Shown: positions 1-64,000 of the stretch, piece after piece
Layout of the letters: every line of letters starts with the position of its first letter
How positions within the stretch are numbered: position 1 is the first letter of the stretch
Notes under the pieces: model-generated
What the model saw: only the letters and a program-made list of their open reading frames with translations
Told to the model about the DNA's origin: nothing
Databases searched by the model: none
Made by a program: the position numbers and the translations under genes
Source of the DNA: Endotrypanum monterogeii
Lineage: Eukaryota; Euglenozoa; Kinetoplastea; Trypanosomatida; Trypanosomatidae
Length of the DNA: 64,000 bases
Direction of reading: 5' to 3'
NCBI GenBank assembly: GCA_000333855.2
Contig: CM007315.1
Coordinates: forward strand, 1 to 64,000

Positions 1-120
1 CCTAACCCTAACCCTAACCCTAACCCTAACCCTAACCCTAACCCTAACCCTAACCCTAACCCTAACCCTAACCCTAACCCTAACCCTAACCCTAACCCTA
101 ACCCTAACCCTAACCCTAAC
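1..120. repeat. Telomeric hexamer array
   Basis: Uninterrupted CCCTAA repeats, about twenty copies, read toward the chromosome interior. This is the C-rich strand of the TTAGGG telomere used by trypanosomatids. The array ends cleanly at about position 120, where unique sequence starts. It shows that the window begins at a real chromosome end; the true array is probably longer than the assembled part. Confidence 0.98.
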
Positions 121-1000
121 CAACAATGGGGGCCCTAACACCACCGGCAACAGTGTTTGGGGCATGTCGAAACCCCCAAGGCACGCCCCAATATTCGACC
201 CCCAGCCCATGAGGGCCACCGCAAGCATTTCCATGGGAGCGGCCCAGAGGGTCCTGGGAGGGGTCCTCGGCAAGGGGGTCCGGGGGTTGTTTTGGGGTCA
301 ACCTTCAAACGGCGCCTGAAAGCCCGAACAAACATTAAAGAGCCCCTAATAAATCATGCAGGCACCATCTTTTCGGGTCGGGGATGTCAAAGGACATGGT
401 CGAAAATTGAGGTCGGCAGGGTTCCGTGGGCTCGGGTCGGCCCTCTGAGGACCCCTCCGCTCCACTGCCGGGCCGGAAAAAAAAAAGCACTATACGCACT
501 CCGGACACAACAGAAACATGCTTCTCGGTTACAGACGGCGCCAATTGGGGTCGATGTTTGATTTCCGGCACCCCTCAACAACACATATGAAAAGACCCAA
601 AAATCGCCCCAGGCGGCCAGAACCGGGTCGGGAGCAAATTCTCGGGTCAAAATAGGCGACCAAAAAAACACCGAAATAAAAAGCGGTACGTGAAACAGGC
701 AGGATATGGTTTAGTGAGGCATACACCACTATCAGTGGCTGTGTTGGGGCACTGCTGCGGCCTCCTGAACAAGTGACGTGTGTAAAGAAAAAAGATCCTC
801 AGTCTTTAAAATACTATGTGACCCTCAGGAATGGAGTTGCTCCCCAAACGCGCCTAGATACCGCGGTGTGTTCGTGTCGGCATGACCTTGGCGTCCTGTT
901 TAAAACGACGGGCATGGACAACTGGAGAAGGAGACATGACAGCAAACCAGCCACCTTTCCTCTGATGCTACCATATGGCACGACACAGAACAGACAATAA
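121..1000. other. Telomere-associated sequence
   Basis: GC-rich non-coding DNA next to the telomere, most GC-rich up to about position 660. It holds several short recurring words, such as CGGGTCGG or GGGGTC variants near 288, 377, 434, 547 and 626, but no clear tandem unit. Position and texture fit Leishmania telomere-associated sequence (LCTAS-type). I cannot confirm the conserved sequence boxes from memory. Open frames here are short and look random. Confidence 0.6.
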
Positions 1001-3978
1001 AAAAGAAGCTTGTACTGAGCTGTTGGTCAAATATACATATATACATATATATATAGACAGATCTTTCGAGAGCACAGTAACCAGCTAGCCCATGAAAATA
1101 GCAGCTCGACAGGCAGACACACAGCTCATGTACATTGCGTGAGCTGGGTTATAATGAGAACAGTCGGCCAAGACGCAGCGGAATTCAACGTTGATCGCAC
1201 ACGAAGCTGCAACGCCCGGCGTGAGTAGAATGTCGTGTGACGGATAAAATGCAGCGCGGCAGGGTCATGGAAAACATCTCTTGCCTAGCGTTGCGTGAAC
1301 AAATCTGCACAAAAACTTTACCAGGGACAATTGTGACGCTTTCCTCACCGCTATTTTCCATATGCCAATTCGAGACACACATTCAACATCCAGACCGCGC
1401 ACTGTGGCATTGCGGAGTCGCCAAAATCCAAATGTCGATAGAGGAAGTTCGCAGCGGCGCCAGGAGGGTGATTTTTAAAAGAACTTTTGCTGGGGGGTTG
1501 AGAATGCGGTGCATCAACCTAGATACATCCGCACCACGTGAGGAGCATCTCGCGCAGGAATCGGGCGTGGCTTCCCCTCACCCCTTCCCAGAAGTTGGTA
1601 CGCAAATGAATCAGGAATTTTGTAAAAACTACGGTGGGCTGCCGGAGAAACATTTGGTCCAGCAGTGGGTGGGAAAAAACGCATATCCCTCCGAAGACGC
1701 TGCAGTGTTCACAGGAGACAGAGTGTCCACCCACGCGCCACCACCGAGCTCAGAATTTTCAAATTCTCATGGCGCTTCAGTTATTGTTTCTCTAGTAATG
1801 TGGTCTTGAAAAGCAAGAGAAAGAAATGTCGCTGAGGGGACGCCTGTCAGATGGATACACAACTCGGTGTATAGGCTTTTGCGAACTAGAGATTTGAATC
1901 CTGGCAAGGGTGAATGAGGGGAAAAGGCGAATGAGGGAATACAAAGAAGAAAACTGTACAAGAAGGAGTGCATGTGTTCGTGTACAGTACCTACCTGACG
2001 GGGTTGAGTGAGGTTCCCCGACACAAGCGATAAGGAACTGAGCGCACAATGGCGGTAGCTAGAGTTCGACCCCCTCTCAGGGCCTTTTTCAACTCTGTGT
2101 TAAATGCTGCGGTGCGAAACCTGTTCCAGATTTTTTTTGTCGGTGCTGGGTCCAGGGCTAGAATGCACCTAAAAAAAAAGAAGCTTTTGAGAATATTTGC
2201 GGAAATGTGATGTGTTATTCCGACATCCAATGAAGTAATGAAACCACTAAAAACAACAACAAAAAAAAAAGAGAGAGAGCTGTCGTTCAGTCTTTTCAAC
2301 CACCCCCCTATTCTCAGGGAACCTCCCACACACGCCTGGGATACCGACGGTTTGAAAAAAGCGGCACAGCTCAATGCGCTCTACAGTCGTCTCTCGGCAC
2401 GCAAGGGACGAACAAAGAAAAAAAAAAGTAGAAAAAAAAAATTTCCGGTTGGTGAGGGTAGGTATAAAAAGTGGGAAAAAAACACTTTTGGTTTTGTCGA
2501 TACAGTGCGTGGTCTTGAAAATAAGGAGGGGGAAAAAGCGAGGGGAAAAGGGGAAAAGAAACAAAAAAGGGGGGTAAGGGAAGGGGAAAAAATGATATTT
2601 CGGTTAGTAGGCGACGAAAAGCACAGCTTCCAATGTATAAGTATAGTCACTCCCAAACACACACGAGATTACCTCGACGTGGAGGAGCTTTTCATTGACA
2701 CAGCCGTATATGCGCTACTCTGATATTTAAAAAAATCTGACACACCTTCTTTGTCATTCGGACGACGAGCCCCTTCCCTTTCGCCAACATGTGAACTCTT
2801 CGCTGACACGTCCACAAGGAACCAAAACGAACCGACCGTTTCTCTCCGTCGGACATTGAATCGAGTTACGATAGAATCACCTCCTCCTGTCCACACGACG
2901 TCACTGCTTCGAAGAACTGCTATGCTTTTGCTGCAGGACATTGAATGACGTTCAACACACTCATATCAATAAGTTGTTTTGGTCTGCGTCCCTCATTTGT
3001 TCGGAAACGGTAGTGTCGTGGTTGTGGATGGTGGAAGACTCAGTGATAGAAAAGTGCTCAAAGGAGAGGGAGGGGAGATGAGGCTGTCACAGGGCACTTC
3101 ACCTTTGGAGGCTACGGCTGTCAGGCCTGTGCCGTCTCTCCTTCTCCGCATCCTCCATTCTATCAGCTGTCGTACTCGAAGAGAAAAAAAAAAAAACGTT
3201 GCAAGGGTTGGCGGGGAGGGGAAGAGCTACAAAGATTCGGTGATGGTCCCCAGGTTGTCGTCAAGTCTGGAGAAGCCATACCACATGTTACACACACACA
3301 CACACACACACACACAGACGTGTACGGTTAGCTGGGGAGCGGCTGCGATGAATCACCTCGCCAGACTATGAAAAAGTCCTGTCGTGTACGCGTACTGCGT
3401 GTCCAGGGACGCGGATAAATCGAAAATGCGATGATCCTTTTTATTCTATCGTACTCAGACGACGCAGCCTGGTGCTGCCTGAGAAGGGCGGGATCACTCG
3501 GCTCCCCGCACACAGGATCCGATTATGAAAGAGTTATGTGGTTCAGCTCGCCAAACCATCCGCGAAGCGCGCACACAATACCCAAAAAGGAGATGCCAGA
3601 TTCGACGCCTTCAGAGCCGGCAGCGCGAAAAGTGAGAAAGCCCGCGTTGCATCTCTGACTGGCAGCTGGATGAGCAATTCTGTAAGCCTTGCTGCGGTCG
3701 ATGCATGCATTCAAGCGGCCTGTACATGCACACATTTTTAAAAAATGTGCAGCGTCGTTCTATATGCTATGACAATCGACAAGGATAACCTCCCGCCACC
3801 GAAGACTGACCCCAGGATTCGAGTAATCCTTGCGCCCGGTACGAACAGTATTCGAGCCCTGTATGTGCCAGCGGCGTCCATATGTGGTACCGTGAAACAA
3901 AGCACGTCAAAATAGTTGCGCTCTCAATGGATACCCATTGGCACAGAGAGCACCTGGTCCACACTGACAGTGTTGTCG
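1001..3978. other. Subtelomeric DNA without convincing gene, includes MetE 3' region
   Basis: No reading frame here has coding character. The longest starts at ATG 1249 on the plus strand (about 186 codons), lacks GC-rich third positions and runs against every other gene. The stretch holds a short AT/CA microsatellite (about 1031-1057), A-rich and G-rich tracts around 2265-2600, a CA13 microsatellite (3291-3316) and a near-perfect palindrome at 3731-3749. The part next to 3978 should be the MetE 3' untranslated region. The unit's transcription must end somewhere in this stretch. Confidence 0.55.
3291..3316. repeat. CA13 microsatellite
   Basis: Thirteen uninterrupted CA dinucleotides in subtelomeric non-coding DNA, typical of Leishmania intergenic regions. 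Confidence 0.95.
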
Positions 3979-6291
3979 TCACTGCTGCTTGATCTTCCTC
4001 AGCTCTGTCGCTGCAGCGACCATGTTGTGCAGTGCTGCGCGACACTCGTCCCATGTACGCGTTTTCAGGCCGCAGTCGGGGTTCACCCAGAGCTGACGAA
4101 CCGGTAGGTGCTGCGTAGCCTTGAGCAACAAGTCCACAATTGACTGAGTGGTGGGAATGTTGGGGCTGTGGATGTCGTACACACCCGGACCGACAGCGTT
4201 GGGATAAGTAAAGTCGGTAAAGGATATGAGCGGCTCCATGTCGGAACGAGAGGCCTCAATGGAGATCACATCGGCATCCATGCCCGCGATGGTCCGAATG
4301 ACGTCGTTGACCTCTGCGTAGCACATGTGGGTGTGGATCTGTGTCTGCGGGGTGACGCCAGACGTGCTCACGCGAAAGGAACGCGAAGCCCAGTCTAGGT
4401 ACTCGTTCCACTTGCTCCGCTGCAATGGCAGTCCCTCCCGCAGCCCTGGCTCGTCCACCTGGATTATCTTAATTCCAGCGCGCTCGAGATCACACACTTC
4501 GTCGCGGATGGCGAGCGCCAGCTGCTCCGTCACGCTCTGCCGGGAAAGATCCTCGCGCACGAACGACCAGCACAGAATCGTGACCGGGCCAGTAAGCATA
4601 CCCTTCACAGGCCGCTGGGTCAGGGATTGTGCGTAAGTGGCCCACGACACCGTCATCGGGTGTGGGCGGCTCACATCGCCGAAGATGATCGGCGGCTTTA
4701 CACAGCGTGACCCGTAGCTTTGCACCCAGCCATTCTGGGTGAAGGCAAAGCCGTCAAGCAGCTCACCAAAGTACTCCACCATGTCGTTGCGCTCTGCCTC
4801 GCCGTGGACGAGAACATCAAGGCCTATATCCTCCTGTTGCTGGATGGCGTACGAGATGTGTGTTTTTAGCTGTGATTCGTACACTAATTTCTCAGTGCGA
4901 CCCTTTTTGAACGCCAGCCGCTGTGCACGAACCTCGGCTGTTTGCGGGAAGGAGCCGATCGTAGTTGTTGGCCAGAGAGGGAGGTTCAGCTTCTCCTGCT
5001 GCAGACGCCACCGCTCAGGAAAAGGTTCAGCGCGACAAGCGTCGTCGTCGGTCAGACCTGCTACACGGTCTCGCACTTCCTTGCGCACAACGCGCTCGGT
5101 GTGTTGCCGGGCGCGAAGCGGCGCGCTGTACTCGGCTACGGCTGCGTCGTCACCGGTGACAGCGGCGTCCGCCAGCAGCTTCAGCTCACCGCACTTCTGT
5201 AGCGCAAATGCAAGCCACCCCCTTACTTCCGTATCGAGCTCTGTCTCGCACTCCAGGTTGATGGGGGAATGCAGCAAGGAGCAGGATGTGCCGATCCATA
5301 TAAGACGCGTCGGTGACTGCTGGCGCAGAGTAGCAAGAAGATGATGGGCATCCAGGAGGTCAGTGCGCCACACATTTCTGCCATTCACCACGCCGGCAGA
5401 AAGGACCCACTCCGCCGGAAGGGCACGCTCAACCTCGAGTACTGACTGTGTTTGGAGGCTCAGGTCAATATGGAGGCCGTTCACCGGCAAGGAAGCGATC
5501 AGCGGCAAGTGATGCGATACGCTCTCGAAGTAAGTTGTGAGTAGCAGTTTGATATCGTTACCGATAGCCAAACGAAGAGAGCGATATGTATCCCGGAAAG
5601 CGGTCGTCCACTCGGACTCGATTTCAAGCACCAGCGCAGGCTCATCGATCTGCACCCACTCCACACCCGAGGCCGCGAGCCGGTTGAGAATCTCCGCGTA
5701 CACAGATACCAGCTTCGGGAGCAAAGATGCGCGGTCGAAGGGCACCTCGCCTTTCACCTTGCCGAGGTAGACATACGACACAGGGCCAAGAAGCACCGGC
5801 TTCAGGCGCTTAGCGTCATAAATCTGCTTCGCCTCCTCGACCTCGTCGAACAACTGCGGCCACGAGATGCTGAACGTAGCGGACTCACTCGTGAACTCTG
5901 GCACGATGTAGTGGTAATTAGTGTTGAACCACTTTGTCATTTCAGATGCGGCCACCGAGGCCCCCGTCGGGGCGCGACCACGAGCCACCCGAAAGAGCGT
6001 ATCTAGATCGAAGGCAGCGTCTTGAGTCGCGCGGTGACGCAGTGGTACATTACCCAGCATCAGACTGGTTGTCAGCACATGGTCGTACCACGCAAAGTCG
6101 CCCACGGGAAGAAGCATCACGCCCCTCTCACTTTGCTGCTGCCAATGCCGCTTGCGAAGGTCTTTACCGACCTGACAAAGTGCATCCTCTTTCAGTTCAC
6201 CTCGCCAATAAGACTCGAGCGCTTTCTTCAGCTCTCGTTGCTCTCCCATGCGTGGAAAGCCCAGCGTATGCGTCGTTACCGAGAAAGGCAT
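3979..6291 (-). CDS. METE: Cobalamin-independent methionine synthase (MetE)
   Basis: 5-methyltetrahydropteroyltriglutamate-homocysteine S-methyltransferase: moves the methyl group of methyl-tetrahydrofolate to homocysteine to make methionine, in the cytosol. The 770 residues match the family length (E. coli MetE about 753). The Zn/homocysteine ligands are all present: His655 and Cys657 (HMCY), Glu679 (SIEASRSD) and Cys740 (NPDCG). Their spacing is exactly that of E. coli His641/Cys643/Glu665/Cys726, each shifted by 14. The frame stays open a few codons upstream without an ATG, so the start is the ATG ending at 6291 ([16 protein letters not shown]). A splice acceptor at 6377 gives a short 5' UTR. 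It is the telomere-most gene. Trypanosomatid MetE is generally regarded as bacterial in origin, which makes this a likely old lateral transfer. Confidence 0.96.
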
Positions 6292-8067
6292 TTTTCTGAT
6301 CAAACGGGGAAGAGAAAAATGGCTGCCGTGGAAGATTGTGATGAGGCTCTGTAGGTCGGGTGAAGGGTGGACTTATCTGTTATGGGGAAGTAGGAGGCAT
6401 GAAAGACAGACGAAAAAAAAAGACGGCGAAAAAAGTTGATTTCTCATAGTGAATCTCGTCCATTTATAAAGTATGCACGTTGTCTAGCTAGCAGAATTTG
6501 TGGAGTTGCTCTTAAAGGACGCGGAAAACAGAAGGCTCTCTTCTGCACCTAGCGCAGACAGCTGTCAAGGTAAACATGAGCAGCGTTGAATACATGCCCT
6601 GTTGCGAAGCCGGAGAGACTAAGCTGCTTCTCTCGTGTGATTCAGCGTTCATTTCTTTGCCCATAACTAGGGTATTTGGAGTGAGACACAAACACGCATC
6701 GTGTGACCCAGACGCACAACACAAAACATCCACATTCCTTCAAAACGGGACGCTCCGATGCACCTCTCAAGTAAGAAACATACGTAGATTCGGGGCTCAC
6801 CGTCCAGCGTGTTCACATCTTTTTCACCCCATTCCACCCGCATGCGCCGTCACTCACAAAGAAAGAAAATAATATAGCCGCCAAAAGGCTTCGTGAACGG
6901 TCCCGTTGAAACGCGTTTTCGTTCTTTTACTCGTTAGTGTGGGTCACTGACTGCGCATGCGTCTATGATGTGTCCAGAAAAGTTCCTCTATGTGTCTGTG
7001 GAGGAGTGAGGGGTTTCGAAGGGTCATGTACAGTCGACGCGATCCACTTTTTTTTTTTTTGCTAGGTATGTTAAAACTCAATTTAAAAATAATAAGATAC
7101 TGTGGAACAACACCTGAAAAAAAGAAAAACGTTTTTGGAGAAGGAGGAAACACACACACGCATAGCCGCATACGAGAAGAAAATTCGAACTATTTTTCGT
7201 TTTAATTCAGAAGAAAAATTTGTTTAAAAAAGACGTCCGGTTAACCCACAACGATCTCCAAAGCTACCATTCATTAGTGCGAGAGGCAGGCGTAATGCGC
7301 CGTGACTGACATAAAAAAACGGGGGTCGAAGATCTGAGCCCAAGAGCACCGAAAAAAAAAGGAGAACGGGGGAGGAAGGGGGGGGGGGAGCCACCTGAGC
7401 TCTGAATTGTTCAATTTCACGGCACATTGTGCTTATCGATCAGTCTCCTAGATTGAGCCACGCATCTCCACTTTTAGAGAAACGCTCATTATGAAGAAGC
7501 ACCGAGGCGTTATGTTTAGCAAGCTAAGGGAAAAAATGACAACCGGTATTTCAATAACTCGAAATCGAAGCCAACGACAAAACCAACAACAACTTCCAAA
7601 GCATCCCACGTACACTACGGGCAACAGAGTCAGCAGCAGCTAAAACGAATGAAAAGAAGGCAAACGTGAGGGGGTGGAAGACTTTCCGGTAAGGGTGCTT
7701 AAGATGATTCTCATAAAGAAAATCAAGAACCTGGTCCACTTGACAAATTAACGAAAAATGTCGAGATCCCCGGCGTGCCTTAACATACTAAGCACAGCGA
7801 CCGATCAAAAGAAAAGAAGCAACAGGCACTTCGGGAAGGGGTCTCAAAACAGAATATATAGGGGCCCTAGAGATGACAGCCATAGCATGATGCTAAGATT
7901 TTTGCACCACAACGGGTGGGTTACTTAGCGATCACACACTCAAAAAAAAAAAAATTGAAGGCGCCTATAAGTCAGGGTAACAAATAAAATAATGATACAG
8001 AATAATATTAAATGCGAACGCGTGAAGGTATCGCTTGCGATATCTGGTAGAGGAGACGAGAGTGCGT
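6292..8067. other. Intergenic: AQP1 3' UTR and MetE 5' region
   Basis: No coding frame of interest. Going leftward from the AQP1 stop it should hold the AQP1 3' UTR and poly(A) sites, then the MetE polypyrimidine tract. It contains an A run (7941-7953), a T12 run near 7049, and A-run and G-run tracts at 7354-7388. The nearly 1.8 kb length is notable because AQP1 mRNA stability in Leishmania is known to be set by its 3' UTR. Confidence 0.6.
6377..6378 (-). promoter_or_regulatory. Predicted trans-splice acceptor for MetE
   Basis: On the minus strand a pyrimidine-rich tract (about 6436-6395) is followed by its first AG at 6378-6377, 85 nt upstream of the chosen ATG. This fits the trypanosomatid rule of polypyrimidine tract then first AG. 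Confidence 0.5.
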
Positions 8068-9018
8068 CTAGGGCCTGGCCGGAATTATAAAAAAAACGTA
8101 CAAGAACATGCCAAGGGTAGCGCCAAGGATCGGCACAAATGTGGGGATCAAGAAGTAATAGTTGTGCAGTGTAAAGGGTTCTTTGCCCCAGAGCATCGCT
8201 GTCACTATACGTGGGCCAAGATCTCGGGCTGGGTTGATGGCATACCCCGAGTTGACGCCTGTCGTGATACCAAGCGTAAACACCAGCAAACCGACAGCGA
8301 TCGGCTTGTAGTTGACGGCAGGAGTCATACGCTCATCGCACAGACCGAGAATACCCATCATGAGAGCCATTGTGTTAAACAGCTCACTCCACACAGCATA
8401 GCCGTTCGGAACCCGAGGGTACGTGCAGAAGATACCTCCATACTCGGTCGTCATAGAACTCCCCGGTGAGAGGCTCTGCTCAGCCATGTCGAAATGAGGT
8501 TTGAAAAGCCCGTACACGTTGGCGGCACCTGCCATGGCGCCGAGAAGTTGGGCAAGGATGAATCCAGGTGCCTTCTTCCATGGAAAGGCGCCGAAGAGGC
8601 AGTTGGCTAGCGTCACAGCAGGGTTCAAGTGACCACCGGAGACCCCCATGCTGATGAAAAGGGCGATGCAAAGCCCGAAAGCCCAGCCAAAGGTGATGGC
8701 GAGATAACTGGTATTCGTCTGAAATTCAGGCGTTATGCCCGCGGTCAATTTTGTCGTTGCACAGACACCGTTGCCGAACGAAATAAGAAAAAATGTTCCG
8801 AAGAACTCTGCAAAATACTCACGCAGCAGCCAGCGCCACTGGTAGAGGGGCCATTCTTCCTGGGATGTCCAATTGCGCTTTGCATTTTGGAGTATGCGCC
8901 TTCCCTCCCCCTCCACTTCCTGTTGCATTTCCATTTGGATGGGTTCTTCTTTACCCGCGTAGTACTGAACTTCGTTCTCGTCAGAGATGTCAGCAAGATG
9001 TGTGTGAGCGAGCGACAT
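8068..9018 (-). CDS. AQP1: Aquaglyceroporin AQP1
   Basis: Major intrinsic protein channel for water, glycerol and other small neutral solutes. In Leishmania it also admits trivalent arsenic and antimony, so its level sets antimonial sensitivity. The 316 residues have a hydrophilic N-terminus of about 65 residues, then six membrane segments and two re-entrant half-helices. Both NPA motifs are intact: GGHLNPAV (132-134) and GYAINPARD (262-264). Arg265 follows the second NPA at the selectivity filter, and the Asp two residues after it (Asp266) is characteristic of glycerol-conducting members. The start is the first ATG, with a splice acceptor 84 nt upstream. The gene is complete with no visible lesion. 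It lies about 8 kb from the telomere. Confidence 0.96.
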   Translation of the reverse strand: MSLAHTHLADISDENEVQYYAGKEEPIQMEMQQEVEGEGRRILQNAKRNWTSQEEWPLYQWRWLLREYFAEFFGTFFLISFGNGVCATTKLTAGITPEFQTNTSYLAITFGWAFGLCIALFISMGVSGGHLNPAVTLANCLFGAFPWKKAPGFILAQLLGAMAGAANVYGLFKPHFDMAEQSLSPGSSMTTEYGGIFCTYPRVPNGYAVWSELFNTMALMMGILGLCDERMTPAVNYKPIAVGLLVFTLGITTGVNSGYAINPARDLGPRIVTAMLWGKEPFTLHNYYFLIPTFVPILGATLGMFLYVFFIIPARP

Positions 9019-9707
9019 GATGTATCGGGGCCGTCTTATGTTCCGGTGTTTAGTTATTCACAAGTGGGGAGTCAGATGGCGGATGAGAGTCTACAATTTC
9101 TTCTTAAGGTGAAAGGGGTCAAGATGAAAGAGGATAGGAGCACCGGAAACAGAATTTGCTATTCAAGACAGACATCAAACAAGTCTTCCTGAGGACCATG
9201 CGCGACAGTGGGAGAAGCAACATTTTTTTCCCTGCATTTGCAGTGGTGGCGGCCGGGCCCAGATGCTTGAAAGACCCAGTGTCCAGGGTTACCTTCCGCC
9301 CCCGGGGTCGGGTGTTGTGGCTGGCCCTAGACGTTGAGAGAACGAGCCAGAACGAAGAGCACTTTTGCGATGTCTAAGCGAAGCGGCGCGGAGAAAGGGA
9401 GGAAACAACACCTGCGCAAACCGTTCTTGGAGGCGCTACTGGAGCAGTGGTGAATAGTGTGAGCGGATTAGACGCCTTTTTTTTTCTTTTTTATGATTGT
9501 TCCACTGAATGGCGCGGCGAATTCACGGGGCATGGGTGAGGGTCAGTGCACGAAGCAAAAAGAAAAGAGAACAAGCTCGGCAAGCGGTATATGAGGCACG
9601 CTAGGCAAAAGGATAGGGAAATCCACTGCGGCCAGGGATTCTGACGTCGGCGTTACTCTGGACAATGTCTGTCAAATCTGAAGAAGTCATGTTTTTTTTT
9701 TTTTGCC
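9019..9707. other. Intergenic: RING-CH 3' UTR and AQP1 5' region
   Basis: No coding frame seen. Holds the AQP1 acceptor, a GC-rich patch at about 9245-9330, T-rich tracts at 9478-9491 and a T12 tract close to the upstream gene's stop (9691-9702). Confidence 0.6.
9103..9104 (-). promoter_or_regulatory. Predicted trans-splice acceptor for AQP1
   Basis: A minus-strand polypyrimidine tract (about 9139-9109) is followed by its first AG at 9104-9103, giving a 5' UTR of about 84 nt. Confidence 0.5.
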
Positions 9708-12700
9708 TCAGGAGGCGGTATGCTGGTTGTGTGTGACGGGTGAGCGCACGTGGGCAACAAGCACAACATCACTGGGAGTCTGAGAAGCCACCCAGCGAGC
9801 AAAACGCGCGCGCAGCTGGGCATGCCCCGGCAGAGCCGCTGCAACAGCAACTACATAGGCAAGCAGTGGCTGTCGGGGCCCATTCTCCACCTGCTGTTCC
9901 TCTATCTGCGGCACTGCGACGTTGTTGTTTTGTCGAGGTGCAGGCTCATTATCGACGTCGTCACGGGGAACAGCGGGCCTGTCAGCGTCATCTGTAGGCA
10001 CCAAGACAGGCGGGCCCAGACGGATATGCTGAAAGTCCATGATGGTCCGCCTTCGGTCGAAGGCTGCCCTCCTCTCGGCGCCGTCAACAAGAACCTCCAG
10101 TGGGCTCCTAAGCGACAGGCAAAAACACAGCGCAAGCAAAAAGAGCACCTGACACGTAGAGTAAAGGAGGCTCCCGTTGTAGGTGAAGTAGACTACGGCG
10201 ACAATAAACCGTACCAGGCCACTGTGAATTACCAGAGGAAGTACAACTGCGTGGATAGCTTTCATGGACAGGGTCCCTTCGAATAGCTGCGGCGCGTACT
10301 CGAGAAAGCGATGAAAAAGGGAGGTTCGCAACACCACTCCCTCGAAGAAAACCCACAAGGCGAGAGCCAGCGCACCAGTTGTCCACCGGAGCAACCACTG
10401 TAGCCACAAAGGTAGAGCTACGTAGTCTGCGGAAACGAGATCCACGTAGTTCAGATGCCACTTTGAGCACACCAATAAAGGAGCACAGAGTGCAATAAGT
10501 GCCCCGCAGCCCAAGCGAGTAACAGTAGCCATGTGCTCCACCGTTTTTATGGTGAGGTAGTGCAGTGCGTGACGCGGGCACGCGACGACGCTGTAGCGGC
10601 GGGAGTTGTCGAGTGATGACAAGAGTAGCAGCAGCACTGTATCGTTCTGCTCAATGGCTCCCTGAATCAGTACTGATACCATTTTGGTTGGCTTCACGTG
10701 GACAAGTCGGCGGCAGACGCACGTATCGACGCCAGTAAATTCAACTGAGGCGCCATAGAAAAACAGCGTGATAGCGCGCATCTTCCAGTTCTGCACGCTG
10801 CGGCGAATCTGAGGAAATACGTCGTTGAGGACGCCGTCGCGGCGAGGAAGGAGCATCAAAGCGAGGGCAAATCCGAGAACAGAAAACCACGAACACCAAG
10901 AGGCATACTCCACCGCTGCACCGATCATTAAGTGGACGCAGAGAAGCGTGACCACATAAGCAGAGGTTTCCACTATCTGGCTTCCCTGCGGCTGCAGTTC
11001 GACAGTTGCGCCATCCGTGTCCAAAAAGCACCTCCACAGCCACGACTGCGCGTGGGTATACAGCCGCTTTAAGATGTCGAACCAACAATACAAGAATTGG
11101 AAGTGCGCATCCAACTTCGAAGACGAATACAGAGATAGGTACGTAAGGGACTTTGGAAAGGCCTCTGGGAAAAGGTGGTGCAAAGAGAGAAACGCACCAA
11201 AGCCAACAAACACCGTGTACATCGCCACATAAACAGGCACCTCAAGTAGTGTGCGCCAAAAAGCACGTCCATGCAGACAAAGAAATGCAAAAAAGAAGTC
11301 GTTCTCAGCAAGGTCACTGGCAAGGGTCAGGTATGGTGCAAACACCACAAAGGAGCCGGTCAGCAACCACATCAGGGTAGTGCGCATGGTCGCGATGAGG
11401 GTAATCCAGGTGGAGAAGGTTGATATTCGGATTAAAACCCCGGCACTGTACCACACGAACTCCACTAAAGAAGCCGCAATGTTGTGGGCGGATGCAGACG
11501 AGACTGCTGCTCCACATGTCACGGTGTCAAACAACGGCGGGTACTCACCTCGCAGGACATCAGGGAGGACGAAAAAAAGGGCTCGTGCAACGTTGAGTGG
11601 CTGAACAACGGGTGCAAAACCGCTTGTCGCGCCATCGCAGTAGAGCGGAAGAAGGCGCTCGGCACGAAGTACTAGCCAAGCATCGCGTCTCTCCATGAGT
11701 GGGGCAACGTCGCCCTCTACAAAAAAGGGAATCAGACAGACGTACACAACGACGGGAATCACAACGCCCCACGTTACGCAGAGGGTAAGATTCAAAGCGA
11801 TGCTACGGGTGAAAAGACTGCATAGGAAAAGGGTGCGCGACGACCACGCACCAACATTTCGCCGATACCGCGAAGCGACACACAAGATAAGGGGCAGCTC
11901 CATCAGCCCTATCATGAAGGCCATGATCCAGTGCACGTACGGTGGCACTACAGCAACATTAACTGTCATTCCTGCTTGAATGAGCGGCGAGAGACCTGGA
12001 TGCGAAAGCAGCATCTTCGACACTATGTAAAGTATGTGGCAGAGCCACTTGAGAGTATACAAGGAGAGGTACCCCAGTACAACAGCACTGACACCCATCG
12101 TGTGCACAAGAAGTATCCTTGCCGAGTACCACAGCGGCCCGAAACTCCAAGAGCTTGAGTGATGAGCGGTTCCGTGGCTAGCGCGTACTTTCTCTTTGAG
12201 AAGCTGCAGCGTCGTGTCTTTGCTCATCTGCATCTCAGTAACAGAGAGGTAGCGGCTACGTGGTACACTTTCAGACGCTGTACTACACCGTGTGAAGGCC
12301 CTATTCAGTGCGGAGCTAGTCGCGCTGTCTAGGGCTGGTGTCGCTGATGGCTGCAGTGGCGCTTCCGGTGGGAGGCCAGCGATGGAGTCCTCGTGCAGAA
12401 ACGCCCATACGCTAAATTGTTCGAATAACCAGAGCAGCGCGAGCGGTACGATGGTGATGATAGCACCAAAAATGTATAGGGACTCGACAAAAAAAGGAAA
12501 ACCTCCGAGAGCTGTGTGTTGGAGTATCATGTGGGCCGAGACACTGCGCCACATCACTGTACTGGCAATCGAAACTACTGCACAGCACATCAGCACCTGC
12601 AGCGGCATAAACAGCGCCTTAAAGAAACGCTGTAATGGTCGTACCAGAAGCAGCTGTACGGCCAGCCGCAGACCTTCTAGAGAAGCGAGGGGTGGTGCGT

Positions 12701-12890
12701 CCTCCACAGCGACTTGAAAGGTATAGACGACGCCGCACACTTCACAGGAGAGCTCCCCACGCGAGGCGATCCACTCTGCCAGACAGTAGGGATGCGCATA
12801 CGCCATGGTCCCCTCACACTGGCAGGGACGCAGTATTGGATCGCCGTCTGACTGGCATATGCGGCACACAGCAGATGTCTCCGGTTCCAT
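9708..12890 (-). CDS. RING-CH multipass membrane protein (Doa10/MARCH6-like E3)
   Basis: Likely membrane-embedded E3 ubiquitin ligase for protein quality control at the ER or nuclear envelope. The extreme N-terminus carries a complete C4HC3 RING-CH (RINGv) finger: Cys9, Cys12, Cys23, Cys25, His33, Cys36, Cys49 and Cys52. About a dozen or more hydrophobic segments follow through residue 950, then a Pro/Asn/Gln/Asp-rich hydrophilic tail. The N-terminal RING-CH, high membrane-segment count and 1060-residue length are those of Doa10/TEB4 (MARCH6) rather than two-segment MARCH proteins. I infer the family from architecture and cannot align the TEB4-Doa10 core. The ATG at 12890 lies directly before the finger, leaving little doubt about the start. 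Confidence 0.85.
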   Translation of the reverse strand: MEPETSAVCRICQSDGDPILRPCQCEGTMAYAHPYCLAEWIASRGELSCEVCGVVYTFQVAVEDAPPLASLEGLRLAVQLLLVRPLQRFFKALFMPLQVLMCCAVVSIASTVMWRSVSAHMILQHTALGGFPFFVESLYIFGAIITIVPLALLWLFEQFSVWAFLHEDSIAGLPPEAPLQPSATPALDSATSSALNRAFTRCSTASESVPRSRYLSVTEMQMSKDTTLQLLKEKVRASHGTAHHSSSWSFGPLWYSARILLVHTMGVSAVVLGYLSLYTLKWLCHILYIVSKMLLSHPGLSPLIQAGMTVNVAVVPPYVHWIMAFMIGLMELPLILCVASRYRRNVGAWSSRTLFLCSLFTRSIALNLTLCVTWGVVIPVVVYVCLIPFFVEGDVAPLMERRDAWLVLRAERLLPLYCDGATSGFAPVVQPLNVARALFFVLPDVLRGEYPPLFDTVTCGAAVSSASAHNIAASLVEFVWYSAGVLIRISTFSTWITLIATMRTTLMWLLTGSFVVFAPYLTLASDLAENDFFFAFLCLHGRAFWRTLLEVPVYVAMYTVFVGFGAFLSLHHLFPEAFPKSLTYLSLYSSSKLDAHFQFLYCWFDILKRLYTHAQSWLWRCFLDTDGATVELQPQGSQIVETSAYVVTLLCVHLMIGAAVEYASWCSWFSVLGFALALMLLPRRDGVLNDVFPQIRRSVQNWKMRAITLFFYGASVEFTGVDTCVCRRLVHVKPTKMVSVLIQGAIEQNDTVLLLLLSSLDNSRRYSVVACPRHALHYLTIKTVEHMATVTRLGCGALIALCAPLLVCSKWHLNYVDLVSADYVALPLWLQWLLRWTTGALALALWVFFEGVVLRTSLFHRFLEYAPQLFEGTLSMKAIHAVVLPLVIHSGLVRFIVAVVYFTYNGSLLYSTCQVLFLLALCFCLSLRSPLEVLVDGAERRAAFDRRRTIMDFQHIRLGPPVLVPTDDADRPAVPRDDVDNEPAPRQNNNVAVPQIEEQQVENGPRQPLLAYVVAVAAALPGHAQLRARFARWVASQTPSDVVLVAHVRSPVTHNQHTAS

Positions 12891-14390
12891 TGCCGGTGAG
12901 CCGGTGGCGCTTCCCTAGCGCAAAATCAAACTACCTTTATACGTACGTGTGTGTGTGTGTGTGTGTGTTGCGGCAGAGGTTTGGGTTTTCTCCTGTTGGG
13001 GGAGAAAGTGTACTCTAAATGAACACAATGGAGGACACGAGGAGAAGGCGGTAGGGAAGATACATAGATCCTTGACATCGCTCAAGGGAGCAAAATGGCC
13101 TTGCGGCGTGCCGAGGTGCAACCTTGTTGAGGGCCTACGGAGCAGGGCCATTTCCAATGGTGTTTTGGACACTGGCTGCCAAATATAGCCGTTGCTGCTT
13201 ACCCGCGTTGGCCTGCGATGTAAGTGTTCTGAGAAGCAACGTTTTACTTTTTACATGAATAATTATATACCGCGTGGTTTTTTTTTTTTTAAGGTGTAAC
13301 GATACGTCGACGAACAGATCTGAGCGTTGTGTCGTGGTCGGGAGGAGGGGCCGATGAAATGATCAGCACATACCAGAGGGAGGCGTGAATGGGTGTGAAG
13401 GTTTGCTGCTGGGCAAAACTTTGCGTGTTGAGGCCATAAAGCATTTTCGAGCAACGTCACTTATTGGTGATGCATTCAGACAGTGAACGATCTTCCTTCC
13501 TCTTTTTTTTTCTCGGAAGGCAGCTATTTTCACAAATACGACTCAAAGCAGATCGTGTCAAAGTGTCACGTGCTGTGGTCCTCACGTGACGTCTGACAAG
13601 TCCTTCCCTTTCGTGCAGCCTCCGTTCTCAGTCACCGACGCCCATATAAAGACGGACGAACAAAAAAAAAATAGAAGGAAAGAGGCGTGCGTTTAGGATT
13701 TCACCATGAATTCCGTATTGAAAGAGGAAGTGCACAAACATGAGCAGATGTGAAAGATGAGCGGGAATGGACAAAAGATAAGAATACGGCCCGTTATACC
13801 GTGTTCGGCGTGTGCATTCTCTGCTGTAGCCCATTGTGTACATGAAAACGCCATGATAAAACCTCGACTCCACGCAACGACTTTAACGGGTAGTGCAAGT
13901 GCAGCGGAAGAAATGCTTCACTGCAGTGGCCGACGCAGCTATCAGAAAAAAGACTTTGCAACGTGCGCAACACAGTCCTACTTGTCTGTGAACCCGACAC
14001 CTAACCCTGTTGGACTGAGCGAGATGTAGTGCAGATCACTGGGAAGTTCGGAGGCCACCCACCACCACCGCCAGACGGTGAGGACTTGGCAGGAAGCCGG
14101 CCAGTCACGCTAACATTCTGCTCACGCCCTGGCTGGTAGAAGCATCCTCCCCCAAGAGACCATTGCGGCCCAGAGCTTCTCATTACACTACTACCCAACA
14201 CACACACACAACAAAAAAAAAAAAACGTCTTCCACTCCACTATCTACGCGATATATGCGATTTGTCCCCTTCAATGGGAGGAAGGGTGAACGCGTGAAGG
14301 AGTATCTCACTGGTTGTGACCACTTCTCTCCGCAGCGGGTGCGCGCACGATAGGGAATAACGCTTTGTGAAGAAAGAAACGAAACTGCTG
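12891..14390. other. Intergenic: cyclophilin 3' region and RING-CH 5' region
   Basis: About 1.5 kb with no coding frame of quality. It holds a GT microsatellite (about 12947-12968), a T12 run (13279-13290), a possible SIDER-like segment (about 14030-14215, listed separately) and an A run (14212-14224). Confidence 0.6.
14030..14215 (-). mobile_element. Possible degenerate SIDER-type retroposon remnant
   Basis: Read on the minus strand this stretch has successive words such as TCTACCAGCCAGGGCGTGAG, GTGACTGGCCGGCTTCCTGC and GTGGCCTCCGAAC. From memory they resemble the GC-rich body of Leishmania SIDER2 elements. It lies in the cyclophilin 3' UTR in sense orientation, the usual place for SIDERs. 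The resemblance is recalled rather than aligned, and the 79-nt signatures were not verified. Confidence 0.35.
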
Positions 14391-15080
14391 CTAAATGCCC
14401 ATTTCCTGTACAACGCCACAGTTGCTGATCATCACAGTCTTGCTGGGTTTACCGTGTGGAGCTCCGTAGGCTTCAAGCTTCTTGACTTGCTCATAGCCCT
14501 GAAGTACTTGTCCGAACACAACGTGTTTCCCGTCCAACCACGGGCACGCAACGGTGCAAATGAAGAACTGTGAGCCGTTGGTGTTGCGGCCAGCGTTGGC
14601 CATGGAAAGAATACCCGGGCCCTTGTGCTTGCCTGCTTTGCCCTGGAAGGACTCATCTTTGAAGCGTGTGCCATAGATTGAGCAGCCCCCGGTGCCGTTG
14701 CCCTTGGTGATATCGCCGCCCTGTATCATAAAGTCTGGGATGATGCGGTGAAACACGCAGCCCTTGTAGGTGAGTAGATTTCCATCCGGCGACTTGCTGC
14801 TCGTTCCCCTGCACAGCTCGCGGAAACTCCTCGCCGTGACGGGGACAGTGTCGTCGAACAGTTCAAACTCGATTCGTCCAATGGACTTCTCGGTTGCTAG
14901 ACCAAAAAAAGAGGAGCCGCTCTGTTCAGCAACTTCGAAAAACACGCGGCTATTGCGCGGGTTTGTGACGTACGGTGGGAGGTACGGCGCGTCTGCCGAG
15001 GCCGCAGTAGTGCTAGGGGCAGCGACATACGCGTGGAGGGCACCGCCTGCAAGGAGAGCGCACGAGAATCGAAGGGCCAT
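14391..15080 (-). CDS. Cyclophilin-type peptidyl-prolyl isomerase with signal sequence
   Basis: Catalyses cis-trans isomerisation of peptidyl-proline bonds. The protein is 229 residues: a hydrophobic N-terminal signal or anchor ([20 protein letters not shown]), a linker, then a full cyclophilin domain from about residue 47. The catalytic and cyclosporin-binding stretches are recognisable: [14 protein letters not shown] (active-site Arg, Phe, Gln), NGSQFFI, and [10 protein letters not shown] with the Trp linked to cyclosporin sensitivity. The frame is open upstream to 15350 through low-complexity, UTR-like sequence, so I start at the ATG ending at 15080. That start has a good acceptor 75 nt upstream and places the signal peptide first. 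Secretory pathway or organellar location is inferred from the leader. Leishmania has many cyclophilins, so I give no number. Confidence 0.9.
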
Positions 15081-15615
15081 TTTGGAGCGACGAGAAGAGA
15101 AACAAAACAAAAAAAAGGGGGGGAGAGGTTTTGTGCGTGTTGCGGGGCGACTTGTCTGCGTATGCACAAAAAGAGAGAGGAAAAAAGGGAATTTGCGTTG
15201 GTAGAACGAAATCAGTGTAAGACGCCCCATAAAAGAAGTTGAGGCGATAGTGTTATTGGAGAGCGGGAGTGACGGGGTAGGTTGGGTGGCGGTGGTGGTT
15301 GGGAGGAGGAGGGAGTTGGACGGAGATAACAGGTCTCGAATGGTCAGCAAAAGGAAGATAGGTTAACACACTGATCATGTATATACATCATTCTATATAT
15401 CTATATATATATATATATATTCATGTGTGTTTTGTATGGAGAGCTACTTCATTCGATGGCGCCCCGCTGCTTCTCCATCTCGCATGGATCCTGAGAAACA
15501 GTGCGTGTGTTTGTATCACTATTGCTCTTTTCGATAGTGTTGTTTCCTCGATAAGTACAAAAGGGTGGAGAGAATCGGATCGCGGGCGAGAAAGCCCATG
15601 AGCTCTTCCAGGGAA
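15081..15615. other. Intergenic with AT microsatellite
   Basis: Holds the cyclophilin 5' UTR and two pyrimidine tracts, an AT microsatellite (about 15390-15420), and the 3' region of the next gene. No separate gene seen. Confidence 0.6.
15156..15157 (-). promoter_or_regulatory. Predicted trans-splice acceptor for cyclophilin
   Basis: Minus-strand polypyrimidine tract (about 15192-15168), first AG at 15157-15156, 5' UTR about 75 nt. A second pyrimidine tract lies closer to the ATG (15120-15092), so an alternative site is possible. Confidence 0.4.
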
Positions 15616-16017
15616 TCAGTAGCCTGGGGGGCGTGGAAGGTTCTGGATGCCGCGTGCGATGGCGCTGGCGCCGTCGATGGGGGTGATACCCCACCATCGG
15701 TACCGAAAGAAGCAGAAAGCAAAGTACACAACTAAAACGATGGGCCCGATAATCGACACGTTGGCGACAGTGAGCAGTTTTTTGATTTTAAACTTTTGAT
15801 CCACTGGAACCCTACTCAGTTTGTCCTCGAACATGGACAACTCCTCATTTCGCTCCTTCCAGCGGCGGTAAGACCAGCGGTTAATAGGGTGAGTATCCTT
15901 GTTCTCTTCCCAGTAGGTGCGCTCCCGTAATGCTTCCTTTTTGAGTGTTTTGTTAAAGGCATACAGCCGCGCGGCATTCACCCGGCCTGTCGCACCTCTC
16001 TTTACAAAGTTTGTCAT
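15616..16017 (-). CDS. Small single-pass membrane protein, conserved-looking, function unknown
   Basis: 133 residues, not recognised. The N-terminal 80 residues are hydrophilic and rich in Arg, Lys and Glu (MTNFVKRGATGRV, then a Trp/Tyr-containing helical stretch). A single membrane segment lies at about 81-101 (ANVSIIGPIVLVVYFAFCFF), followed by a short basic-aromatic tail RYRWW and a Gly/Pro-rich C-terminus. The basic N-terminus plus one membrane span resembles accessory subunits of trypanosomatid mitochondrial inner-membrane complexes; that is inference only. The frame continues six codons upstream without an ATG, so the start is the ATG ending at 16017. Confidence 0.75.
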   Translation of the reverse strand: MTNFVKRGATGRVNAARLYAFNKTLKKEALRERTYWEENKDTHPINRWSYRRWKERNEELSMFEDKLSRVPVDQKFKIKKLLTVANVSIIGPIVLVVYFAFCFFRYRWWGITPIDGASAIARGIQNLPRPPGY

Positions 16018-16383
16018 GCCGCTCGACGCTTTCACACCAGTATATGCGCGTGGACAACAGTGAGTTGAGCAGGTGTACTACACACCGCAGTATGAGGTCG
16101 GAGGCGGGGGGAGTGATGCAGGAAAAAAAAAATGGAAGAGGAGTAGCGGATCTTCGACAGCGCTGAGAATGTCGACGACTGTAACACAACACTTTCGTAG
16201 CACCAACAGACAAAAACTACGAGTGTGCACAATATGACGGTCACTGCTCCTCCCGTGTGAGACAGCTCCGGAAGGCCAACATCGGTCTTTGTCCTGTTTC
16301 GTTGTTTCATTTTTTTTCTTCCTCATGTTTCTCATCACTCACGTAGACAGTGTTCCATTTCCCATGTCACCCCCGAGCTCCAC
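16018..16383. other. Intergenic
   Basis: Short spacer with A-rich and T-rich tracts (16121-16130, 16309-16318) that read as pyrimidine tract and 3' UTR on the minus strand. No gene seen. Confidence 0.6.
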
Positions 16384-19242
16384 TTACCCGAGCGTCTTTT
16401 GAGCGCGGAGGTGTGCCGCGCTGGAGAGGTGTACCACCCACTCGGCCACCGACACGTGCTCTCGGCAGATGCGGCATAGAACAGTGCGGTCTTTCGCGGC
16501 AAAGTTCTCCGCTGGCTGGCCACGCTGTCCTCTCCCGAGTCTCCCCTGTCGCGGCTGCTGGGTTCGGCGCGGCGGCACAATGCCCTTACGTAGATTGTCG
16601 AGCGTTTCCATTCGCAAGTGCTTCTGAGGGTACCCCGGGAAGTGAAGCTCCAGGTATTTTTGAAACTGCGGAACCTTTGCGGCGTTTTCGTACAGCTGCT
16701 TGAACTGGAGGTACGACTGTGTGATCATCGTAACATCGTTCTGTACAATTGACCCCGAGGCGGTGCGCCGCTTGCGCCACCGCAACTTGTACTGTGCACA
16801 AAGGCGGTCGAGGTCGGCCTGTTTATCTGGCGGTAGACCAACCCGGAGTCGACTGTCCCCCTGGTTAACCCTCATGAGGCACCCCGCCAGCCGCTCAAAC
16901 GGCGTTGCATCGAGGCCAATGTAGCCGCCCTTGTGTATATCGAGCGGCGGTATCGTTTTGTGCCTGCTGAGGTGACGGGCAAGCGTCTGAAGACACTCCT
17001 CCCATGGGTACGGCCCGTGAATTCCGTATTGCTTCCATTTGGGTAGACTTTCTAGGTCCCGCAGTTGATAAACCTGGAGGTAGGTGACCTCACCGCGCTC
17101 ATGCATTCTGTATCCACGGCGCACGTATTGGTAGAACATGCTCATGGAGACTGGGGTCTCCCCCACCACCCAGGCATCATTTGTTTTGGGGTATCGATTG
17201 CATTCATGGACTATACGCTTCATCTCACCAAAGATACTCTTCCACGGGAGTCGTGCGGCGCGATGCAGCCGATCAGCGTCGCGAGTAGTATAGCGCACAC
17301 CACGCCTAATGGCTGGCAGAACAAACTGATGGAGTTCCTCTGACGTCACCTTGAGCGAGCGGACGCCAACAACACCAATGTCGTAAGACTTTTTCCGGGG
17401 GTCAATCATGTACTCGAACAGAGTCGGGTCCTCGTCCATGAGCGCATCCGTAAAAGGAACTAGAGTGGAGAAGCTCTGCAGATTGGTGGGGTGATCCGCG
17501 GTGTAGCGCTCGTCGAAGACAGCTGGCAGAAACACAAATGACGGCGGCTTTCCTTCAAATTTGTTCAGTGGGCGACAAATGCTCTGAATGATGTCGCGCG
17601 AGCTGTACCGCGGCGCAGCAAAAAATACGGCGTTCAGGTCAGCAATCTCCACTCCTTCCTGGAAGAGGCGCACATTGAGCAGCAGGCACCGCTTCGCTGT
17701 CGTGAAGGACTCCAGAGTTTTGGCCACCGCCGTGCTGCCCATGCGGGAATGGGCGATGAGCACAGAAAACGCAGGAACGTCGCTGGGAGGCGCCTCCTTT
17801 AGCAAATCCTCATGAAGTTTCATGGCGTGGGCGATGTCACGGCAAAAGACAAGCATCTTATCCACCAGGCGCATCGCCTCAAACAGGTATGGATTCATGC
17901 ACGACAAACTGCCACCCAGCACTACGCGAACAGAGAAGGGGTTCACATAACCGTTGTTGATACCTTCGCGGAGGTAGTAGCGGTAGGCGATGCCGCCGAA
18001 GTAGCTAGTATCACTCATTTTTATGGGTGTGTCGTAGGTAGGGGTTGCGGTAAGAAACAGCCGCTGGCCGTGCAAGGGGAGCTTCAGCATGGTATTGAAT
18101 GCGGTATTGTCCGTGCTGCCGCACACGCGATGGCACTCGTCGAAAACAGTAAGCTGGAAAATATTCAAATCTTTCAGGAGTGGCGATGAGTGGTAGGTTG
18201 AGATCACCACTACTTTGGGATTGCCCAAGATGGTCTCACGCACCTCATTGGGCTTGGTAGTCATGGATTGAGAGCGATTGTCGCCCAGCACCACCGGTAG
18301 AGGGTCAGATCCGATGATAAGCAACGGCGTATCTTCAAGACCGTAGGCAACCAGCTTGCGCGCTGTCTGCCGGAGAAGAGACAGCCCCGGGACGAGGTAA
18401 AGCACACGTGCGCTGCCTTTTTCTTCGAGTATGTGCTGAATAATGCGGTACGCGACCGGTGTTTTGCCGCATCTGCACGCAATCTGACAAACAGCTTTCT
18501 TGTTTCCTGCCAACTCCGCCATGAGGCGGGTCACAGCCTCTTGTTGGTACGGCCGCAGGTCGTGAAGCGAATAGTCGTTGTTGTCGATCCAAGTGGTGAG
18601 GAAGCTAAGGTCTGAGTTACTGAGGCCCTCCTCGTCGTCATAGTCATCTGTTCTTATAGCAGCATCACCGTCGCAGCTGTCGAGGGTCGAGCGATACGCG
18701 GACATGTTGGTCTTGGCGTCATTGAGAACTTCGCGGTATGGCGCAATCGTGGCGGTGGCCTGAGCAGGAAGCAAAGAAGTTATTTCTTGCTCCTCGGCTC
18801 CATCTGCAGGGTTCACGTTCGTGGGGGGAGACGGGAATCGCTGCTGACAAGGGATGCCTGGTACAGTTTTGGTCAGTAAGCTGTGGTAGTTTGGAAGCGT
18901 GCGCTGGACAACGGGGAGGTCGAGCTTACGTGCAAGTACCGCCGCTGTCTTGGTTACTTCATCTTCGCTGAGCCGAATTAACTCGCGGTGCTCGACACGT
19001 TTATCACTGAGGCAAAACAGCACCGACTGCTCCAGCAGCAGAGCCTCTTTGCTGGACCGGCACTCGAAGACAGAGGCATAGTACCACTCGGGTGTGAAGC
19101 ATGTCGTGAAAGAGGCCATGTCAAGACGCGTTTCCAGGCAGCTGCTGTAGCCGACCTTTACGAAACCAGCTGCCTTGAGCCATGGGTGTTGTGCTACATA
19201 GAAGCCAATCGTCTTCAGAAAGCACGATGTACAGCTGAGCAT
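16384..19242 (-). CDS. SF2 DEAD/H helicase with GIY-YIG-like N-terminus and C-terminal zinc finger
   Basis: 952-residue multidomain nucleic-acid enzyme. Residues 10-90 look like a T5orf172/MUG113 (GIY-YIG superfamily) domain: GFYV near 13-16, FVKVGYSS at 27-34, a conserved-position Arg39 and a Glu71 in LLLEQSV. A disordered acidic linker (145-215) leads into the helicase core. Core motifs are LRPYQQEAV at 229-237, Walker A CRCGKT at 256-261, DECH at 368-371, LTATP at 397-401, QEGVEIADL at 528-536 and the motif VI region QSICRPLN at 553-560. Residues 600-900 are basic and Trp-rich, possibly helicase-associated modules. A C2H2-type finger closes the protein: Cys923, Cys926, His938, His944. The start ATG at 19242 is needed for the N-terminal domain. 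Substrate (DNA or RNA) and compartment are unknown. The core resembles type III restriction or A18-like helicases. Confidence 0.85.
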   Translation of the reverse strand: MLSCTSCFLKTIGFYVAQHPWLKAAGFVKVGYSSCLETRLDMASFTTCFTPEWYYASVFECRSSKEALLLEQSVLFCLSDKRVEHRELIRLSEDEVTKTAAVLARKLDLPVVQRTLPNYHSLLTKTVPGIPCQQRFPSPPTNVNPADGAEEQEITSLLPAQATATIAPYREVLNDAKTNMSAYRSTLDSCDGDAAIRTDDYDDEEGLSNSDLSFLTTWIDNNDYSLHDLRPYQQEAVTRLMAELAGNKKAVCQIACRCGKTPVAYRIIQHILEEKGSARVLYLVPGLSLLRQTARKLVAYGLEDTPLLIIGSDPLPVVLGDNRSQSMTTKPNEVRETILGNPKVVVISTYHSSPLLKDLNIFQLTVFDECHRVCGSTDNTAFNTMLKLPLHGQRLFLTATPTYDTPIKMSDTSYFGGIAYRYYLREGINNGYVNPFSVRVVLGGSLSCMNPYLFEAMRLVDKMLVFCRDIAHAMKLHEDLLKEAPPSDVPAFSVLIAHSRMGSTAVAKTLESFTTAKRCLLLNVRLFQEGVEIADLNAVFFAAPRYSSRDIIQSICRPLNKFEGKPPSFVFLPAVFDERYTADHPTNLQSFSTLVPFTDALMDEDPTLFEYMIDPRKKSYDIGVVGVRSLKVTSEELHQFVLPAIRRGVRYTTRDADRLHRAARLPWKSIFGEMKRIVHECNRYPKTNDAWVVGETPVSMSMFYQYVRRGYRMHERGEVTYLQVYQLRDLESLPKWKQYGIHGPYPWEECLQTLARHLSRHKTIPPLDIHKGGYIGLDATPFERLAGCLMRVNQGDSRLRVGLPPDKQADLDRLCAQYKLRWRKRRTASGSIVQNDVTMITQSYLQFKQLYENAAKVPQFQKYLELHFPGYPQKHLRMETLDNLRKGIVPPRRTQQPRQGRLGRGQRGQPAENFAAKDRTVLCRICREHVSVAEWVVHLSSAAHLRAQKTLG

Positions 19243-21019
19243 TCCATAACCCCATCCAGTGCATGTAGGAGTCGAGTGTTACAACTTCCTCCCCTTGTCC
19301 TGATTCCCTGCCACTATGCAAGATAGTCTTTGGTGAGCGGAGGTGAATCCACAGAGAGAGAAAAAAAACAGAAGGGGTCGCTGACAGGCGATATATAAGT
19401 GGTGCCTCTATGATTCTATGGAAATTGGTGGGTAAATAGTGATGTGTGTGTGTGTGTGTGTGTGTGTACGTCCGTGGTGGTGGAAGGCGGGAGGGGCTGA
19501 GATGGCTGTATTTGATGGCGCCGTTATCCCACACTCAAGACACTCCACAATAAGAACCACAAATCGGTTGTTGGGTGTGTCACAGCACACGAGACTCCTG
19601 CCTCACTTGCAGGAGTACAACAGCACCAACACCAGAACTAAAAGAAAAAAAAAGAGAAGCGAGAGATTGGGACAAAGGGGCAACAAAATGATGAGTCATT
19701 CTCTCCTAAAAAAAAAAAAAAGACGCACAGACAAGCGCTTCGTTCAATTTTTTCTTCCCTTCGTGCATCGTCGACCGTGCCCTCCAGCTCAGTAAAAGAA
19801 GTCCTACAGTTCAGAGCCCTTTGGTTAACGGATATTCTAAATGTGGTCAACCTCTCTCTCATTTTTTTTTACCTGAGGGGGATCGGAAGAAAGTGCAACG
19901 AGGTTAGATGAAATGCGCAGCGACAGAACTGTTTTTTTTTTTTAATTTATTATTCCACCTCGCAGCGTCATGTACCATGGCGATCGGGGGGTGAGCAAGT
20001 GTATGTTGGAAACAGAGCATACCACTCACATCCGTGCTGCTTCCCCTAGCAGCCCCGCGCGCTGCTTTGTAGCAGAGACACAATAGTATGACGAGAGTCG
20101 CTCGAATACCCCCTAAAGCGACGGGAATGTTCGCTAGAACACTACTGCGATTCTCACCGGAAGACAGCTTTTTTTTTCCTACAAAGGACTACATCACCGC
20201 ACGAACACAACAGGAAGAAACACACTCAGAAGTGTGTGTGTGTGTGTGTGTGTCATACCCATGCATACCTGCGTACACATAAACATGGATATTTCCACAG
20301 AAGAGGGGTGAAAAAAAAAAGGGAAGGAAGAAAGGGGGGTATGTGTTTGTGTGTGTGTGTGTGTGTGTGCGGAGAATAACCTTTTTTAAATATACTTTTA
20401 TAATAGTTTTCCTTTTTTTTCTGTATTCGCCAATTTACCTTGCTCTTTTATGATAGAATGGAGGGAAGGGGGAAGAAACCACCACCAAGGGACAACTTTT
20501 TTTTTACACACACACAAAAAAAAAAAAATGCTTTGTACTTCTCTGTGTCTCTTATCGTGTGCCGGTGTGCGTGATTCCTCATATCTGTGTGTGCGTGTGT
20601 GTGAAAAAGAGGCCCCGTCGCCCTCTTCGTCACCACGAGAAAGCGGGGAAGAAAGATGCTTTTTTTTTAAAAGGAGAAAATAACAGTCACCACAAAAACA
20701 AAACACCATGGGGAAAAATCGAAGCCTTCTTCACCTTCTCCAGTCATATTCTCGTCGCTCTTAAGATTTCACAGGTGCACGCCTCGAGGAGAGCACGGGC
20801 ACACACACACACACACACACACACAAAGATCAAGGATCAGTCCAAAGAGGAAAACAGGAAAGGGTCCAGAGAAGAAATCAGGCCACCAATGCGGTAGTTG
20901 ACAAGTAAAGAAAGAATCCAGGAGCTCATTGAAGCAGCTTGAGGTGTGGATTTGGGGGAAAGAGTGGCAGAGAAGGGACGGGGCCTTGAGCGAAAACATA
21001 TGGACGCACAGACTCAAGC

Positions 21020-21057
<38 letters not shown>

Positions 21058-21230
21058 TTGTGTGGAGAGGGGGGATAAAAATGTGGTAGCGAAAGTCACA
21101 AGTCCCTCAATGCTTCAGGCTGATACGAGGAACCTCAAAGGCACGATGACAGTACCTCACCTCAGAGGCACCGGTCCATTGTGGGTCTAGGCCCAAAAAT
21201 GTTCTCTACTTCCCTATCAGCGCCACTAGA
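19243..21230. other. Long intergenic region, mostly 3' UTR of the CCCH protein gene
   Basis: About 2 kb without a credible gene on either strand. It is dense in simple repeats: GT runs at about 19443-19467, 20236-20252 and 20349-20369, an AC run at 20802-20825, adjacent AT and GT runs at 21020-21058, and many A or T runs of 9-13. Long 3' UTRs are common for regulated mRNAs in Leishmania. Nothing here looks like an RNA gene to me. Confidence 0.6.
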
Positions 21231-21899
21231 TTACTCGACTGCCGCCGACTCCCCGAGCTTGTCCTCAGCGATATTTTCTGAATTATTCTCGGTAGTGGGG
21301 TTTTCAGACCCCTTCAGATTCGTCTCGGTTGCCGTCTTATCCTTGTCGTCCACCTTCTCCTTTGGCGCCGCCTCATCCTTCGCGTCTTCGCCGGTGCCGT
21401 GTACGCGGCACTTTTCACCGAATTGGCACGCGCGACCCTCCACGTCCTCATGCAGGAAGCGACACCCCTCGCCGAACTTGCACGAGCCCTGAAGGTGAAA
21501 GCAGCAGGCAGTCTGACGCTCCCACTCGCGTTGAGTTTCGAGTGTACCGCCGACGAACGGCTTCTTTCGGCGCAAGGGGAATCCACCCCGCCCGCCACGG
21601 AACCCGCCGCGCATGTTGCTGAAACCGCCACGTCCGGTGCTCGGATAGTACCAGTCACCCCGACCGCGACCGCCGCGGTATCCGGGCATCGCCGGCGGGT
21701 ACCCCTGCATAACGTTGTACATGGGGTTACCCATCGGATAGCCTTGCGGGTGCTGATAGTAGTTGACTGGAGACTGATTGTAGCCTTGCTGTGGCATGCC
21801 GCTCATGGGCTGGCTCATGTTGTAGCCCCTATCGTTGTATGCTGCACGGCCGTACTGTGGTCCGTGGCCCGGAGCATCGTATTGAGGACGTTGCATCAT
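21231..21899 (-). CDS. CCCH zinc-finger protein with RGG repeats
   Basis: Probable RNA-binding post-transcriptional regulator, 222 residues. Residues 1-75 are a Gln/Tyr/Met/Pro/Gly/Asn-rich prion-like segment. Residues 75-107 hold Arg-Gly repeats (GRGRG, GGFRGGRGGF), a typical RNA-binding and arginine-methylation tract. A canonical CCCH finger follows, Cys132-x7-Cys140-x5-Cys146-x3-His150, then a second degenerate Cys/His cluster (CQFGEKCRVHG). The C-terminal third is acidic and low in complexity. The frame stays open upstream through an AT microsatellite, which is not coding, so the start is the double ATG ending at 21899. Trypanosomatids regulate mRNA largely through such proteins. I cannot name the ZC3H orthologue. 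Confidence 0.88.
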   Translation of the reverse strand: MMQRPQYDAPGHGPQYGRAAYNDRGYNMSQPMSGMPQQGYNQSPVNYYQHPQGYPMGNPMYNVMQGYPPAMPGYRGGRGRGDWYYPSTGRGGFSNMRGGFRGGRGGFPLRRKKPFVGGTLETQREWERQTACCFHLQGSCKFGEGCRFLHEDVEGRACQFGEKCRVHGTGEDAKDEAAPKEKVDDKDKTATETNLKGSENPTTENNSENIAEDKLGESAAVE

Positions 21900-22485
21900 T
21901 GTGTCCAACGTGTAGTGGCAAGGGTTTGATATATATATATATATATATTCTATTGGGCATAATATGATGGACACGCGTTTGGCGGAGGGGGAGAGGAGGG
22001 AACACAGAGAACGAGCGAGGCGAGGTGAATAGGGCCGTGTGGAGGATTCAAAGATGGGTGAAAAGGAAAGGTGACACTCAAGAACATTCGATGGCGACAT
22101 GTCCGCATTATTCACACCTCACAGTGGGTGGAGTGGGAAGGTGTCTTGCACACATTAGAAGGGATAGACATGAAAGTGCGATGCACAAAGGAGGGGGAGC
22201 AATCCACACGTACGCTCAGAGAAATTTTACATACCGGCTTCATGCGACGGAACACCAAGAGATACAATGGTCACCGAAACACTACATCGTGAGTGATAGC
22301 AAGCATTCCCGAAACGACGACCCCTCACACAGACTCTTACCTACCCTCTTCCTTACTTCCCCCAAAACAAGGCAAAGGACAGGAAAACACACAGCGAGTG
22401 CCAGGTGTGTCTTGTCAACCCTCCTCCGGACGTACAATTCACAATAAATCGAGGACCGACTCGTGGAGTAAGAGAAGTGGCATTC

Positions 22486-22534
<49 letters not shown>

Positions 22535-22772
22535 TGGCATAATTTTGAGGCGAGAGTGCGGGTCAGGTGTACCTGGTCGAACCCGTGGGGGAAAAAGATA
22601 TCAAGATTTCCTGGCGCCAACGAGCTCACTCTGGGGCAGTGCCGTAAGCGCACCGAGAGTGACAAAAAAAAAAAACGGAAAGCCGAAATGCACAACAAGG
22701 ACAGAGGAGGAAGCGAGCATTCGTACACACTTAATGTGAGCTATACATCGAATCGAGAGACGTGCCGGGGTA
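21900..22772. other. Intergenic with AT and CA microsatellites
   Basis: Holds an AT run (21931-21949) close upstream of the CCCH gene start, an uninterrupted CA21 run (22491-22532) and an A12 run near 22663. No gene seen. Confidence 0.65.
22491..22532. repeat. CA21 microsatellite
   Basis: Forty-two bases of perfect CA repeat in an intergenic region. Read on the minus strand it is GT21, lying in the predicted 3' UTR of the 512-residue protein gene. Confidence 0.95.
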
Positions 22773-24311
22773 TCATGAAACGGTCATCATCTCCTCAGGA
22801 TGCTCTTCTTCCCCAGGCAGCTCTTCTTCCCCAGGCTGCTCTTCCTCCCCAGGCTGCTTTTTCTCTTCTTCTTCGGGCGGCAGTCCCACTTGCTGCAGAC
22901 GCAGCAGTTTCTCGTCAAAATAGTTCTGGATCCACAACTGAGCTGTTTCAGACATTTGTGTGATGGGCTGATAAGACATGGATTTCATTATGTACTGCAT
23001 GGATGCGGAGTCGGCCGGCTGCGGGGACTTGGCGGAAAGGTGAAGCGTGCGCATGAGATCGACGACGCCGTTTTCCGTGAGCGATTTCACCACGTTTTGG
23101 GGGATATCCATAATGTAGGGCTCGCCACGGCGGGAGATGAAGTGATTGCGGGCGAAGTAAAACAGGTCCTCAAACACCACTAACGCCGCTTTTCTCTCCA
23201 CCAGGAGCCGGTCGCGCATTTCCAGTACCAGAGGTTGTGCATCGCTCCAGTCGAGGTCATCAGCGGCGGAAGCGGCAGAGTCCACGCGACGATCTTGCTT
23301 CGTATCTCGACAAAAGGGTGACGACTTGCTTTCCTGGTCGTCGGCGTCGTCGTCGGCCGCGGCTCGATTTTTTGCCCGCTTCATGTACGTCTCGTAGAAC
23401 ATCTCGTCATTCGTGATCGCCATGTAGGCTTCATCTGCGACGCGGAGCAACTGATCCTCGTCAAAGGTGGCCCCGGTGAACTGAGGCTCAGCGAAGTTGG
23501 TGATGAGATTGACGGGCATTTCGCTTGGCGTCTCGCGGTCAGACACACGCAGCGACCCACACCACAACAGCCATAGCCGATCGCGCTGATCAATTTTGAA
23601 GTAGAGCACCATTCGTGTCACGTACTTGTGCTCGGTGTAGTAGAAATGTTGAACGATGTTCCCGCACAAATGTTTCACTTCCAGTGCGATGTTGCCCGAA
23701 ACACTTCCCTCGGTACTCAAAAATGTCGGGCCATCGTATGTAACGCAAATAGAGAAGGGGTCGCACTCGGCTCGCTTTCGGTCGAAGATGCTGTACTTGT
23801 TGGTCCGACGTTGTACAATACACACCCGAGGACTCCACACTACCCTGATGATGCTATTTTGGAACCCTTTCGGGAGGATGAACTTCTGAAGGATACCCTC
23901 CGGCTTGCTCTTTCGTGCCAAAAAAGCAGCCAGCGTATCACGGTTGAAGACCTCGACAAGCGTACTGACTTCTGTCTCACCGTTTTCGTCGGTCTTCTCC
24001 GTTGTGCAGAGATAGGTCCCCGCGATCGGGGAGGCTTCGGAAAGGTCTTGTTTGAAGCCCATCTCGATTGTGTTAGCGTCGAGATCTTTTCCCTGTCTCC
24101 GCACCACCTCATTCGCTCTCATGTCTGTGGTGTACCAGCCACGTGGAAAGTTGTGCTCGAACACCACCGTGTCAGGGATGCGGACCCCGTAACACCCCTT
24201 CATCGTCTTGGGGTTGCGCTTCGCGAGAATGTTGTACAGCCCTGTAACAACATCATCCCCCTCGAGGGGGTGATTTTTCATCCATGTGTGGTCCTTATGT
24301 GCACGCGGCAT
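22773..24311 (-). CDS. Unrecognised 512-residue protein with acidic repeat tail
   Basis: Not recognised. The first 420 residues look globular and well conserved in style, with aromatic and basic stretches such as GFQNSIIRVVWSPRVCIVQRR near 163-183, IRVVWSP being the most distinctive. An acidic, Asp-rich insert lies at about 325-350. The C-terminus (about 480-505) is a short tandem hexapeptide repeat, PGEEE plus one variable residue, three times, coded by an 18-nt DNA repeat at about 22798-22856. Broad conservation of a globular protein of this size suggests a housekeeping or flagellar role, but I cannot support either. The start is the ATG ending at 24311; one upstream codon is open but not ATG. 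Confidence 0.8.
   Translation of the reverse strand: MPRAHKDHTWMKNHPLEGDDVVTGLYNILAKRNPKTMKGCYGVRIPDTVVFEHNFPRGWYTTDMRANEVVRRQGKDLDANTIEMGFKQDLSEASPIAGTYLCTTEKTDENGETEVSTLVEVFNRDTLAAFLARKSKPEGILQKFILPKGFQNSIIRVVWSPRVCIVQRRTNKYSIFDRKRAECDPFSICVTYDGPTFLSTEGSVSGNIALEVKHLCGNIVQHFYYTEHKYVTRMVLYFKIDQRDRLWLLWCGSLRVSDRETPSEMPVNLITNFAEPQFTGATFDEDQLLRVADEAYMAITNDEMFYETYMKRAKNRAAADDDADDQESKSSPFCRDTKQDRRVDSAASAADDLDWSDAQPLVLEMRDRLLVERKAALVVFEDLFYFARNHFISRRGEPYIMDIPQNVVKSLTENGVVDLMRTLHLSAKSPQPADSASMQYIMKSMSYQPITQMSETAQLWIQNYFDEKLLRLQQVGLPPEEEEKKQPGEEEQPGEEELPGEEEHPEEMMTVS
22798..22856. repeat. Coding 18-nt minisatellite
   Basis: About three tandem copies of an 18-nt unit inside the 512-residue protein gene, encoding PGEEEQ, PGEEEL and PGEEEH. 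Copy number could vary between strains without shifting the frame. Confidence 0.8.
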
Positions 24312-24919
24312 CACACCAAAGAGACGCGTGCCGAAAAAGGGCGATGAATCGATGCGAGTAGGGGAGAAGAGCGGAAACCCTCCAGGGGGGGGGGGGTAAA
24401 AAAGAGAGAAACAAACAAAAAAAAAAGATTTGGTGTGGTACTCGAAAAGAGTAAAATCGCCGCTTTTTCTTCGATTTTCAGTTTTGTGTGTGTGTGTGTG
24501 TGTGTAATGGGTACGCGATGGGTTCCCAAAGAAACATGTATGCGCATAATTTGCAGAGGGGGTGGGGAGCGCAGAAAAGGATATATGCGTGAAGAAAACG
24601 GAAAACGATAATCAAGAGGGAACAGGGGGGGGGGGTAGGATAGACAAACGAGTGAACATTGAGCAGCAGTGAGCGCAGGAGTGGCCCTAATAGAGTCTGG
24701 CTGTTGTGGCAAAGGGAACGAAAGGGCCATGCGGATTCATGCCATCAACTTCATATATTCGTACCCATTAGGTATCAATGCACACTCGCACCATTGACCG
24801 CAGTGCTCCAGGAGAAGTGCACGACTCATGCTCGTGACAAATATTTACCAGTACTCCAGCACACACGAAAAGGGATACGCTCAAGCACAGACATGTGTTC
24901 GCGAGGGACGTATTCGATT
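24312..24919. other. Intergenic
   Basis: Contains a G12 run (24386-24397) next to A-rich DNA, a GT run (about 24485-24505) and a G10 run near 24627. These read as pyrimidine tracts on the transcribed-sense minus strand. No gene seen. Confidence 0.6.
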
Positions 24920-26014
24920 TCAATCGCGCCATCCAACATATACTTCATCTGTTCGAAAACGCTGTGTGATAGTCGCCTCTGTCATGGTGGTGAAGGAACC
25001 ACTGAGGTACTGAAGCAGACCAGCGTATGCAATCATGCATCCATTGTCGATACAGTATCGCTGGTCCATGTCAAAGCAGCGACCGCCACGCTCTGCGGCC
25101 ATGAGCTGCATCATCTCCTGGAGTCGCATGTTGCAGCCGACACCGCCGACAATGAGTACATCCGATACTTTGATTTGCGACATGGCACGCTCCGTCACCT
25201 CGACGAGCATGGCGAAAATCGTTTCTTGCAGAGAGAAGCAGATATCGTCCGTGTTGAACGTTTTTCCAGGCGGTACCGGTGGGCGTGTCAGCGGTTGGTT
25301 CGCCTTGCGCCGCTTGTCGGAGACCTCGCAAGCGCCCGGCTCACTGAACTGAGGGTGGCACACAAGCTGCTCGACATAGGAAAGAATGCCACTAAAAGAC
25401 ATGTCCATTCCTTTAACCGTGTACGGCAGGCGAATGTAGCTCGTACCCCTCTTGGCCTTCTGTTCGATATTATACCCGGGTGCCGGATCATTAGAAATCC
25501 CGAGGAGGCGGGCCACACGATCGAGGCAATTGCCCACGGCGATGTCGATTGTCTCGCCAAATATGCGATAACGATGGTCAGAGTAGGCGATGACTTGCGT
25601 GTTGCCTCCACTGACGTAGAGCACCACAGGGTTTTCGCTCTTCGTGACGACACGGCCCATTTCAATATGTCCGATGCAGTGGTTGACTCCCACCAGCGGC
25701 CTCTCCCAGAGGAGGGATAGTGTTTTGGCTACGGTGCACCCAACAGAAAGCGGAGCTCCCATGCCTGGACCCTTGGTGTAGGAGATAATGTCGATGTCGG
25801 CAGGTGTCACACCGGCCTCCTGCATAGCGCGCTGTACGACCTGCAGCACGTGCTGGGAGTGGTGAATAGCCGTCTCGCGTGGCAGGAACCCTGTCCCTGG
25901 TGGAGTGATGTACGTTTCACGAACATTGGAGAGCACTGCACCGGTTTGATTCACAACACCCACACCTATTTTGTTTGCGCTTCCCTCGATTCCCAAGGAG
26001 AGCGTACACTTCAT
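24920..26014 (-). CDS. KAE1: KAE1/OSGEP, tRNA t6A biosynthesis (KEOPS) ATPase
   Basis: Catalytic subunit of the KEOPS complex, which transfers threonylcarbamoyl to A37 of ANN-decoding tRNAs, in cytosol and nucleus. The 364 residues match eukaryotic Kae1/OSGEP (about 335-390). The N-terminal ASKHA motif [14 protein letters not shown] is present. The metal-binding histidines His112 and His116 lie in [11 protein letters not shown], the form typical of Kae1 rather than the mitochondrial Qri7. YVSGGNTQ and the late GGVGCN motif also match. The frame is open 66 codons upstream but has no ATG there, so translation starts at the ATG ending at 26014. No organellar presequence is seen, which supports the cytosolic paralogue. 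Confidence 0.95.
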
Positions 26015-26317
26015 CAGTGACAAGTCAGAGTGCTGTTGTCGAACTGAGGGAGAGGCATAACGAACCACCGGAGCAATTAAAGAGGTGTAGCGCGGGTGAA
26101 GAGGAGGTAAAGGTAAATGAGAAGCAAGAAAAATGATGATAGAGGCAAGGAGAGGAGGGGGGGGAGTGCGAGCAACACAAGATAAGACTGTGTACCCGCG
26201 AGTACTTGCCACTAAACGTGGAAAGAATGGAGGGGATTTGGAGTTCCAGGGAAGGAAAGTTGTTGTGCGCGAGCAGGGTAGCGTGTGCTCATTTTCTGCT
26301 CACATGGTTCGGTGCGC

Positions 26318-26351
<34 letters not shown>

Positions 26352-26419
26352 TATGCTGCCCAAATCTTTTCTGGGAAAATATATATATATATATATATAT
26401 ATATCAAATCCGGAGGACT
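26015..26419. other. Intergenic with GT and AT microsatellites
   Basis: Holds the KAE1 pyrimidine tract, a GT run (about 26321-26348) and an AT13 run (26379-26404) that lies only 15 nt past the stop codon of the next gene. No gene seen. Confidence 0.6.
26379..26404. repeat. AT13 microsatellite
   Basis: Perfect AT repeat, 26 bases, immediately downstream (minus-strand sense) of the stop of the 83-residue protein gene. Confidence 0.95.
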
Positions 26420-26671
26420 TTACTTGGTCATCCCGAGATCGTTGCGCGCCATTCGGCTTATCAAGTTGCGCTTCGCCGCGTAGGCTTTTTGCCGCTCAGG
26501 ATGCCTTTTACGCCGCTTGATGGCAGCAAAGGCGGGTGAGTACGGGGCAGTGGCCTGCTGATACGTGGCGACGTCACGCTCGTTACGCGACGCGAATGCT
26601 GCGCTGTACGCGATGCCATCCGCGTATAGCTGCCGCTGCAGCTGGAAGCGAGTGAATGTCACCCGAAACAT
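26420..26671 (-). CDS. Small basic protein, probably mitochondrial, function unknown
   Basis: 83 residues, strongly basic, not recognised. The N-terminus MFRVTFTRFQLQRQ has no acidic residues and alternates hydrophobic with Arg, like a trypanosomatid mitochondrial targeting sequence. The C-terminal half is Lys/Arg/Ala-rich (AIKRRKRHPERQKAYAAKR). Size and charge would suit a mitochondrial ribosomal protein or another RNA-associated factor; this is inference. Third codon positions are GC-rich like the neighbouring genes, which supports a real gene. The start is the ATG ending at 26671; the frame continues upstream without an earlier ATG. Confidence 0.65.
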   Translation of the reverse strand: MFRVTFTRFQLQRQLYADGIAYSAAFASRNERDVATYQQATAPYSPAFAAIKRRKRHPERQKAYAAKRNLISRMARNDLGMTK

Positions 26672-27306
26672 GGAGGTGACGACTGTCGATGCTCTCTGCA
26701 GCGACGACGTCCGCACGACTGCACTGCAGTGTTCGTCGCCGGCAACGCACGCGAATTGATGTCAGGAAAAAAGAAATAAGGTCGAGAAGGATGGATGGAG
26801 AAAAGACAAGCAGGTAAGCTCATTGCATCAGTGTTCAGATACTCAGAGAAAAAATGAAGAGGGGATGCTTTTGAAAATAACAGGGAGTCACGACAGCACA
26901 CAAACCGCCGCAAACCGATCTCGCCTCTTGTCTATCTTTACGTTCGGACAGAGCCGAGACGAGAGTTTTCCTTTGAGAAAAATATAACTCTCTCGTTTTT
27001 TTTTTTTGGGGGGGGGGAGGGGGGGGGGGGCGATTCCGTAAGTCACGCTCCGCACTTTACAAACCGCCTCTGAGCAGATTCTTTTCTCGAATTCAGTGCA
27101 TAGGAGTTGGACGCCGTTCATTCGCCTTCGTATGCTTCTTGTGAAGCAAACATTTGTAGGTAGAGAAATAATAATAATAAAAGTACTCCCCAGGAACAGG
27201 CCTGCGACCGTAGCGCCCAACGCGCACTCGTGCCCTTCCTCCATCCGCCTCCTCTGCCACACCTCCCCGAAACAGTTTCCCGCACCGCAGTGGCGTGAAC
27301 ACCCTT
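26672..27306. other. Intergenic with long G-tract
   Basis: Contains T12 followed by a nearly uninterrupted G-run (G10-A-G12, 27008-27030), which is a C-run in the minus-strand transcript sense. Also holds short ATA repeats near 27168-27180. No gene seen. Confidence 0.6.
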
Positions 27307-29667
27307 CTAGTAGAGGTACTTATTTTCCGCTGGCTCGGCGACCTCGTGGCGCTTGTGCACCAACATGAGTGCTGCTGATACCATCAGGAACGGTACGAGC
27401 AGCGTATACTTTATGGTGTCCATGAAATGCATATTGAAGCTGAGTGAGATGGAATCTGTAAAGGACTGCCCGTTCGGCAATGTTAGGACCACGTTCAGTG
27501 ATGAGTATATCCTCTGCAACGGTGCGCGCACCTTCACAAGATGCGTTCCTGGTTTGCTGAAGTGACTGTGGTAGAGACGTATGCGGGTGCCAACAGTGAT
27601 ATCGACGATGTAGTGACGTTGTGCCGTAGCCGGTCGGGCGTCGTAGATGACAAACTCGATATTGAAGGAGTCGCCTTGAATGTCGCGAAAGGTGCGGAAA
27701 TTGGGTGATATCGCGACACCCACGTAGTTGCCACTCGCGGTGAAACCATTGGTCCCCTTCGTCTTGCTGGGCCACGCGTTCATAGCGGTGTACGGTGTGC
27801 TCGTCTCAAAGACGTAGACGCCGCCGTGGATGGTGGTGACAACGAGGTCTATCTGACCGTTACCAAGAACGTCATCAGCGAGGACCAGGGTCGAGGACTT
27901 CTCGTCGATGTCGATCGTCTCGACACAGCCTGTGTCACCGCTCACAAGGTAGACGCGGCCGTTGTGTGACGGCACAACGATATCCAGGCCCTTGCTGGTC
28001 ATCATACCATTGAGATTGACCAGCAGCACTGGAGCCACGATAGAGCCACCCGTTACGATAGGAAAGGATGGAAGTACTGTGCCGTCGCCTCCGTGCAGAG
28101 CGTAGATAAGGCCGGAGGTGGTGCCGAAGACCACGTCCACGTTACCATCGCCATCGACATCACCGAATGTTACACGGTCAGCAACGCCACCGATGACGTC
28201 CCTGGTCCACATGACGGCTCCCGTTGAGTTGTAGCACTGTATCTTACCTTCTGTGTCGCCGATGCAGATGTCTAGCAAGCCGTTGCCAGTAACATCCTCC
28301 GCGGTAGGGCTGGCAGAGAGAGGGCCAAGCAGCACCGGCCACCCTTTCAGAGATTCCCCATCCGCCGTGAATCCAAACACGAAACCTAAAGAAGTGCTGA
28401 CATATATCTCCATGGACCGATCTTCGTCGGCGTTGATGACAAGCGGGGTGCTGAGGGCGTAGGCGGCGTTGGGGCCACTCTTGGTAGATGCGTGCAGCAC
28501 GCGGGCCCATCGGGTCTCTCCTGTGACAAGGTTAAGGCAGACGACTGCCGTGGCGACAAAGTCGTTGGGGTCGACCCCGTCTGAAAACCGCTCAGGCTGC
28601 GTCGCGATGACCTCTTCGCTGAAGAAGTAGCTGACATGCAAAATGACATCCAAGTCGCCGTTCTGGTCCACATCCGTTACCACCGGGGTTGATAGAATGT
28701 GTGCGTCGACCTTGATCTCGTCCTTGCTGATATTTACCTCGGCCACTCGCCGAAGATTGGGAGCCTCAAAGCTTTCCTCCGCCGTACCGGTGGTCTGCTT
28801 CACCGTCTGGTAGAGCTCGGGGTGAAAAAGAAGGTCCAGCGACGCGCGCGCCTCCGGACTGAGGTGACTAGTCGGGCCAATTTCTACCTTCTCCCATGGT
28901 AGAGCTGTTGTGTTGGTGTCAATGTCGAACACATCATCATCCTCGATCCACGGCTCCATATCGTCCCCCTCGATCTCCATTGCCGCCTTTGCTGGAACAA
29001 TGTCGCCTCCGTCCTTGTTGAAGTCCTCCACCTTCGTTGGTGCATTGCCTTCTTGATTGGCGAGATGGCGACGACGGCGCTGCTGCTGCGACCTGTCAAG
29101 CATGATCGTGAGGTCATCCATGTGGCGGGCTTTGATGATTTCCTGCAACACAACAGTGTTTCTGATGGGTATGCCGGGTCGTACGGTGGCCGCCTCTTGG
29201 GGTGACAAGTTTTTTTTTACCCAGTTCTTCTTCATGACTAGTGGAGGGACCTGTAGGTAACCCTGCACCTTCCCTGTCGGACTGAAAATGACGAGTTCGC
29301 CGGTGTACAGTGCCACCAACCACTCGACCTGGCCGTCACCGTTCAAGTCGACTGGAAGCGGACTTGCATACGTTTTCACGCGGGGATGCACGAAGGGAAA
29401 GCCGGGAAGGTCCTCTCCAGTAGGGCCATCGAGAGCCTCTAAAAACTGTGAAAAGGTAGGGATGAGAACCTCCTTGTGGCCATCGTGCGCTAGATCTACA
29501 ACACGGGGTGTGGCATACACGCTACTGCCCACACGCGCCGACCAGCCGAGGTTAATGCCATAGTAGCACTTACTTGTAGTGTTGGGAACAAGCTCCTCTA
29601 GATCGCGTGCCCTGCCCAGCGAGACGAGGAGCAGCGCACATAGCGCTAAATAGAAATGAGCGATCAT
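27307..29667 (-). CDS. DEX1-like FG-GAP repeat type I membrane protein
   Basis: 786 residues. The N-terminal signal peptide (MIAHFYLALCALLLVSLGRA) is followed by a large lumenal or extracellular region of beta-propeller FG-GAP/VCBS-type repeats with Ca-binding Asp loops: DLNGDGQVE, DVDQNGDLD, DVTGNGLLD, DVDGDGNVD and DVLGNGQID. A charged, Asp/Glu-rich insert lies between about residues 180 and 260. A membrane segment near 755-772 (LLVPFLMVSAALMLV) leaves a short cytosolic tail ending NKYLY. The layout matches plant DEX1 and related protist proteins with integrin-alpha-like propellers. Function in trypanosomatids is unknown; surface or secretory-pathway adhesion or calcium roles are inference. 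The start is the first ATG. Confidence 0.88.
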   Translation of the reverse strand: MIAHFYLALCALLLVSLGRARDLEELVPNTTSKCYYGINLGWSARVGSSVYATPRVVDLAHDGHKEVLIPTFSQFLEALDGPTGEDLPGFPFVHPRVKTYASPLPVDLNGDGQVEWLVALYTGELVIFSPTGKVQGYLQVPPLVMKKNWVKKNLSPQEAATVRPGIPIRNTVVLQEIIKARHMDDLTIMLDRSQQQRRRRHLANQEGNAPTKVEDFNKDGGDIVPAKAAMEIEGDDMEPWIEDDDVFDIDTNTTALPWEKVEIGPTSHLSPEARASLDLLFHPELYQTVKQTTGTAEESFEAPNLRRVAEVNISKDEIKVDAHILSTPVVTDVDQNGDLDVILHVSYFFSEEVIATQPERFSDGVDPNDFVATAVVCLNLVTGETRWARVLHASTKSGPNAAYALSTPLVINADEDRSMEIYVSTSLGFVFGFTADGESLKGWPVLLGPLSASPTAEDVTGNGLLDICIGDTEGKIQCYNSTGAVMWTRDVIGGVADRVTFGDVDGDGNVDVVFGTTSGLIYALHGGDGTVLPSFPIVTGGSIVAPVLLVNLNGMMTSKGLDIVVPSHNGRVYLVSGDTGCVETIDIDEKSSTLVLADDVLGNGQIDLVVTTIHGGVYVFETSTPYTAMNAWPSKTKGTNGFTASGNYVGVAISPNFRTFRDIQGDSFNIEFVIYDARPATAQRHYIVDITVGTRIRLYHSHFSKPGTHLVKVRAPLQRIYSSLNVVLTLPNGQSFTDSISLSFNMHFMDTIKYTLLVPFLMVSAALMLVHKRHEVAEPAENKYLY

Positions 29668-30160
29668 CAACGTTTAGTGCACCGCGTGGGGCACGGAGTG
29701 TGCTCGCAGTTGGGTCAAGTATGCAGACGGGAATGATGAGCTAAGAGTCGGATGTGTGTGTAAATGTGTGTGTGTGTGTGTGTGTGCGAGAGTGAGATGA
29801 ACCCCGGTCCACCGAAAGTGTTTCTGGTGATCACGTCAGTGAAGTCGTTTTTCGTAAAAAAAAAAGAAGTCAGTCAGTCGCAATGACGAGGGACGTATAA
29901 TATAGGAGCAAAACCAGCGATGGACCGTGACCCACCGTCGTGGTGGAGAGCATTCATGATGTCCGCGGATACGCGCATGATAAAAAAGGTAACGAATGCA
30001 CCGAAGGTGAATAAAGTATGCGATCTTTTTTCCTTGTATCAAGTGTTGAGATGTCTTCCGGTGACGCGGAGGGGAGGGCAATCTGCCAATACGAGAATTT
30101 CGACCCCACAGGCACGACAAGAGAGATACACGCCAAAGCAAGCGCACCCGACTTGGTCCA
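29668..30160. other. Intergenic with GT microsatellite
   Basis: Holds a GT run (about 29765-29786), an A10 run near 29857 and ordinary UTR-like sequence. No gene seen. Confidence 0.6.
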
Positions 30161-30544
30161 CTACAACTCCCGGTCCTTCAAGTGCGCAAACTGCGGCATG
30201 GGCATCACCTTGGCCCGCACCTCTGCAGGAATCGGCCTACCCTCACCAATTGAGGGAAGCTCACCGGCTTTCATGCCCTTCAAATACGGTACTGCGTAGG
30301 TCCCCAGCCAGGACCAGAAAAGCATAAAGGCGACAAAAAGTTTCCATGGGTACACGCGGAGCTGCTGAAGCCTCGTCCGCCACGGGAGGGAGCGGTTCTG
30401 CTCAATGCGCCGGCGGTCTTTGTGCAGGGCATCGAATAGATCGAAGCGGTCTTTACCCTTTCTGTAACTACTCGTCGCGTGCACCGTCGACCGGCGCGGT
30501 GTCGCTTTGGAGTTGGCTAGCAGCGGGCGGAAACATCGCAGCAT
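30161..30544 (-). CDS. Probable mitochondrial single-pass membrane protein, function unknown
   Basis: 127 residues, not recognised. The N-terminus (MLRCFRPLLANSKATPRRS) is Arg-rich and free of acidic residues, a good mitochondrial presequence. One membrane segment spans about 68-87 (WKLFVAFMLFWSWLGTYAVP). A C-terminal hydrophilic segment ends near LKDREL. The layout resembles small accessory subunits of the trypanosomatid respiratory chain or ATP synthase, which is inference. The ATG at 30544 is the natural start because it opens the presequence. Confidence 0.8.
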   Translation of the reverse strand: MLRCFRPLLANSKATPRRSTVHATSSYRKGKDRFDLFDALHKDRRRIEQNRSLPWRTRLQQLRVYPWKLFVAFMLFWSWLGTYAVPYLKGMKAGELPSIGEGRPIPAEVRAKVMPMPQFAHLKDREL

Positions 30545-31102
30545 GGCGAATGCAATCCGAATATACGTGAGCTGTCAATCCCGCAGTATCCAAAGGCGCA
30601 TGCCCTCGACGGTCTTTTTGCTGACGACTGTCCTCTTCAGAGATGTATCCGTGTATCGAGTGACTGAGAGAGAGGTGAAGGTAGGGCCGAGGCAAGGCTG
30701 TGGAAAGGATGGGGAAGTCGAACCGGGAACAACTCCTGGCAGGAGGGGAGGGGCATCTCGTGTTCAGGGTTTCGTGTCGGCGCAGAGAGCCGAAGTCTCA
30801 AATGTCTCGCTGTTTTCATGCAGCTAGAAATGAATCCAAAAGAGAGAGGTTGAGGTGCAAAATATATTTGCGATAGTACACATGACATGGGACGAATCGA
30901 CGATGTGGCGCACGTGAGATTCCCCCAGCACCTCAAATTGAGACTCGTCACCCCAGAATATGGTGAAATGAAAAAAAAAAAGAGTTCAAAGAAAAAAAAA
31001 GTTTGCGCTTCATCGCCACCACACTCACACCCACGTGGTGAAAGCACACATCAACGACAGGCAGCAATATCATCCCATGAGCGTCGAGTCCAGTGCTTCA
31101 CA
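30545..31102. other. Intergenic
   Basis: UTR-like DNA with A-rich tracts (about 30970-31000) near the stop of the upstream coiled-coil gene. No gene seen. Confidence 0.6.
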
Positions 31103-33514
31103 CTATGTGGAGGTGGGACGCAGGCGCACCGTCACGCACTGCCGCATTTCGTGTTTCCACTTGAGCAATTCCTCAGCAATGCGTCCATTTTCTTCAATCA
31201 ATGCATCTCTCTCACCTGCGATCCGCGTACACTCCCCAGTGAGGCGGTCGTTTTCGTCCGATAACTCCTGTAAGTCTTTCAAAATGCCGTTTGCATTGGC
31301 ACCGCGGGCAACAGCGATGCCGGTATCCCAATGCGTCGATGAAGGGATGGCACCCTTCAGCTGTTCAATTTCCCGAGCGTGGGCTTCCTCCTGCATCATC
31401 ATATCTTCCAGTGTGTGTGTCAGCGACGCACATTGCCGCTCCACTTTTTCGCGCAGCTGCTCCGATTGCGTAAAGCTAGTCGACATGCGTCGAGTCTCCT
31501 GTTGATGGTACTCAACAGATTCCCGTAGTTGTTCCATCTCGCTAGTGAGTCGCGTTACCTCGCGCTCCGCTGCTTCTCTTGCAAGGCGCTCAGCCTGCAC
31601 CTCCTCCCGCAACTTGCGCGAGCGGCTCTCTGCCTCGGCAGTAAGTGAGGCCGTGTGACGAGACTGCGTGGCACGTCCCTCCTCCTCCACTTGTCGAAGC
31701 CGTTCTTCCATCTCTACCCTCCGCACCCTCTCTTGTTGCAGTGCACGTTTGTGGTCCTCCCTGAGTGCCTCCAAAGTGCACCGGCTCCGCTCTGCTTCGC
31801 GGTGGTGCTGCTCAGCGTGTTCTTTCAGTCGCTCGTGCAGCGTTGCTTGCGCCTGCTGCGCCTCCCGCAGCTGAACCTCTTGAGCACGTTCTCGATCAGC
31901 CAGGGTTTTCCTTAGCTGAACAATGTCCTCGTTGAGCTGTTGGATGCGTTGCTCGTACTCATTTCGGTGGCGGCGAGCGCTGTTCGCAGCGTCAGACGCC
32001 TGCTCAGTCGCCTGGCGTTTCGCCTCCACCGCTGTGGAAACTTCGTTGCGCAGCTGAGTGTTCAGAAACTGGAGGTGATCACGCTGCCGCTTCACCTCCT
32101 CTACCAGCGCCAGCGCCCGCTCTGCCTTCTCCCTCTCGCTGGCAACTTTTTCTGCGTACTCGGCTTCCAGGGAGCGTTGGTGCTCCTCCATCGAGTTGAC
32201 GTCGAACATGAGCGACTGAAGCTGCGTCTTTAACCTTCCCAGCTCATTTTGTTTTTCACTATAGAGGTGCTTGTATTGGTCGGCAGCGGAGCGGTAGCTC
32301 TCGCACTGCTCAACCGCGTCCTCAGTCTGCCGCTTCGCCTCCATCACTTCTGCAGCAGTAGTGTCCAGTGTGTGCTGAAGCCGAAGCTGCTTGCCCTCAA
32401 GCTCCTTACGCAGCATGTCCACAGTGAGCTGCAGCCGCACCGCCTCTGACGCTTCGGCGCTACCTTTCACCCCGCGCAGCTTTTGGTTTTCGCGGCCGAG
32501 GAAGGCCACCTCAGCCTGAAGGCGCGTGTTTTCCTGCTGCAGCCGCCTTATTCGGGGATCAAGGGAGTCAGTTGGGCAGATACGATTCACCAACTCTCCT
32601 GGTACGCCCTCTCGCGACGGTCGGTTCACACTGGGCGTGCCGCCGCTGCGCCACGGACTAAGCAGAGAACTACCTGGTTCATTTACCTTCCCCATGCGGC
32701 GACGTTCCTCCAACCGAAGCTGCGCGCGGACGAGAAGCTCATCAGTCGTGTCGTCTACTGCAGAGGGATCCAGTCGAGAGGCGGGGGAAGCACCGTTTTT
32801 TTTGTTGTTTTCACCGATTCGCGATGCGCCGGAGGCTGACGCCTGGTGCCCTCTGGCTGACCGGTTTGGGTGCAGCGGCAGCACGTGCTGGATGAACTCA
32901 TCACTCACACCATCATCATTGTCGGCTTCGTTCCGGTCCTGTGTCAGACCAACCGATGAAAGGTGTGCTGTTGAGTCCGCCGGCATCACAGACGGGGATG
33001 GAGAAAAATTTTCTGCTGGCTGGGTCACAGGTGTGGGTTGCAGTGGCCGGGAAGCGTACGAGGAGCGATGCAGCGGCGTAGAGGTGTCAAGAGTGGCTTG
33101 CACCATCGAAGCCACAGCGATCGACTTGGCGCGCTCTGCCGACTGGAGTGGCTGTTCTTCTGCGGCAGGTGGGTCATTGCCGACTGCTGTTTTAACCGTC
33201 GGTGCTAGCGCGGCGCCGTTCCCAGCAGCACCAGAAGTCGCCCTTTTCAGTGCTGAGGCCAGCGAATTCGAGGGATGCGCTACCGATCGAGAGCTCGCCC
33301 CCGAGCTATTCTTGGCCGATCCAACGACCATCTCAGAGTGCTGCGTGGGATCATTGTCCGACTCGAACGCGATGCTGTCTGAGTCCTCCGTCACACTCGC
33401 GGTCTTGAAAGTCAGCGACGGGACCGCCATCCCTGGTCGGGTTACATGAGCCTCGGCATCGCTGTCCGAGTCCACTTCGTCGAAGCGCTTAACACGGGCT
33501 AGAGCTTTTCGCAT
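31103..33514 (-). CDS. Long coiled-coil protein, unrecognised
   Basis: 803 residues. Residues 1-310 are Ser/Ala/Asp-rich and probably disordered, with an N-terminal acidic Ser-Asp cluster (DEVDSDSDAEA). From about 315 to 790 the sequence is almost continuous heptad-like coiled coil rich in Glu, Arg, Gln and Leu (for example RRLQQENTRLQAEVAFLGREN near the start). I see no catalytic motif. Such proteins in trypanosomatids are often cytoskeletal, basal-body or flagellar components, but nothing in the sequence proves it. The start ATG at 33514 is the first in frame. Confidence 0.85.
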   Translation of the reverse strand: MRKALARVKRFDEVDSDSDAEAHVTRPGMAVPSLTFKTASVTEDSDSIAFESDNDPTQHSEMVVGSAKNSSGASSRSVAHPSNSLASALKRATSGAAGNGAALAPTVKTAVGNDPPAAEEQPLQSAERAKSIAVASMVQATLDTSTPLHRSSYASRPLQPTPVTQPAENFSPSPSVMPADSTAHLSSVGLTQDRNEADNDDGVSDEFIQHVLPLHPNRSARGHQASASGASRIGENNKKNGASPASRLDPSAVDDTTDELLVRAQLRLEERRRMGKVNEPGSSLLSPWRSGGTPSVNRPSREGVPGELVNRICPTDSLDPRIRRLQQENTRLQAEVAFLGRENQKLRGVKGSAEASEAVRLQLTVDMLRKELEGKQLRLQHTLDTTAAEVMEAKRQTEDAVEQCESYRSAADQYKHLYSEKQNELGRLKTQLQSLMFDVNSMEEHQRSLEAEYAEKVASEREKAERALALVEEVKRQRDHLQFLNTQLRNEVSTAVEAKRQATEQASDAANSARRHRNEYEQRIQQLNEDIVQLRKTLADRERAQEVQLREAQQAQATLHERLKEHAEQHHREAERSRCTLEALREDHKRALQQERVRRVEMEERLRQVEEEGRATQSRHTASLTAEAESRSRKLREEVQAERLAREAAEREVTRLTSEMEQLRESVEYHQQETRRMSTSFTQSEQLREKVERQCASLTHTLEDMMMQEEAHAREIEQLKGAIPSSTHWDTGIAVARGANANGILKDLQELSDENDRLTGECTRIAGERDALIEENGRIAEELLKWKHEMRQCVTVRLRPTST

Positions 33515-34279
33515 TAATCAAATGAATAGCAGGCGAACGATCAAACGTGTGTTTGTGGGAGGAGAGAGGGTAACCGCCCAAAAAAAAAAAAATACGCAGG
33601 TGCTGCAGCGAATTCGAAGGGCCCCGTGTATAGACCTTGAGGTAGCTCCCGTGTTACGCTAATATAGATGTATATATATATATATATATATATAGGTGTG
33701 TGTGGAAAAGCAGCACGCAGGATCTTACATGTGAGGCGGTCGCTGTTTGCCGCTCAGCCCTCGAGCTCATCCTTTTTTTTTCGAAATGTGAAAAAGGTAG
33801 TGAAGGAAGGACAGTAGCAGAGATCGGTGGAGAATGGGGACAAGGATGAAAGAAAGTTACGTCCTCACAGTGCTGTTCACCTGTAACACTATCTGGGGAG
33901 ACAATATCTCCTTCCGTGTACGTAGCCGCGCTTCATGGTGTAGAAAGAAAGTGGAGGATATCAAGGTCTACAGTGCCACTCTTTCAACAGAGATGATTCG
34001 TGAGGCGTTCCACGAGAGAGGCAACCGTATCCTATAACCACTGAGCAGCATGAGTCGCGTCCCAGGGTATGAGGTTGGGGGGAAGGGGGGGGGAGTGAAC
34101 GTGAGTGAGCATATGTCTTCAACATCATCAGCAATAATTCAAAGTGAGCGCATGCGTCGAGGGTCATCACATCCTCTCTCGCCACCATTGTCGGCTTCGG
34201 CTTCCTGTGGGGGAGCGGCGCGACTGCCGCCTAATGAGCACACACGCACACACACACTCGACGATATCCTTGAGAACCT
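33515..34279. other. Intergenic with AT microsatellite
   Basis: Holds an A12 run near 33580-33591, an AT run (33671-33693), a T-rich tract near 33773 and a G-rich tract near 34079-34092. No gene seen. Confidence 0.6.
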
Positions 34280-35653
34280 TTAAAGCGGAATGACGGGTGC
34301 TCGTGTGATGGGGTGGCGACTTCGATACAGCAGGACGTAGGCAATGTGTGCCTCGCCGACCCCACGCAGTCGTTTCACATCCTCCTCTGAGACAGCTGCC
34401 ACGTGCTCGTCGTCGTATATGAGCCACGTGTCTCCCCTTTTCCCCCAGTAAACGTAGTGGCCGCTGTCTGCGCTTCGACCTCTGTGCGAGATGACACCGC
34501 ACAGTTCATAGTAGCCGCTCTCATTCTTGAGAGTAAGGGGTACACGTTCCTCCTCCGGCTTGTCCGCTGGCAGTGACTCCTTCTCTGTACGGGGGCGGCG
34601 GCGCCGCTCTAGCTCCTTGTCACGTCGCTCACGGATACGCTCGCGCTCCGGCCTCTCTGCCGCCTTGAGCTCCTCTGTGGAGACTATCGTGGTGTCTAGG
34701 ATGAGGGGGAACGTGATTGGCTTCAGAATCTTCGCCTTTTTTTGGATGTCGGTGCGCCAGGAAAAGCGTACCATGTGCACGAAGAGGTACTCCGGCGCTT
34801 CGCACAACTTACTAATTCGAGTGAATGTTGCGGCATCCTTTTGTAGCGTCTCGCACGGCGCTGTGAAGCGCTCGTTGAAGGCGTGCTCGAGGCCCGCTTC
34901 CAGTGTCTGCACCTCGCCGGTGATGTTGCAGGACAGCATCGTGAAGGGCACTTCAGAAACCTTTCCTTTGTCATCTGCGTCATCAACACAAGTGAGGGTC
35001 TGCTGCACCTTGCCTCTGAAGAGGTGAGCATACTTATCAGGCAACACAGCGCTTACGCTCTGGAGTAGCATGCTAAGAACTTCCTGTGAGTCCTGCTGCA
35101 TGAAGCCACCGTGGTCGTCGCGCTCCCCAAACGTTGGGTTTATTTGCACTAGAGTGGTCCAGAAATCGAGCGGCAACACCGCCTGTTTGGTGGATTCCAG
35201 GGAGTGCAGTACATCAAACAGTTTTCGTAGAAGTACGTTGTCACCGTGATAGCCCTCGAGCACCTCCCCTATTTCTGGGATACTCCGCATCATCTGAAGA
35301 GCCGAGTTCAGGTAGCACGTGTTGGCGATATTTGTCAAGCCGTTGGAGGTCGCTGCGGTGGCAGTGAAGCCCCCGGTCTCGTTTGCTTCCGACACCGTTG
35401 GCTGTACCGTCGGCACCACTGCAGATCCCTCCGATGACCCAATTAGCATGATGGTCTTACCTGCCGCTACTCCAGCGGCGGTAAGGGTAGCGGTATCGGC
35501 GTTCACGCCAGGCTTGAGACCCATCAGTTTTTGCTTCTCCACTGGCACACCCGTCTTTCCTTTGAGCGCCTCCTTGAAGGCACCCACCGTGCTCGAGAGA
35601 TCCGCCTCCATTGTGAGATTCTCCTTACCCCACTTCACCTTTATTTCGACCAT
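34280..35653 (-). CDS. UBP6: Ubiquitin-specific protease UBP6/USP14 family
   Basis: Proteasome-associated deubiquitinase that trims ubiquitin chains from substrates at the 19S particle. 457 residues, close to Ubp6 (499) and USP14 (494). The N-terminal ubiquitin-like domain spans about 1-75 (MVEIKVKWGKENLTM onward). The USP Cys-box is at about 105-120 with catalytic Cys113 (GLTNIANTCYLNSALQ). The His-box is at about 392-415 with catalytic His399 (SADSGHYVYWG), followed by WLIYDDEHV with the supporting Asp. A basic Arg/Glu-rich insert lies before the His-box (about 340-375). The frame is open 30 codons upstream, but the ATG ending at 35653 starts the Ubl fold exactly. Confidence 0.95.
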   Translation of the reverse strand: MVEIKVKWGKENLTMEADLSSTVGAFKEALKGKTGVPVEKQKLMGLKPGVNADTATLTAAGVAAGKTIMLIGSSEGSAVVPTVQPTVSEANETGGFTATAATSNGLTNIANTCYLNSALQMMRSIPEIGEVLEGYHGDNVLLRKLFDVLHSLESTKQAVLPLDFWTTLVQINPTFGERDDHGGFMQQDSQEVLSMLLQSVSAVLPDKYAHLFRGKVQQTLTCVDDADDKGKVSEVPFTMLSCNITGEVQTLEAGLEHAFNERFTAPCETLQKDAATFTRISKLCEAPEYLFVHMVRFSWRTDIQKKAKILKPITFPLILDTTIVSTEELKAAERPERERIRERRDKELERRRRPRTEKESLPADKPEEERVPLTLKNESGYYELCGVISHRGRSADSGHYVYWGKRGDTWLIYDDEHVAAVSEEDVKRLRGVGEAHIAYVLLYRSRHPITRAPVIPL

Positions 35654-36257
35654 TATGACGGACAACACAGGCAAGCAGTGGCGATACGACTTGGGGGGAG
35701 AAGAGGAGGGCAAGGGCGGGCACCGGTGATCAATTGGGATCAAGGCGGGGTAGGGAGGGAGCGATGAAGGGTAAAAAGCTTCTTTTCTTGTGCGTGTGTG
35801 TGTGTGTATACAAATGCGAGGAAAAGCGGTATTTGGCGAGGAGTCGGGAAAATGAAGATGACCCCCGCATCGTGCGTGAAAGAGAGGTCCGTTTGTGCAA
35901 AAGTCAATTTAACAAAAAAGCTGCGCAGCGGGGAAAGGGGGAGGGGGGAGGGGGGCGGGGGCCACAGCCGCATGAGAGACACGCGCTGTCTCCTTTTTGA
36001 GCAGCGTCGAGAAATAAGTATATGTTATTCTGATTCAACCGTGTGATTTTTCTTTGCAGCTCATCTTCTCATTTTCTTTTTGTTGTTGTTCAAGAGCTAC
36101 ATTCGATGTGTGTGCGATTGCACCACAAGAGTCCTCTGTGTTTTTTTTTTTCCTCACCTTCACCAGCAGCGATGAGTACTCTGGCTTCCGCACATAGGCG
36201 GTCTCCTTTTCTATAGACCCCCGGAGAAGCCGCGGCACCACTTGTCGTCTGTCTGAT
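35654..36257. other. Intergenic
   Basis: Contains a GT run (about 35791-35808), a G-rich tract (about 35935-35960) and T-rich DNA. No gene seen. Confidence 0.6.
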
Positions 36258-37226
36258 TCAGGACAAAAGATAAAGAATCTGTTTTTTGCAGGTGGATGTA
36301 ATCTTTTTACTGCGCGGGTCTCGAGATCTGTGGAGACACCCCAGTTGGCGCCGCAACAGCGCACAAACGATGCCTTTTCTCTGCAACGCGTCCCATGGAG
36401 CACAGCGGTACCACTGGGTGTCAGCAGTGCGAATGAATCGCTCGGCTTCTTTTCGGCGCATTGCGCCGTAGGTCCAGGAAATGAAGATGCTCGGGACGTT
36501 GCTGCGCGGAATCACCCTCACCCACCTGAAGGAAAGATCGGCACCGACCAGGGTGCTGTGAATACCGAGAACCCTAAGCACCAACACAATGAGAATGTTA
36601 AGCACATACTCAGATGCACAGCGATTTTGGAGTAACGAAATGAGGCTAAAATCCTCGGGATTCGCTTCACGCCGCTGCATAGCGCTCGCCTCGCGGACTA
36701 GCTTGACGAGCTTGTTCAAGTCCTCTACGCTGCCACTCTCGAGTGACGACGCCTCCATCTGTTCCTGCACCGACTTTGCAATGGTGTGCACACATGACCG
36801 AAAGCAGACATGATAATCCTTGATGCAGCTTCCCAGGGACTGTTGTGTGTCACAGCCGAAGGACGCGCCGTAAAGAGCAGCACTCATTAGCGAAATCCCA
36901 TCGTAGAGGTCCCAGTGATCCTGAGTGACAAGTCGTTTCCATTCTGCCAGCACCCAGATAAAGAAGAGAGACTCACGGGCCTCCTTGAGAAAGGCGAAGG
37001 CGTTGGCCACCGACGCTGAGGCGTACGGCGCCTCGAAGCAGCAGCGGAGAATGTTACGCGGTTCCTGGGCCGAGGATATCCATACCTGCGGAGGCACAAA
37101 CTCAGCCCACTGCGCCTGTGCTATGCGTGGTGCGTGCAGCTGTTCTACCATCGAGACAAGCTTCAGGGATCGGCGATAGAGGGAGAGCACCAGCTCCTTG
37201 TTCACGGGGCCACCTCCATTTTTCAT
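36258..37226 (-). CDS. Unrecognised 322-residue protein
   Basis: Not recognised. Mostly alpha-helical in character with many Cys, Ser and Leu. The N-terminal part runs MKNGGGPVNKELVLSLYRRS; a hydrophobic stretch near residues 215-232 (YVLNILIVLVLRVLGIHSTL) leads into an aromatic-rich segment (FRWVRVIPRS, then SIFISWTYGAM). The stretch ends in a basic C-terminus. The hydrophobic helix followed by this segment is loosely like transglutaminase-like or SirB1-type folds, but the catalytic triad is not evident and I do not claim it. The frame continues 16 codons upstream to a non-ATG codon, so the start is the ATG ending at 37226. Confidence 0.75.
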   Translation of the reverse strand: MKNGGGPVNKELVLSLYRRSLKLVSMVEQLHAPRIAQAQWAEFVPPQVWISSAQEPRNILRCCFEAPYASASVANAFAFLKEARESLFFIWVLAEWKRLVTQDHWDLYDGISLMSAALYGASFGCDTQQSLGSCIKDYHVCFRSCVHTIAKSVQEQMEASSLESGSVEDLNKLVKLVREASAMQRREANPEDFSLISLLQNRCASEYVLNILIVLVLRVLGIHSTLVGADLSFRWVRVIPRSNVPSIFISWTYGAMRRKEAERFIRTADTQWYRCAPWDALQRKGIVCALLRRQLGCLHRSRDPRSKKITSTCKKQILYLLS

Positions 37227-38192
37227 CGCATCACCTGAGGATCGAGAAGCAGAGCGGGAAAAAAAAAAAAGCAAGGGGGGAAATGTTTTCTGATGTTGTT
37301 ATCTACACCACGACGAACACAGACTTAAATCGAGGCACTTGGATTGGTAGGGGAAAAAAATATCCGGGGCGATTCTATCTATCGACGACAAACTGAAAGG
37401 GGAGGAGGGTCGAATTAGTTCCGACCAACCCCACCCACCACTGCCATCTAGTGCACAAAACAAATGGGAGAAAGACAGCTCAGCAGCGTCCAGTTCAGAA
37501 TAGAAAACCAGAACAAATTCGCGGAAGGGGAGTTGGCGGCAGAACGGGGGGGGGGAAGAGAATTGGGGAGAAAATCAGACAAGAAATAACGCATATATGC
37601 CATGAACCCACGTCCATATTGTTACGGACCAGCGAATCGATGCCATGGCCAGACATGGTGAGGGAGGTGGGGTCGAACAAGGAAAGCGATCAGATGTGCT
37701 TGGGTGAAGGGTCAGCGTTGATTGGCAGCGCGATATTCGTAACGGCAGCGATGCCCGCACATGTTCCCACAGCACTGCGGAAGAACAGTTCAGAGAGGAC
37801 AAACGATTCACATTATGAAAGAAAGTCGGAAAAAAACATGACCCTCTCGAAACCAGAGGAGGAGACACACCAACACTGGCTCGTATACACACACGCACAC
37901 ACAGGAAGCCGTAAGATTGTAAACAGATGTGCACGTGCCACACGAGCATAGAGAAACGCCACATTTAACTCATAACACACTCCACTTTGCACAGATTAAC
38001 CAACAAGCATGATAAATGCACTCATCATGAAAACTAGCGCGCCGCAGACGCTGGCCCGTCAGAACACCCTGGGTAACCACGCGCACAGGGGTCCCGGAAT
38101 CGTCTCACCCATGCGCGCAAAGAAACTCTCTGTGCTCTCTGTCGCTCGCCTAGACTTATCCCTCTGCCGCGGATGCTGCCCTTGTTACTCCG
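37227..38192. other. Intergenic: RPB2 3' UTR and 5' region of the 322-residue protein gene
   Basis: Nearly 1 kb with only short random frames on both strands. Contains an A11 run (37260-37270), a G10 run near 37547-37556 and otherwise ordinary sequence. Confidence 0.6.
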
Positions 38193-41100
38193 TTAGAGCG
38201 GACCGGTACCGAGGCGCGGGAGAATGGTCATCGACATGAGCTCCTGGAACAGCAGCTTGCAGGCGTACGGCATCAGTACCTGAGAGATGCGCGTATCGTT
38301 CTCGCAGCCCTTGCACTGATAACGGTTCAACTTTGTATCCGCCACACAAATTGTACCGCACATATTGCAGACGTGCACGGTGTAGTAGTCGCTGACACGG
38401 AAGAGGCGCTCACGTAGCCACTGTGAGGCACCGTAGGAAAGCATGCAGTCACGTTCCATCTCGCCAAACCGCAATCCGCCCTCGTGTGCGCGGCCTTCGG
38501 TTGGCTGACGCACCAGAGGCTGCAGCGGCCCACGTGGGCGGGCATGAATCTTGTCACCAGACAAGTGCTTCAGGCGCTGGTAGAACGTGGGGCCGAAGAA
38601 AATCAGATGATCCAGCGGCAGCCCAGTGTGTCCGTTGTAGAGACACTCGTTGCCGTACCGCTGCGATCGAAGGGCATGTAGGGCCTTACCAAAATCATCC
38701 ACGACGACGGAGCAGAAAGGCGTTGCGTACACCTCCCCGCCCCTGTAGCAGGCCACCTTGCCCGCCAGTGTCTCGATGAGATGGGCCACGGTCATGCGAG
38801 AGGGGATAGCGTGGGGGTTGATGACCAGGTCCGGTACGATACCGTCGCGGTTGAAGGGCATGTCCTCCTGTCGGAACTGAATACCATTGGTACCCTTCTG
38901 CCCGTGCCGACTGCAGAACTTGTCGCCGATGTTCGGTATTTTAATGGTTCGGATTTTAACTTTGGTGAAGCGGTCGCCATTGTTCATCGTCAACATCACC
39001 TTGTCGACAACACCCTTCTCCGTAGTGCGAGAGGTGACACTTGCGTCTCGCTTCGTGATTTTAGTGTTGCCTGTGGTGAGCTTCTCGAGGTCTGCTTCAG
39101 GTAGCGGGATCGTCTTGCCGACAACTACATCGCCACCGAGTACGCGCATGCCGGGCTTGATGAGGCCATCCGTATCCAGCTTGGAATAGTCCGCACGCTT
39201 CACACGGCATACCTCGCGGTCAGGATTCTCGAAAGTCTCCAAGGCGTCACGTTTCTGCCGCTCCTCTTTGGCCTTGAAGGAGCGCCAGAAGGCACTGCGG
39301 AAGAAGCCACGCTCCACCGCGGAGCGACTCATGATGATGGAGTCCTCTTGGTTGTACCCACTATAGCATGAAATCGCGACCACCGCGTTGTGGCCAGCGG
39401 GCAGGTCGTTGCTGTGCATGTACGTCATTGCCTTGGTTCGCACAAGCGGCTTTTGCGGGTAGAAGAGAACGTGGGCGGTGGTGTCCATGCGCATATTAAA
39501 GTTTGAGGCGTAAATACCCATAGCCTGCTTGCCCATGGCGGACTGGTAGGTGTTGCGCGGGGACTGGTTGTGGTTGGGATAAGGGATAATGGAGGCGCAA
39601 ATACCGAGAATCATAGACGGGTCCATCTCGCAGTGGGAGTAGTAGAGGTTCTTCTCCACTTCCTTCATTGTCATGGCGATCAAAAGTGAGTCCTCCTCTT
39701 CACAGTCAATCAACTCGACATAGCCCTTCTTCAGTACGGTGTTCCATGAGATCGACTTTCTACCACCCCCCTTCTCTGCGACGAGGAGATCACGCATACC
39801 GGACTTGCGGAGCTTCAGGTGGCAGTTCTCAGCGACAAAGAGAGGCCGCAGGCACCGGCCACCGTCCGAGAACACACGAATTTCGCGATCTCGGATATCG
39901 CGCACGATGCTGACCTCGTTGCTGAGCTCGCCGTTGCGGCGCCGTGTACGCAGGTCGTGCAGGAGCCGCTCCGGGTTGCGGTCTACACCAATCATTGTCC
40001 CGTTCACAAAGACCCGTGCTACGCGCACGTCGGCTGTGTCCTCGAGACCGATCGTGCGAAAGCCGTCGATGCGCGCCTGCACAGCTTGCACCACCTCAGC
40101 GTGGTCCGTGCCGCGGGACATGAGGCACATCAACGCCACGTTCTTGAGCAAGCCGATGGAGCCGCCCTCGGGAGTCTCCACGGGACAGATGTACCCCCAC
40201 TGCGTACAGTGCAAGTTGCGCGGCCGCGTCGCTTTGCTGGAAGCGGCAATGGGGTTCTGGATGCGGCGCAGGTTGCTCAGGGAGGACGAATAGGTGAGGC
40301 GGTTCAGCGTCTGTGCAACCCCGGTTTTAATGTTGCCACTCTTGAGGTCACCGAAGTTTCCCGTGGCGAGACAGCGACGTAGACCGTCTGTGACAAGCTT
40401 GCTGTGGATGATGCGACCAAAGCTGAAGACGCCGCGCGGGTTCGCCGCGTGATCCTGCAATGTCTTGATCATTTCTTTCCGCACCTGCGCGAGAAAGGTC
40501 TGCAGCTGCACTGTGAGTAGCGTGCCTGCCACATCAATACGCTTGTGTCCAAGAAAGTCGCGGTCTGTTTCCTCGTGACGCCCGAGAGCGACGAGTAGAA
40601 GTTTGTGCACCATGTAGCCCATGTACAGACATTTTGTGCGGTTCGCTGAGGGGTCGGTGCCCATGTGCGGCAGCAAGTCTCGCATGAGCAGACTCTCCGC
40701 CTCCCGCTGCAGGTTAGTCATCGCGTCTTGCTTGCCGAGGCGACGACCAATGTAGCCGAGAGCGTCTTCGCGGTTGAAGATCTGCAGCGTGCTCGCGTCA
40801 CTCATGGAGCCCCGCAACAACTCCAGCATCGCAGTATCCTTGAGGTCCGGTACGACGGTCTGCAGGATCTCTTTGTCGGCCACCATGTCCAACGCCCGAA
40901 ACAAGACGAATAGTGGGATGGTCTCGTCCATTTGCGCAACGCGGCAGAGCAAGTTCTCGAAGCCGGTACCCGGTCCTTTGTTTTTGTACTGCATAATAAT
41001 CTGCAACGTACGCGGCTTGTTCAGTGACCCCTCCACGATCGACTTTACCTCACACAGCAAACCTTTCTGGCGGGAAAACGTGTAGACGTGATTAGCGGCC

Positions 41101-41750
41101 TGTCGCTCTTGTGCAATGAGCACCTTCTCTGTACCGTTGATCACGAAATAGCCGCCCTGGTCGTGAGGGCACTCGTTGAGCCGGGGGAGCTCATCCTCGT
41201 CCTTTCCGCTGAGGTTGCAGCGCATGGACTTGAGCATGATGGGAATGCGACCGAGTTCAACATTGCGCAGGAAGGTCTCGTGTGGCGTGTCAGCGTGAGG
41301 GTGGTACAACTCTACGCCAAGCGTCACCTGCGCCTGCGCATCGTACGTCATATCACGCAGTCGGCACTCGTTAGGAAAGAGGGGTGGGAGGGGACCACCT
41401 GCAAAGTATGAATGTGTCTGATGCGATGGGTTGCCAATGACAACATCCTGCAGCACCAACCGGGGCTGGTCACGCTGCTCCTCTATCCTCACACCGGGAT
41501 CGTACTGGTCGTCCTGACGCGGGATGATAGTCATGCTCTCAATCATTTTCGGGATACGCATGAGGAAGTCGTTGTAGGAGTCGAGCTGCTGATGCACGAG
41601 GCCTTTTTCTCGGAAAAAAGACGAGATGACCTCCCATATATCCTCGCTGTCTAGGTCATCGTTGGAGTTCTCGTCGTCGTGCCCATCAAGGATATCGTCA
41701 TCGAGGACCATGTCAGGGTCCTCCAGGTCCAGCAGTTCATCCTGAGCCAT
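38193..41750 (-). CDS. RPB2: RNA polymerase II second-largest subunit RPB2
   Basis: Second-largest catalytic subunit of nuclear RNA polymerase II, which makes the polycistronic pre-mRNAs and spliced-leader RNA. 1185 residues (yeast Rpb2 1224). After an acidic N-terminus, SFFREKGLVHQQLDSYNDF is the Rpb2 signature. Further hallmarks in order: NGTEKVLIAQER, the fork and hybrid-binding segments (CPVETPEGGSIGLLKN), GYNQEDSIIM, DKFCSRHGQKG, and the C-terminal anchor and clamp region (RGPLQPLVRQPTEGR, GGLRFGEMERDC). The C-terminal Zn site has paired CxxC motifs (CNMC and CKGC). The frame stays open 119 codons upstream through pyrimidine-tract sequence, but the first residues matching Rpb2 follow the ATG ending at 41750. 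That leaves a very short 5' UTR if the nearest acceptor is used. Confidence 0.97.
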   Translation of the reverse strand: MAQDELLDLEDPDMVLDDDILDGHDDENSNDDLDSEDIWEVISSFFREKGLVHQQLDSYNDFLMRIPKMIESMTIIPRQDDQYDPGVRIEEQRDQPRLVLQDVVIGNPSHQTHSYFAGGPLPPLFPNECRLRDMTYDAQAQVTLGVELYHPHADTPHETFLRNVELGRIPIMLKSMRCNLSGKDEDELPRLNECPHDQGGYFVINGTEKVLIAQERQAANHVYTFSRQKGLLCEVKSIVEGSLNKPRTLQIIMQYKNKGPGTGFENLLCRVAQMDETIPLFVLFRALDMVADKEILQTVVPDLKDTAMLELLRGSMSDASTLQIFNREDALGYIGRRLGKQDAMTNLQREAESLLMRDLLPHMGTDPSANRTKCLYMGYMVHKLLLVALGRHEETDRDFLGHKRIDVAGTLLTVQLQTFLAQVRKEMIKTLQDHAANPRGVFSFGRIIHSKLVTDGLRRCLATGNFGDLKSGNIKTGVAQTLNRLTYSSSLSNLRRIQNPIAASSKATRPRNLHCTQWGYICPVETPEGGSIGLLKNVALMCLMSRGTDHAEVVQAVQARIDGFRTIGLEDTADVRVARVFVNGTMIGVDRNPERLLHDLRTRRRNGELSNEVSIVRDIRDREIRVFSDGGRCLRPLFVAENCHLKLRKSGMRDLLVAEKGGGRKSISWNTVLKKGYVELIDCEEEDSLLIAMTMKEVEKNLYYSHCEMDPSMILGICASIIPYPNHNQSPRNTYQSAMGKQAMGIYASNFNMRMDTTAHVLFYPQKPLVRTKAMTYMHSNDLPAGHNAVVAISCYSGYNQEDSIIMSRSAVERGFFRSAFWRSFKAKEERQKRDALETFENPDREVCRVKRADYSKLDTDGLIKPGMRVLGGDVVVGKTIPLPEADLEKLTTGNTKITKRDASVTSRTTEKGVVDKVMLTMNNGDRFTKVKIRTIKIPNIGDKFCSRHGQKGTNGIQFRQEDMPFNRDGIVPDLVINPHAIPSRMTVAHLIETLAGKVACYRGGEVYATPFCSVVVDDFGKALHALRSQRYGNECLYNGHTGLPLDHLIFFGPTFYQRLKHLSGDKIHARPRGPLQPLVRQPTEGRAHEGGLRFGEMERDCMLSYGASQWLRERLFRVSDYYTVHVCNMCGTICVADTKLNRYQCKGCENDTRISQVLMPYACKLLFQELMSMTILPRLGTGPL

Positions 41751-42950
41751 GGTAAAACACTTAGTGAGTAGAGGCAGAAAAGGGGGGAGGAGAAAAAGAA
41801 GGGTACACGAGACGTGCACCAAACAAGAGTACAAAAGCGCGGTTTTTTGTCCTCGCTCTGGGGCGACCGAAAAAAAAAAAAAAACGGCCGAGGTCCGAGA
41901 AATTGAGCGATAGAAAAAAAAACCTTTTAAATGCGAGGGAGAGGGAGAAGGAAGAGGAGGTGAAGTTGGATAGAGGCGGGCACGCTTCAGCACTGTCCAT
42001 GAACATGAAGGAGTTGAGCAGGACGTGGCCACGGCAGGGGAATCGGGTACGGAGGTGAAGAAATGAAGGTGAAGGAAAGATGAATGACAGTGTGGTCCGC
42101 GCCTCATCGAGCGGCAAAAAATTCAGGGGCGTGGGGACAAAGAGGCATTAAGGAAACCTGATATCGCTCGCAACCAAACACACATACATGCATGAGCTGC
42201 ACATTTCTCTGAGTATAGCATCTTTCCTTTTTCGTATACGACGTGATGAAGTGTACTGTACAGCAGACGTTGCCAAGGAATACCATTCGGAAAGTTTGAA
42301 AAGAGACGGGTTGACGTTCACACGCAAAGAATCGAGCACTTTGTTCTCACTCTTGGGGAGGAGGAGGGGGAGCAGACAGGGAGGGGGAGAGAGATCACGC
42401 TTCTAGTATCCTTTACGCCTGATTGTCACCGTGCCTCGTGCAATCATTTCAGAAAGGTCGAGATAGTGAGGCGTATCAGTGTTTGCGCCACCCCTTTTCT
42501 TACTCAAGGGCCAGTTCACTTTCTCCCCCCACCAAAAAAAAAAAAGGCATCAGCTTCTGAACACAGGCCTCGGTGACCTCAGTGGTGACACTAATTCCTC
42601 TCAGCTACACTACTTCACCTGCCAGCGCTTTGGAATCCTCAGTTCGTCTTTCTTGCCGCCTACCCTTTCTCCTCCCATTAAAAAAAAAAAAAAATGTTTT
42701 CGACGGGGTGGCACGTTCCTTTCGATATCCGAAAGCAACAGTGCATCTGTGGCTCTAGCCCCGTGGGGTATATATATATATATTTTTTTTTTTTGTGCGA
42801 GAGAGAATCCAAGCGCGTCGCCACAAGTTCCCATACAAAATACCAACACAGAGAGCAGTCTTGTGGATGCTCTGCCACTCAGACATCTGCAGACCACGCC
42901 CTCTCGCTGCATCCTTCACAGAGACCAGTACTATTCCGGTGGCAGAGCAG
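41751..42950. other. Intergenic: seipin-like 3' UTR and RPB2 5' region
   Basis: Holds pyrimidine-rich tracts upstream of RPB2 (minus strand of 41780-41810 and 41870-41955, including a 15-A run at 41870-41884), other A runs near 42533 and 42680, and an AT run joined to T12 at 42770-42795. The nearest AG to the RPB2 ATG is at 41761-41760. No gene seen. Confidence 0.6.
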
Positions 42951-44468
42951 CTACTGCCTCTTTTTCCCTGGCAAAGAGTTGAAGGATTGGGAGCGGCGCA
43001 GCTGAGACGTGTCGAGGGAGTCGTAGCATTCAGTGTTGCTGTGGTGGGGATGCAAGCGTGGGGTTGCTGAAGTATGGACAACTGCAATAGACTTGTTGTC
43101 TGGAACTGAAATAACGTCTTCGTCGTCGGCTTCAGAGACAGCGGACTCCTCGTCCGTCCTCCGCAACCAGCGCCAGTACACATAGGCAAGAAGACCGAGG
43201 AGACTGCCAACACTCACCACTGAGAAGACAGTGAACAAAACAGCGACGAGAAGCACAAAGGTGGAAAGAGGGTGGTCGGTGAACCAGCGCGCCACGCCGG
43301 TGAGCTGTACAGTCGAAAGAAAGACCATGCGAGAGACTTTAACACGTGAAGGTGCACCAGCGTCGGGCAGCTGGTAGAGCGTGAAATTCATGGCGCGCAG
43401 GCGGGGCTGCAGGGCTAGAGGAGGAGTGAAGCGGCTGTAGACCTCCAGCACTGCATCTACTTCACGGGATGGGTCGATTGGCGGGAATGGTGCAGAGTTG
43501 CTTTGCTGGCGCAATGCACTCAGCAGGTACTCATACGATCGCACCAGCGGGTAGAAGCAGATACGCGTCATCTTCTCCGGCACACGACTGTACCACGGAC
43601 GGTACGGCGGTCCAGTGCGGACTGTGCTGGAGGTGCTCGACTGAAAAAGAAGATCAAAGTGGGCGACAGATTGAACCGCCATGGCGTCTTCGGAGAAGAG
43701 CATAGCGGACTCCAAGACAAGTGACACGTCACGACCCATCTCCTCTTTGGCCAGTACCACCTGCATCTTTGCGGTGTACTCGCCCTTTGCATTGAACATG
43801 GCTGGTCCGAGCTGGAAGAGACCCTCGAGATTGACGCCACCGCTTGGAGAGAATATCTCCGCCGAGGTGGTAGTGCGGGGGATGTACAGGGTGGCAGATG
43901 CCAAATGACTGGTCATCACGTGACTCAGCAACGAGAATTGGACATCTGCAAACCTCCCCATATGCTTCTGTAGGACGCTGAGAGAGTCCGCAGGCTGCGC
44001 CATCGACTCGATAAGCTCACGTGTCTCTCGCTCTGGAAAAAAAAAATTTTTGATTTCTCCGTTCTGTGGCAAGTGCCGTTGCCAGTCGGAGTTGTGCAGT
44101 GGTAACGCATTAAACTTCAGCGGAAGGAGGACTGTGCCAGGCACGTTGACGAGGACAAGTCGGCGGATCGCTGCTGCAGTGGCCACCGACATGACAAGAC
44201 AGCCAGACAAGTCTATCAGAAAGATCATCCCAACTGTTGTGAGGACGAGATAAAACAAGAAGGCGCGTTGGAGATAGTAGGTGGTGCTACTCACTAGTGT
44301 GCTGCTCATTGCATAGCCACGCTTCAGTCGTTCGATGCCGGCGGTCCACAGCACCTGTTGGTGGTGCGTCAGCTCCTGCGCCACTGCGCGTAGGCATTCG
44401 ACAGCGGTGTCTCTGAATCCCACTTGGGGCTGTTGCGGGTCGCATGGTGAGCGTTGGGCCAGTCTCAT
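42951..44468 (-). CDS. Seipin-like two-pass membrane protein
   Basis: Probable seipin, an ER protein that organises lipid droplet assembly. 505 residues. Membrane segment 1 is at about 69-99 (FLFYLVLTTVGMIFLI). A large lumenal domain of about 300 residues follows, and segment 2 is at about 402-431 (STFVLLVAVLFTVFSVVSV). The C-terminal tail is acidic then Ser/His-rich. The lumenal region has seipin-like beta-strand segments: an early VLVNVPGTVLLPLKFN, and YTAKMQVVLAKEEMGRDVSL followed by a helix-poor segment. Topology and these stretches support seipin, but similarity is weak by eye and I rank it as likely rather than certain. The start is the ATG ending at 44468; upstream codons lack ATG. Confidence 0.65.
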   Translation of the reverse strand: MRLAQRSPCDPQQPQVGFRDTAVECLRAVAQELTHHQQVLWTAGIERLKRGYAMSSTLVSSTTYYLQRAFLFYLVLTTVGMIFLIDLSGCLVMSVATAAAIRRLVLVNVPGTVLLPLKFNALPLHNSDWQRHLPQNGEIKNFFFPERETRELIESMAQPADSLSVLQKHMGRFADVQFSLLSHVMTSHLASATLYIPRTTTSAEIFSPSGGVNLEGLFQLGPAMFNAKGEYTAKMQVVLAKEEMGRDVSLVLESAMLFSEDAMAVQSVAHFDLLFQSSTSSTVRTGPPYRPWYSRVPEKMTRICFYPLVRSYEYLLSALRQQSNSAPFPPIDPSREVDAVLEVYSRFTPPLALQPRLRAMNFTLYQLPDAGAPSRVKVSRMVFLSTVQLTGVARWFTDHPLSTFVLLVAVLFTVFSVVSVGSLLGLLAYVYWRWLRRTDEESAVSEADDEDVISVPDNKSIAVVHTSATPRLHPHHSNTECYDSLDTSQLRRSQSFNSLPGKKRQ

Positions 44469-45027
44469 GATGAGCGTGTCCACACCCCTTTCATGCGGGC
44501 GTGTTGTTCTGTGATAAATGAACAGATGAATCCGTTTTCACTAACCGGACCACGGCGTACATGGCACGGATATCATGTAGGAGGGGGAAGACGATTGAGT
44601 AGTGATTGCTGGACGTGAGTAAGGAGAGGGATATATATATATATATATATAGTGCACAGAGACCAATGCAGTGGCGCATGTCCATGGGGACTGGGCAAGG
44701 AGGGGGCATCAACTACTTGAGGATGGTCCCCTCGAGAGACTGTAGATGGGGAGGGAGGGAGGCATTGATCAGGAACCGCTCTGATACTGCGTGCCTCGAA
44801 TGCCGTAAAAAAGAAACTTTTGGGTGGCGCATCATCGCCTTTATAATCAGTGTTTAGGTGGAGTCAGTGGATCCATCCTTTTGATGACACTATACCTGTC
44901 TACACCAAAGAAAACAGCGGAGCGCCCACCACCACGTGAACGAGGGACCACACAACGAAAGCAAAAAGAGGGAGAGCAGCAGAGATAGAACACGTCATTG
45001 GAAATCTTTCAGGATTGCGTCGGTGCA
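44469..45027. other. Intergenic with AT microsatellite
   Basis: Contains an AT run (44631-44651) and G/A-rich tracts (44736-44762 and 44960-44990). No gene seen. Confidence 0.6.
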
Positions 45028-45502
45028 TTAGTTACTACGTCCCTCTACCTGCATCAAATCGATGAGATGATTCACACGGGCCTTGGTTACCCTAGGATGA
45101 GTCATCAGCGCATGGCTGTAGACGCGCAAGGTATCCGCAGGGATTGTAGCCATCGCTGCCTTCCAGTGTGCGAGCATCATCTCCTTGGCAGCTAGTTCAG
45201 TGAGCAGATCATTGCAGAGTAGACGCCAAGGGTGACTTGACGGACTAGAGACGTTGACCAGCTCATCAAAGAGTGAGACACCTTCTTGGTATACTCCGTG
45301 TTCTGCATTGAGTAACTCATTTGCAAGGTGGAGATCGTCCTCTACAGCACTTTCAAGTTCACCCAACTCTGTGATATCCGTCGATGCCTGTAGTTGCTGT
45401 GTTCCCTTGGCGAGGCGCCTCAACAGCGCTGCCCAGCGCGAGGGCAGCAGTTCCAGGTACTGACCCTGGAGTGTGTCCTTCAGGTAAACAAAGGCCTTCT
45501 CC

Positions 45503-45504
<2 letters not shown>
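45028..45504 (-). CDS. Unrecognised 158-residue helical protein
   Basis: Not recognised. Predominantly helical and soluble in character (MEKAFVYLKDTLQGQYLELL at the start), acidic in the middle (TELGELESAVEDDLHLANEL), with a short basic end. The start ATG overlaps the end of an AT14 microsatellite. A longer frame runs upstream through that repeat to an ATG at 46098 (356 codons). I prefer the short form because a clear polypyrimidine tract (minus strand of about 45710-45649) lies inside the longer frame and would place the mRNA start downstream of 46098. The CA/GT and AT repeats also translate to low-complexity HTHT and IYIY. Confidence 0.7.
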
Positions 45505-45533
<29 letters not shown>

Positions 45534-45545
45534 CGTGTGTGTGTG
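45503..45545. repeat. AT14 plus GT microsatellite abutting a start codon
   Basis: Perfect AT14 (45503-45530) followed by a GT run (45531-45545). On the minus strand the repeat ends in the ATG of the 158-residue protein gene, so the microsatellite forms the last bases of its 5' UTR. Confidence 0.95.
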
Positions 45546-46233
45546 AATGTGCCTGAATGTGAATGTCGCTCGGGGTGGACCACAGTGGAGAGTTTGTTGT
45601 ATCCACAGACTCGACGGAAGGCCCCCACAGATAGTCGAGTGGGTACAGAAGAGGGAAGGAGATGGAGGGAGAGGGAAAAACAGCATGGAGGGACAGAAGA
45701 GACGGCCTAGACATTTGCAGTTGGGTTCGATAGGTGGTACTAGAAATGTCTAGGGGGTGTAACACCGCGCCCCGCCGCACAGCACGGCTCTTCTCTACTC
45801 GAAACAGCGTCGCCTCCGTCGATGCGACTGACATAGTACACACGCCCACATCCTCGCCGGCGTGCGCGCTCACCCGCTTCTTTCCCTCCAACCACACAGC
45901 GAGAAAGTCAGCTAAGAAAACCAAGATCACCTGTGGCACCACTGCACTCTTCACGCTTGCGATGACTCGCGCAATGCGTTCAAAAGGGAAGTGCGTGGGC
46001 GAGAAGAAACGAAAAGGGATTCGTCCTGAAGATATGCTTAGTCCGTCCGCTGTTTTCCTGATGTTTACTCGGTTTATGTAACGCCAGTCACCCAACATGA
46101 TCTCACCCGACTGCGCGCGTGCTTCAGTTCGCTAGTTTTCATTAGAGGAGCAAGGAGAGCACGGAGTGCAAACATTAGGTTAAAAGACGAACCACCATCC
46201 CCTTATAGAGTTATCAGTGTCACGGTGCCGCCT
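45505..46233. other. Intergenic: NOP2 3' UTR and 5' region of the 158-residue gene
   Basis: Contains the microsatellite above, a pyrimidine-rich tract (minus strand of 45649-45710) and, at about 45740-46098, a segment that reads well as protein on the minus strand (VILVFLADFLAVWLEGKKR). No separate stop-bounded gene is convincing, so that segment is flagged under findings. Confidence 0.5.
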
Positions 46234-48123
46234 CTATTTTCGTATTTCGCTCTTTTTGCGTTTGCCTGTCGCTTGACGATCTTTAAGGGCCACTTTGGCG
46301 GTAGGCGGAATGCTCAGCCTACTGTTGCTCGCAGACACCTCCTCTGGCAGCACCATCCCCGTCTTGCCTTTTTCGAGCCGTATTCGTTTTGCACTGCCCG
46401 GAGCAGCCGCCTCGTCGCCGCCGAGCTCGTGATTCCGTGACTGAGAAGCGGAGGCATCTCCCCTCCTCTCTGCCTTTTCGCCTACCGCCGTCGACGGCTT
46501 CGTAGTGCTGCTCGAGAGCTTCTTCAGCTTGCAGACGTAGAAGCCGTCCATGTTGTGCACGTGCGGAAAATAGCGACGGGACAGCTCGAGGCTTCCGTGG
46601 TAGCGGTGATGACGATATTTGGTGAACCCCGGGCGACCAAAGGGAAGTCCCATCTCCACGACCTGAACATCGCGTCGGCTTAGGGCAAAGTCGACGATTG
46701 CTTCGTCCTCCTCAACGAGAAATGAGCAAGTGGAGTAGACAACATAGCCCCCGACCTTGCACGCGTCGATAGCACTCAACAACAACACGCGCTGCTGCTG
46801 TGAAGCACGTTGAACGTCCTCGTAGTGTTTGCTCATCTTGATGCTTTTATCGCGCGATATGATACCCGTGCCAGTGCAAGGAGCGTCGAGCAAAACACGA
46901 TCAAAGTTGCGCATTACCCGCTCGTATCCCATGCCGTCGTAGTTTGTCACAATGCAGTTGGTGACGCCGAGGCGCTGCAGGTTCGCGTTGAGTGACTTGC
47001 ACCGAGGCTCGCTCACATCATTGGCAAAAAGGACACCGGTGTTCTTCATGAGCTGCGCAATGTACGTCGTTTTTCCTCCCGGGGCGGCAGACATGTCGAG
47101 AACGCGCTCGTGCTCTTGTGGGGCGAGGGCCATGACTGGCAGGAAGGAAGCGGCAGCCTGCAACATATACTGCCCTGCGAGGTACTCGATGGTGCCTGCA
47201 ATCGGGACGTTGGATTCGAACACTTGCAGACCAACCTTGGACCACTTTTCCAATGGTTCGATGTTCATGCCGCGCTTGATCAGCGCCTGAACAAGGTCAC
47301 GGCGCTTCGCCTTCAGTGTGTTGACGCGAACGGTTGTCGGTCGAGTCTTTTCCATAGCCTCCAGGAAGTCCACCGCTTCGGCAGGGGGGAAGAGGAGCAG
47401 AATGGAGTCCATGAGAAACTCATTATACTCGTACAGCTCAAGGAGATCGGAGCGGAGCAGCTGGAGATACTCGGAACGATCGCGGTCTTCCTCGCGCTCT
47501 TCCTTGTAGTTGGAGAGCACACGAACCGTCTCCTGGATGCGATCACGCAGCTCCTCTGCCGTATGGGTCTTGCTAAGCAAGTGAAAGGCTGCTGACCCAT
47601 TCGCGTTCTGCTCCGCTTCCTCTTCCTGCTGATCGCGATCAAGCAGAGGTGTCGACTTCGCTGTGCGTGTTGCGATATCCTCCTGCTGCTCCGCATCGGC
47701 AAGCTGACGCTGCGCCAGCATGCGACGGCGGTATTTCTCCGCCTTGACCTCAAAGTCGTCATCGTCCTGGATATCCGCCTCAAAGTCTTCCTCGTCCTCC
47801 TCGTCGCTCTCCACAACATCATCGAAGGCGATGTTGTCCTCTTCGCCCGAGCCCAAATCCTCATCGCCCGCGGCACCGTAGTCACTGGTGTCCTCGATGA
47901 AGTCCTCCCTGTCGTCGTCGAAGTCGTCGACCGACTTCTCTCTCTCTACCATGTTCTGCTTGCGCGGGACCTTGGAGCATTTCACCGATTTCTTAGCGGC
48001 CTTCTTCGTGTCGGTCACCACCGCTGTCTTTTTCCCCTTTTTGAGCCCATCCGCAGTGGTGGCAGCGGGCAGCGGCGGCAACGCCTTCTTCTTCGCTACT
48101 GCTTTGATCGCCTTCTTGGCCAT
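46234..48123 (-). CDS. NOP2: NOP2/NSUN rRNA cytosine-5 methyltransferase
   Basis: Nucleolar m5C methyltransferase of large-subunit rRNA and a 60S assembly factor. 629 residues. Residues 1-65 are Lys/Ala-rich with nuclear/nucleolar signals, and 66-175 are a very acidic tract (DDFDDDREDF, SDEEDEEDFE). The RsmB-type domain starts near 200. SAM-binding SAAPGGKT is at 345-352. Catalytic motif IV DAPCTGTG has Cys416, and motif VI YSTCS has the methyl-accepting Cys466. Both cysteines of the two-Cys RNA m5C mechanism are present. Ends with a Lys/Arg-rich tail. The start ATG at 48123 is in a good context and opens the Lys-rich segment. It is followed in transcription by the 158-residue gene and preceded by YTM1, a fellow 60S factor. 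Confidence 0.95.
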   Translation of the reverse strand: MAKKAIKAVAKKKALPPLPAATTADGLKKGKKTAVVTDTKKAAKKSVKCSKVPRKQNMVEREKSVDDFDDDREDFIEDTSDYGAAGDEDLGSGEEDNIAFDDVVESDEEDEEDFEADIQDDDDFEVKAEKYRRRMLAQRQLADAEQQEDIATRTAKSTPLLDRDQQEEEAEQNANGSAAFHLLSKTHTAEELRDRIQETVRVLSNYKEEREEDRDRSEYLQLLRSDLLELYEYNEFLMDSILLLFPPAEAVDFLEAMEKTRPTTVRVNTLKAKRRDLVQALIKRGMNIEPLEKWSKVGLQVFESNVPIAGTIEYLAGQYMLQAAASFLPVMALAPQEHERVLDMSAAPGGKTTYIAQLMKNTGVLFANDVSEPRCKSLNANLQRLGVTNCIVTNYDGMGYERVMRNFDRVLLDAPCTGTGIISRDKSIKMSKHYEDVQRASQQQRVLLLSAIDACKVGGYVVYSTCSFLVEEDEAIVDFALSRRDVQVVEMGLPFGRPGFTKYRHHRYHGSLELSRRYFPHVHNMDGFYVCKLKKLSSSTTKPSTAVGEKAERRGDASASQSRNHELGGDEAAAPGSAKRIRLEKGKTGMVLPEEVSASNSRLSIPPTAKVALKDRQATGKRKKSEIRK

Positions 48124-49089
48124 GAGCGGGACAGTGGAAAATATACAGTCTAAGGAAGTTCAGAGGATACGCGTTGTAGCAATGAGTGCAGCGGGGCCGT
48201 TTATGGATTTAGAATCGGTGTTGTGGTCGCGCTTCTGCAATAAAGTGTGTGTGGGTTGTGTGGGTTGTGTGTGTGTGGGGGGGGGGGGGAAGAGTGAATA
48301 AAGCACAGGAGCAAAACAAAAGGGTATTTCTGCTTGGTGTCGAAGTGGCGGTGGCACCTCTGCATCATCTACGTGAGTGCACCGTGCCCTATATATGAGC
48401 AGACGATGGCCAATAAAGCCCTCAGGAAGATGTTTCTCTACTATTTTTTTTTAAGGGAAGGAGAGGCGGCCTACAAACAGCTCAGGTAAAGTAGAGCGTG
48501 GCCGTCCGCCCGCCTCACGAAGATCAGTCCTTCGTCCGCCTAATTGGTGCACATTGAGAAGGGAAAAAGAGGAAACACGTCAGACAGCGCGACACAGAGA
48601 GCTGTAGTGGCGATGCCTTTTTTCTTCTCTGAATCCCTCTCTACATACGTATATATATATATATATATGTATACATTTATGTGTGTGTGTGTATTTCCCT
48701 GCTGTTGATCTGCACAGAAGTTAACCGAATGTTTATATTCGAAGAAAAAAAAGGAAAAGATGTCTGCTGCACCCGTTACACAAACACCTGCAAGAGGGGT
48801 TTAGAGGGGGGGGGGAACGGTGTCTAGGTTAGGTGAAGTGCAACAAGAGAGAAGGCAGGGAAGAGGCGTGGGGGTTGAGATGGTGGCTATCTCGCGCTAC
48901 ACCCCACATCTCCGCAGCCTCCCTCCCTCCCTCCCTCCCCCAACCCCCTTCTTGAACTGGAGAGACGCCGAGTGCAACTGCGGAATAGTCCACCAGAAAA
49001 AAATGTTTGCTTATTCTCGCAAACGTGGTGCCCATCGTCCTCTCTCCGTTTTATCGCCAAGTCGATTCTGTGCCCTGGGAGGCGACCGC
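48124..49089. other. Intergenic: YTM1 3' UTR and NOP2 5' region
   Basis: Holds a G12 run (48277-48289) next to a GT-rich patch, an AT run (about 48651-48669), a G10 run (48806-48815) and a CCTC repeat (about 48919-48938). No gene seen. Confidence 0.6.
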
Positions 49090-50436
49090 TCAGCTCAAAA
49101 GGCCTTCTTTGCTGAGGGCAAACGACTTTGTTTTGTTATCCTTACCACAGCTCGCAATAACAGATTGGCCCACGTACGTGACATCCAATACGCCGTCGGT
49201 GTGCATCGCATCTAGCGTGAGCAGAGCAGTGTTGGTGCAGCGAAGATCATACACCCGCACTGTGGCATCTTCACTGGCAACTGCGAAGAGGCTGCTGCCG
49301 TTATGCTCCGCGTCGCCCTCCTGCGCGTCCCAAAGCCACACAACACTGTATAGCCACTGACGGGGGCCACTGAAGGTCTTCACTACACCCGACTGCCGTG
49401 TATCGAAAAGGCGGGCGCGGTTGTCTGTGCAAGCAGAGAGGAGGAGGTCGGCTGCAGTGCCGCTGCCCGCCGGCTTCACGGCAATGCTGTTAATGGGGTG
49501 GTCGCCTTTGAACTGCGACTGCAGCTGCGCTTCTTCGGTGTCGAGGCACTTGATGTGGCCGTCGAGGCCGGCCGAGTAGAGGCGTGCGGCGCCATGCACG
49601 GCTGAGAAACGAGTGCACAAGACTGGACGACTGTGATCTGTGAAGGTAACCAGTGGTGCCTTCTTGGATGGTATCGCGTCACCCTCCATCATTTGCTCCC
49701 AACCAAAAACTTTGACGGTGGTGTCCCATGAAGAGGTGGCAACAAGCTTGCCATCACCTGGGGAAATGGCTATGGAGTCAACACCGTCGGTGTGGGCCTG
49801 TATACACCCCAGAAGCTGCATGCGACTGTTGGTGCTGTCCAGCTGCCAGGCGGCCACGCTGCCATCTTTGCTGGCACTCGCAAACATAAAGTCCCCATCG
49901 ATTCTGCTGCGCTTGCGGTTAGTCTTGTTGCTCTCCGGTATCACTGGATGGAGAGCTACTTCCTTGACGGCCTCACGATGGAAAGAACCGAGGGCGACGC
50001 AGTTCTCACCGTCCCACAGTCGTACGCAGTGATCGTAAGCCCCCGTTAAAAGAATTTCCGCATTGGTACGATACGGGGCTCTGACGCTACTCACCCAGTC
50101 ATCGTGTGGGAGCAGACTACCCTCCTTTGCTTGCAGGGCGGGGGTATACTCGATGTTAAGCAGCTCCTCATAGCTGATACCACGACGCTGCAGAAAGCGA
50201 AGGAGCGTTGTGCCGATGTACTCGTCCTTGTAGAGAAAATCAAAGTTTTGCTCTTCCACGCCCAGCACACTCTGAACGAGCTGATTAAGACCGTCCGGCA
50301 GCACGTTCAGCGGTACAGCGAAGCTCTGCTCCGGCATAGACTTCGAGTAGGTGTTGGTAAAGAATGTGACCATCGCATTGCCTCCGTTGGCACCGTTGGT
50401 CGCCTGCACGGCCGCTGGGCGGCTGACAGACGTCAT
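49090..50436 (-). CDS. YTM1: WD-repeat ribosome biogenesis factor YTM1/WDR12
   Basis: 60S assembly factor of the Nop7-Erb1-Ytm1 (PeBoW) complex. 448 residues. The NLE (Notchless-like) ubiquitin-like domain spans about 22-95, with MVTFFTNTYSKSMPEQSFAV then FDFLYKDEYI and LLRFLQRRGIS. A seven-bladed WD40 propeller then runs to the C-terminus; YDHCVRLWDG, SWDTTVKVFGW and EDATVRVYDL are clear blades. The NLE plus propeller is diagnostic of YTM1/WDR12, though NLE1/RSA4 has the same layout and is longer. The ATG at 50436 and the one 21 codons later are both possible starts; the acceptor at 50522-50521 allows the first. The adjacent gene in transcription is NOP2. Confidence 0.92.
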   Translation of the reverse strand: MTSVSRPAAVQATNGANGGNAMVTFFTNTYSKSMPEQSFAVPLNVLPDGLNQLVQSVLGVEEQNFDFLYKDEYIGTTLLRFLQRRGISYEELLNIEYTPALQAKEGSLLPHDDWVSSVRAPYRTNAEILLTGAYDHCVRLWDGENCVALGSFHREAVKEVALHPVIPESNKTNRKRSRIDGDFMFASASKDGSVAAWQLDSTNSRMQLLGCIQAHTDGVDSIAISPGDGKLVATSSWDTTVKVFGWEQMMEGDAIPSKKAPLVTFTDHSRPVLCTRFSAVHGAARLYSAGLDGHIKCLDTEEAQLQSQFKGDHPINSIAVKPAGSGTAADLLLSACTDNRARLFDTRQSGVVKTFSGPRQWLYSVVWLWDAQEGDAEHNGSSLFAVASEDATVRVYDLRCTNTALLTLDAMHTDGVLDVTYVGQSVIASCGKDNKTKSFALSKEGLLS

Positions 50437-50520
50437 GACGGAGACGAATGATAAAAACGCGTCGTTGGAGGAAGGGGGGAGAAGAGAAGCTGCACAGGGG
50501 AACGGAGTCTACTGCGTGAG

Positions 50521-50522
50521 CT
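50521..50522 (-). promoter_or_regulatory. Predicted trans-splice acceptor for YTM1 with very long pyrimidine tract
   Basis: The minus strand of about 50690-50523 is pyrimidine-rich and free of AG for roughly 170 nt, including five or six copies of TTCCC (complement of GGGAA, 50641-50668). The first AG is at 50522-50521, 84 nt upstream of the start. Confidence 0.5.
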
Positions 50523-51087
50523 TTGAGGAATAAAAGAGCCCAGGGGGTGGGGGATCGAAATTGGGGTGGAAGCGGGGGGAGATGCAACAGAGAAAGAGGA
50601 TGGAGAGGCAAGTAGTGGATCGGAGGAGCGAGACGCAAGGGAGGGAAGGGAAGGGAAGGGAAGGGAAGGGGGGAGAGGAAGGGTGCATCCAGCAGAACTG
50701 CGTCTGCCGCACGGTTGGCAAAGATGTCCGTCAGGGATTGAGATTTAGGAAGAAAGAGGGGGACGAAGAGGGGGAAGCCAGCATTCAGAGAGAAATTACA
50801 GATGTCACCATCTTCCATGGTACGGCAGAGAAAAAAAAAAAGCGGCGGATGCTTTGAGCGATAAAAGGAGCGAGATGTGTAGGGGAGGGCAAGACAATCC
50901 TCTCTCCCACTCTGATTCCCATCAATCCCCACCGCTCTGACAGCAACAAAACTACATTTCGACGTAAATAACACGGTTGATTTTCTTTTCCCCATGAGAA
51001 TATGTGAGGGATCAAATCTGTTCAGTATTTGAATTTTCATAGCAATGTACTGTGTGAAGTAGAATTGAAAAGTTGTTCTGTACCGTG

Positions 51088-51117
51088 GTGTGTCCTGGTG
51101 CGCTGCCAGGGACACAC
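51088..51117 (-). other. Hairpin in 3' UTR of the 51-residue protein gene
   Basis: Inverted repeat: 51088-51098 pairs with 51106-51117 for 11 base pairs with one bulged base (51111), around a 7-base loop (51099-51105). It lies about 90 nt past the stop of the 51-residue gene in the sense of transcription. Confidence 0.6.
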
Positions 51118-51204
51118 GACAAAAAAATTGCCTTAGAGTCCCTCTCAGAGCATTCGGTGCTCCGTCGGTAAGGACCGAAGACCACCATCAGTGCCCCCCA
51201 TTAC

Positions 51205-51360
51205 TCATTGTCGCTTGATGCGCCTTTCGGGTGGCGGTGGGTTTGACTCGGTGGAGATATTCATGTAGACTACAAAAAAAGCGATGGAGAAAAGGAAGAG
51301 AAGCATCGACCAGATCGCTACGTCACCGCTTCGCCAAACCCACGGCCGATAAACTGCCAT
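51205..51360 (-). CDS. 51-residue single-pass membrane microprotein, function unknown
   Basis: A complete small frame, ATG to TGA. The protein has an aromatic N-terminus (MAVYRPWVWRSGDVAIW), one membrane segment at about 17-34 (SMLLFLFSIAFFVVYM), and a Pro/Arg/Lys-rich tail (PPPPERRIKRQ). It has a predicted splice acceptor 47 nt upstream and sits in an otherwise unexplained gap of about 1.35 kb between YTM1 and the 193-residue gene, the right size for one more gene. The composition is protein-like rather than random, and the positive-outside-helix pattern suggests a real small membrane subunit. Small ER or mitochondrial complex subunits look like this; I cannot assign one. Confidence 0.65.
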   Translation of the reverse strand: MAVYRPWVWRSGDVAIWSMLLFLFSIAFFVVYMNISTESNPPPPERRIKRQ

Positions 51361-51793
51361 GATCACTCGGTGATATCTGTGTAGGCTCCTCGTGTGATAA
51401 CCTCCCGCTTAGAGTGCGTCCGGTGGACGAGGGGAGGAAGCGATTTTTTGCACCAAGTGCTGCGCAGCTTCCAAACGATGATGCTTTCCGGTGCGGAGAT
51501 TACCTGTTGTAGATATGCTTCTGCGGGCGTGGGCGCGCTCCTTGTCAATAAAGTGTTTGCGAGAGCTGTTAGGATGACGTTGAGGAAAGGAGAGGAAAAA
51601 AAGATAAATAAATAAAAACTGAGCACAACGACCTGTCGACAAAACAGAAGCAACATGAACAGATGCGATCAAGCACAGGAGGAGGGGGAGGGGGGCGTCG
51701 AGTGAGGCGCAAGCAAACTCGAGTAGCTGTTCTCTGTCCAAGTAAGATGGTTGGTTTTTTTTTCTTTTCCTATGTCTTTCTGGTGCAATAGGG
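51361..51793. other. Intergenic
   Basis: Contains pyrimidine tracts for the 51-residue gene and the 3' UTR of the 193-residue gene, with an A-rich/TAAA tract near 51596-51618 and a T-rich tract near 51753-51768. No gene seen. Confidence 0.6.
51408..51409 (-). promoter_or_regulatory. Predicted trans-splice acceptor for the 51-residue gene
   Basis: Minus-strand pyrimidine tract (about 51450-51437) with first AG at 51409-51408. The 5' UTR would be 47 nt. A stronger pyrimidine stretch lies further upstream (51580-51610). Confidence 0.4.
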
Positions 51794-52375
51794 CTAAAGG
51801 TAGCAAAGACAATGAGCAGAGAGCGTGAGTAAAGAAGGCAAGTATATATCAGACACACCTGCCGGATGCCGGTATCGCGGCTCCGGCAATGGTGAGCACA
51901 GCACTGTAGGCGAGGGGCCTTGCATGGCAGGGGACGGCGAGGGGTGAGAGGTCAAATACACAAACGCGTTGCTCTGCAAAGCACCTCTGCCACTGTGAGC
52001 CACCTCGGTGAGCAGAAACACGTACTCACGGTATTCTCGCAGAGCAGCCGCGCTTAACGCAAGCCCGTTTTCATTTCCGCACAAGACACTAGAGGCGAGG
52101 TCGTACAGACTCCGGGGACGCTGCTGCTGCACGCTCACGCAGCAGCCAAGAGCGATCGACCCGTGATCAAACACGAGCGGATGTTCAAAGAAGAATGTGT
52201 TGTGGCCATAGAAAAGTCCCTTCTGGGTGGTGGGTGCCCCCCACAGCGGCGGAGTGACACCACACGGGGATACTGTGGCACTGGTGACGACGTCCACGAG
52301 AGGCGCGTCCGTCAAGTCAAATTCGAGTGTGCGTGCCTCCGGCTGATAACGGGCCGCGAAAATGTGATATTCCAT
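51794..52375 (-). CDS. Unrecognised 193-residue protein
   Basis: Not recognised. Starts MEYHIFAARYQPEARTLEF, has a Phe/His-rich centre (GLFYGHNTFFFEHPLVFDHG), a Ser/Arg helical stretch, and a Pro/Ser-rich C-terminus ending in a hydrophobic run. The frame is open upstream for 45 codons without ATG, and its sequence also looks protein-like. A strong pyrimidine tract followed by the first AG at 52450-52449 puts the mRNA 5' end inside that open stretch, so the ATG ending at 52375 is the best start. Whether an upstream non-ATG extension ever existed in relatives is open. Confidence 0.7.
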   Translation of the reverse strand: MEYHIFAARYQPEARTLEFDLTDAPLVDVVTSATVSPCGVTPPLWGAPTTQKGLFYGHNTFFFEHPLVFDHGSIALGCCVSVQQQRPRSLYDLASSVLCGNENGLALSAAALREYREYVFLLTEVAHSGRGALQSNAFVYLTSHPSPSPAMQGPSPTVLCSPLPEPRYRHPAGVSDIYLPSLLTLSAHCLCYL

Positions 52376-52987
52376 CTGCAAGCGCTTGTGCACCACCTCC
52401 GCTGGGAGGCTTGCGTGCGGATCAATGTGTGCCGGGTGGTGAGTCCCTCTAGGTAGATCAAGACCCGTGCGCAAGTAAAGCAGAAAGAACGGTTTTGTGT
52501 AAAGAAGGTATTATGATGGTGAGAGGAAGGGAAGGGAGGGGGAGGGGGTGGGAGGTTTGCGTTAGCTATCGAGTAGACGCTTGACGAAAGTCAGATTGAC
52601 CGAGCACCTCTGTCCTATCTTTTTCGATGGAAAGGGGCAGCGAAGCACAGGAACTGGGGTGTCTACCCGTGCTCCCGTTGCTCCATCATTTTATTTCCGT
52701 ATGTGTGCGTGTGTGTGTGTTTGTGCAGACAAATGTGGTGGTATAAGTCGGTCTTGTGTGGGCCCGACAAGGGCGACCGCTAAGCACACACACGCACACA
52801 CACACCGGTGAGTACACACATCTGTGTATGCATGCAGCCATGCTCACAGTTTCTTGTCTAGGTGCCATAAGTCAGAGGGTTCGACAGATAGCGAGTTGTT
52901 GTCACACCGCAAGTTCAGGGGGGTGCAGAGAAGCATGACTTACTTAAGAGCACTGCCTTGTCTCACGAACATTCCATCGCAGTTATG
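52376..52987. other. Intergenic with G-rich tract
   Basis: Contains the acceptor above, a G-rich tract (52526-52555) and GT/CA runs near 52702-52722 and 52785-52804. No gene seen. Confidence 0.6.
52449..52450 (-). promoter_or_regulatory. Predicted trans-splice acceptor for the 193-residue gene
   Basis: Minus-strand pyrimidine tract (52555-52521; its complement is G-rich) with first AG at 52450-52449 and a 5' UTR of 73 nt. Confidence 0.5.
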
Positions 52988-54556
52988 TCAGCTCCTCAGC
53001 TCCTCTGCCGTGAGGAGGAAGCACAGGCCGAGATCCTTGTCAAGCGGGCAGCCACTCACCAGCAGTGTCAGCCGCTCCGGCGTCACCGACTCGACCAGCG
53101 CAAACCCCTGGACGGTGCCGTGGCGGATGCGGCGCTCAAATGCGCTGAACGGAAGTCGACGCAGCTCTTCATCAGCGGTGCGCTCGTACTCGGTAGCCGT
53201 GCTGATGGCGACAATGTGGTCTTTGAGAGCGACGTCCTGCAGGGTGATGAACGATACCGCGGCCACATCCACCTTCTGCTGGCCCGCGTCCTCGCCGTCC
53301 ATCATGGGAAGCAGCGTTGACATGGCGTCTATCGCAGCCGCGCCGACGGTCGCGATGCGCACTTGCGAGGCCTCGAGGGTGACCAGGGTGGGTTTTACTG
53401 GCGAGGTCGGCGTGCCGAAGAAGTACTGCAGCCACCTCTGCCGCTTCCACAGCGACACCGGCACCGAGCGCGTGAGCTCTACGGAGTCCAATAGAAAAAG
53501 CTTAAAATGCTGCCCGCCTCCACAACCCACCTCGGGCGGCACGTTCCAGCGCGAGTCGAGCATTCCTTGCACAATGTCCATCGACTCCCCCCCCTCGAAG
53601 CGCTCCCATGCGCGCTGCACAAGCTTCCAGCGTAGCCAGGAGCTGCCAATAACGCAGACATGGTCGATGTCCGCAGCAACAATGACATCTAATAGGGTGT
53701 CGAGGGGGTTTGTCAGCATTTTATCGCTGCGCAGCGCGGTCGGGGAAGTGTATGCGGAAGTGGTGGGGTCAGTGACTGGTACCGCCGCTGTCGCTGCCGC
53801 CTCCGCCTGCTCCACCACATGCGGCTCCACGACACCAAAATCGAAGAAAAGACCGCCCACGCGGCACCGCTCACTTCGGGCCATTTTCTCGAGGCCGTAC
53901 GGCAGCAGCTGCTGGACCCAGTGTAGGTAAAGACGTGGATTAGCAGTGCGTGACTGACCCACTTGAGCATAGAGCGCCGGCATCAGATTTGTCTCCTCCT
54001 CGATGTCCATGCAGTGCTGGGCATGGTAGAGAGCGATGTTACCTGGTAGCGCAAAGGCAGGAGTGTCCAGAACTCCATCCAGGAGCAAGGGGTGGTAGCC
54101 GAGGCGTACTGCAAAGTTGCTGAGCCAGCGCACATAGGTGCTCGCACCGCAGTGATGACGGTCACTCACGAAAAGCACACGGGGTCCGATATCATTGCAG
54201 CCACGGGCCTCTACTCGCCCACGCTCCAGGTGAGAGTGGAAGTCGAGTAGAGAGCGCACCCACGTCGTCCCCAATGAGGTCGCATAGCATCGCTGGAGCA
54301 CCGTCGGTGGTGCCACCAGTAGCAAGGTGCAGCCTGTGGAAGTGAAAATACTAAGGGAGCGACCCGGCGGCAGGTGCACCGGTACACCCGGGATCAGTTC
54401 CGTCCCAAATACCTCCGCCCGCGCCACAGAAGAGGAGCCATCCTCTTCCACCGGCTTCCGCAGCGTCACCTTGGATAGCTGAGTAGAGGAGAGCGATGTA
54501 AAAATGCGCAGCTCACAGAAGGTGCCAAGGACATACTCTCTCTCCAAAGACACCAT
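52988..54556 (-). CDS. CLP1: CLP1-like polyadenylation/RNA processing factor with degenerate P-loop
   Basis: CLP1 belongs to the pre-mRNA cleavage and polyadenylation machinery; animal CLP1 is also an RNA 5'-kinase. 522 residues, longer than human CLP1 (425). The N-terminal beta domain (CELRIFTSL, GTELIPGVPVHLPPG, LSIFTSTGCTL) is followed by the P-loop region and NFAVRLGYHPLLLDG, then PGNIALYH. The Walker A stretch reads SDRHHCGAST (131-140) where CLP1 proteins have GxxxxGKS/T: the catalytic Lys is Ala138 and the first Gly is Ser131, so kinase activity is unlikely. The central part has an Ala-rich insert (about 255-275). The C-terminal domain aligns in style (RWLQYFFG, then SLLPM). The start ATG at 54556 begins the conserved N-domain, acceptor 47 nt upstream. 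Confidence 0.88.
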   Translation of the reverse strand: MVSLEREYVLGTFCELRIFTSLSSTQLSKVTLRKPVEEDGSSSVARAEVFGTELIPGVPVHLPPGRSLSIFTSTGCTLLLVAPPTVLQRCYATSLGTTWVRSLLDFHSHLERGRVEARGCNDIGPRVLFVSDRHHCGASTYVRWLSNFAVRLGYHPLLLDGVLDTPAFALPGNIALYHAQHCMDIEEETNLMPALYAQVGQSRTANPRLYLHWVQQLLPYGLEKMARSERCRVGGLFFDFGVVEPHVVEQAEAAATAAVPVTDPTTSAYTSPTALRSDKMLTNPLDTLLDVIVAADIDHVCVIGSSWLRWKLVQRAWERFEGGESMDIVQGMLDSRWNVPPEVGCGGGQHFKLFLLDSVELTRSVPVSLWKRQRWLQYFFGTPTSPVKPTLVTLEASQVRIATVGAAAIDAMSTLLPMMDGEDAGQQKVDVAAVSFITLQDVALKDHIVAISTATEYERTADEELRRLPFSAFERRIRHGTVQGFALVESVTPERLTLLVSGCPLDKDLGLCFLLTAEELRS

Positions 54557-55066
54557 TATGCTCTACAGAGAAAAAATGTCGTGAGCAAAGCAGCGGTGGT
54601 GGGCTGCAAATGATGAGGGCGGTGTTTGTGTCACGACGCCCAAAGTGTATCGGGCAAAAAAAAAAAAGCGTTGAGAGGTGAAAAGCAGAGGCGAAAGATA
54701 TATAATGTGGGGTCTCTACCAAAGGCAGCATATACCCCCCCCCTTATGCGCCTGCGCCTTCCGCTGCCACCACCCTTACCCCGGCGCACACCCGCTCACA
54801 TGAAAAAAAGGTTCGCGAGAGAGCTTCCGTTGTTTACCCGCCGTTTCCGTATTCATGAGAACAGCTCGTTTTGAGATGCCTCTTGTGAGCATACTGTGTC
54901 GTTCTGCATGAGCAGATGTAAAACTTTTTCATAGGCACATGGGACATCACCAGTGCCCTAATCGCATCCACAACAAATACACCTCCAAGAGCACACAGAG
55001 AGAGTGAGTGAGAGAGGGGGGGGGGGAAAGAACAAAAGCACTTAGAAGCCGCTTCAATGAATGCGG
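54557..55066. other. Intergenic
   Basis: Holds the CLP1 5' region and the 3' UTR of the 197-residue gene, with a C10 run near 54736 and a G-rich patch near 55018-55026. No gene seen. Confidence 0.6.
54604..54605 (-). promoter_or_regulatory. Predicted trans-splice acceptor for CLP1
   Basis: Minus-strand T-rich tract (about 54668-54657 and beyond) with first AG at 54605-54604. The 5' UTR is about 47 nt. Confidence 0.45.
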
Positions 55067-55660
55067 TCAACGCCTTGCGTGCGCCGGTGCCTCTAGTATC
55101 CAGCTGTTGTAACCAGCAGGCAGTGATGGCCGCGGGGCCGCAGGCTGGGGAACGAGTTGCTCTTCAACGACACCGTGATCGTTCACCACAGTGCGTCGGA
55201 GTAGGTGCGCCTCCTGCAGGACCTGCGCCACAGCAAGTAGTACATCTGTGTCACCCTGCAGCATCGCTTTGGCGTGCTCCCGTTCTACCGGGTCGTCCAT
55301 TTGACGGCGCAACTCCTTTATGATACTATACACCTCCGCCGTGGCGATGCCGTGCACCTTCGACGGAGCGTGGACCGGCGGCAGCGGAGGCAGAGGGTAG
55401 ACCAGCTGCCCCCCCTCCTCCTCCTCCTCCTCGTCACTTTCGTCACCGTCCTCTCCCTCTTCGTCATCCTCGATGTCGTCCTCTTCGTCCTGCTCGCCGT
55501 CGCTGGCAGCAGTAGAAGCTGCACTGGTATCGGAAGAAGGTGAAGCGCTCTGCTGCTCCTCCTCGTCCTCCTCACCGTTGCGCGTCGTCGCCTGCTCCTC
55601 TTCCTTCACCACCGCTGCTGTGAGGGGCGGAACCCGATCATGAGTAGAAGAAGATTCCAT
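55067..55660 (-). CDS. Acidic 197-residue protein, unrecognised
   Basis: Not recognised. Residues 20-85 are extremely acidic and Ser-rich (EEDEEEQQSAS, EDDIEDDEEGEDGDESDEEE), probably disordered and possibly a nucleolar or chromatin-type segment. After a Pro-rich hinge (PLPPLPPVHAP), residues 100-165 form a compact helical region (VYSIIKELRRQM, then HAKAMLQGDTDVLLAVAQVL). The last 30 residues are Pro/Ala-rich. The start ATG at 55660 opens the frame. Acidic low complexity makes similarity searching unreliable, so the globular part 100-165 is the region to trust. Confidence 0.75.
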   Translation of the reverse strand: MESSSTHDRVPPLTAAVVKEEEQATTRNGEEDEEEQQSASPSSDTSAASTAASDGEQDEEDDIEDDEEGEDGDESDEEEEEEGGQLVYPLPPLPPVHAPSKVHGIATAEVYSIIKELRRQMDDPVEREHAKAMLQGDTDVLLAVAQVLQEAHLLRRTVVNDHGVVEEQLVPQPAAPRPSLPAGYNSWILEAPAHARR

Positions 55661-56491
55661 TCAGTCCCCCACCCCCTTTCCCTTGGTAGACTCGCAGTTG
55701 GACAATACGCACGAACAAGTGTTGTGCGCACACACACGAGAGATAGATGGACTTGAAAAAAAAAATCACTGTAGTAGTATCCAGCAAACATGCATGTGGT
55801 ATCACGAGCGTATAGGAAAGATGAGGAGAATGCGGGAGGGGGGAAGGGCACGCAAGATATATTTTCGTATGAGTGTGTATTGATTTTCGGATATCAGGCA
55901 GAATAAAATGGGGCAAGTAGAGGGATAGAGGAGAAAGGGCATACAACTGATAACTAGCTAAATAGCAAGGACGGGAAACACGTGTGTGTGTGTGTGGAAG
56001 CAGAGGGACAGATTTTACATGACACTGCACGTGTGTCAGGCAGCGCCGAGGGAGGAGGAGGAAGTGCGGGAAAGGGAGGGAGAACGGTGCCCGCCAACGG
56101 ACACTTCGAAACATGAAGAATCATCTTTTTCGATCTGAGCTATAGAAAAAAAAAAAAGGCGCGCGTGTGGTGCACACGAGTGATGCACAGCGCAGTAATC
56201 TACATCGTCCATCCAGATTGACGTGAAATGAAAAAGTAACACCAAGAACAAAACCAAAAAAAAAATCACGCACATACGCACACATTGAAAAAAACAAATT
56301 CAGCAGCTAGCGTGTCAAAGCGCGTGAGAGTGGAAATGTTCGCAAGCAGATAATGGAGAAGAGCCATTATCGGGAGCCTAACAACAACAACAAATAAGAT
56401 GAAGTGAGACATACCCAAAAAGGGGAATGGAGAGGAGGGGGGCGAAATGTATCTGAATTACTTCTCTTCATCCTCCCATTCAAATACCCCA
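55661..56491. other. Intergenic
   Basis: Ordinary UTR-like sequence with an A10 run (55754-55763), a GT run (about 55982-55994) and A-rich DNA near 56143-56155. No gene seen. Confidence 0.6.
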
Positions 56492-59071
56492 TTAAACACC
56501 ATCAACCGACAGCTGATGAGCAGCAAGCATCTGCTTGACCACCTCAGCCACCTCCTCGCCAGCTTCTCGGGAGACAGACAGGAGCCCAATGACTGCCATG
56601 TCCAGCCTTTCACGCGTGCAGACAAGTTCTATGTCTCGCAAAACAGCAGGGTCCACGTTTTCTCGAGCCTTTCCAATAGCCTGATCGTAGCGAACGACAG
56701 TCTCACGCAACGCCAAGATTTCCTGCGTGACTGCCTCATACTCTTGTAACATTTGCCTCTGGGCGTGTTCGACTCGCTGGCGCTCGAACTGCAGCGCGCG
56801 CAGCTCCTCTTGCTTGCTACGCGAGGTAGCTTGGAATTCATTCGCCTCCAAGGCGCGGCGGCTTAGTGCGCTTTTCAACTCTTTGAATTTGGCTTTGAGC
56901 GATTTTTGGGTTTGCACCTCCGGGTCTTTTTCGGAGACTCTATCGAATTTATGTTTGTAGCTCCAGTTGCTCGCCTTAATGACAACGATCGTCTTCTCAA
57001 GCTTTAGCATCTCTTTTTCCATGCGACGGATGCGCGCGTCGAGGGAATCGCCGCGGTGTTGAAGGTCCTCACGCTCCTTTGCAGCTTCAATGACCAGCTG
57101 GACCTGGGAAAGGCGTGCCTGTGTGGGATCCATGCGGCCTACAAGCACCTCCTGCCTGTTCTTCACTGCTGTCAGGTTCTTCTTTCGGTCGAGCAGCTCC
57201 GCCATAAGCCGCTTTCGCTCCTCCTCCGCAAGATTCGCCTCCTTCTTCAACAGACGGTGATGCGCCTCGATCTCCGCCTCACGCTCCGCCACATCGGCTT
57301 CGAGTTGTCGCTTCCTCTCCTCCAATGTAAGCAGCTGGGCGTCTTTGTCCCGGACCTCGTTGCGCAACCGGATCAACTGCAACTCCAGGGTGTCGACCTT
57401 GATGAGAAGGTCCTCGCGTTGCTTCTCCAGATTCTTTGCGTCTCGACTGCAATGGGTGCAATGCAAATTCATTTCCAACACCTCCTCCAGTGCGCGCTTC
57501 TTTGCCGTCTCCAGTTTCTCGATCGCTATAACGGACTGGCGCATTTCCTCACGCACACGCTTTACCTGCTCCTTCAGGGTGCGGTTCTGCTTCTCAACCT
57601 CGTCCAGCGTTTTCTGCAGAAGATCAATTTTGCTACGCAGCTCTTTCTGCTCCTCCTCTGTGCGCTCACCTTTGGCGCGGCTGACGCGCTTCTCCATCTG
57701 CTGGACATTGAACTCGATGTTGTACAGTACGCCCTGCTGAGAAAACGACTCGCCATCGAGCTGATTTATTTTGGCGTTGAAATTTTTTCCCTGCGCCTGT
57801 GCCCCGCTGATCTCGCTCAGGTGTGTCGTCTGTGTTTTGCGCACATTTGCTAGGTCCTGGTTCGCCCTGAAGGCGGCCGTCTTGAGATGTTCAATATCTT
57901 TTTCGATGCTGACAGACGCGTGTTCGGCATCTTTGAGGAGCTGCGCGATGAACTCTGCCTGCTTCTGGAGATCACTGGTAATAAGCTTCTCCTCGTTGAG
58001 CTTATCCGTTGCAGCGGCGCGCCGCTTCTCAGTCATCTCCAGTTCTCTCCTGCGGCGCTCAATTTCATCGATTGTCTCCTCCAACTGAAGGATCGCAGCC
58101 CGCTTATCTCGGGTGGCCCGCGAGGATTTTTCGCGCAAGGCGTTCACCTCATCCTCCAAATTTTGAACCTCCTGCGTCAGAACTGGAACAAATTCTTGCA
58201 ACCGGTGCAACTTCTTTTCGCGCTCTGCTATGCTGTCGTTGATCGCCGCCGTCTCTCTCTTCGCTTCGTCGAGTGAATCTGAGAGCGATTTTTTCAGCTG
58301 CTGCCGCTGCTGGATCCAGGCAACGCCCTCGGCGTACTGCTCCGCCGAGACGCGAATAGCCTCATCACGCTCGGCAATGCTGCGAACCACCTGCTCCCAC
58401 TCGGCTAGGAGGCCACCGCGCTCGTCGTGAAGCTTGCGGTACTCGCCGGCGACGCGGTCGAGCTCTCCCTGCACGTGCTGCGCGTTCAGCACCTCTTCTT
58501 CAAGCTGCTTGCGCTGCTTTTGCGTTCCAGCCTCGGCCTTTTCGATGCGGTGAGTGAGCTGCTTCATCTTGGCCTCATCTAGCTTCGAGTAGTGAGCGAT
58601 GGCAAGCTCGTCCTCCTCCTTTTGCCGGCGTGCTTCGTCCCACTGCTCGAGCTCCTCTTGGTTGTAATCCATCGTCTTTTTCAGCTCCTCAATCTTCAGG
58701 TTTCCGTGAAAGATGCGGTCCTGCAGCATAGTGAGCCGATCGCGCACGTCCTCGGAGCTTTTCTCGAGAAGCGACTTCCGCTGCTTCAGGCGAGCGCACT
58801 CCCGCTCCATCACGCGGCACATGTTCTCCTCCGAGTCCACCTCGCGTCTCTTGGTATCGGAGAGGCTTTGTGTGTTGACGATTTCTGCGCGGACGTTACT
58901 GAGATGTTCCTTCATGAACTGAAGCCGACGCTGCTGATCATCAACGCTCCCCTGTCGCTCCTCTAGTTGCTGTTCGAGGCGCGTAAGCTGAGCAGTAAGC
59001 TCCTTGTTGGTCGCATTGAGCAGCTCCAGCGGCAGCGCCTCAGCTGTCGCATCCACTATGTCAAGGTTCAT
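56492..59071 (-). CDS. CCDC39: CCDC39/FAP59 axonemal ruler protein
   Basis: Axonemal coiled-coil protein that with CCDC40 forms the 96-nm ruler on doublet microtubules and positions inner dynein arms. 859 residues, almost all coiled coil, close to human CCDC39 (941). Identity goes beyond general coiled coil: NLKIEELKKTMDYNQEELEQ (about 123-142) and GESFSQQGVLYNIEFNVQQM (about 445-464) with EKRVSRAKGE just after match conserved CCDC39 segments in order and spacing. The start ATG at 59071 follows a good acceptor (5' UTR about 117 nt). In trypanosomatids loss would be expected to impair flagellar motility; this is family knowledge, not shown here. Confidence 0.92.
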   Translation of the reverse strand: MNLDIVDATAEALPLELLNATNKELTAQLTRLEQQLEERQGSVDDQQRRLQFMKEHLSNVRAEIVNTQSLSDTKRREVDSEENMCRVMERECARLKQRKSLLEKSSEDVRDRLTMLQDRIFHGNLKIEELKKTMDYNQEELEQWDEARRQKEEDELAIAHYSKLDEAKMKQLTHRIEKAEAGTQKQRKQLEEEVLNAQHVQGELDRVAGEYRKLHDERGGLLAEWEQVVRSIAERDEAIRVSAEQYAEGVAWIQQRQQLKKSLSDSLDEAKRETAAINDSIAEREKKLHRLQEFVPVLTQEVQNLEDEVNALREKSSRATRDKRAAILQLEETIDEIERRRRELEMTEKRRAAATDKLNEEKLITSDLQKQAEFIAQLLKDAEHASVSIEKDIEHLKTAAFRANQDLANVRKTQTTHLSEISGAQAQGKNFNAKINQLDGESFSQQGVLYNIEFNVQQMEKRVSRAKGERTEEEQKELRSKIDLLQKTLDEVEKQNRTLKEQVKRVREEMRQSVIAIEKLETAKKRALEEVLEMNLHCTHCSRDAKNLEKQREDLLIKVDTLELQLIRLRNEVRDKDAQLLTLEERKRQLEADVAEREAEIEAHHRLLKKEANLAEEERKRLMAELLDRKKNLTAVKNRQEVLVGRMDPTQARLSQVQLVIEAAKEREDLQHRGDSLDARIRRMEKEMLKLEKTIVVIKASNWSYKHKFDRVSEKDPEVQTQKSLKAKFKELKSALSRRALEANEFQATSRSKQEELRALQFERQRVEHAQRQMLQEYEAVTQEILALRETVVRYDQAIGKARENVDPAVLRDIELVCTRERLDMAVIGLLSVSREAGEEVAEVVKQMLAAHQLSVDGV

Positions 59072-59188
59072 TTTTTTTTCTTCCTATCTTCGGTGTGCAC
59101 CTCTGCCTGAGCTCGCACTCTCTTTGAGTGTTTGTGTGAGTTACGTGTATGACGGTGCGCGGGGCGGAAATCAGGACATGTGGTACCC

Positions 59189-59190
59189 CT
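59189..59190 (-). promoter_or_regulatory. Predicted trans-splice acceptor for CCDC39
   Basis: Long minus-strand pyrimidine tract (about 59270-59200) with first AG at 59190-59189. The 5' UTR is about 117 nt. Confidence 0.55.
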
Positions 59191-59837
59191 GATAAGTTCG
59201 GGTGGGGGGAGGGGGGAGAAGGTGAGAAAGCGAGGGGGGGAAATCAAAGGACATGGAGAGAGCAGAATAGTTCATGAGCCCAACTTCGGATTCGGAGGTG
59301 AGGGGGTGGTGGTGAAGAAGCACGGGTGCTCTCACAACAAGCAACCATAACCCCCCCCATCCCCCTCAGCACTGCGAGTGACATGTGCAACTTGGAGTTA
59401 TATGGTTCATGATTAGCGGTGTGGGTGAGCATGCGAGGTTGGCTCGCCCAGTAGTTGATATCACGTAAAGGAGAAAAAAGGGAGGATCATCAAGGGCAGA
59501 AACAACCTTGAAAAAGGGTGACATACACAAAAAGCGAAACACTGGTGAATTGAAAAAAAAAGAAGGGGGAGAAGAGCGTTAGAAATACACCATGAAGTAG
59601 TCTATTCTCCCCTCCCCTCCCACTTCTGTATATATGTGTGTAGCTGTCTTGAAGCTTGCAGCGCCTCGGATCGAGCTCCCCTATGTGGCTTTGGTATCAT
59701 AACGAGTTGACTGCAGTTGAAGCGTTTGCATATGCGTAACGATGAGGAATTCAGAGTTTTTTTTTATTTTTCGGTTCATTTCACGCGCTGCCGCCTCCAA
59801 CTCCATTCGCGGCCATGTGTCTCTCCACTCTGCCCTA

Positions 59838-59840
<3 letters not shown>

Positions 59841-59896
<56 letters not shown>
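59841..59896. repeat. AC28 microsatellite
   Basis: Fifty-six bases of perfect AC repeat, the longest simple repeat in the window apart from the telomere. It lies in the predicted 3' UTR of the JmjC oxygenase gene. Confidence 0.97.
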
Positions 59897-59898
<2 letters not shown>

Positions 59899-60088
59899 CT
59901 ACGTCTCACAGTTTGCCCCTGAGTGGTGCTCCCACGCCTTTTTTTCCCGCTTCGCCGCACAGCTTCACGTTTCGTTAAACTTTCTGCCGCCCAGAAAGGG
60001 GACCAGATGACACAGGGAGACGAGTGCCGGTGTATGCCAGTTGAGGGTGGTAGAACTTTCCTGCCCTCAAAATATAAACAAAAAAAAA

Positions 60089-61618
60089 CTAGGCCGATGC
60101 ATGACCGTTAGCAGGGGACTCGATACGAAGAACCCCGGCATCCCGCAACGTCTCGACTAAAATCAACTGGTTCTCAGCAACATCCTCGGGATCGTCGAAG
60201 CCTGGGAAGGGGAGAGCCTTGACTGTCACCATCTTGGGATAGATGGAGAGCAGCGTCGCGATTGCCGGGGCAAAGTCCGCCTCGAAGCGCAGCTCGCCCA
60301 ACGACCCGGCGAGGCAGACAGTTGAGTTATTCCCAATGTGGTAGACCCGCGCTTCACCGGGCACGTTCAGTAACAGTCGGATGCAGTTGCGAGAAACGAG
60401 ACGCACTCGGGATGTGTGACTGAGGTCGGTCGATGGCGCTGCAGCACCACTGTACAGCTTCGACGGCGGCTGCAGTTTCTGGACTGTATCCTTGCCATAA
60501 ACATCTGTGCATGTGTCTATATTCTCCTCATTGGTGAGCAGCACCATCAGCTCCGCAGCGAACTCGCGCACCTTGGCCTGGAAAGATAAGCGGTGCTCCC
60601 TTTGTTTCACACTCAGCGCTGCGAGGTGATTTTCCCTTCGAAATTCTGGGTGATGGATCCCACCCATTACCTGCAGCACTTCGCCTGGCAAAGCGCGACG
60701 CCACTCGAGTTTATTGGCTGCGAGTGTCTCCACAGTGTACTGCGCAGCGCGGCTCATGAAGTCTGCCCATGAGTTCATCTGATTCGCTGAGAAAGTAACG
60801 TGCAACGAGTGTGTCTCGGAATTGGTCGTCCCCTGGTGCACTACACCGCGCGGCATGTAGAGTACATCACCGGCCCTCAAAGTGATGGTGTGTTTTGGCC
60901 TGGGGAACTGCTCGGGCGCGTAGTCCTCGCTTGAGTGACGCGTGAGCACACCCACCTCCTCTGGTGGGTCATAGAGCTTCCAAAGCTTCTCCCCCTCCAG
61001 CTGCAGAAGAAACACGTCGACGTCGTCGTAGTGCGGCGCAAAGCCTTGGCTGTCGGCTGGTGTCCAGTAGCTGTTTGAGCCACAGTAGCACTGAAGCTCG
61101 TTTTCCATACACGCGATGAACGCCGAGTTGCTCTCCGAGAATTCGTTGGGTCGCAGGAAGCGCACCGACCACCCGTCCCTCATGCACATCTCCAGCTCCT
61201 CTGCATCCACACGCCCTTCTGTCTTGTAGGAGACACGCTTTTGAATATTAGTATCAAATTTTACGACGTTAAGGTCAGTGCCGTAGTATGACGGGTGTGA
61301 TCTGACATGATTCAGCATTTGTTTTGTAGACCACTTCACCGGGGGAACTACTCCGGGAAGTCCACGTTTGAAATACGCACCGCTTCCGTGCGAAACCACG
61401 AGATGCCTCTTTTCGAAATAACTGCGGAAAAAATCGTCGCGTGAAACTTTGAAAAGCCACGAAAAAAAATTGAGCTTCACTTCGCTGTCATCGAAAGACG
61501 TTGCACCTGTGGTTGTCTCCTCTACTTTAGTCCTCTTCGTCATCCCTTCGTGCGAGAGTGCCTCTCTGGCATGCTTACGGGTGTTATCCTTCTTGGGAAA
61601 CAATTTTTTTTCGGACAT
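60089..61618 (-). CDS. JmjC ribosomal oxygenase, NO66/MINA53 family
   Basis: Fe(II) and 2-oxoglutarate dependent hydroxylase; in other eukaryotes this group hydroxylates histidines of ribosomal proteins (uL2, uL15) in the nucleolus. 509 residues. The N-terminus is Lys/Arg-rich with likely nuclear signals (MSEKKLFPKKDNTRKHAR). The double-stranded beta-helix carries the iron ligands His196 and Asp198 (APHYDDVDVFLLQLEGEKLW) and His261 (PRGVVHQG). SYWTPADSQGFAPHYDDVD is the family signature. The C-terminal part has the dimerisation and winged-helix region of the MINA/NO66 family. I cannot tell NO66 from MINA53. The start ATG at 61618 has an acceptor 44 nt upstream. Confidence 0.93.
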   Translation of the reverse strand: MSEKKLFPKKDNTRKHAREALSHEGMTKRTKVEETTTGATSFDDSEVKLNFFSWLFKVSRDDFFRSYFEKRHLVVSHGSGAYFKRGLPGVVPPVKWSTKQMLNHVRSHPSYYGTDLNVVKFDTNIQKRVSYKTEGRVDAEELEMCMRDGWSVRFLRPNEFSESNSAFIACMENELQCYCGSNSYWTPADSQGFAPHYDDVDVFLLQLEGEKLWKLYDPPEEVGVLTRHSSEDYAPEQFPRPKHTITLRAGDVLYMPRGVVHQGTTNSETHSLHVTFSANQMNSWADFMSRAAQYTVETLAANKLEWRRALPGEVLQVMGGIHHPEFRRENHLAALSVKQREHRLSFQAKVREFAAELMVLLTNEENIDTCTDVYGKDTVQKLQPPSKLYSGAAAPSTDLSHTSRVRLVSRNCIRLLLNVPGEARVYHIGNNSTVCLAGSLGELRFEADFAPAIATLLSIYPKMVTVKALPFPGFDDPEDVAENQLILVETLRDAGVLRIESPANGHASA

Positions 61619-62493
61619 TGCCTGGGTGAAATGGTGACTTTGGGTATGCTATGACCCCTCCTCTGAGAAGGTGCACAGCCGTGTACAGAAAAAAAAAAGC
61701 CGAAGGAGAAGCAGAAGCATACTGGAATGACTGTCATGTTGAGGGGGAGGGAGGACATCAAAATGCTTGGTTGTCACAATGTGATGATCAGTCCCCAGGC
61801 ACGTTTTGTTTCTCTACGCCCAAAGTATTTTGTGCTGCATGGGGGGAAACTTTATTCGGCCAAGACTAACAACAACATATTCTCCCATGTAACCTTGATG
61901 TAAATAAATATAAATATGTGCAGAGAGTTGACTCTTCTGAGACAGAAATCGCAATATGACCATTTTCCATGGGGTCGAGCACCGAGAACAACAACAACAA
62001 GAAAAATACGCTCGGAATGGGTATGTGGTAACAAACCTGCCTAATAACCCCCATCACCACCACCCTTCTCACTGAGTCACAATCTCTTTTTTCGATCCCT
62101 TCGCATGGATAAAAAAAGATGAGAAAAGGGGAGTTCGGTGAGAGGAGGAGGTGGAGGGACCACACCCCTTTATTACCCTACTTCTGCCCCCCTCACCTCC
62201 CTCTGTTGCTTTGAATGACGCCTACCCCTTGTCTCTCGTGGGGACTTCTCTCTACGTGAAGACGCGCATCGACCAAGAACAATTCCACACCCAACAACAA
62301 ATAAATAAATATAAATATATATAAATATAAATAAATATATATATATATATATATATACCAAACGAAAACAGAACAGAGAGACATACACACAACACACACA
62401 CACGCACACGCACACGCACACACATCATCATCATAATCATCACCGTCAGAGACTGCACTTACAGAAGCACAGACATGAGCACAGATCCACCTG
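61619..62493. other. Intergenic with AT and CA microsatellites
   Basis: Holds the JmjC acceptor, AT-rich DNA with AAATA and AT runs (about 62300-62357) and a CA-rich run (about 62389-62423). The right part should be the 3' UTR of the DEAH helicase gene. No gene seen. Confidence 0.6.
61663..61664 (-). promoter_or_regulatory. Predicted trans-splice acceptor for the JmjC gene
   Basis: Minus-strand pyrimidine-rich tract (about 61718-61688, including T10) with first AG at 61664-61663. The 5' UTR is about 44 nt. Confidence 0.5.
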
Positions 62494-64000
62494 TCACACC
62501 GAGAGTGTGGGAAGCGAGAAAGAAAGCAGCGAAACTGCATCCAAGTCGTCCTCGTCGTGTTCTACCTCGTCAGCCGTCATGTCCTCCAAGTTGTTGAAGA
62601 TCGAGACGAGAGCTGTGATCACCTCGCGTTGTAGATCCTGGAGCGGCTGAAGCGAGTAGCGGCTGAGAAGAGTATTGAGGTCATTCTCAAACAGCAGTCT
62701 GTTCGCGTGAGTCAGGCGTAGCACCCCACAGATGGCCGACAGCTTGCGGCGGAATTCGAGCACAACGTAACCGGCAATCTCGTCCACCTCAACGTAACGT
62801 TCTTTCCCGCCGTAGGATAGTGCAAAGACGTGAAAGGTGCCTTCGTCGTCACTGAATGTGGCGTATTGTATTCGATGCGAAAAGAGAAGAAGAGAGATCC
62901 AAAACTGCTTCGGCGAGGCGATGGCAGTCGAGAAGCTGGCGAGTAGCTTATCGAAAATGAGGTTCAGCTGCACTGGGATGATAATGTCACCCTCCTGCCA
63001 GCGCAGGCAGCTAGGTGAATGGATATCGGGTACCGCGGTGAGGTCACTAAAGAGTCCAAGGGCCATTTCTTTCGAGTTAGTGTAGGCGTTGCCCTCACTC
63101 GTGACCTCCAGCGACTGAGCGACGAAGGCGACATTTGTCATGACAGCGACCATGGAGGCAAGCTTGTCCAACTGCTCCAAGAGCTTTTCGGCCTCGACGA
63201 TGTTTCGGAATGGCATAAACTCTGCCAGCTCAAACTTGATGTGACTCTCCAGATCGACAATGGACATGAGTTTGTCATAGTTCAAGTGTTTTTGTATGCA
63301 CCACTGGCGGAGCGTCTGCAGATCATCGCTGTGCCGCTGTTGCTCAATGCGGAAGAGGAGTGTGGCTTTCATTACGGCCACGATGTCGCTACGTAGCCCA
63401 CAGCAGAAATCACGCATGATATTCTCCGTCTCCTCCATAGCACGCCCAACGTTGAAGTGAAGCTGACGACCCTCGTTTGTGTTCATACTAAACGGCGAGA
63501 GGCTGCTCGTAACAGCGGCCGCAAGGATCATGAGGGACTCAAGCCCTGTGAGGAAGCCGAAAAAGACGAGCATTCCGGGCTGAGGAGAGACTGGGATGAG
63601 CTGAAGAATGCGTCCGATAAACGTATACTGGTACTCCGGAATATCTGTCATGGCCTCCGCTCGGGCGGCTTCCATGATCATGCGACTCCATGACTCGTTC
63701 TCAGGATTGTAGATCTCCTGCACCCGCTCACCAAGAGAGAGAGGATCCTTCGCGTCGAGAATGCAGCCGAGTTGCGTCAGCGTGTTCATGGATGACGCGA
63801 TCGCCTCCGCAAGCGGCTGGCCGTGGCAGAGGCTGAAAATAGCCACTGGGTTGTGCACCACCTGGAGGCAGTGCAGTGAAAGCTCATCGATGCGGGTATT
63901 TTCTATCGGCGGCTGTGAGTAGGCTGGCAGGTCGGCGATTTGTGCAGCAGGGAAAAGACAGAAGTAGAAACCCTGCTGCACACGACCGATGCGGCCACGG
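62494..64000 (-). CDS. DEAH-box RNA helicase, C-terminal part (cut by window end)
   Basis: Partial gene. The open frame runs off the right edge; its N-terminal portion with motifs I-V is outside the window. The first residues in the window are helicase motif VI, RGRIGRVQQGFYFCLF, the DEAH-family GRxGR box that contacts ATP. A long C-terminal region follows with the winged-helix and ratchet-like (HA2) part: PLAEAIASSMNTLTQLGCI is typical. Further downstream come helical OB/auxiliary segments and an acidic end (DEVEHDEDDLDAVS). DEAH helicases remodel RNA-protein complexes in splicing, ribosome biogenesis or translation; which one this is cannot be told from the C-terminus. Confidence 0.85.
   Translation of the reverse strand, partial: RGRIGRVQQGFYFCLFPAAQIADLPAYSQPPIENTRIDELSLHCLQVVHNPVAIFSLCHGQPLAEAIASSMNTLTQLGCILDAKDPLSLGERVQEIYNPENESWSRMIMEAARAEAMTDIPEYQYTFIGRILQLIPVSPQPGMLVFFGFLTGLESLMILAAAVTSSLSPFSMNTNEGRQLHFNVGRAMEETENIMRDFCCGLRSDIVAVMKATLLFRIEQQRHSDDLQTLRQWCIQKHLNYDKLMSIVDLESHIKFELAEFMPFRNIVEAEKLLEQLDKLASMVAVMTNVAFVAQSLEVTSEGNAYTNSKEMALGLFSDLTAVPDIHSPSCLRWQEGDIIIPVQLNLIFDKLLASFSTAIASPKQFWISLLLFSHRIQYATFSDDEGTFHVFALSYGGKERYVEVDEIAGYVVLEFRRKLSAICGVLRLTHANRLLFENDLNTLLSRYSLQPLQDLQREVITALVSIFNNLEDMTADEVEHDEDDLDAVSLLSFSLPTLSV

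Follow-up and report, generated by a model that had tools for sequence, protein, structure and literature searches.

A single open reading frame of 952 residues on the minus strand of the window (the whole 64,000-nt stretch of Endotrypanum monterogeii DNA that was analysed) encodes a T5orf172-type GIY-YIG domain, an SF2 motor akin to those of Type ISP restriction enzymes and a C2H2 finger. That these parts share one chain had been proposed in a first-pass annotation of the sequence, and profiles, predicted fold and conservation agree on it (Table 1). We put at somewhat better than even the chance that the kinetoplastid protein is a conserved restriction-type nuclease-translocase, with surveillance or clearance of mitochondrial or kinetoplast DNA as its favoured task. 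The annotation's suggestion of an undescribed system does not hold, as this architecture has been reported for ASFV (extracts of PMC8777736) and noted for kinetoplastids (extracts of PMC3493329). Our analysis adds structural evidence of the GIY-YIG fold, the Type ISP kinship of the motor, a helicase-associated (HA)-like repeat, the placing of the finger on the kinetoplastid side of the family, a change in motif VI and a hint of mitochondrial targeting. In the open-access literature searched, we found no experiments on a kinetoplastid orthologue.

The annotation had the open reading frame and its motifs exactly and left the strand unstated; it is the minus strand, and the plus strand of 16384-19242 contains many stops in the given frame. 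In the translation, G13-F-Y15-V, F27-V-K29-V-G31-Y-S-S, R39, E71 (in LLLEQSV), CGKT (258-261), DECH (368-371), LTATP (397-401), QSICRPLN (553-560) and C923/C926/H938/H944 all sit at the residues claimed, and a 952-residue reading frame with such motifs is far beyond chance. Pfam matches to the protein, all above curated cut-offs, were T5orf172 (E 6.4e-12, residues 14-100), ResIII (7.9e-16), DEAD (1.9e-11) and Helicase_C (1.1e-7). The 30.7-Mb E. monterogeii genome holds one match to the whole protein and one to T5orf172 (E 0.001). Ten neighbouring reading frames were scanned (window positions 3979-42107, minus strand); those with Pfam matches are ordinary, and no partner or modification gene was found among the ten.

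Table 1. Features of the reading frame and its neighbours, in window positions
Feature	Residues	Positions	Strand	Basis or remark
Open reading frame, 952 aa		16384..19242	(-)	GIY-YIG + Type ISP-like SF2 motor + HA-like repeat(s) + C2H2 finger
Extension before GIY-YIG	1-12	19207..19242	(-)	possible short mitochondrial presequence (inferred)
T5orf172-type GIY-YIG domain	13-118	18889..19206	(-)	Y15, K29, G31, R39, E71
Linker	119-222	18577..18888	(-)	poorly conserved; model mostly low-confidence except helix 159-182
SF2 motor and following helical region	223-660	17263..18576	(-)	CGKT, DECH, TATP, QSICRPLN; closest LlaBIII/LlaGI
HA-like repeat 1	661-742	17017..17262	(-)	hhalign prob 93.9, P 1.6e-7 over 667-736
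Tentative HA-like repeat 2	743-830	16753..17016	(-)	hhalign prob 18, P 1.3e-3 over 747-776
Conserved helical segment (831-890), then variable tail	831-918	16489..16752	(-)	model and alignment
C2H2 finger	919-952	16387..16488	(-)	C923, C926, H938, H944; modelled strand-strand-helix
MetE-type methionine synthase		3979-6303	(-)	Pfam match
Aquaporin-family channel		8068-9018	(-)	Pfam match
RINGv		9708-12890	(-)	Pfam match
Cyclophilin		14391-15350	(-)	Pfam match
CCCH finger		21231-22115	(-)	Pfam match
TsaD/Kae1		24920-26212	(-)	Pfam match
RNA polymerase Rpb2		38193-42107	(-)	Pfam match

Searches returned 149 relatives with the window protein as query and 229 with the ASFV query, the best 120 of each being listed. 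Named orthologues put E. monterogeii close to Porcisia: identity is 84% in Porcisia hertigi, 75-79% in Leishmania (four named records), 69% in Leptomonas, 65% in Angomonas and 59% in Strigomonas (both shorter records), 55% in Phytomonas and 51-59% in Trypanosoma, and all seven trypanosomatid genera named among the matches listed have the protein. Apart from trypanosomatids, the members named among these matches are ASFV and Marseillevirus LCMAC103, together with P0101 and P0154, which are filed under the sea slug Elysia marginata and an Elusimicrobiota bin; both of these records could stem from contamination or mis-binning. Relatives in large DNA viruses, which the annotation had anticipated, do exist: ASFV pA859L is 37% identical over 92% (E 8.1e-160), with homology running end to end (also in alignments A2 and A5), and together with metagenomic and LCMAC103 relatives it has the same GIY-YIG domain, motor, conserved C-terminal region and CRxL(N/S/T) motif VI. 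The ASFV protein differs in being shorter and in having no counterpart of the C2H2 finger. In what follows, the kinetoplastid clade denotes 45 rows (P0001-P0044 and P0086), delimited by rank and tree; a trypanosomatid origin is known for the window protein and 19 more, and the rest were placed by similarity and tree position.

The N-terminal domain is a T5orf172-type GIY-YIG domain: it matches the PF10544 profile with 46.3 bits (curated cut-off 20), and its predicted structure has the GIY-YIG fold. The annotation's identification of this unit stands, and its end at residue 90 does not, the confident model running to about residue 115. The catalytic set of the GIY-YIG superfamily is Tyr, Arg and Glu. 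Among non-gap rows of the window protein and the best 120 of 149 relatives, these are kept in 111/112, 112/112 and 116/117, respectively, and K29, in the KVG that replaces the classical YIG, in 113/113. An unrelated fold or non-conserved catalytic residues had been named as what would count against the assignment; when this was run, the fold was kept and the residues proved conserved. The annotation had also hoped for a GIY-YIG hit above 90 percent, and the best Foldseek probability, 0.89, fell just short, with weak E-values (best 0.23); PDB sequences searched with a profile restricted to this domain yielded nothing beyond a chance match. The closest solved structures are those of the Slx1 and HIGLE endonucleases, Slx1 being nearest, which have the same fold with just 10-14% identity where they align. 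Slx1 carries a RING finger, and neither enzyme is known to have an SF2 motor.

By both sequence and structure, the motor lies nearest to dsDNA restriction translocases, and its sequence match to them is far better than to other motors. In the structural comparison, RIG-I, RadD and FANCM rank next after the restriction motors, with MDA5 also present, and PADLOC restriction-enzyme models match the motor. The protein has the ISP-type SF2 motor in common with LlaBIII and LlaGI. Unlike those Type ISP enzymes, it has a GIY-YIG domain where they have an Mrr nuclease, and it shows no counterpart of their methyltransferase and target-recognition domains: Pfam gave no methyltransferase match up to E 10, and the LlaBIII match ends at about residue 636 of the profile. 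The beta-hairpin loop falls in an alignment gap. Lacking both the Mrr nuclease and the methyltransferase, the protein falls outside the Type ISP enzymes, although it may work as they do. Motif VI (17563-17586) also differs from that of LlaBIII and LlaGI: seven bacterial comparators have GRxxR, whereas all 121 aligned members (the window protein and the best 120 of 149) have CRxL(N/S/T), and K565 is invariant in the same 121. The presence of CRPLN in place of GRxxR poses a sharp biochemical question.

What the annotation called a basic Trp-rich region (~661-830) contains two putative HA-like repeats, assigned by sequence comparison. In having a ResIII motor followed by HA repeats, the protein resembles bacterial plasmid helicases such as WP_019484797, which differs in having six HA stretches and no T5orf172 match. 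By sequence, the bacterial HA region matches the HA-like PDB structure 2kta (E 2.4e-4). A first HA profile, made from the six WP_019484797 copies, matched residues 640-740 (prob 48) and 738-835 (prob 50), compared with 1.5 at most when the columns of 580-905 were shuffled 20 times. A second profile, of 30 copies from up to six plasmid records, gave the values in Table 1, compared with bests of 4.8 (repeat 1) and 2.3 (repeat 2) in 12 shuffles each, and prob ≤0.5 against six other parts of the protein; this broader profile weakened repeat 2, from 50 with six copies to 18 with 30. Because the Pfam HA model PF03457 had no match in the protein at E up to 10 and the likeness between the two repeats was no better than that of shuffled columns, we grade repeat 1 as supported and repeat 2 as tentative. 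The model gives repeat 1 helices at 667-681, 700-715 and 724-731 with two short strands between, and repeat 2 helices at 747-761, 781-795 and 805-817.

The C2H2 finger claimed for the same chain is upheld by its CxxC...H...H pattern and by modelled strands at 920-922 and 929-931 and a modelled helix at 932-939; Pfam zinc-finger families gave no match over cut-off there. The finger marks the kinetoplastid side of the family, its pattern occurring in 42/45 kinetoplastid-clade rows compared with 3/114 others. The motor trees group all three outsiders (P0056, P0080 and P0077) with the kinetoplastids, as the first whole-protein tree did for P0056 and P0080 but not for P0077. P0077 (1536 aa) has seven CxxC...H...H matches C-terminal to its motor region, at residues 994 and beyond.

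The residues ahead of the GIY-YIG domain may form a short mitochondrial presequence; trypanosomatid presequences can be very short. In rows with GFY found near the start (39/45 kinetoplastid-clade and 90/114 other), the motif is preceded by mostly 10-14 residues in kinetoplastid-clade proteins (median 12), whereas extensions outside the clade are shorter overall (median 8) and often acidic. Asp and Glu are absent from 33 of the 34 kinetoplastid-clade extensions of 7-25 residues, compared with 17 of 50 in the other clade; longer extensions occur in five kinetoplastid rows and include Asp or Glu in three. Identity in the extension is only 14% across 16 representatives that we picked, which suggests that composition is kept while sequence drifts, and by eye 15 of the 16 lack Asp and Glu (a hand-made binomial, ignoring kinship, gives about 4e-5 against 0.44). 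As acidic residues are also absent from the same stretch in 22 of 50 other reading frames of the genome (each at least 300 aa from its first ATG, perhaps not all genuine, taken from the window plus 20 stretches of 10 kb), the acid-free signal is that of the family and not of this gene.

In the mechanism that we favour, the HA-like and C2H2 parts would bind DNA, the SF2 motor, as kin of Type ISP and Type I restriction motors, would drive ATP-dependent movement on, or remodelling of, dsDNA, and the N-terminal GIY-YIG domain would cut it. Since the search turned up no methyltransferase domain, what sets the enzyme off is probably not an unmethylated site but a DNA structure, an end or an unprotected state. 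The favoured site of action would be the mitochondrion, in surveillance or clearance of kinetoplast DNA; this role, nuclear repair and defence are all possible, and we rank them in that order. A fuller version is doubtful as a whole: an organelle-targeted restriction-type nuclease-translocase, with a GIY-YIG domain and a Type ISP-like motor of altered motif VI, would police or clear kinetoplast DNA, its family being common to ASFV and a marseille-like large DNA virus by ancient transfer, and its C2H2 finger and presequence having been gained on the eukaryote side.

A nuclear repair enzyme, in which an Slx1-like structure-specific GIY-YIG endonuclease and a RadD/XPB-like motor would act on flaps, forks and recombination intermediates, would suit both the Slx1-like fold and the rank of RIG-I, RadD and FANCM behind the restriction motors. 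We hold it to be unlikely on balance, in view of the far better sequence match of the motor to restriction translocases and of the presequence-like extension, although the basic tail (~891-918) could be a nuclear signal. That restriction kinship, seen in the closest solved motors and the PADLOC matches, would also serve a weapon of defence or of conflict between elements, kept by kinetoplastids against viral or mobile DNA and aimed at competitors in its viral copies. Extracts of PMC8777736 report that ASFV without A859L grows in macrophages and causes disease in pigs as normal, which makes the viral copy appear accessory, as expected of such a weapon. Presence in all seven genera named among the matches listed and slow evolution fit defence genes less well, however (copy number was counted in the E. 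monterogeii genome only), the ten neighbours include no partner or modification gene, and we regard this explanation as quite improbable. Very improbable indeed is an RNA helicase, as A859L is named in extracts of PMC8777736: RIG-I and MDA5 are among the structural matches of the motor, but sequence and structure put it nearest dsDNA translocases, and the attached nuclease domain keeps its catalytic residues.

Should the kinetoplastid protein prove active, trypanosomatids ranging from Angomonas and Phytomonas to Leishmania and Trypanosoma would have retained a eukaryotic enzyme with the design of a bacterial restriction motor-nuclease. Whether it serves as a nuclease-motor on kinetoplast DNA or in policing the genome could then be tested directly, and the reading of ASFV A859L would shift from RNA helicase to DNA nuclease-translocase.

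Extracts of PMC8777736 list the A859L domains as T5orf172, ResIII and Helicase_C; those of PMC3493329 (2012) state that the ASFV helicase clusters and shares its domain organisation with Kinetoplastida homologues, and propose transfer from a unicellular eukaryote to the asfarvirus ancestor. In our 121-row tree, the kinetoplastid clade and two near neighbours stand apart from the rest. Motor trees rooted on bacterial outgroups, the branch to which is very long, place the kinetoplastids inside the other clade, opposite to the direction proposed in the PMC3493329 extracts; a tree holding the other clade together was not rejected (AU p 0.311). A viral contig collection yielded no confirmed relative (queries P0110, alignment A1, P0060, P0089 and P0090) and a genome contig collection no relative (P0001 and A2), absences that mean little because each scan relied on two to six peptide patterns and viruses of eukaryotes may be under-represented there. 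Some of the family members lie on long contigs of about 150-260 kb. A search for wider relatives with P0056 returned only itself and four weak matches.

Three minor observations concern individual records. P0056, a neighbour of the kinetoplastid clade, has at ~409-464 what looks by eye like a second, degenerate GIY-YIG-like stretch (profile E 1.9, not significant). Tb927.4.3890, which we had presumed from neighbouring genes to be a candidate identifier for an orthologue, was judged a different gene by its description (an RNA helicase linked to a decapping complex, universally distributed and similar to Tb927.9.12070). In BFVD (A0A5B8XA67, A0A5B8XD67), structure comparison ranks first among viral entries an 844-aa ASFV protein that carries the label 'IkB-like'; ASFV is also represented by a separate 235-aa T5orf172 protein, perhaps a fragment of a disrupted A859L, given the stop codons in A859L of several isolates (extracts of PMC8777736).
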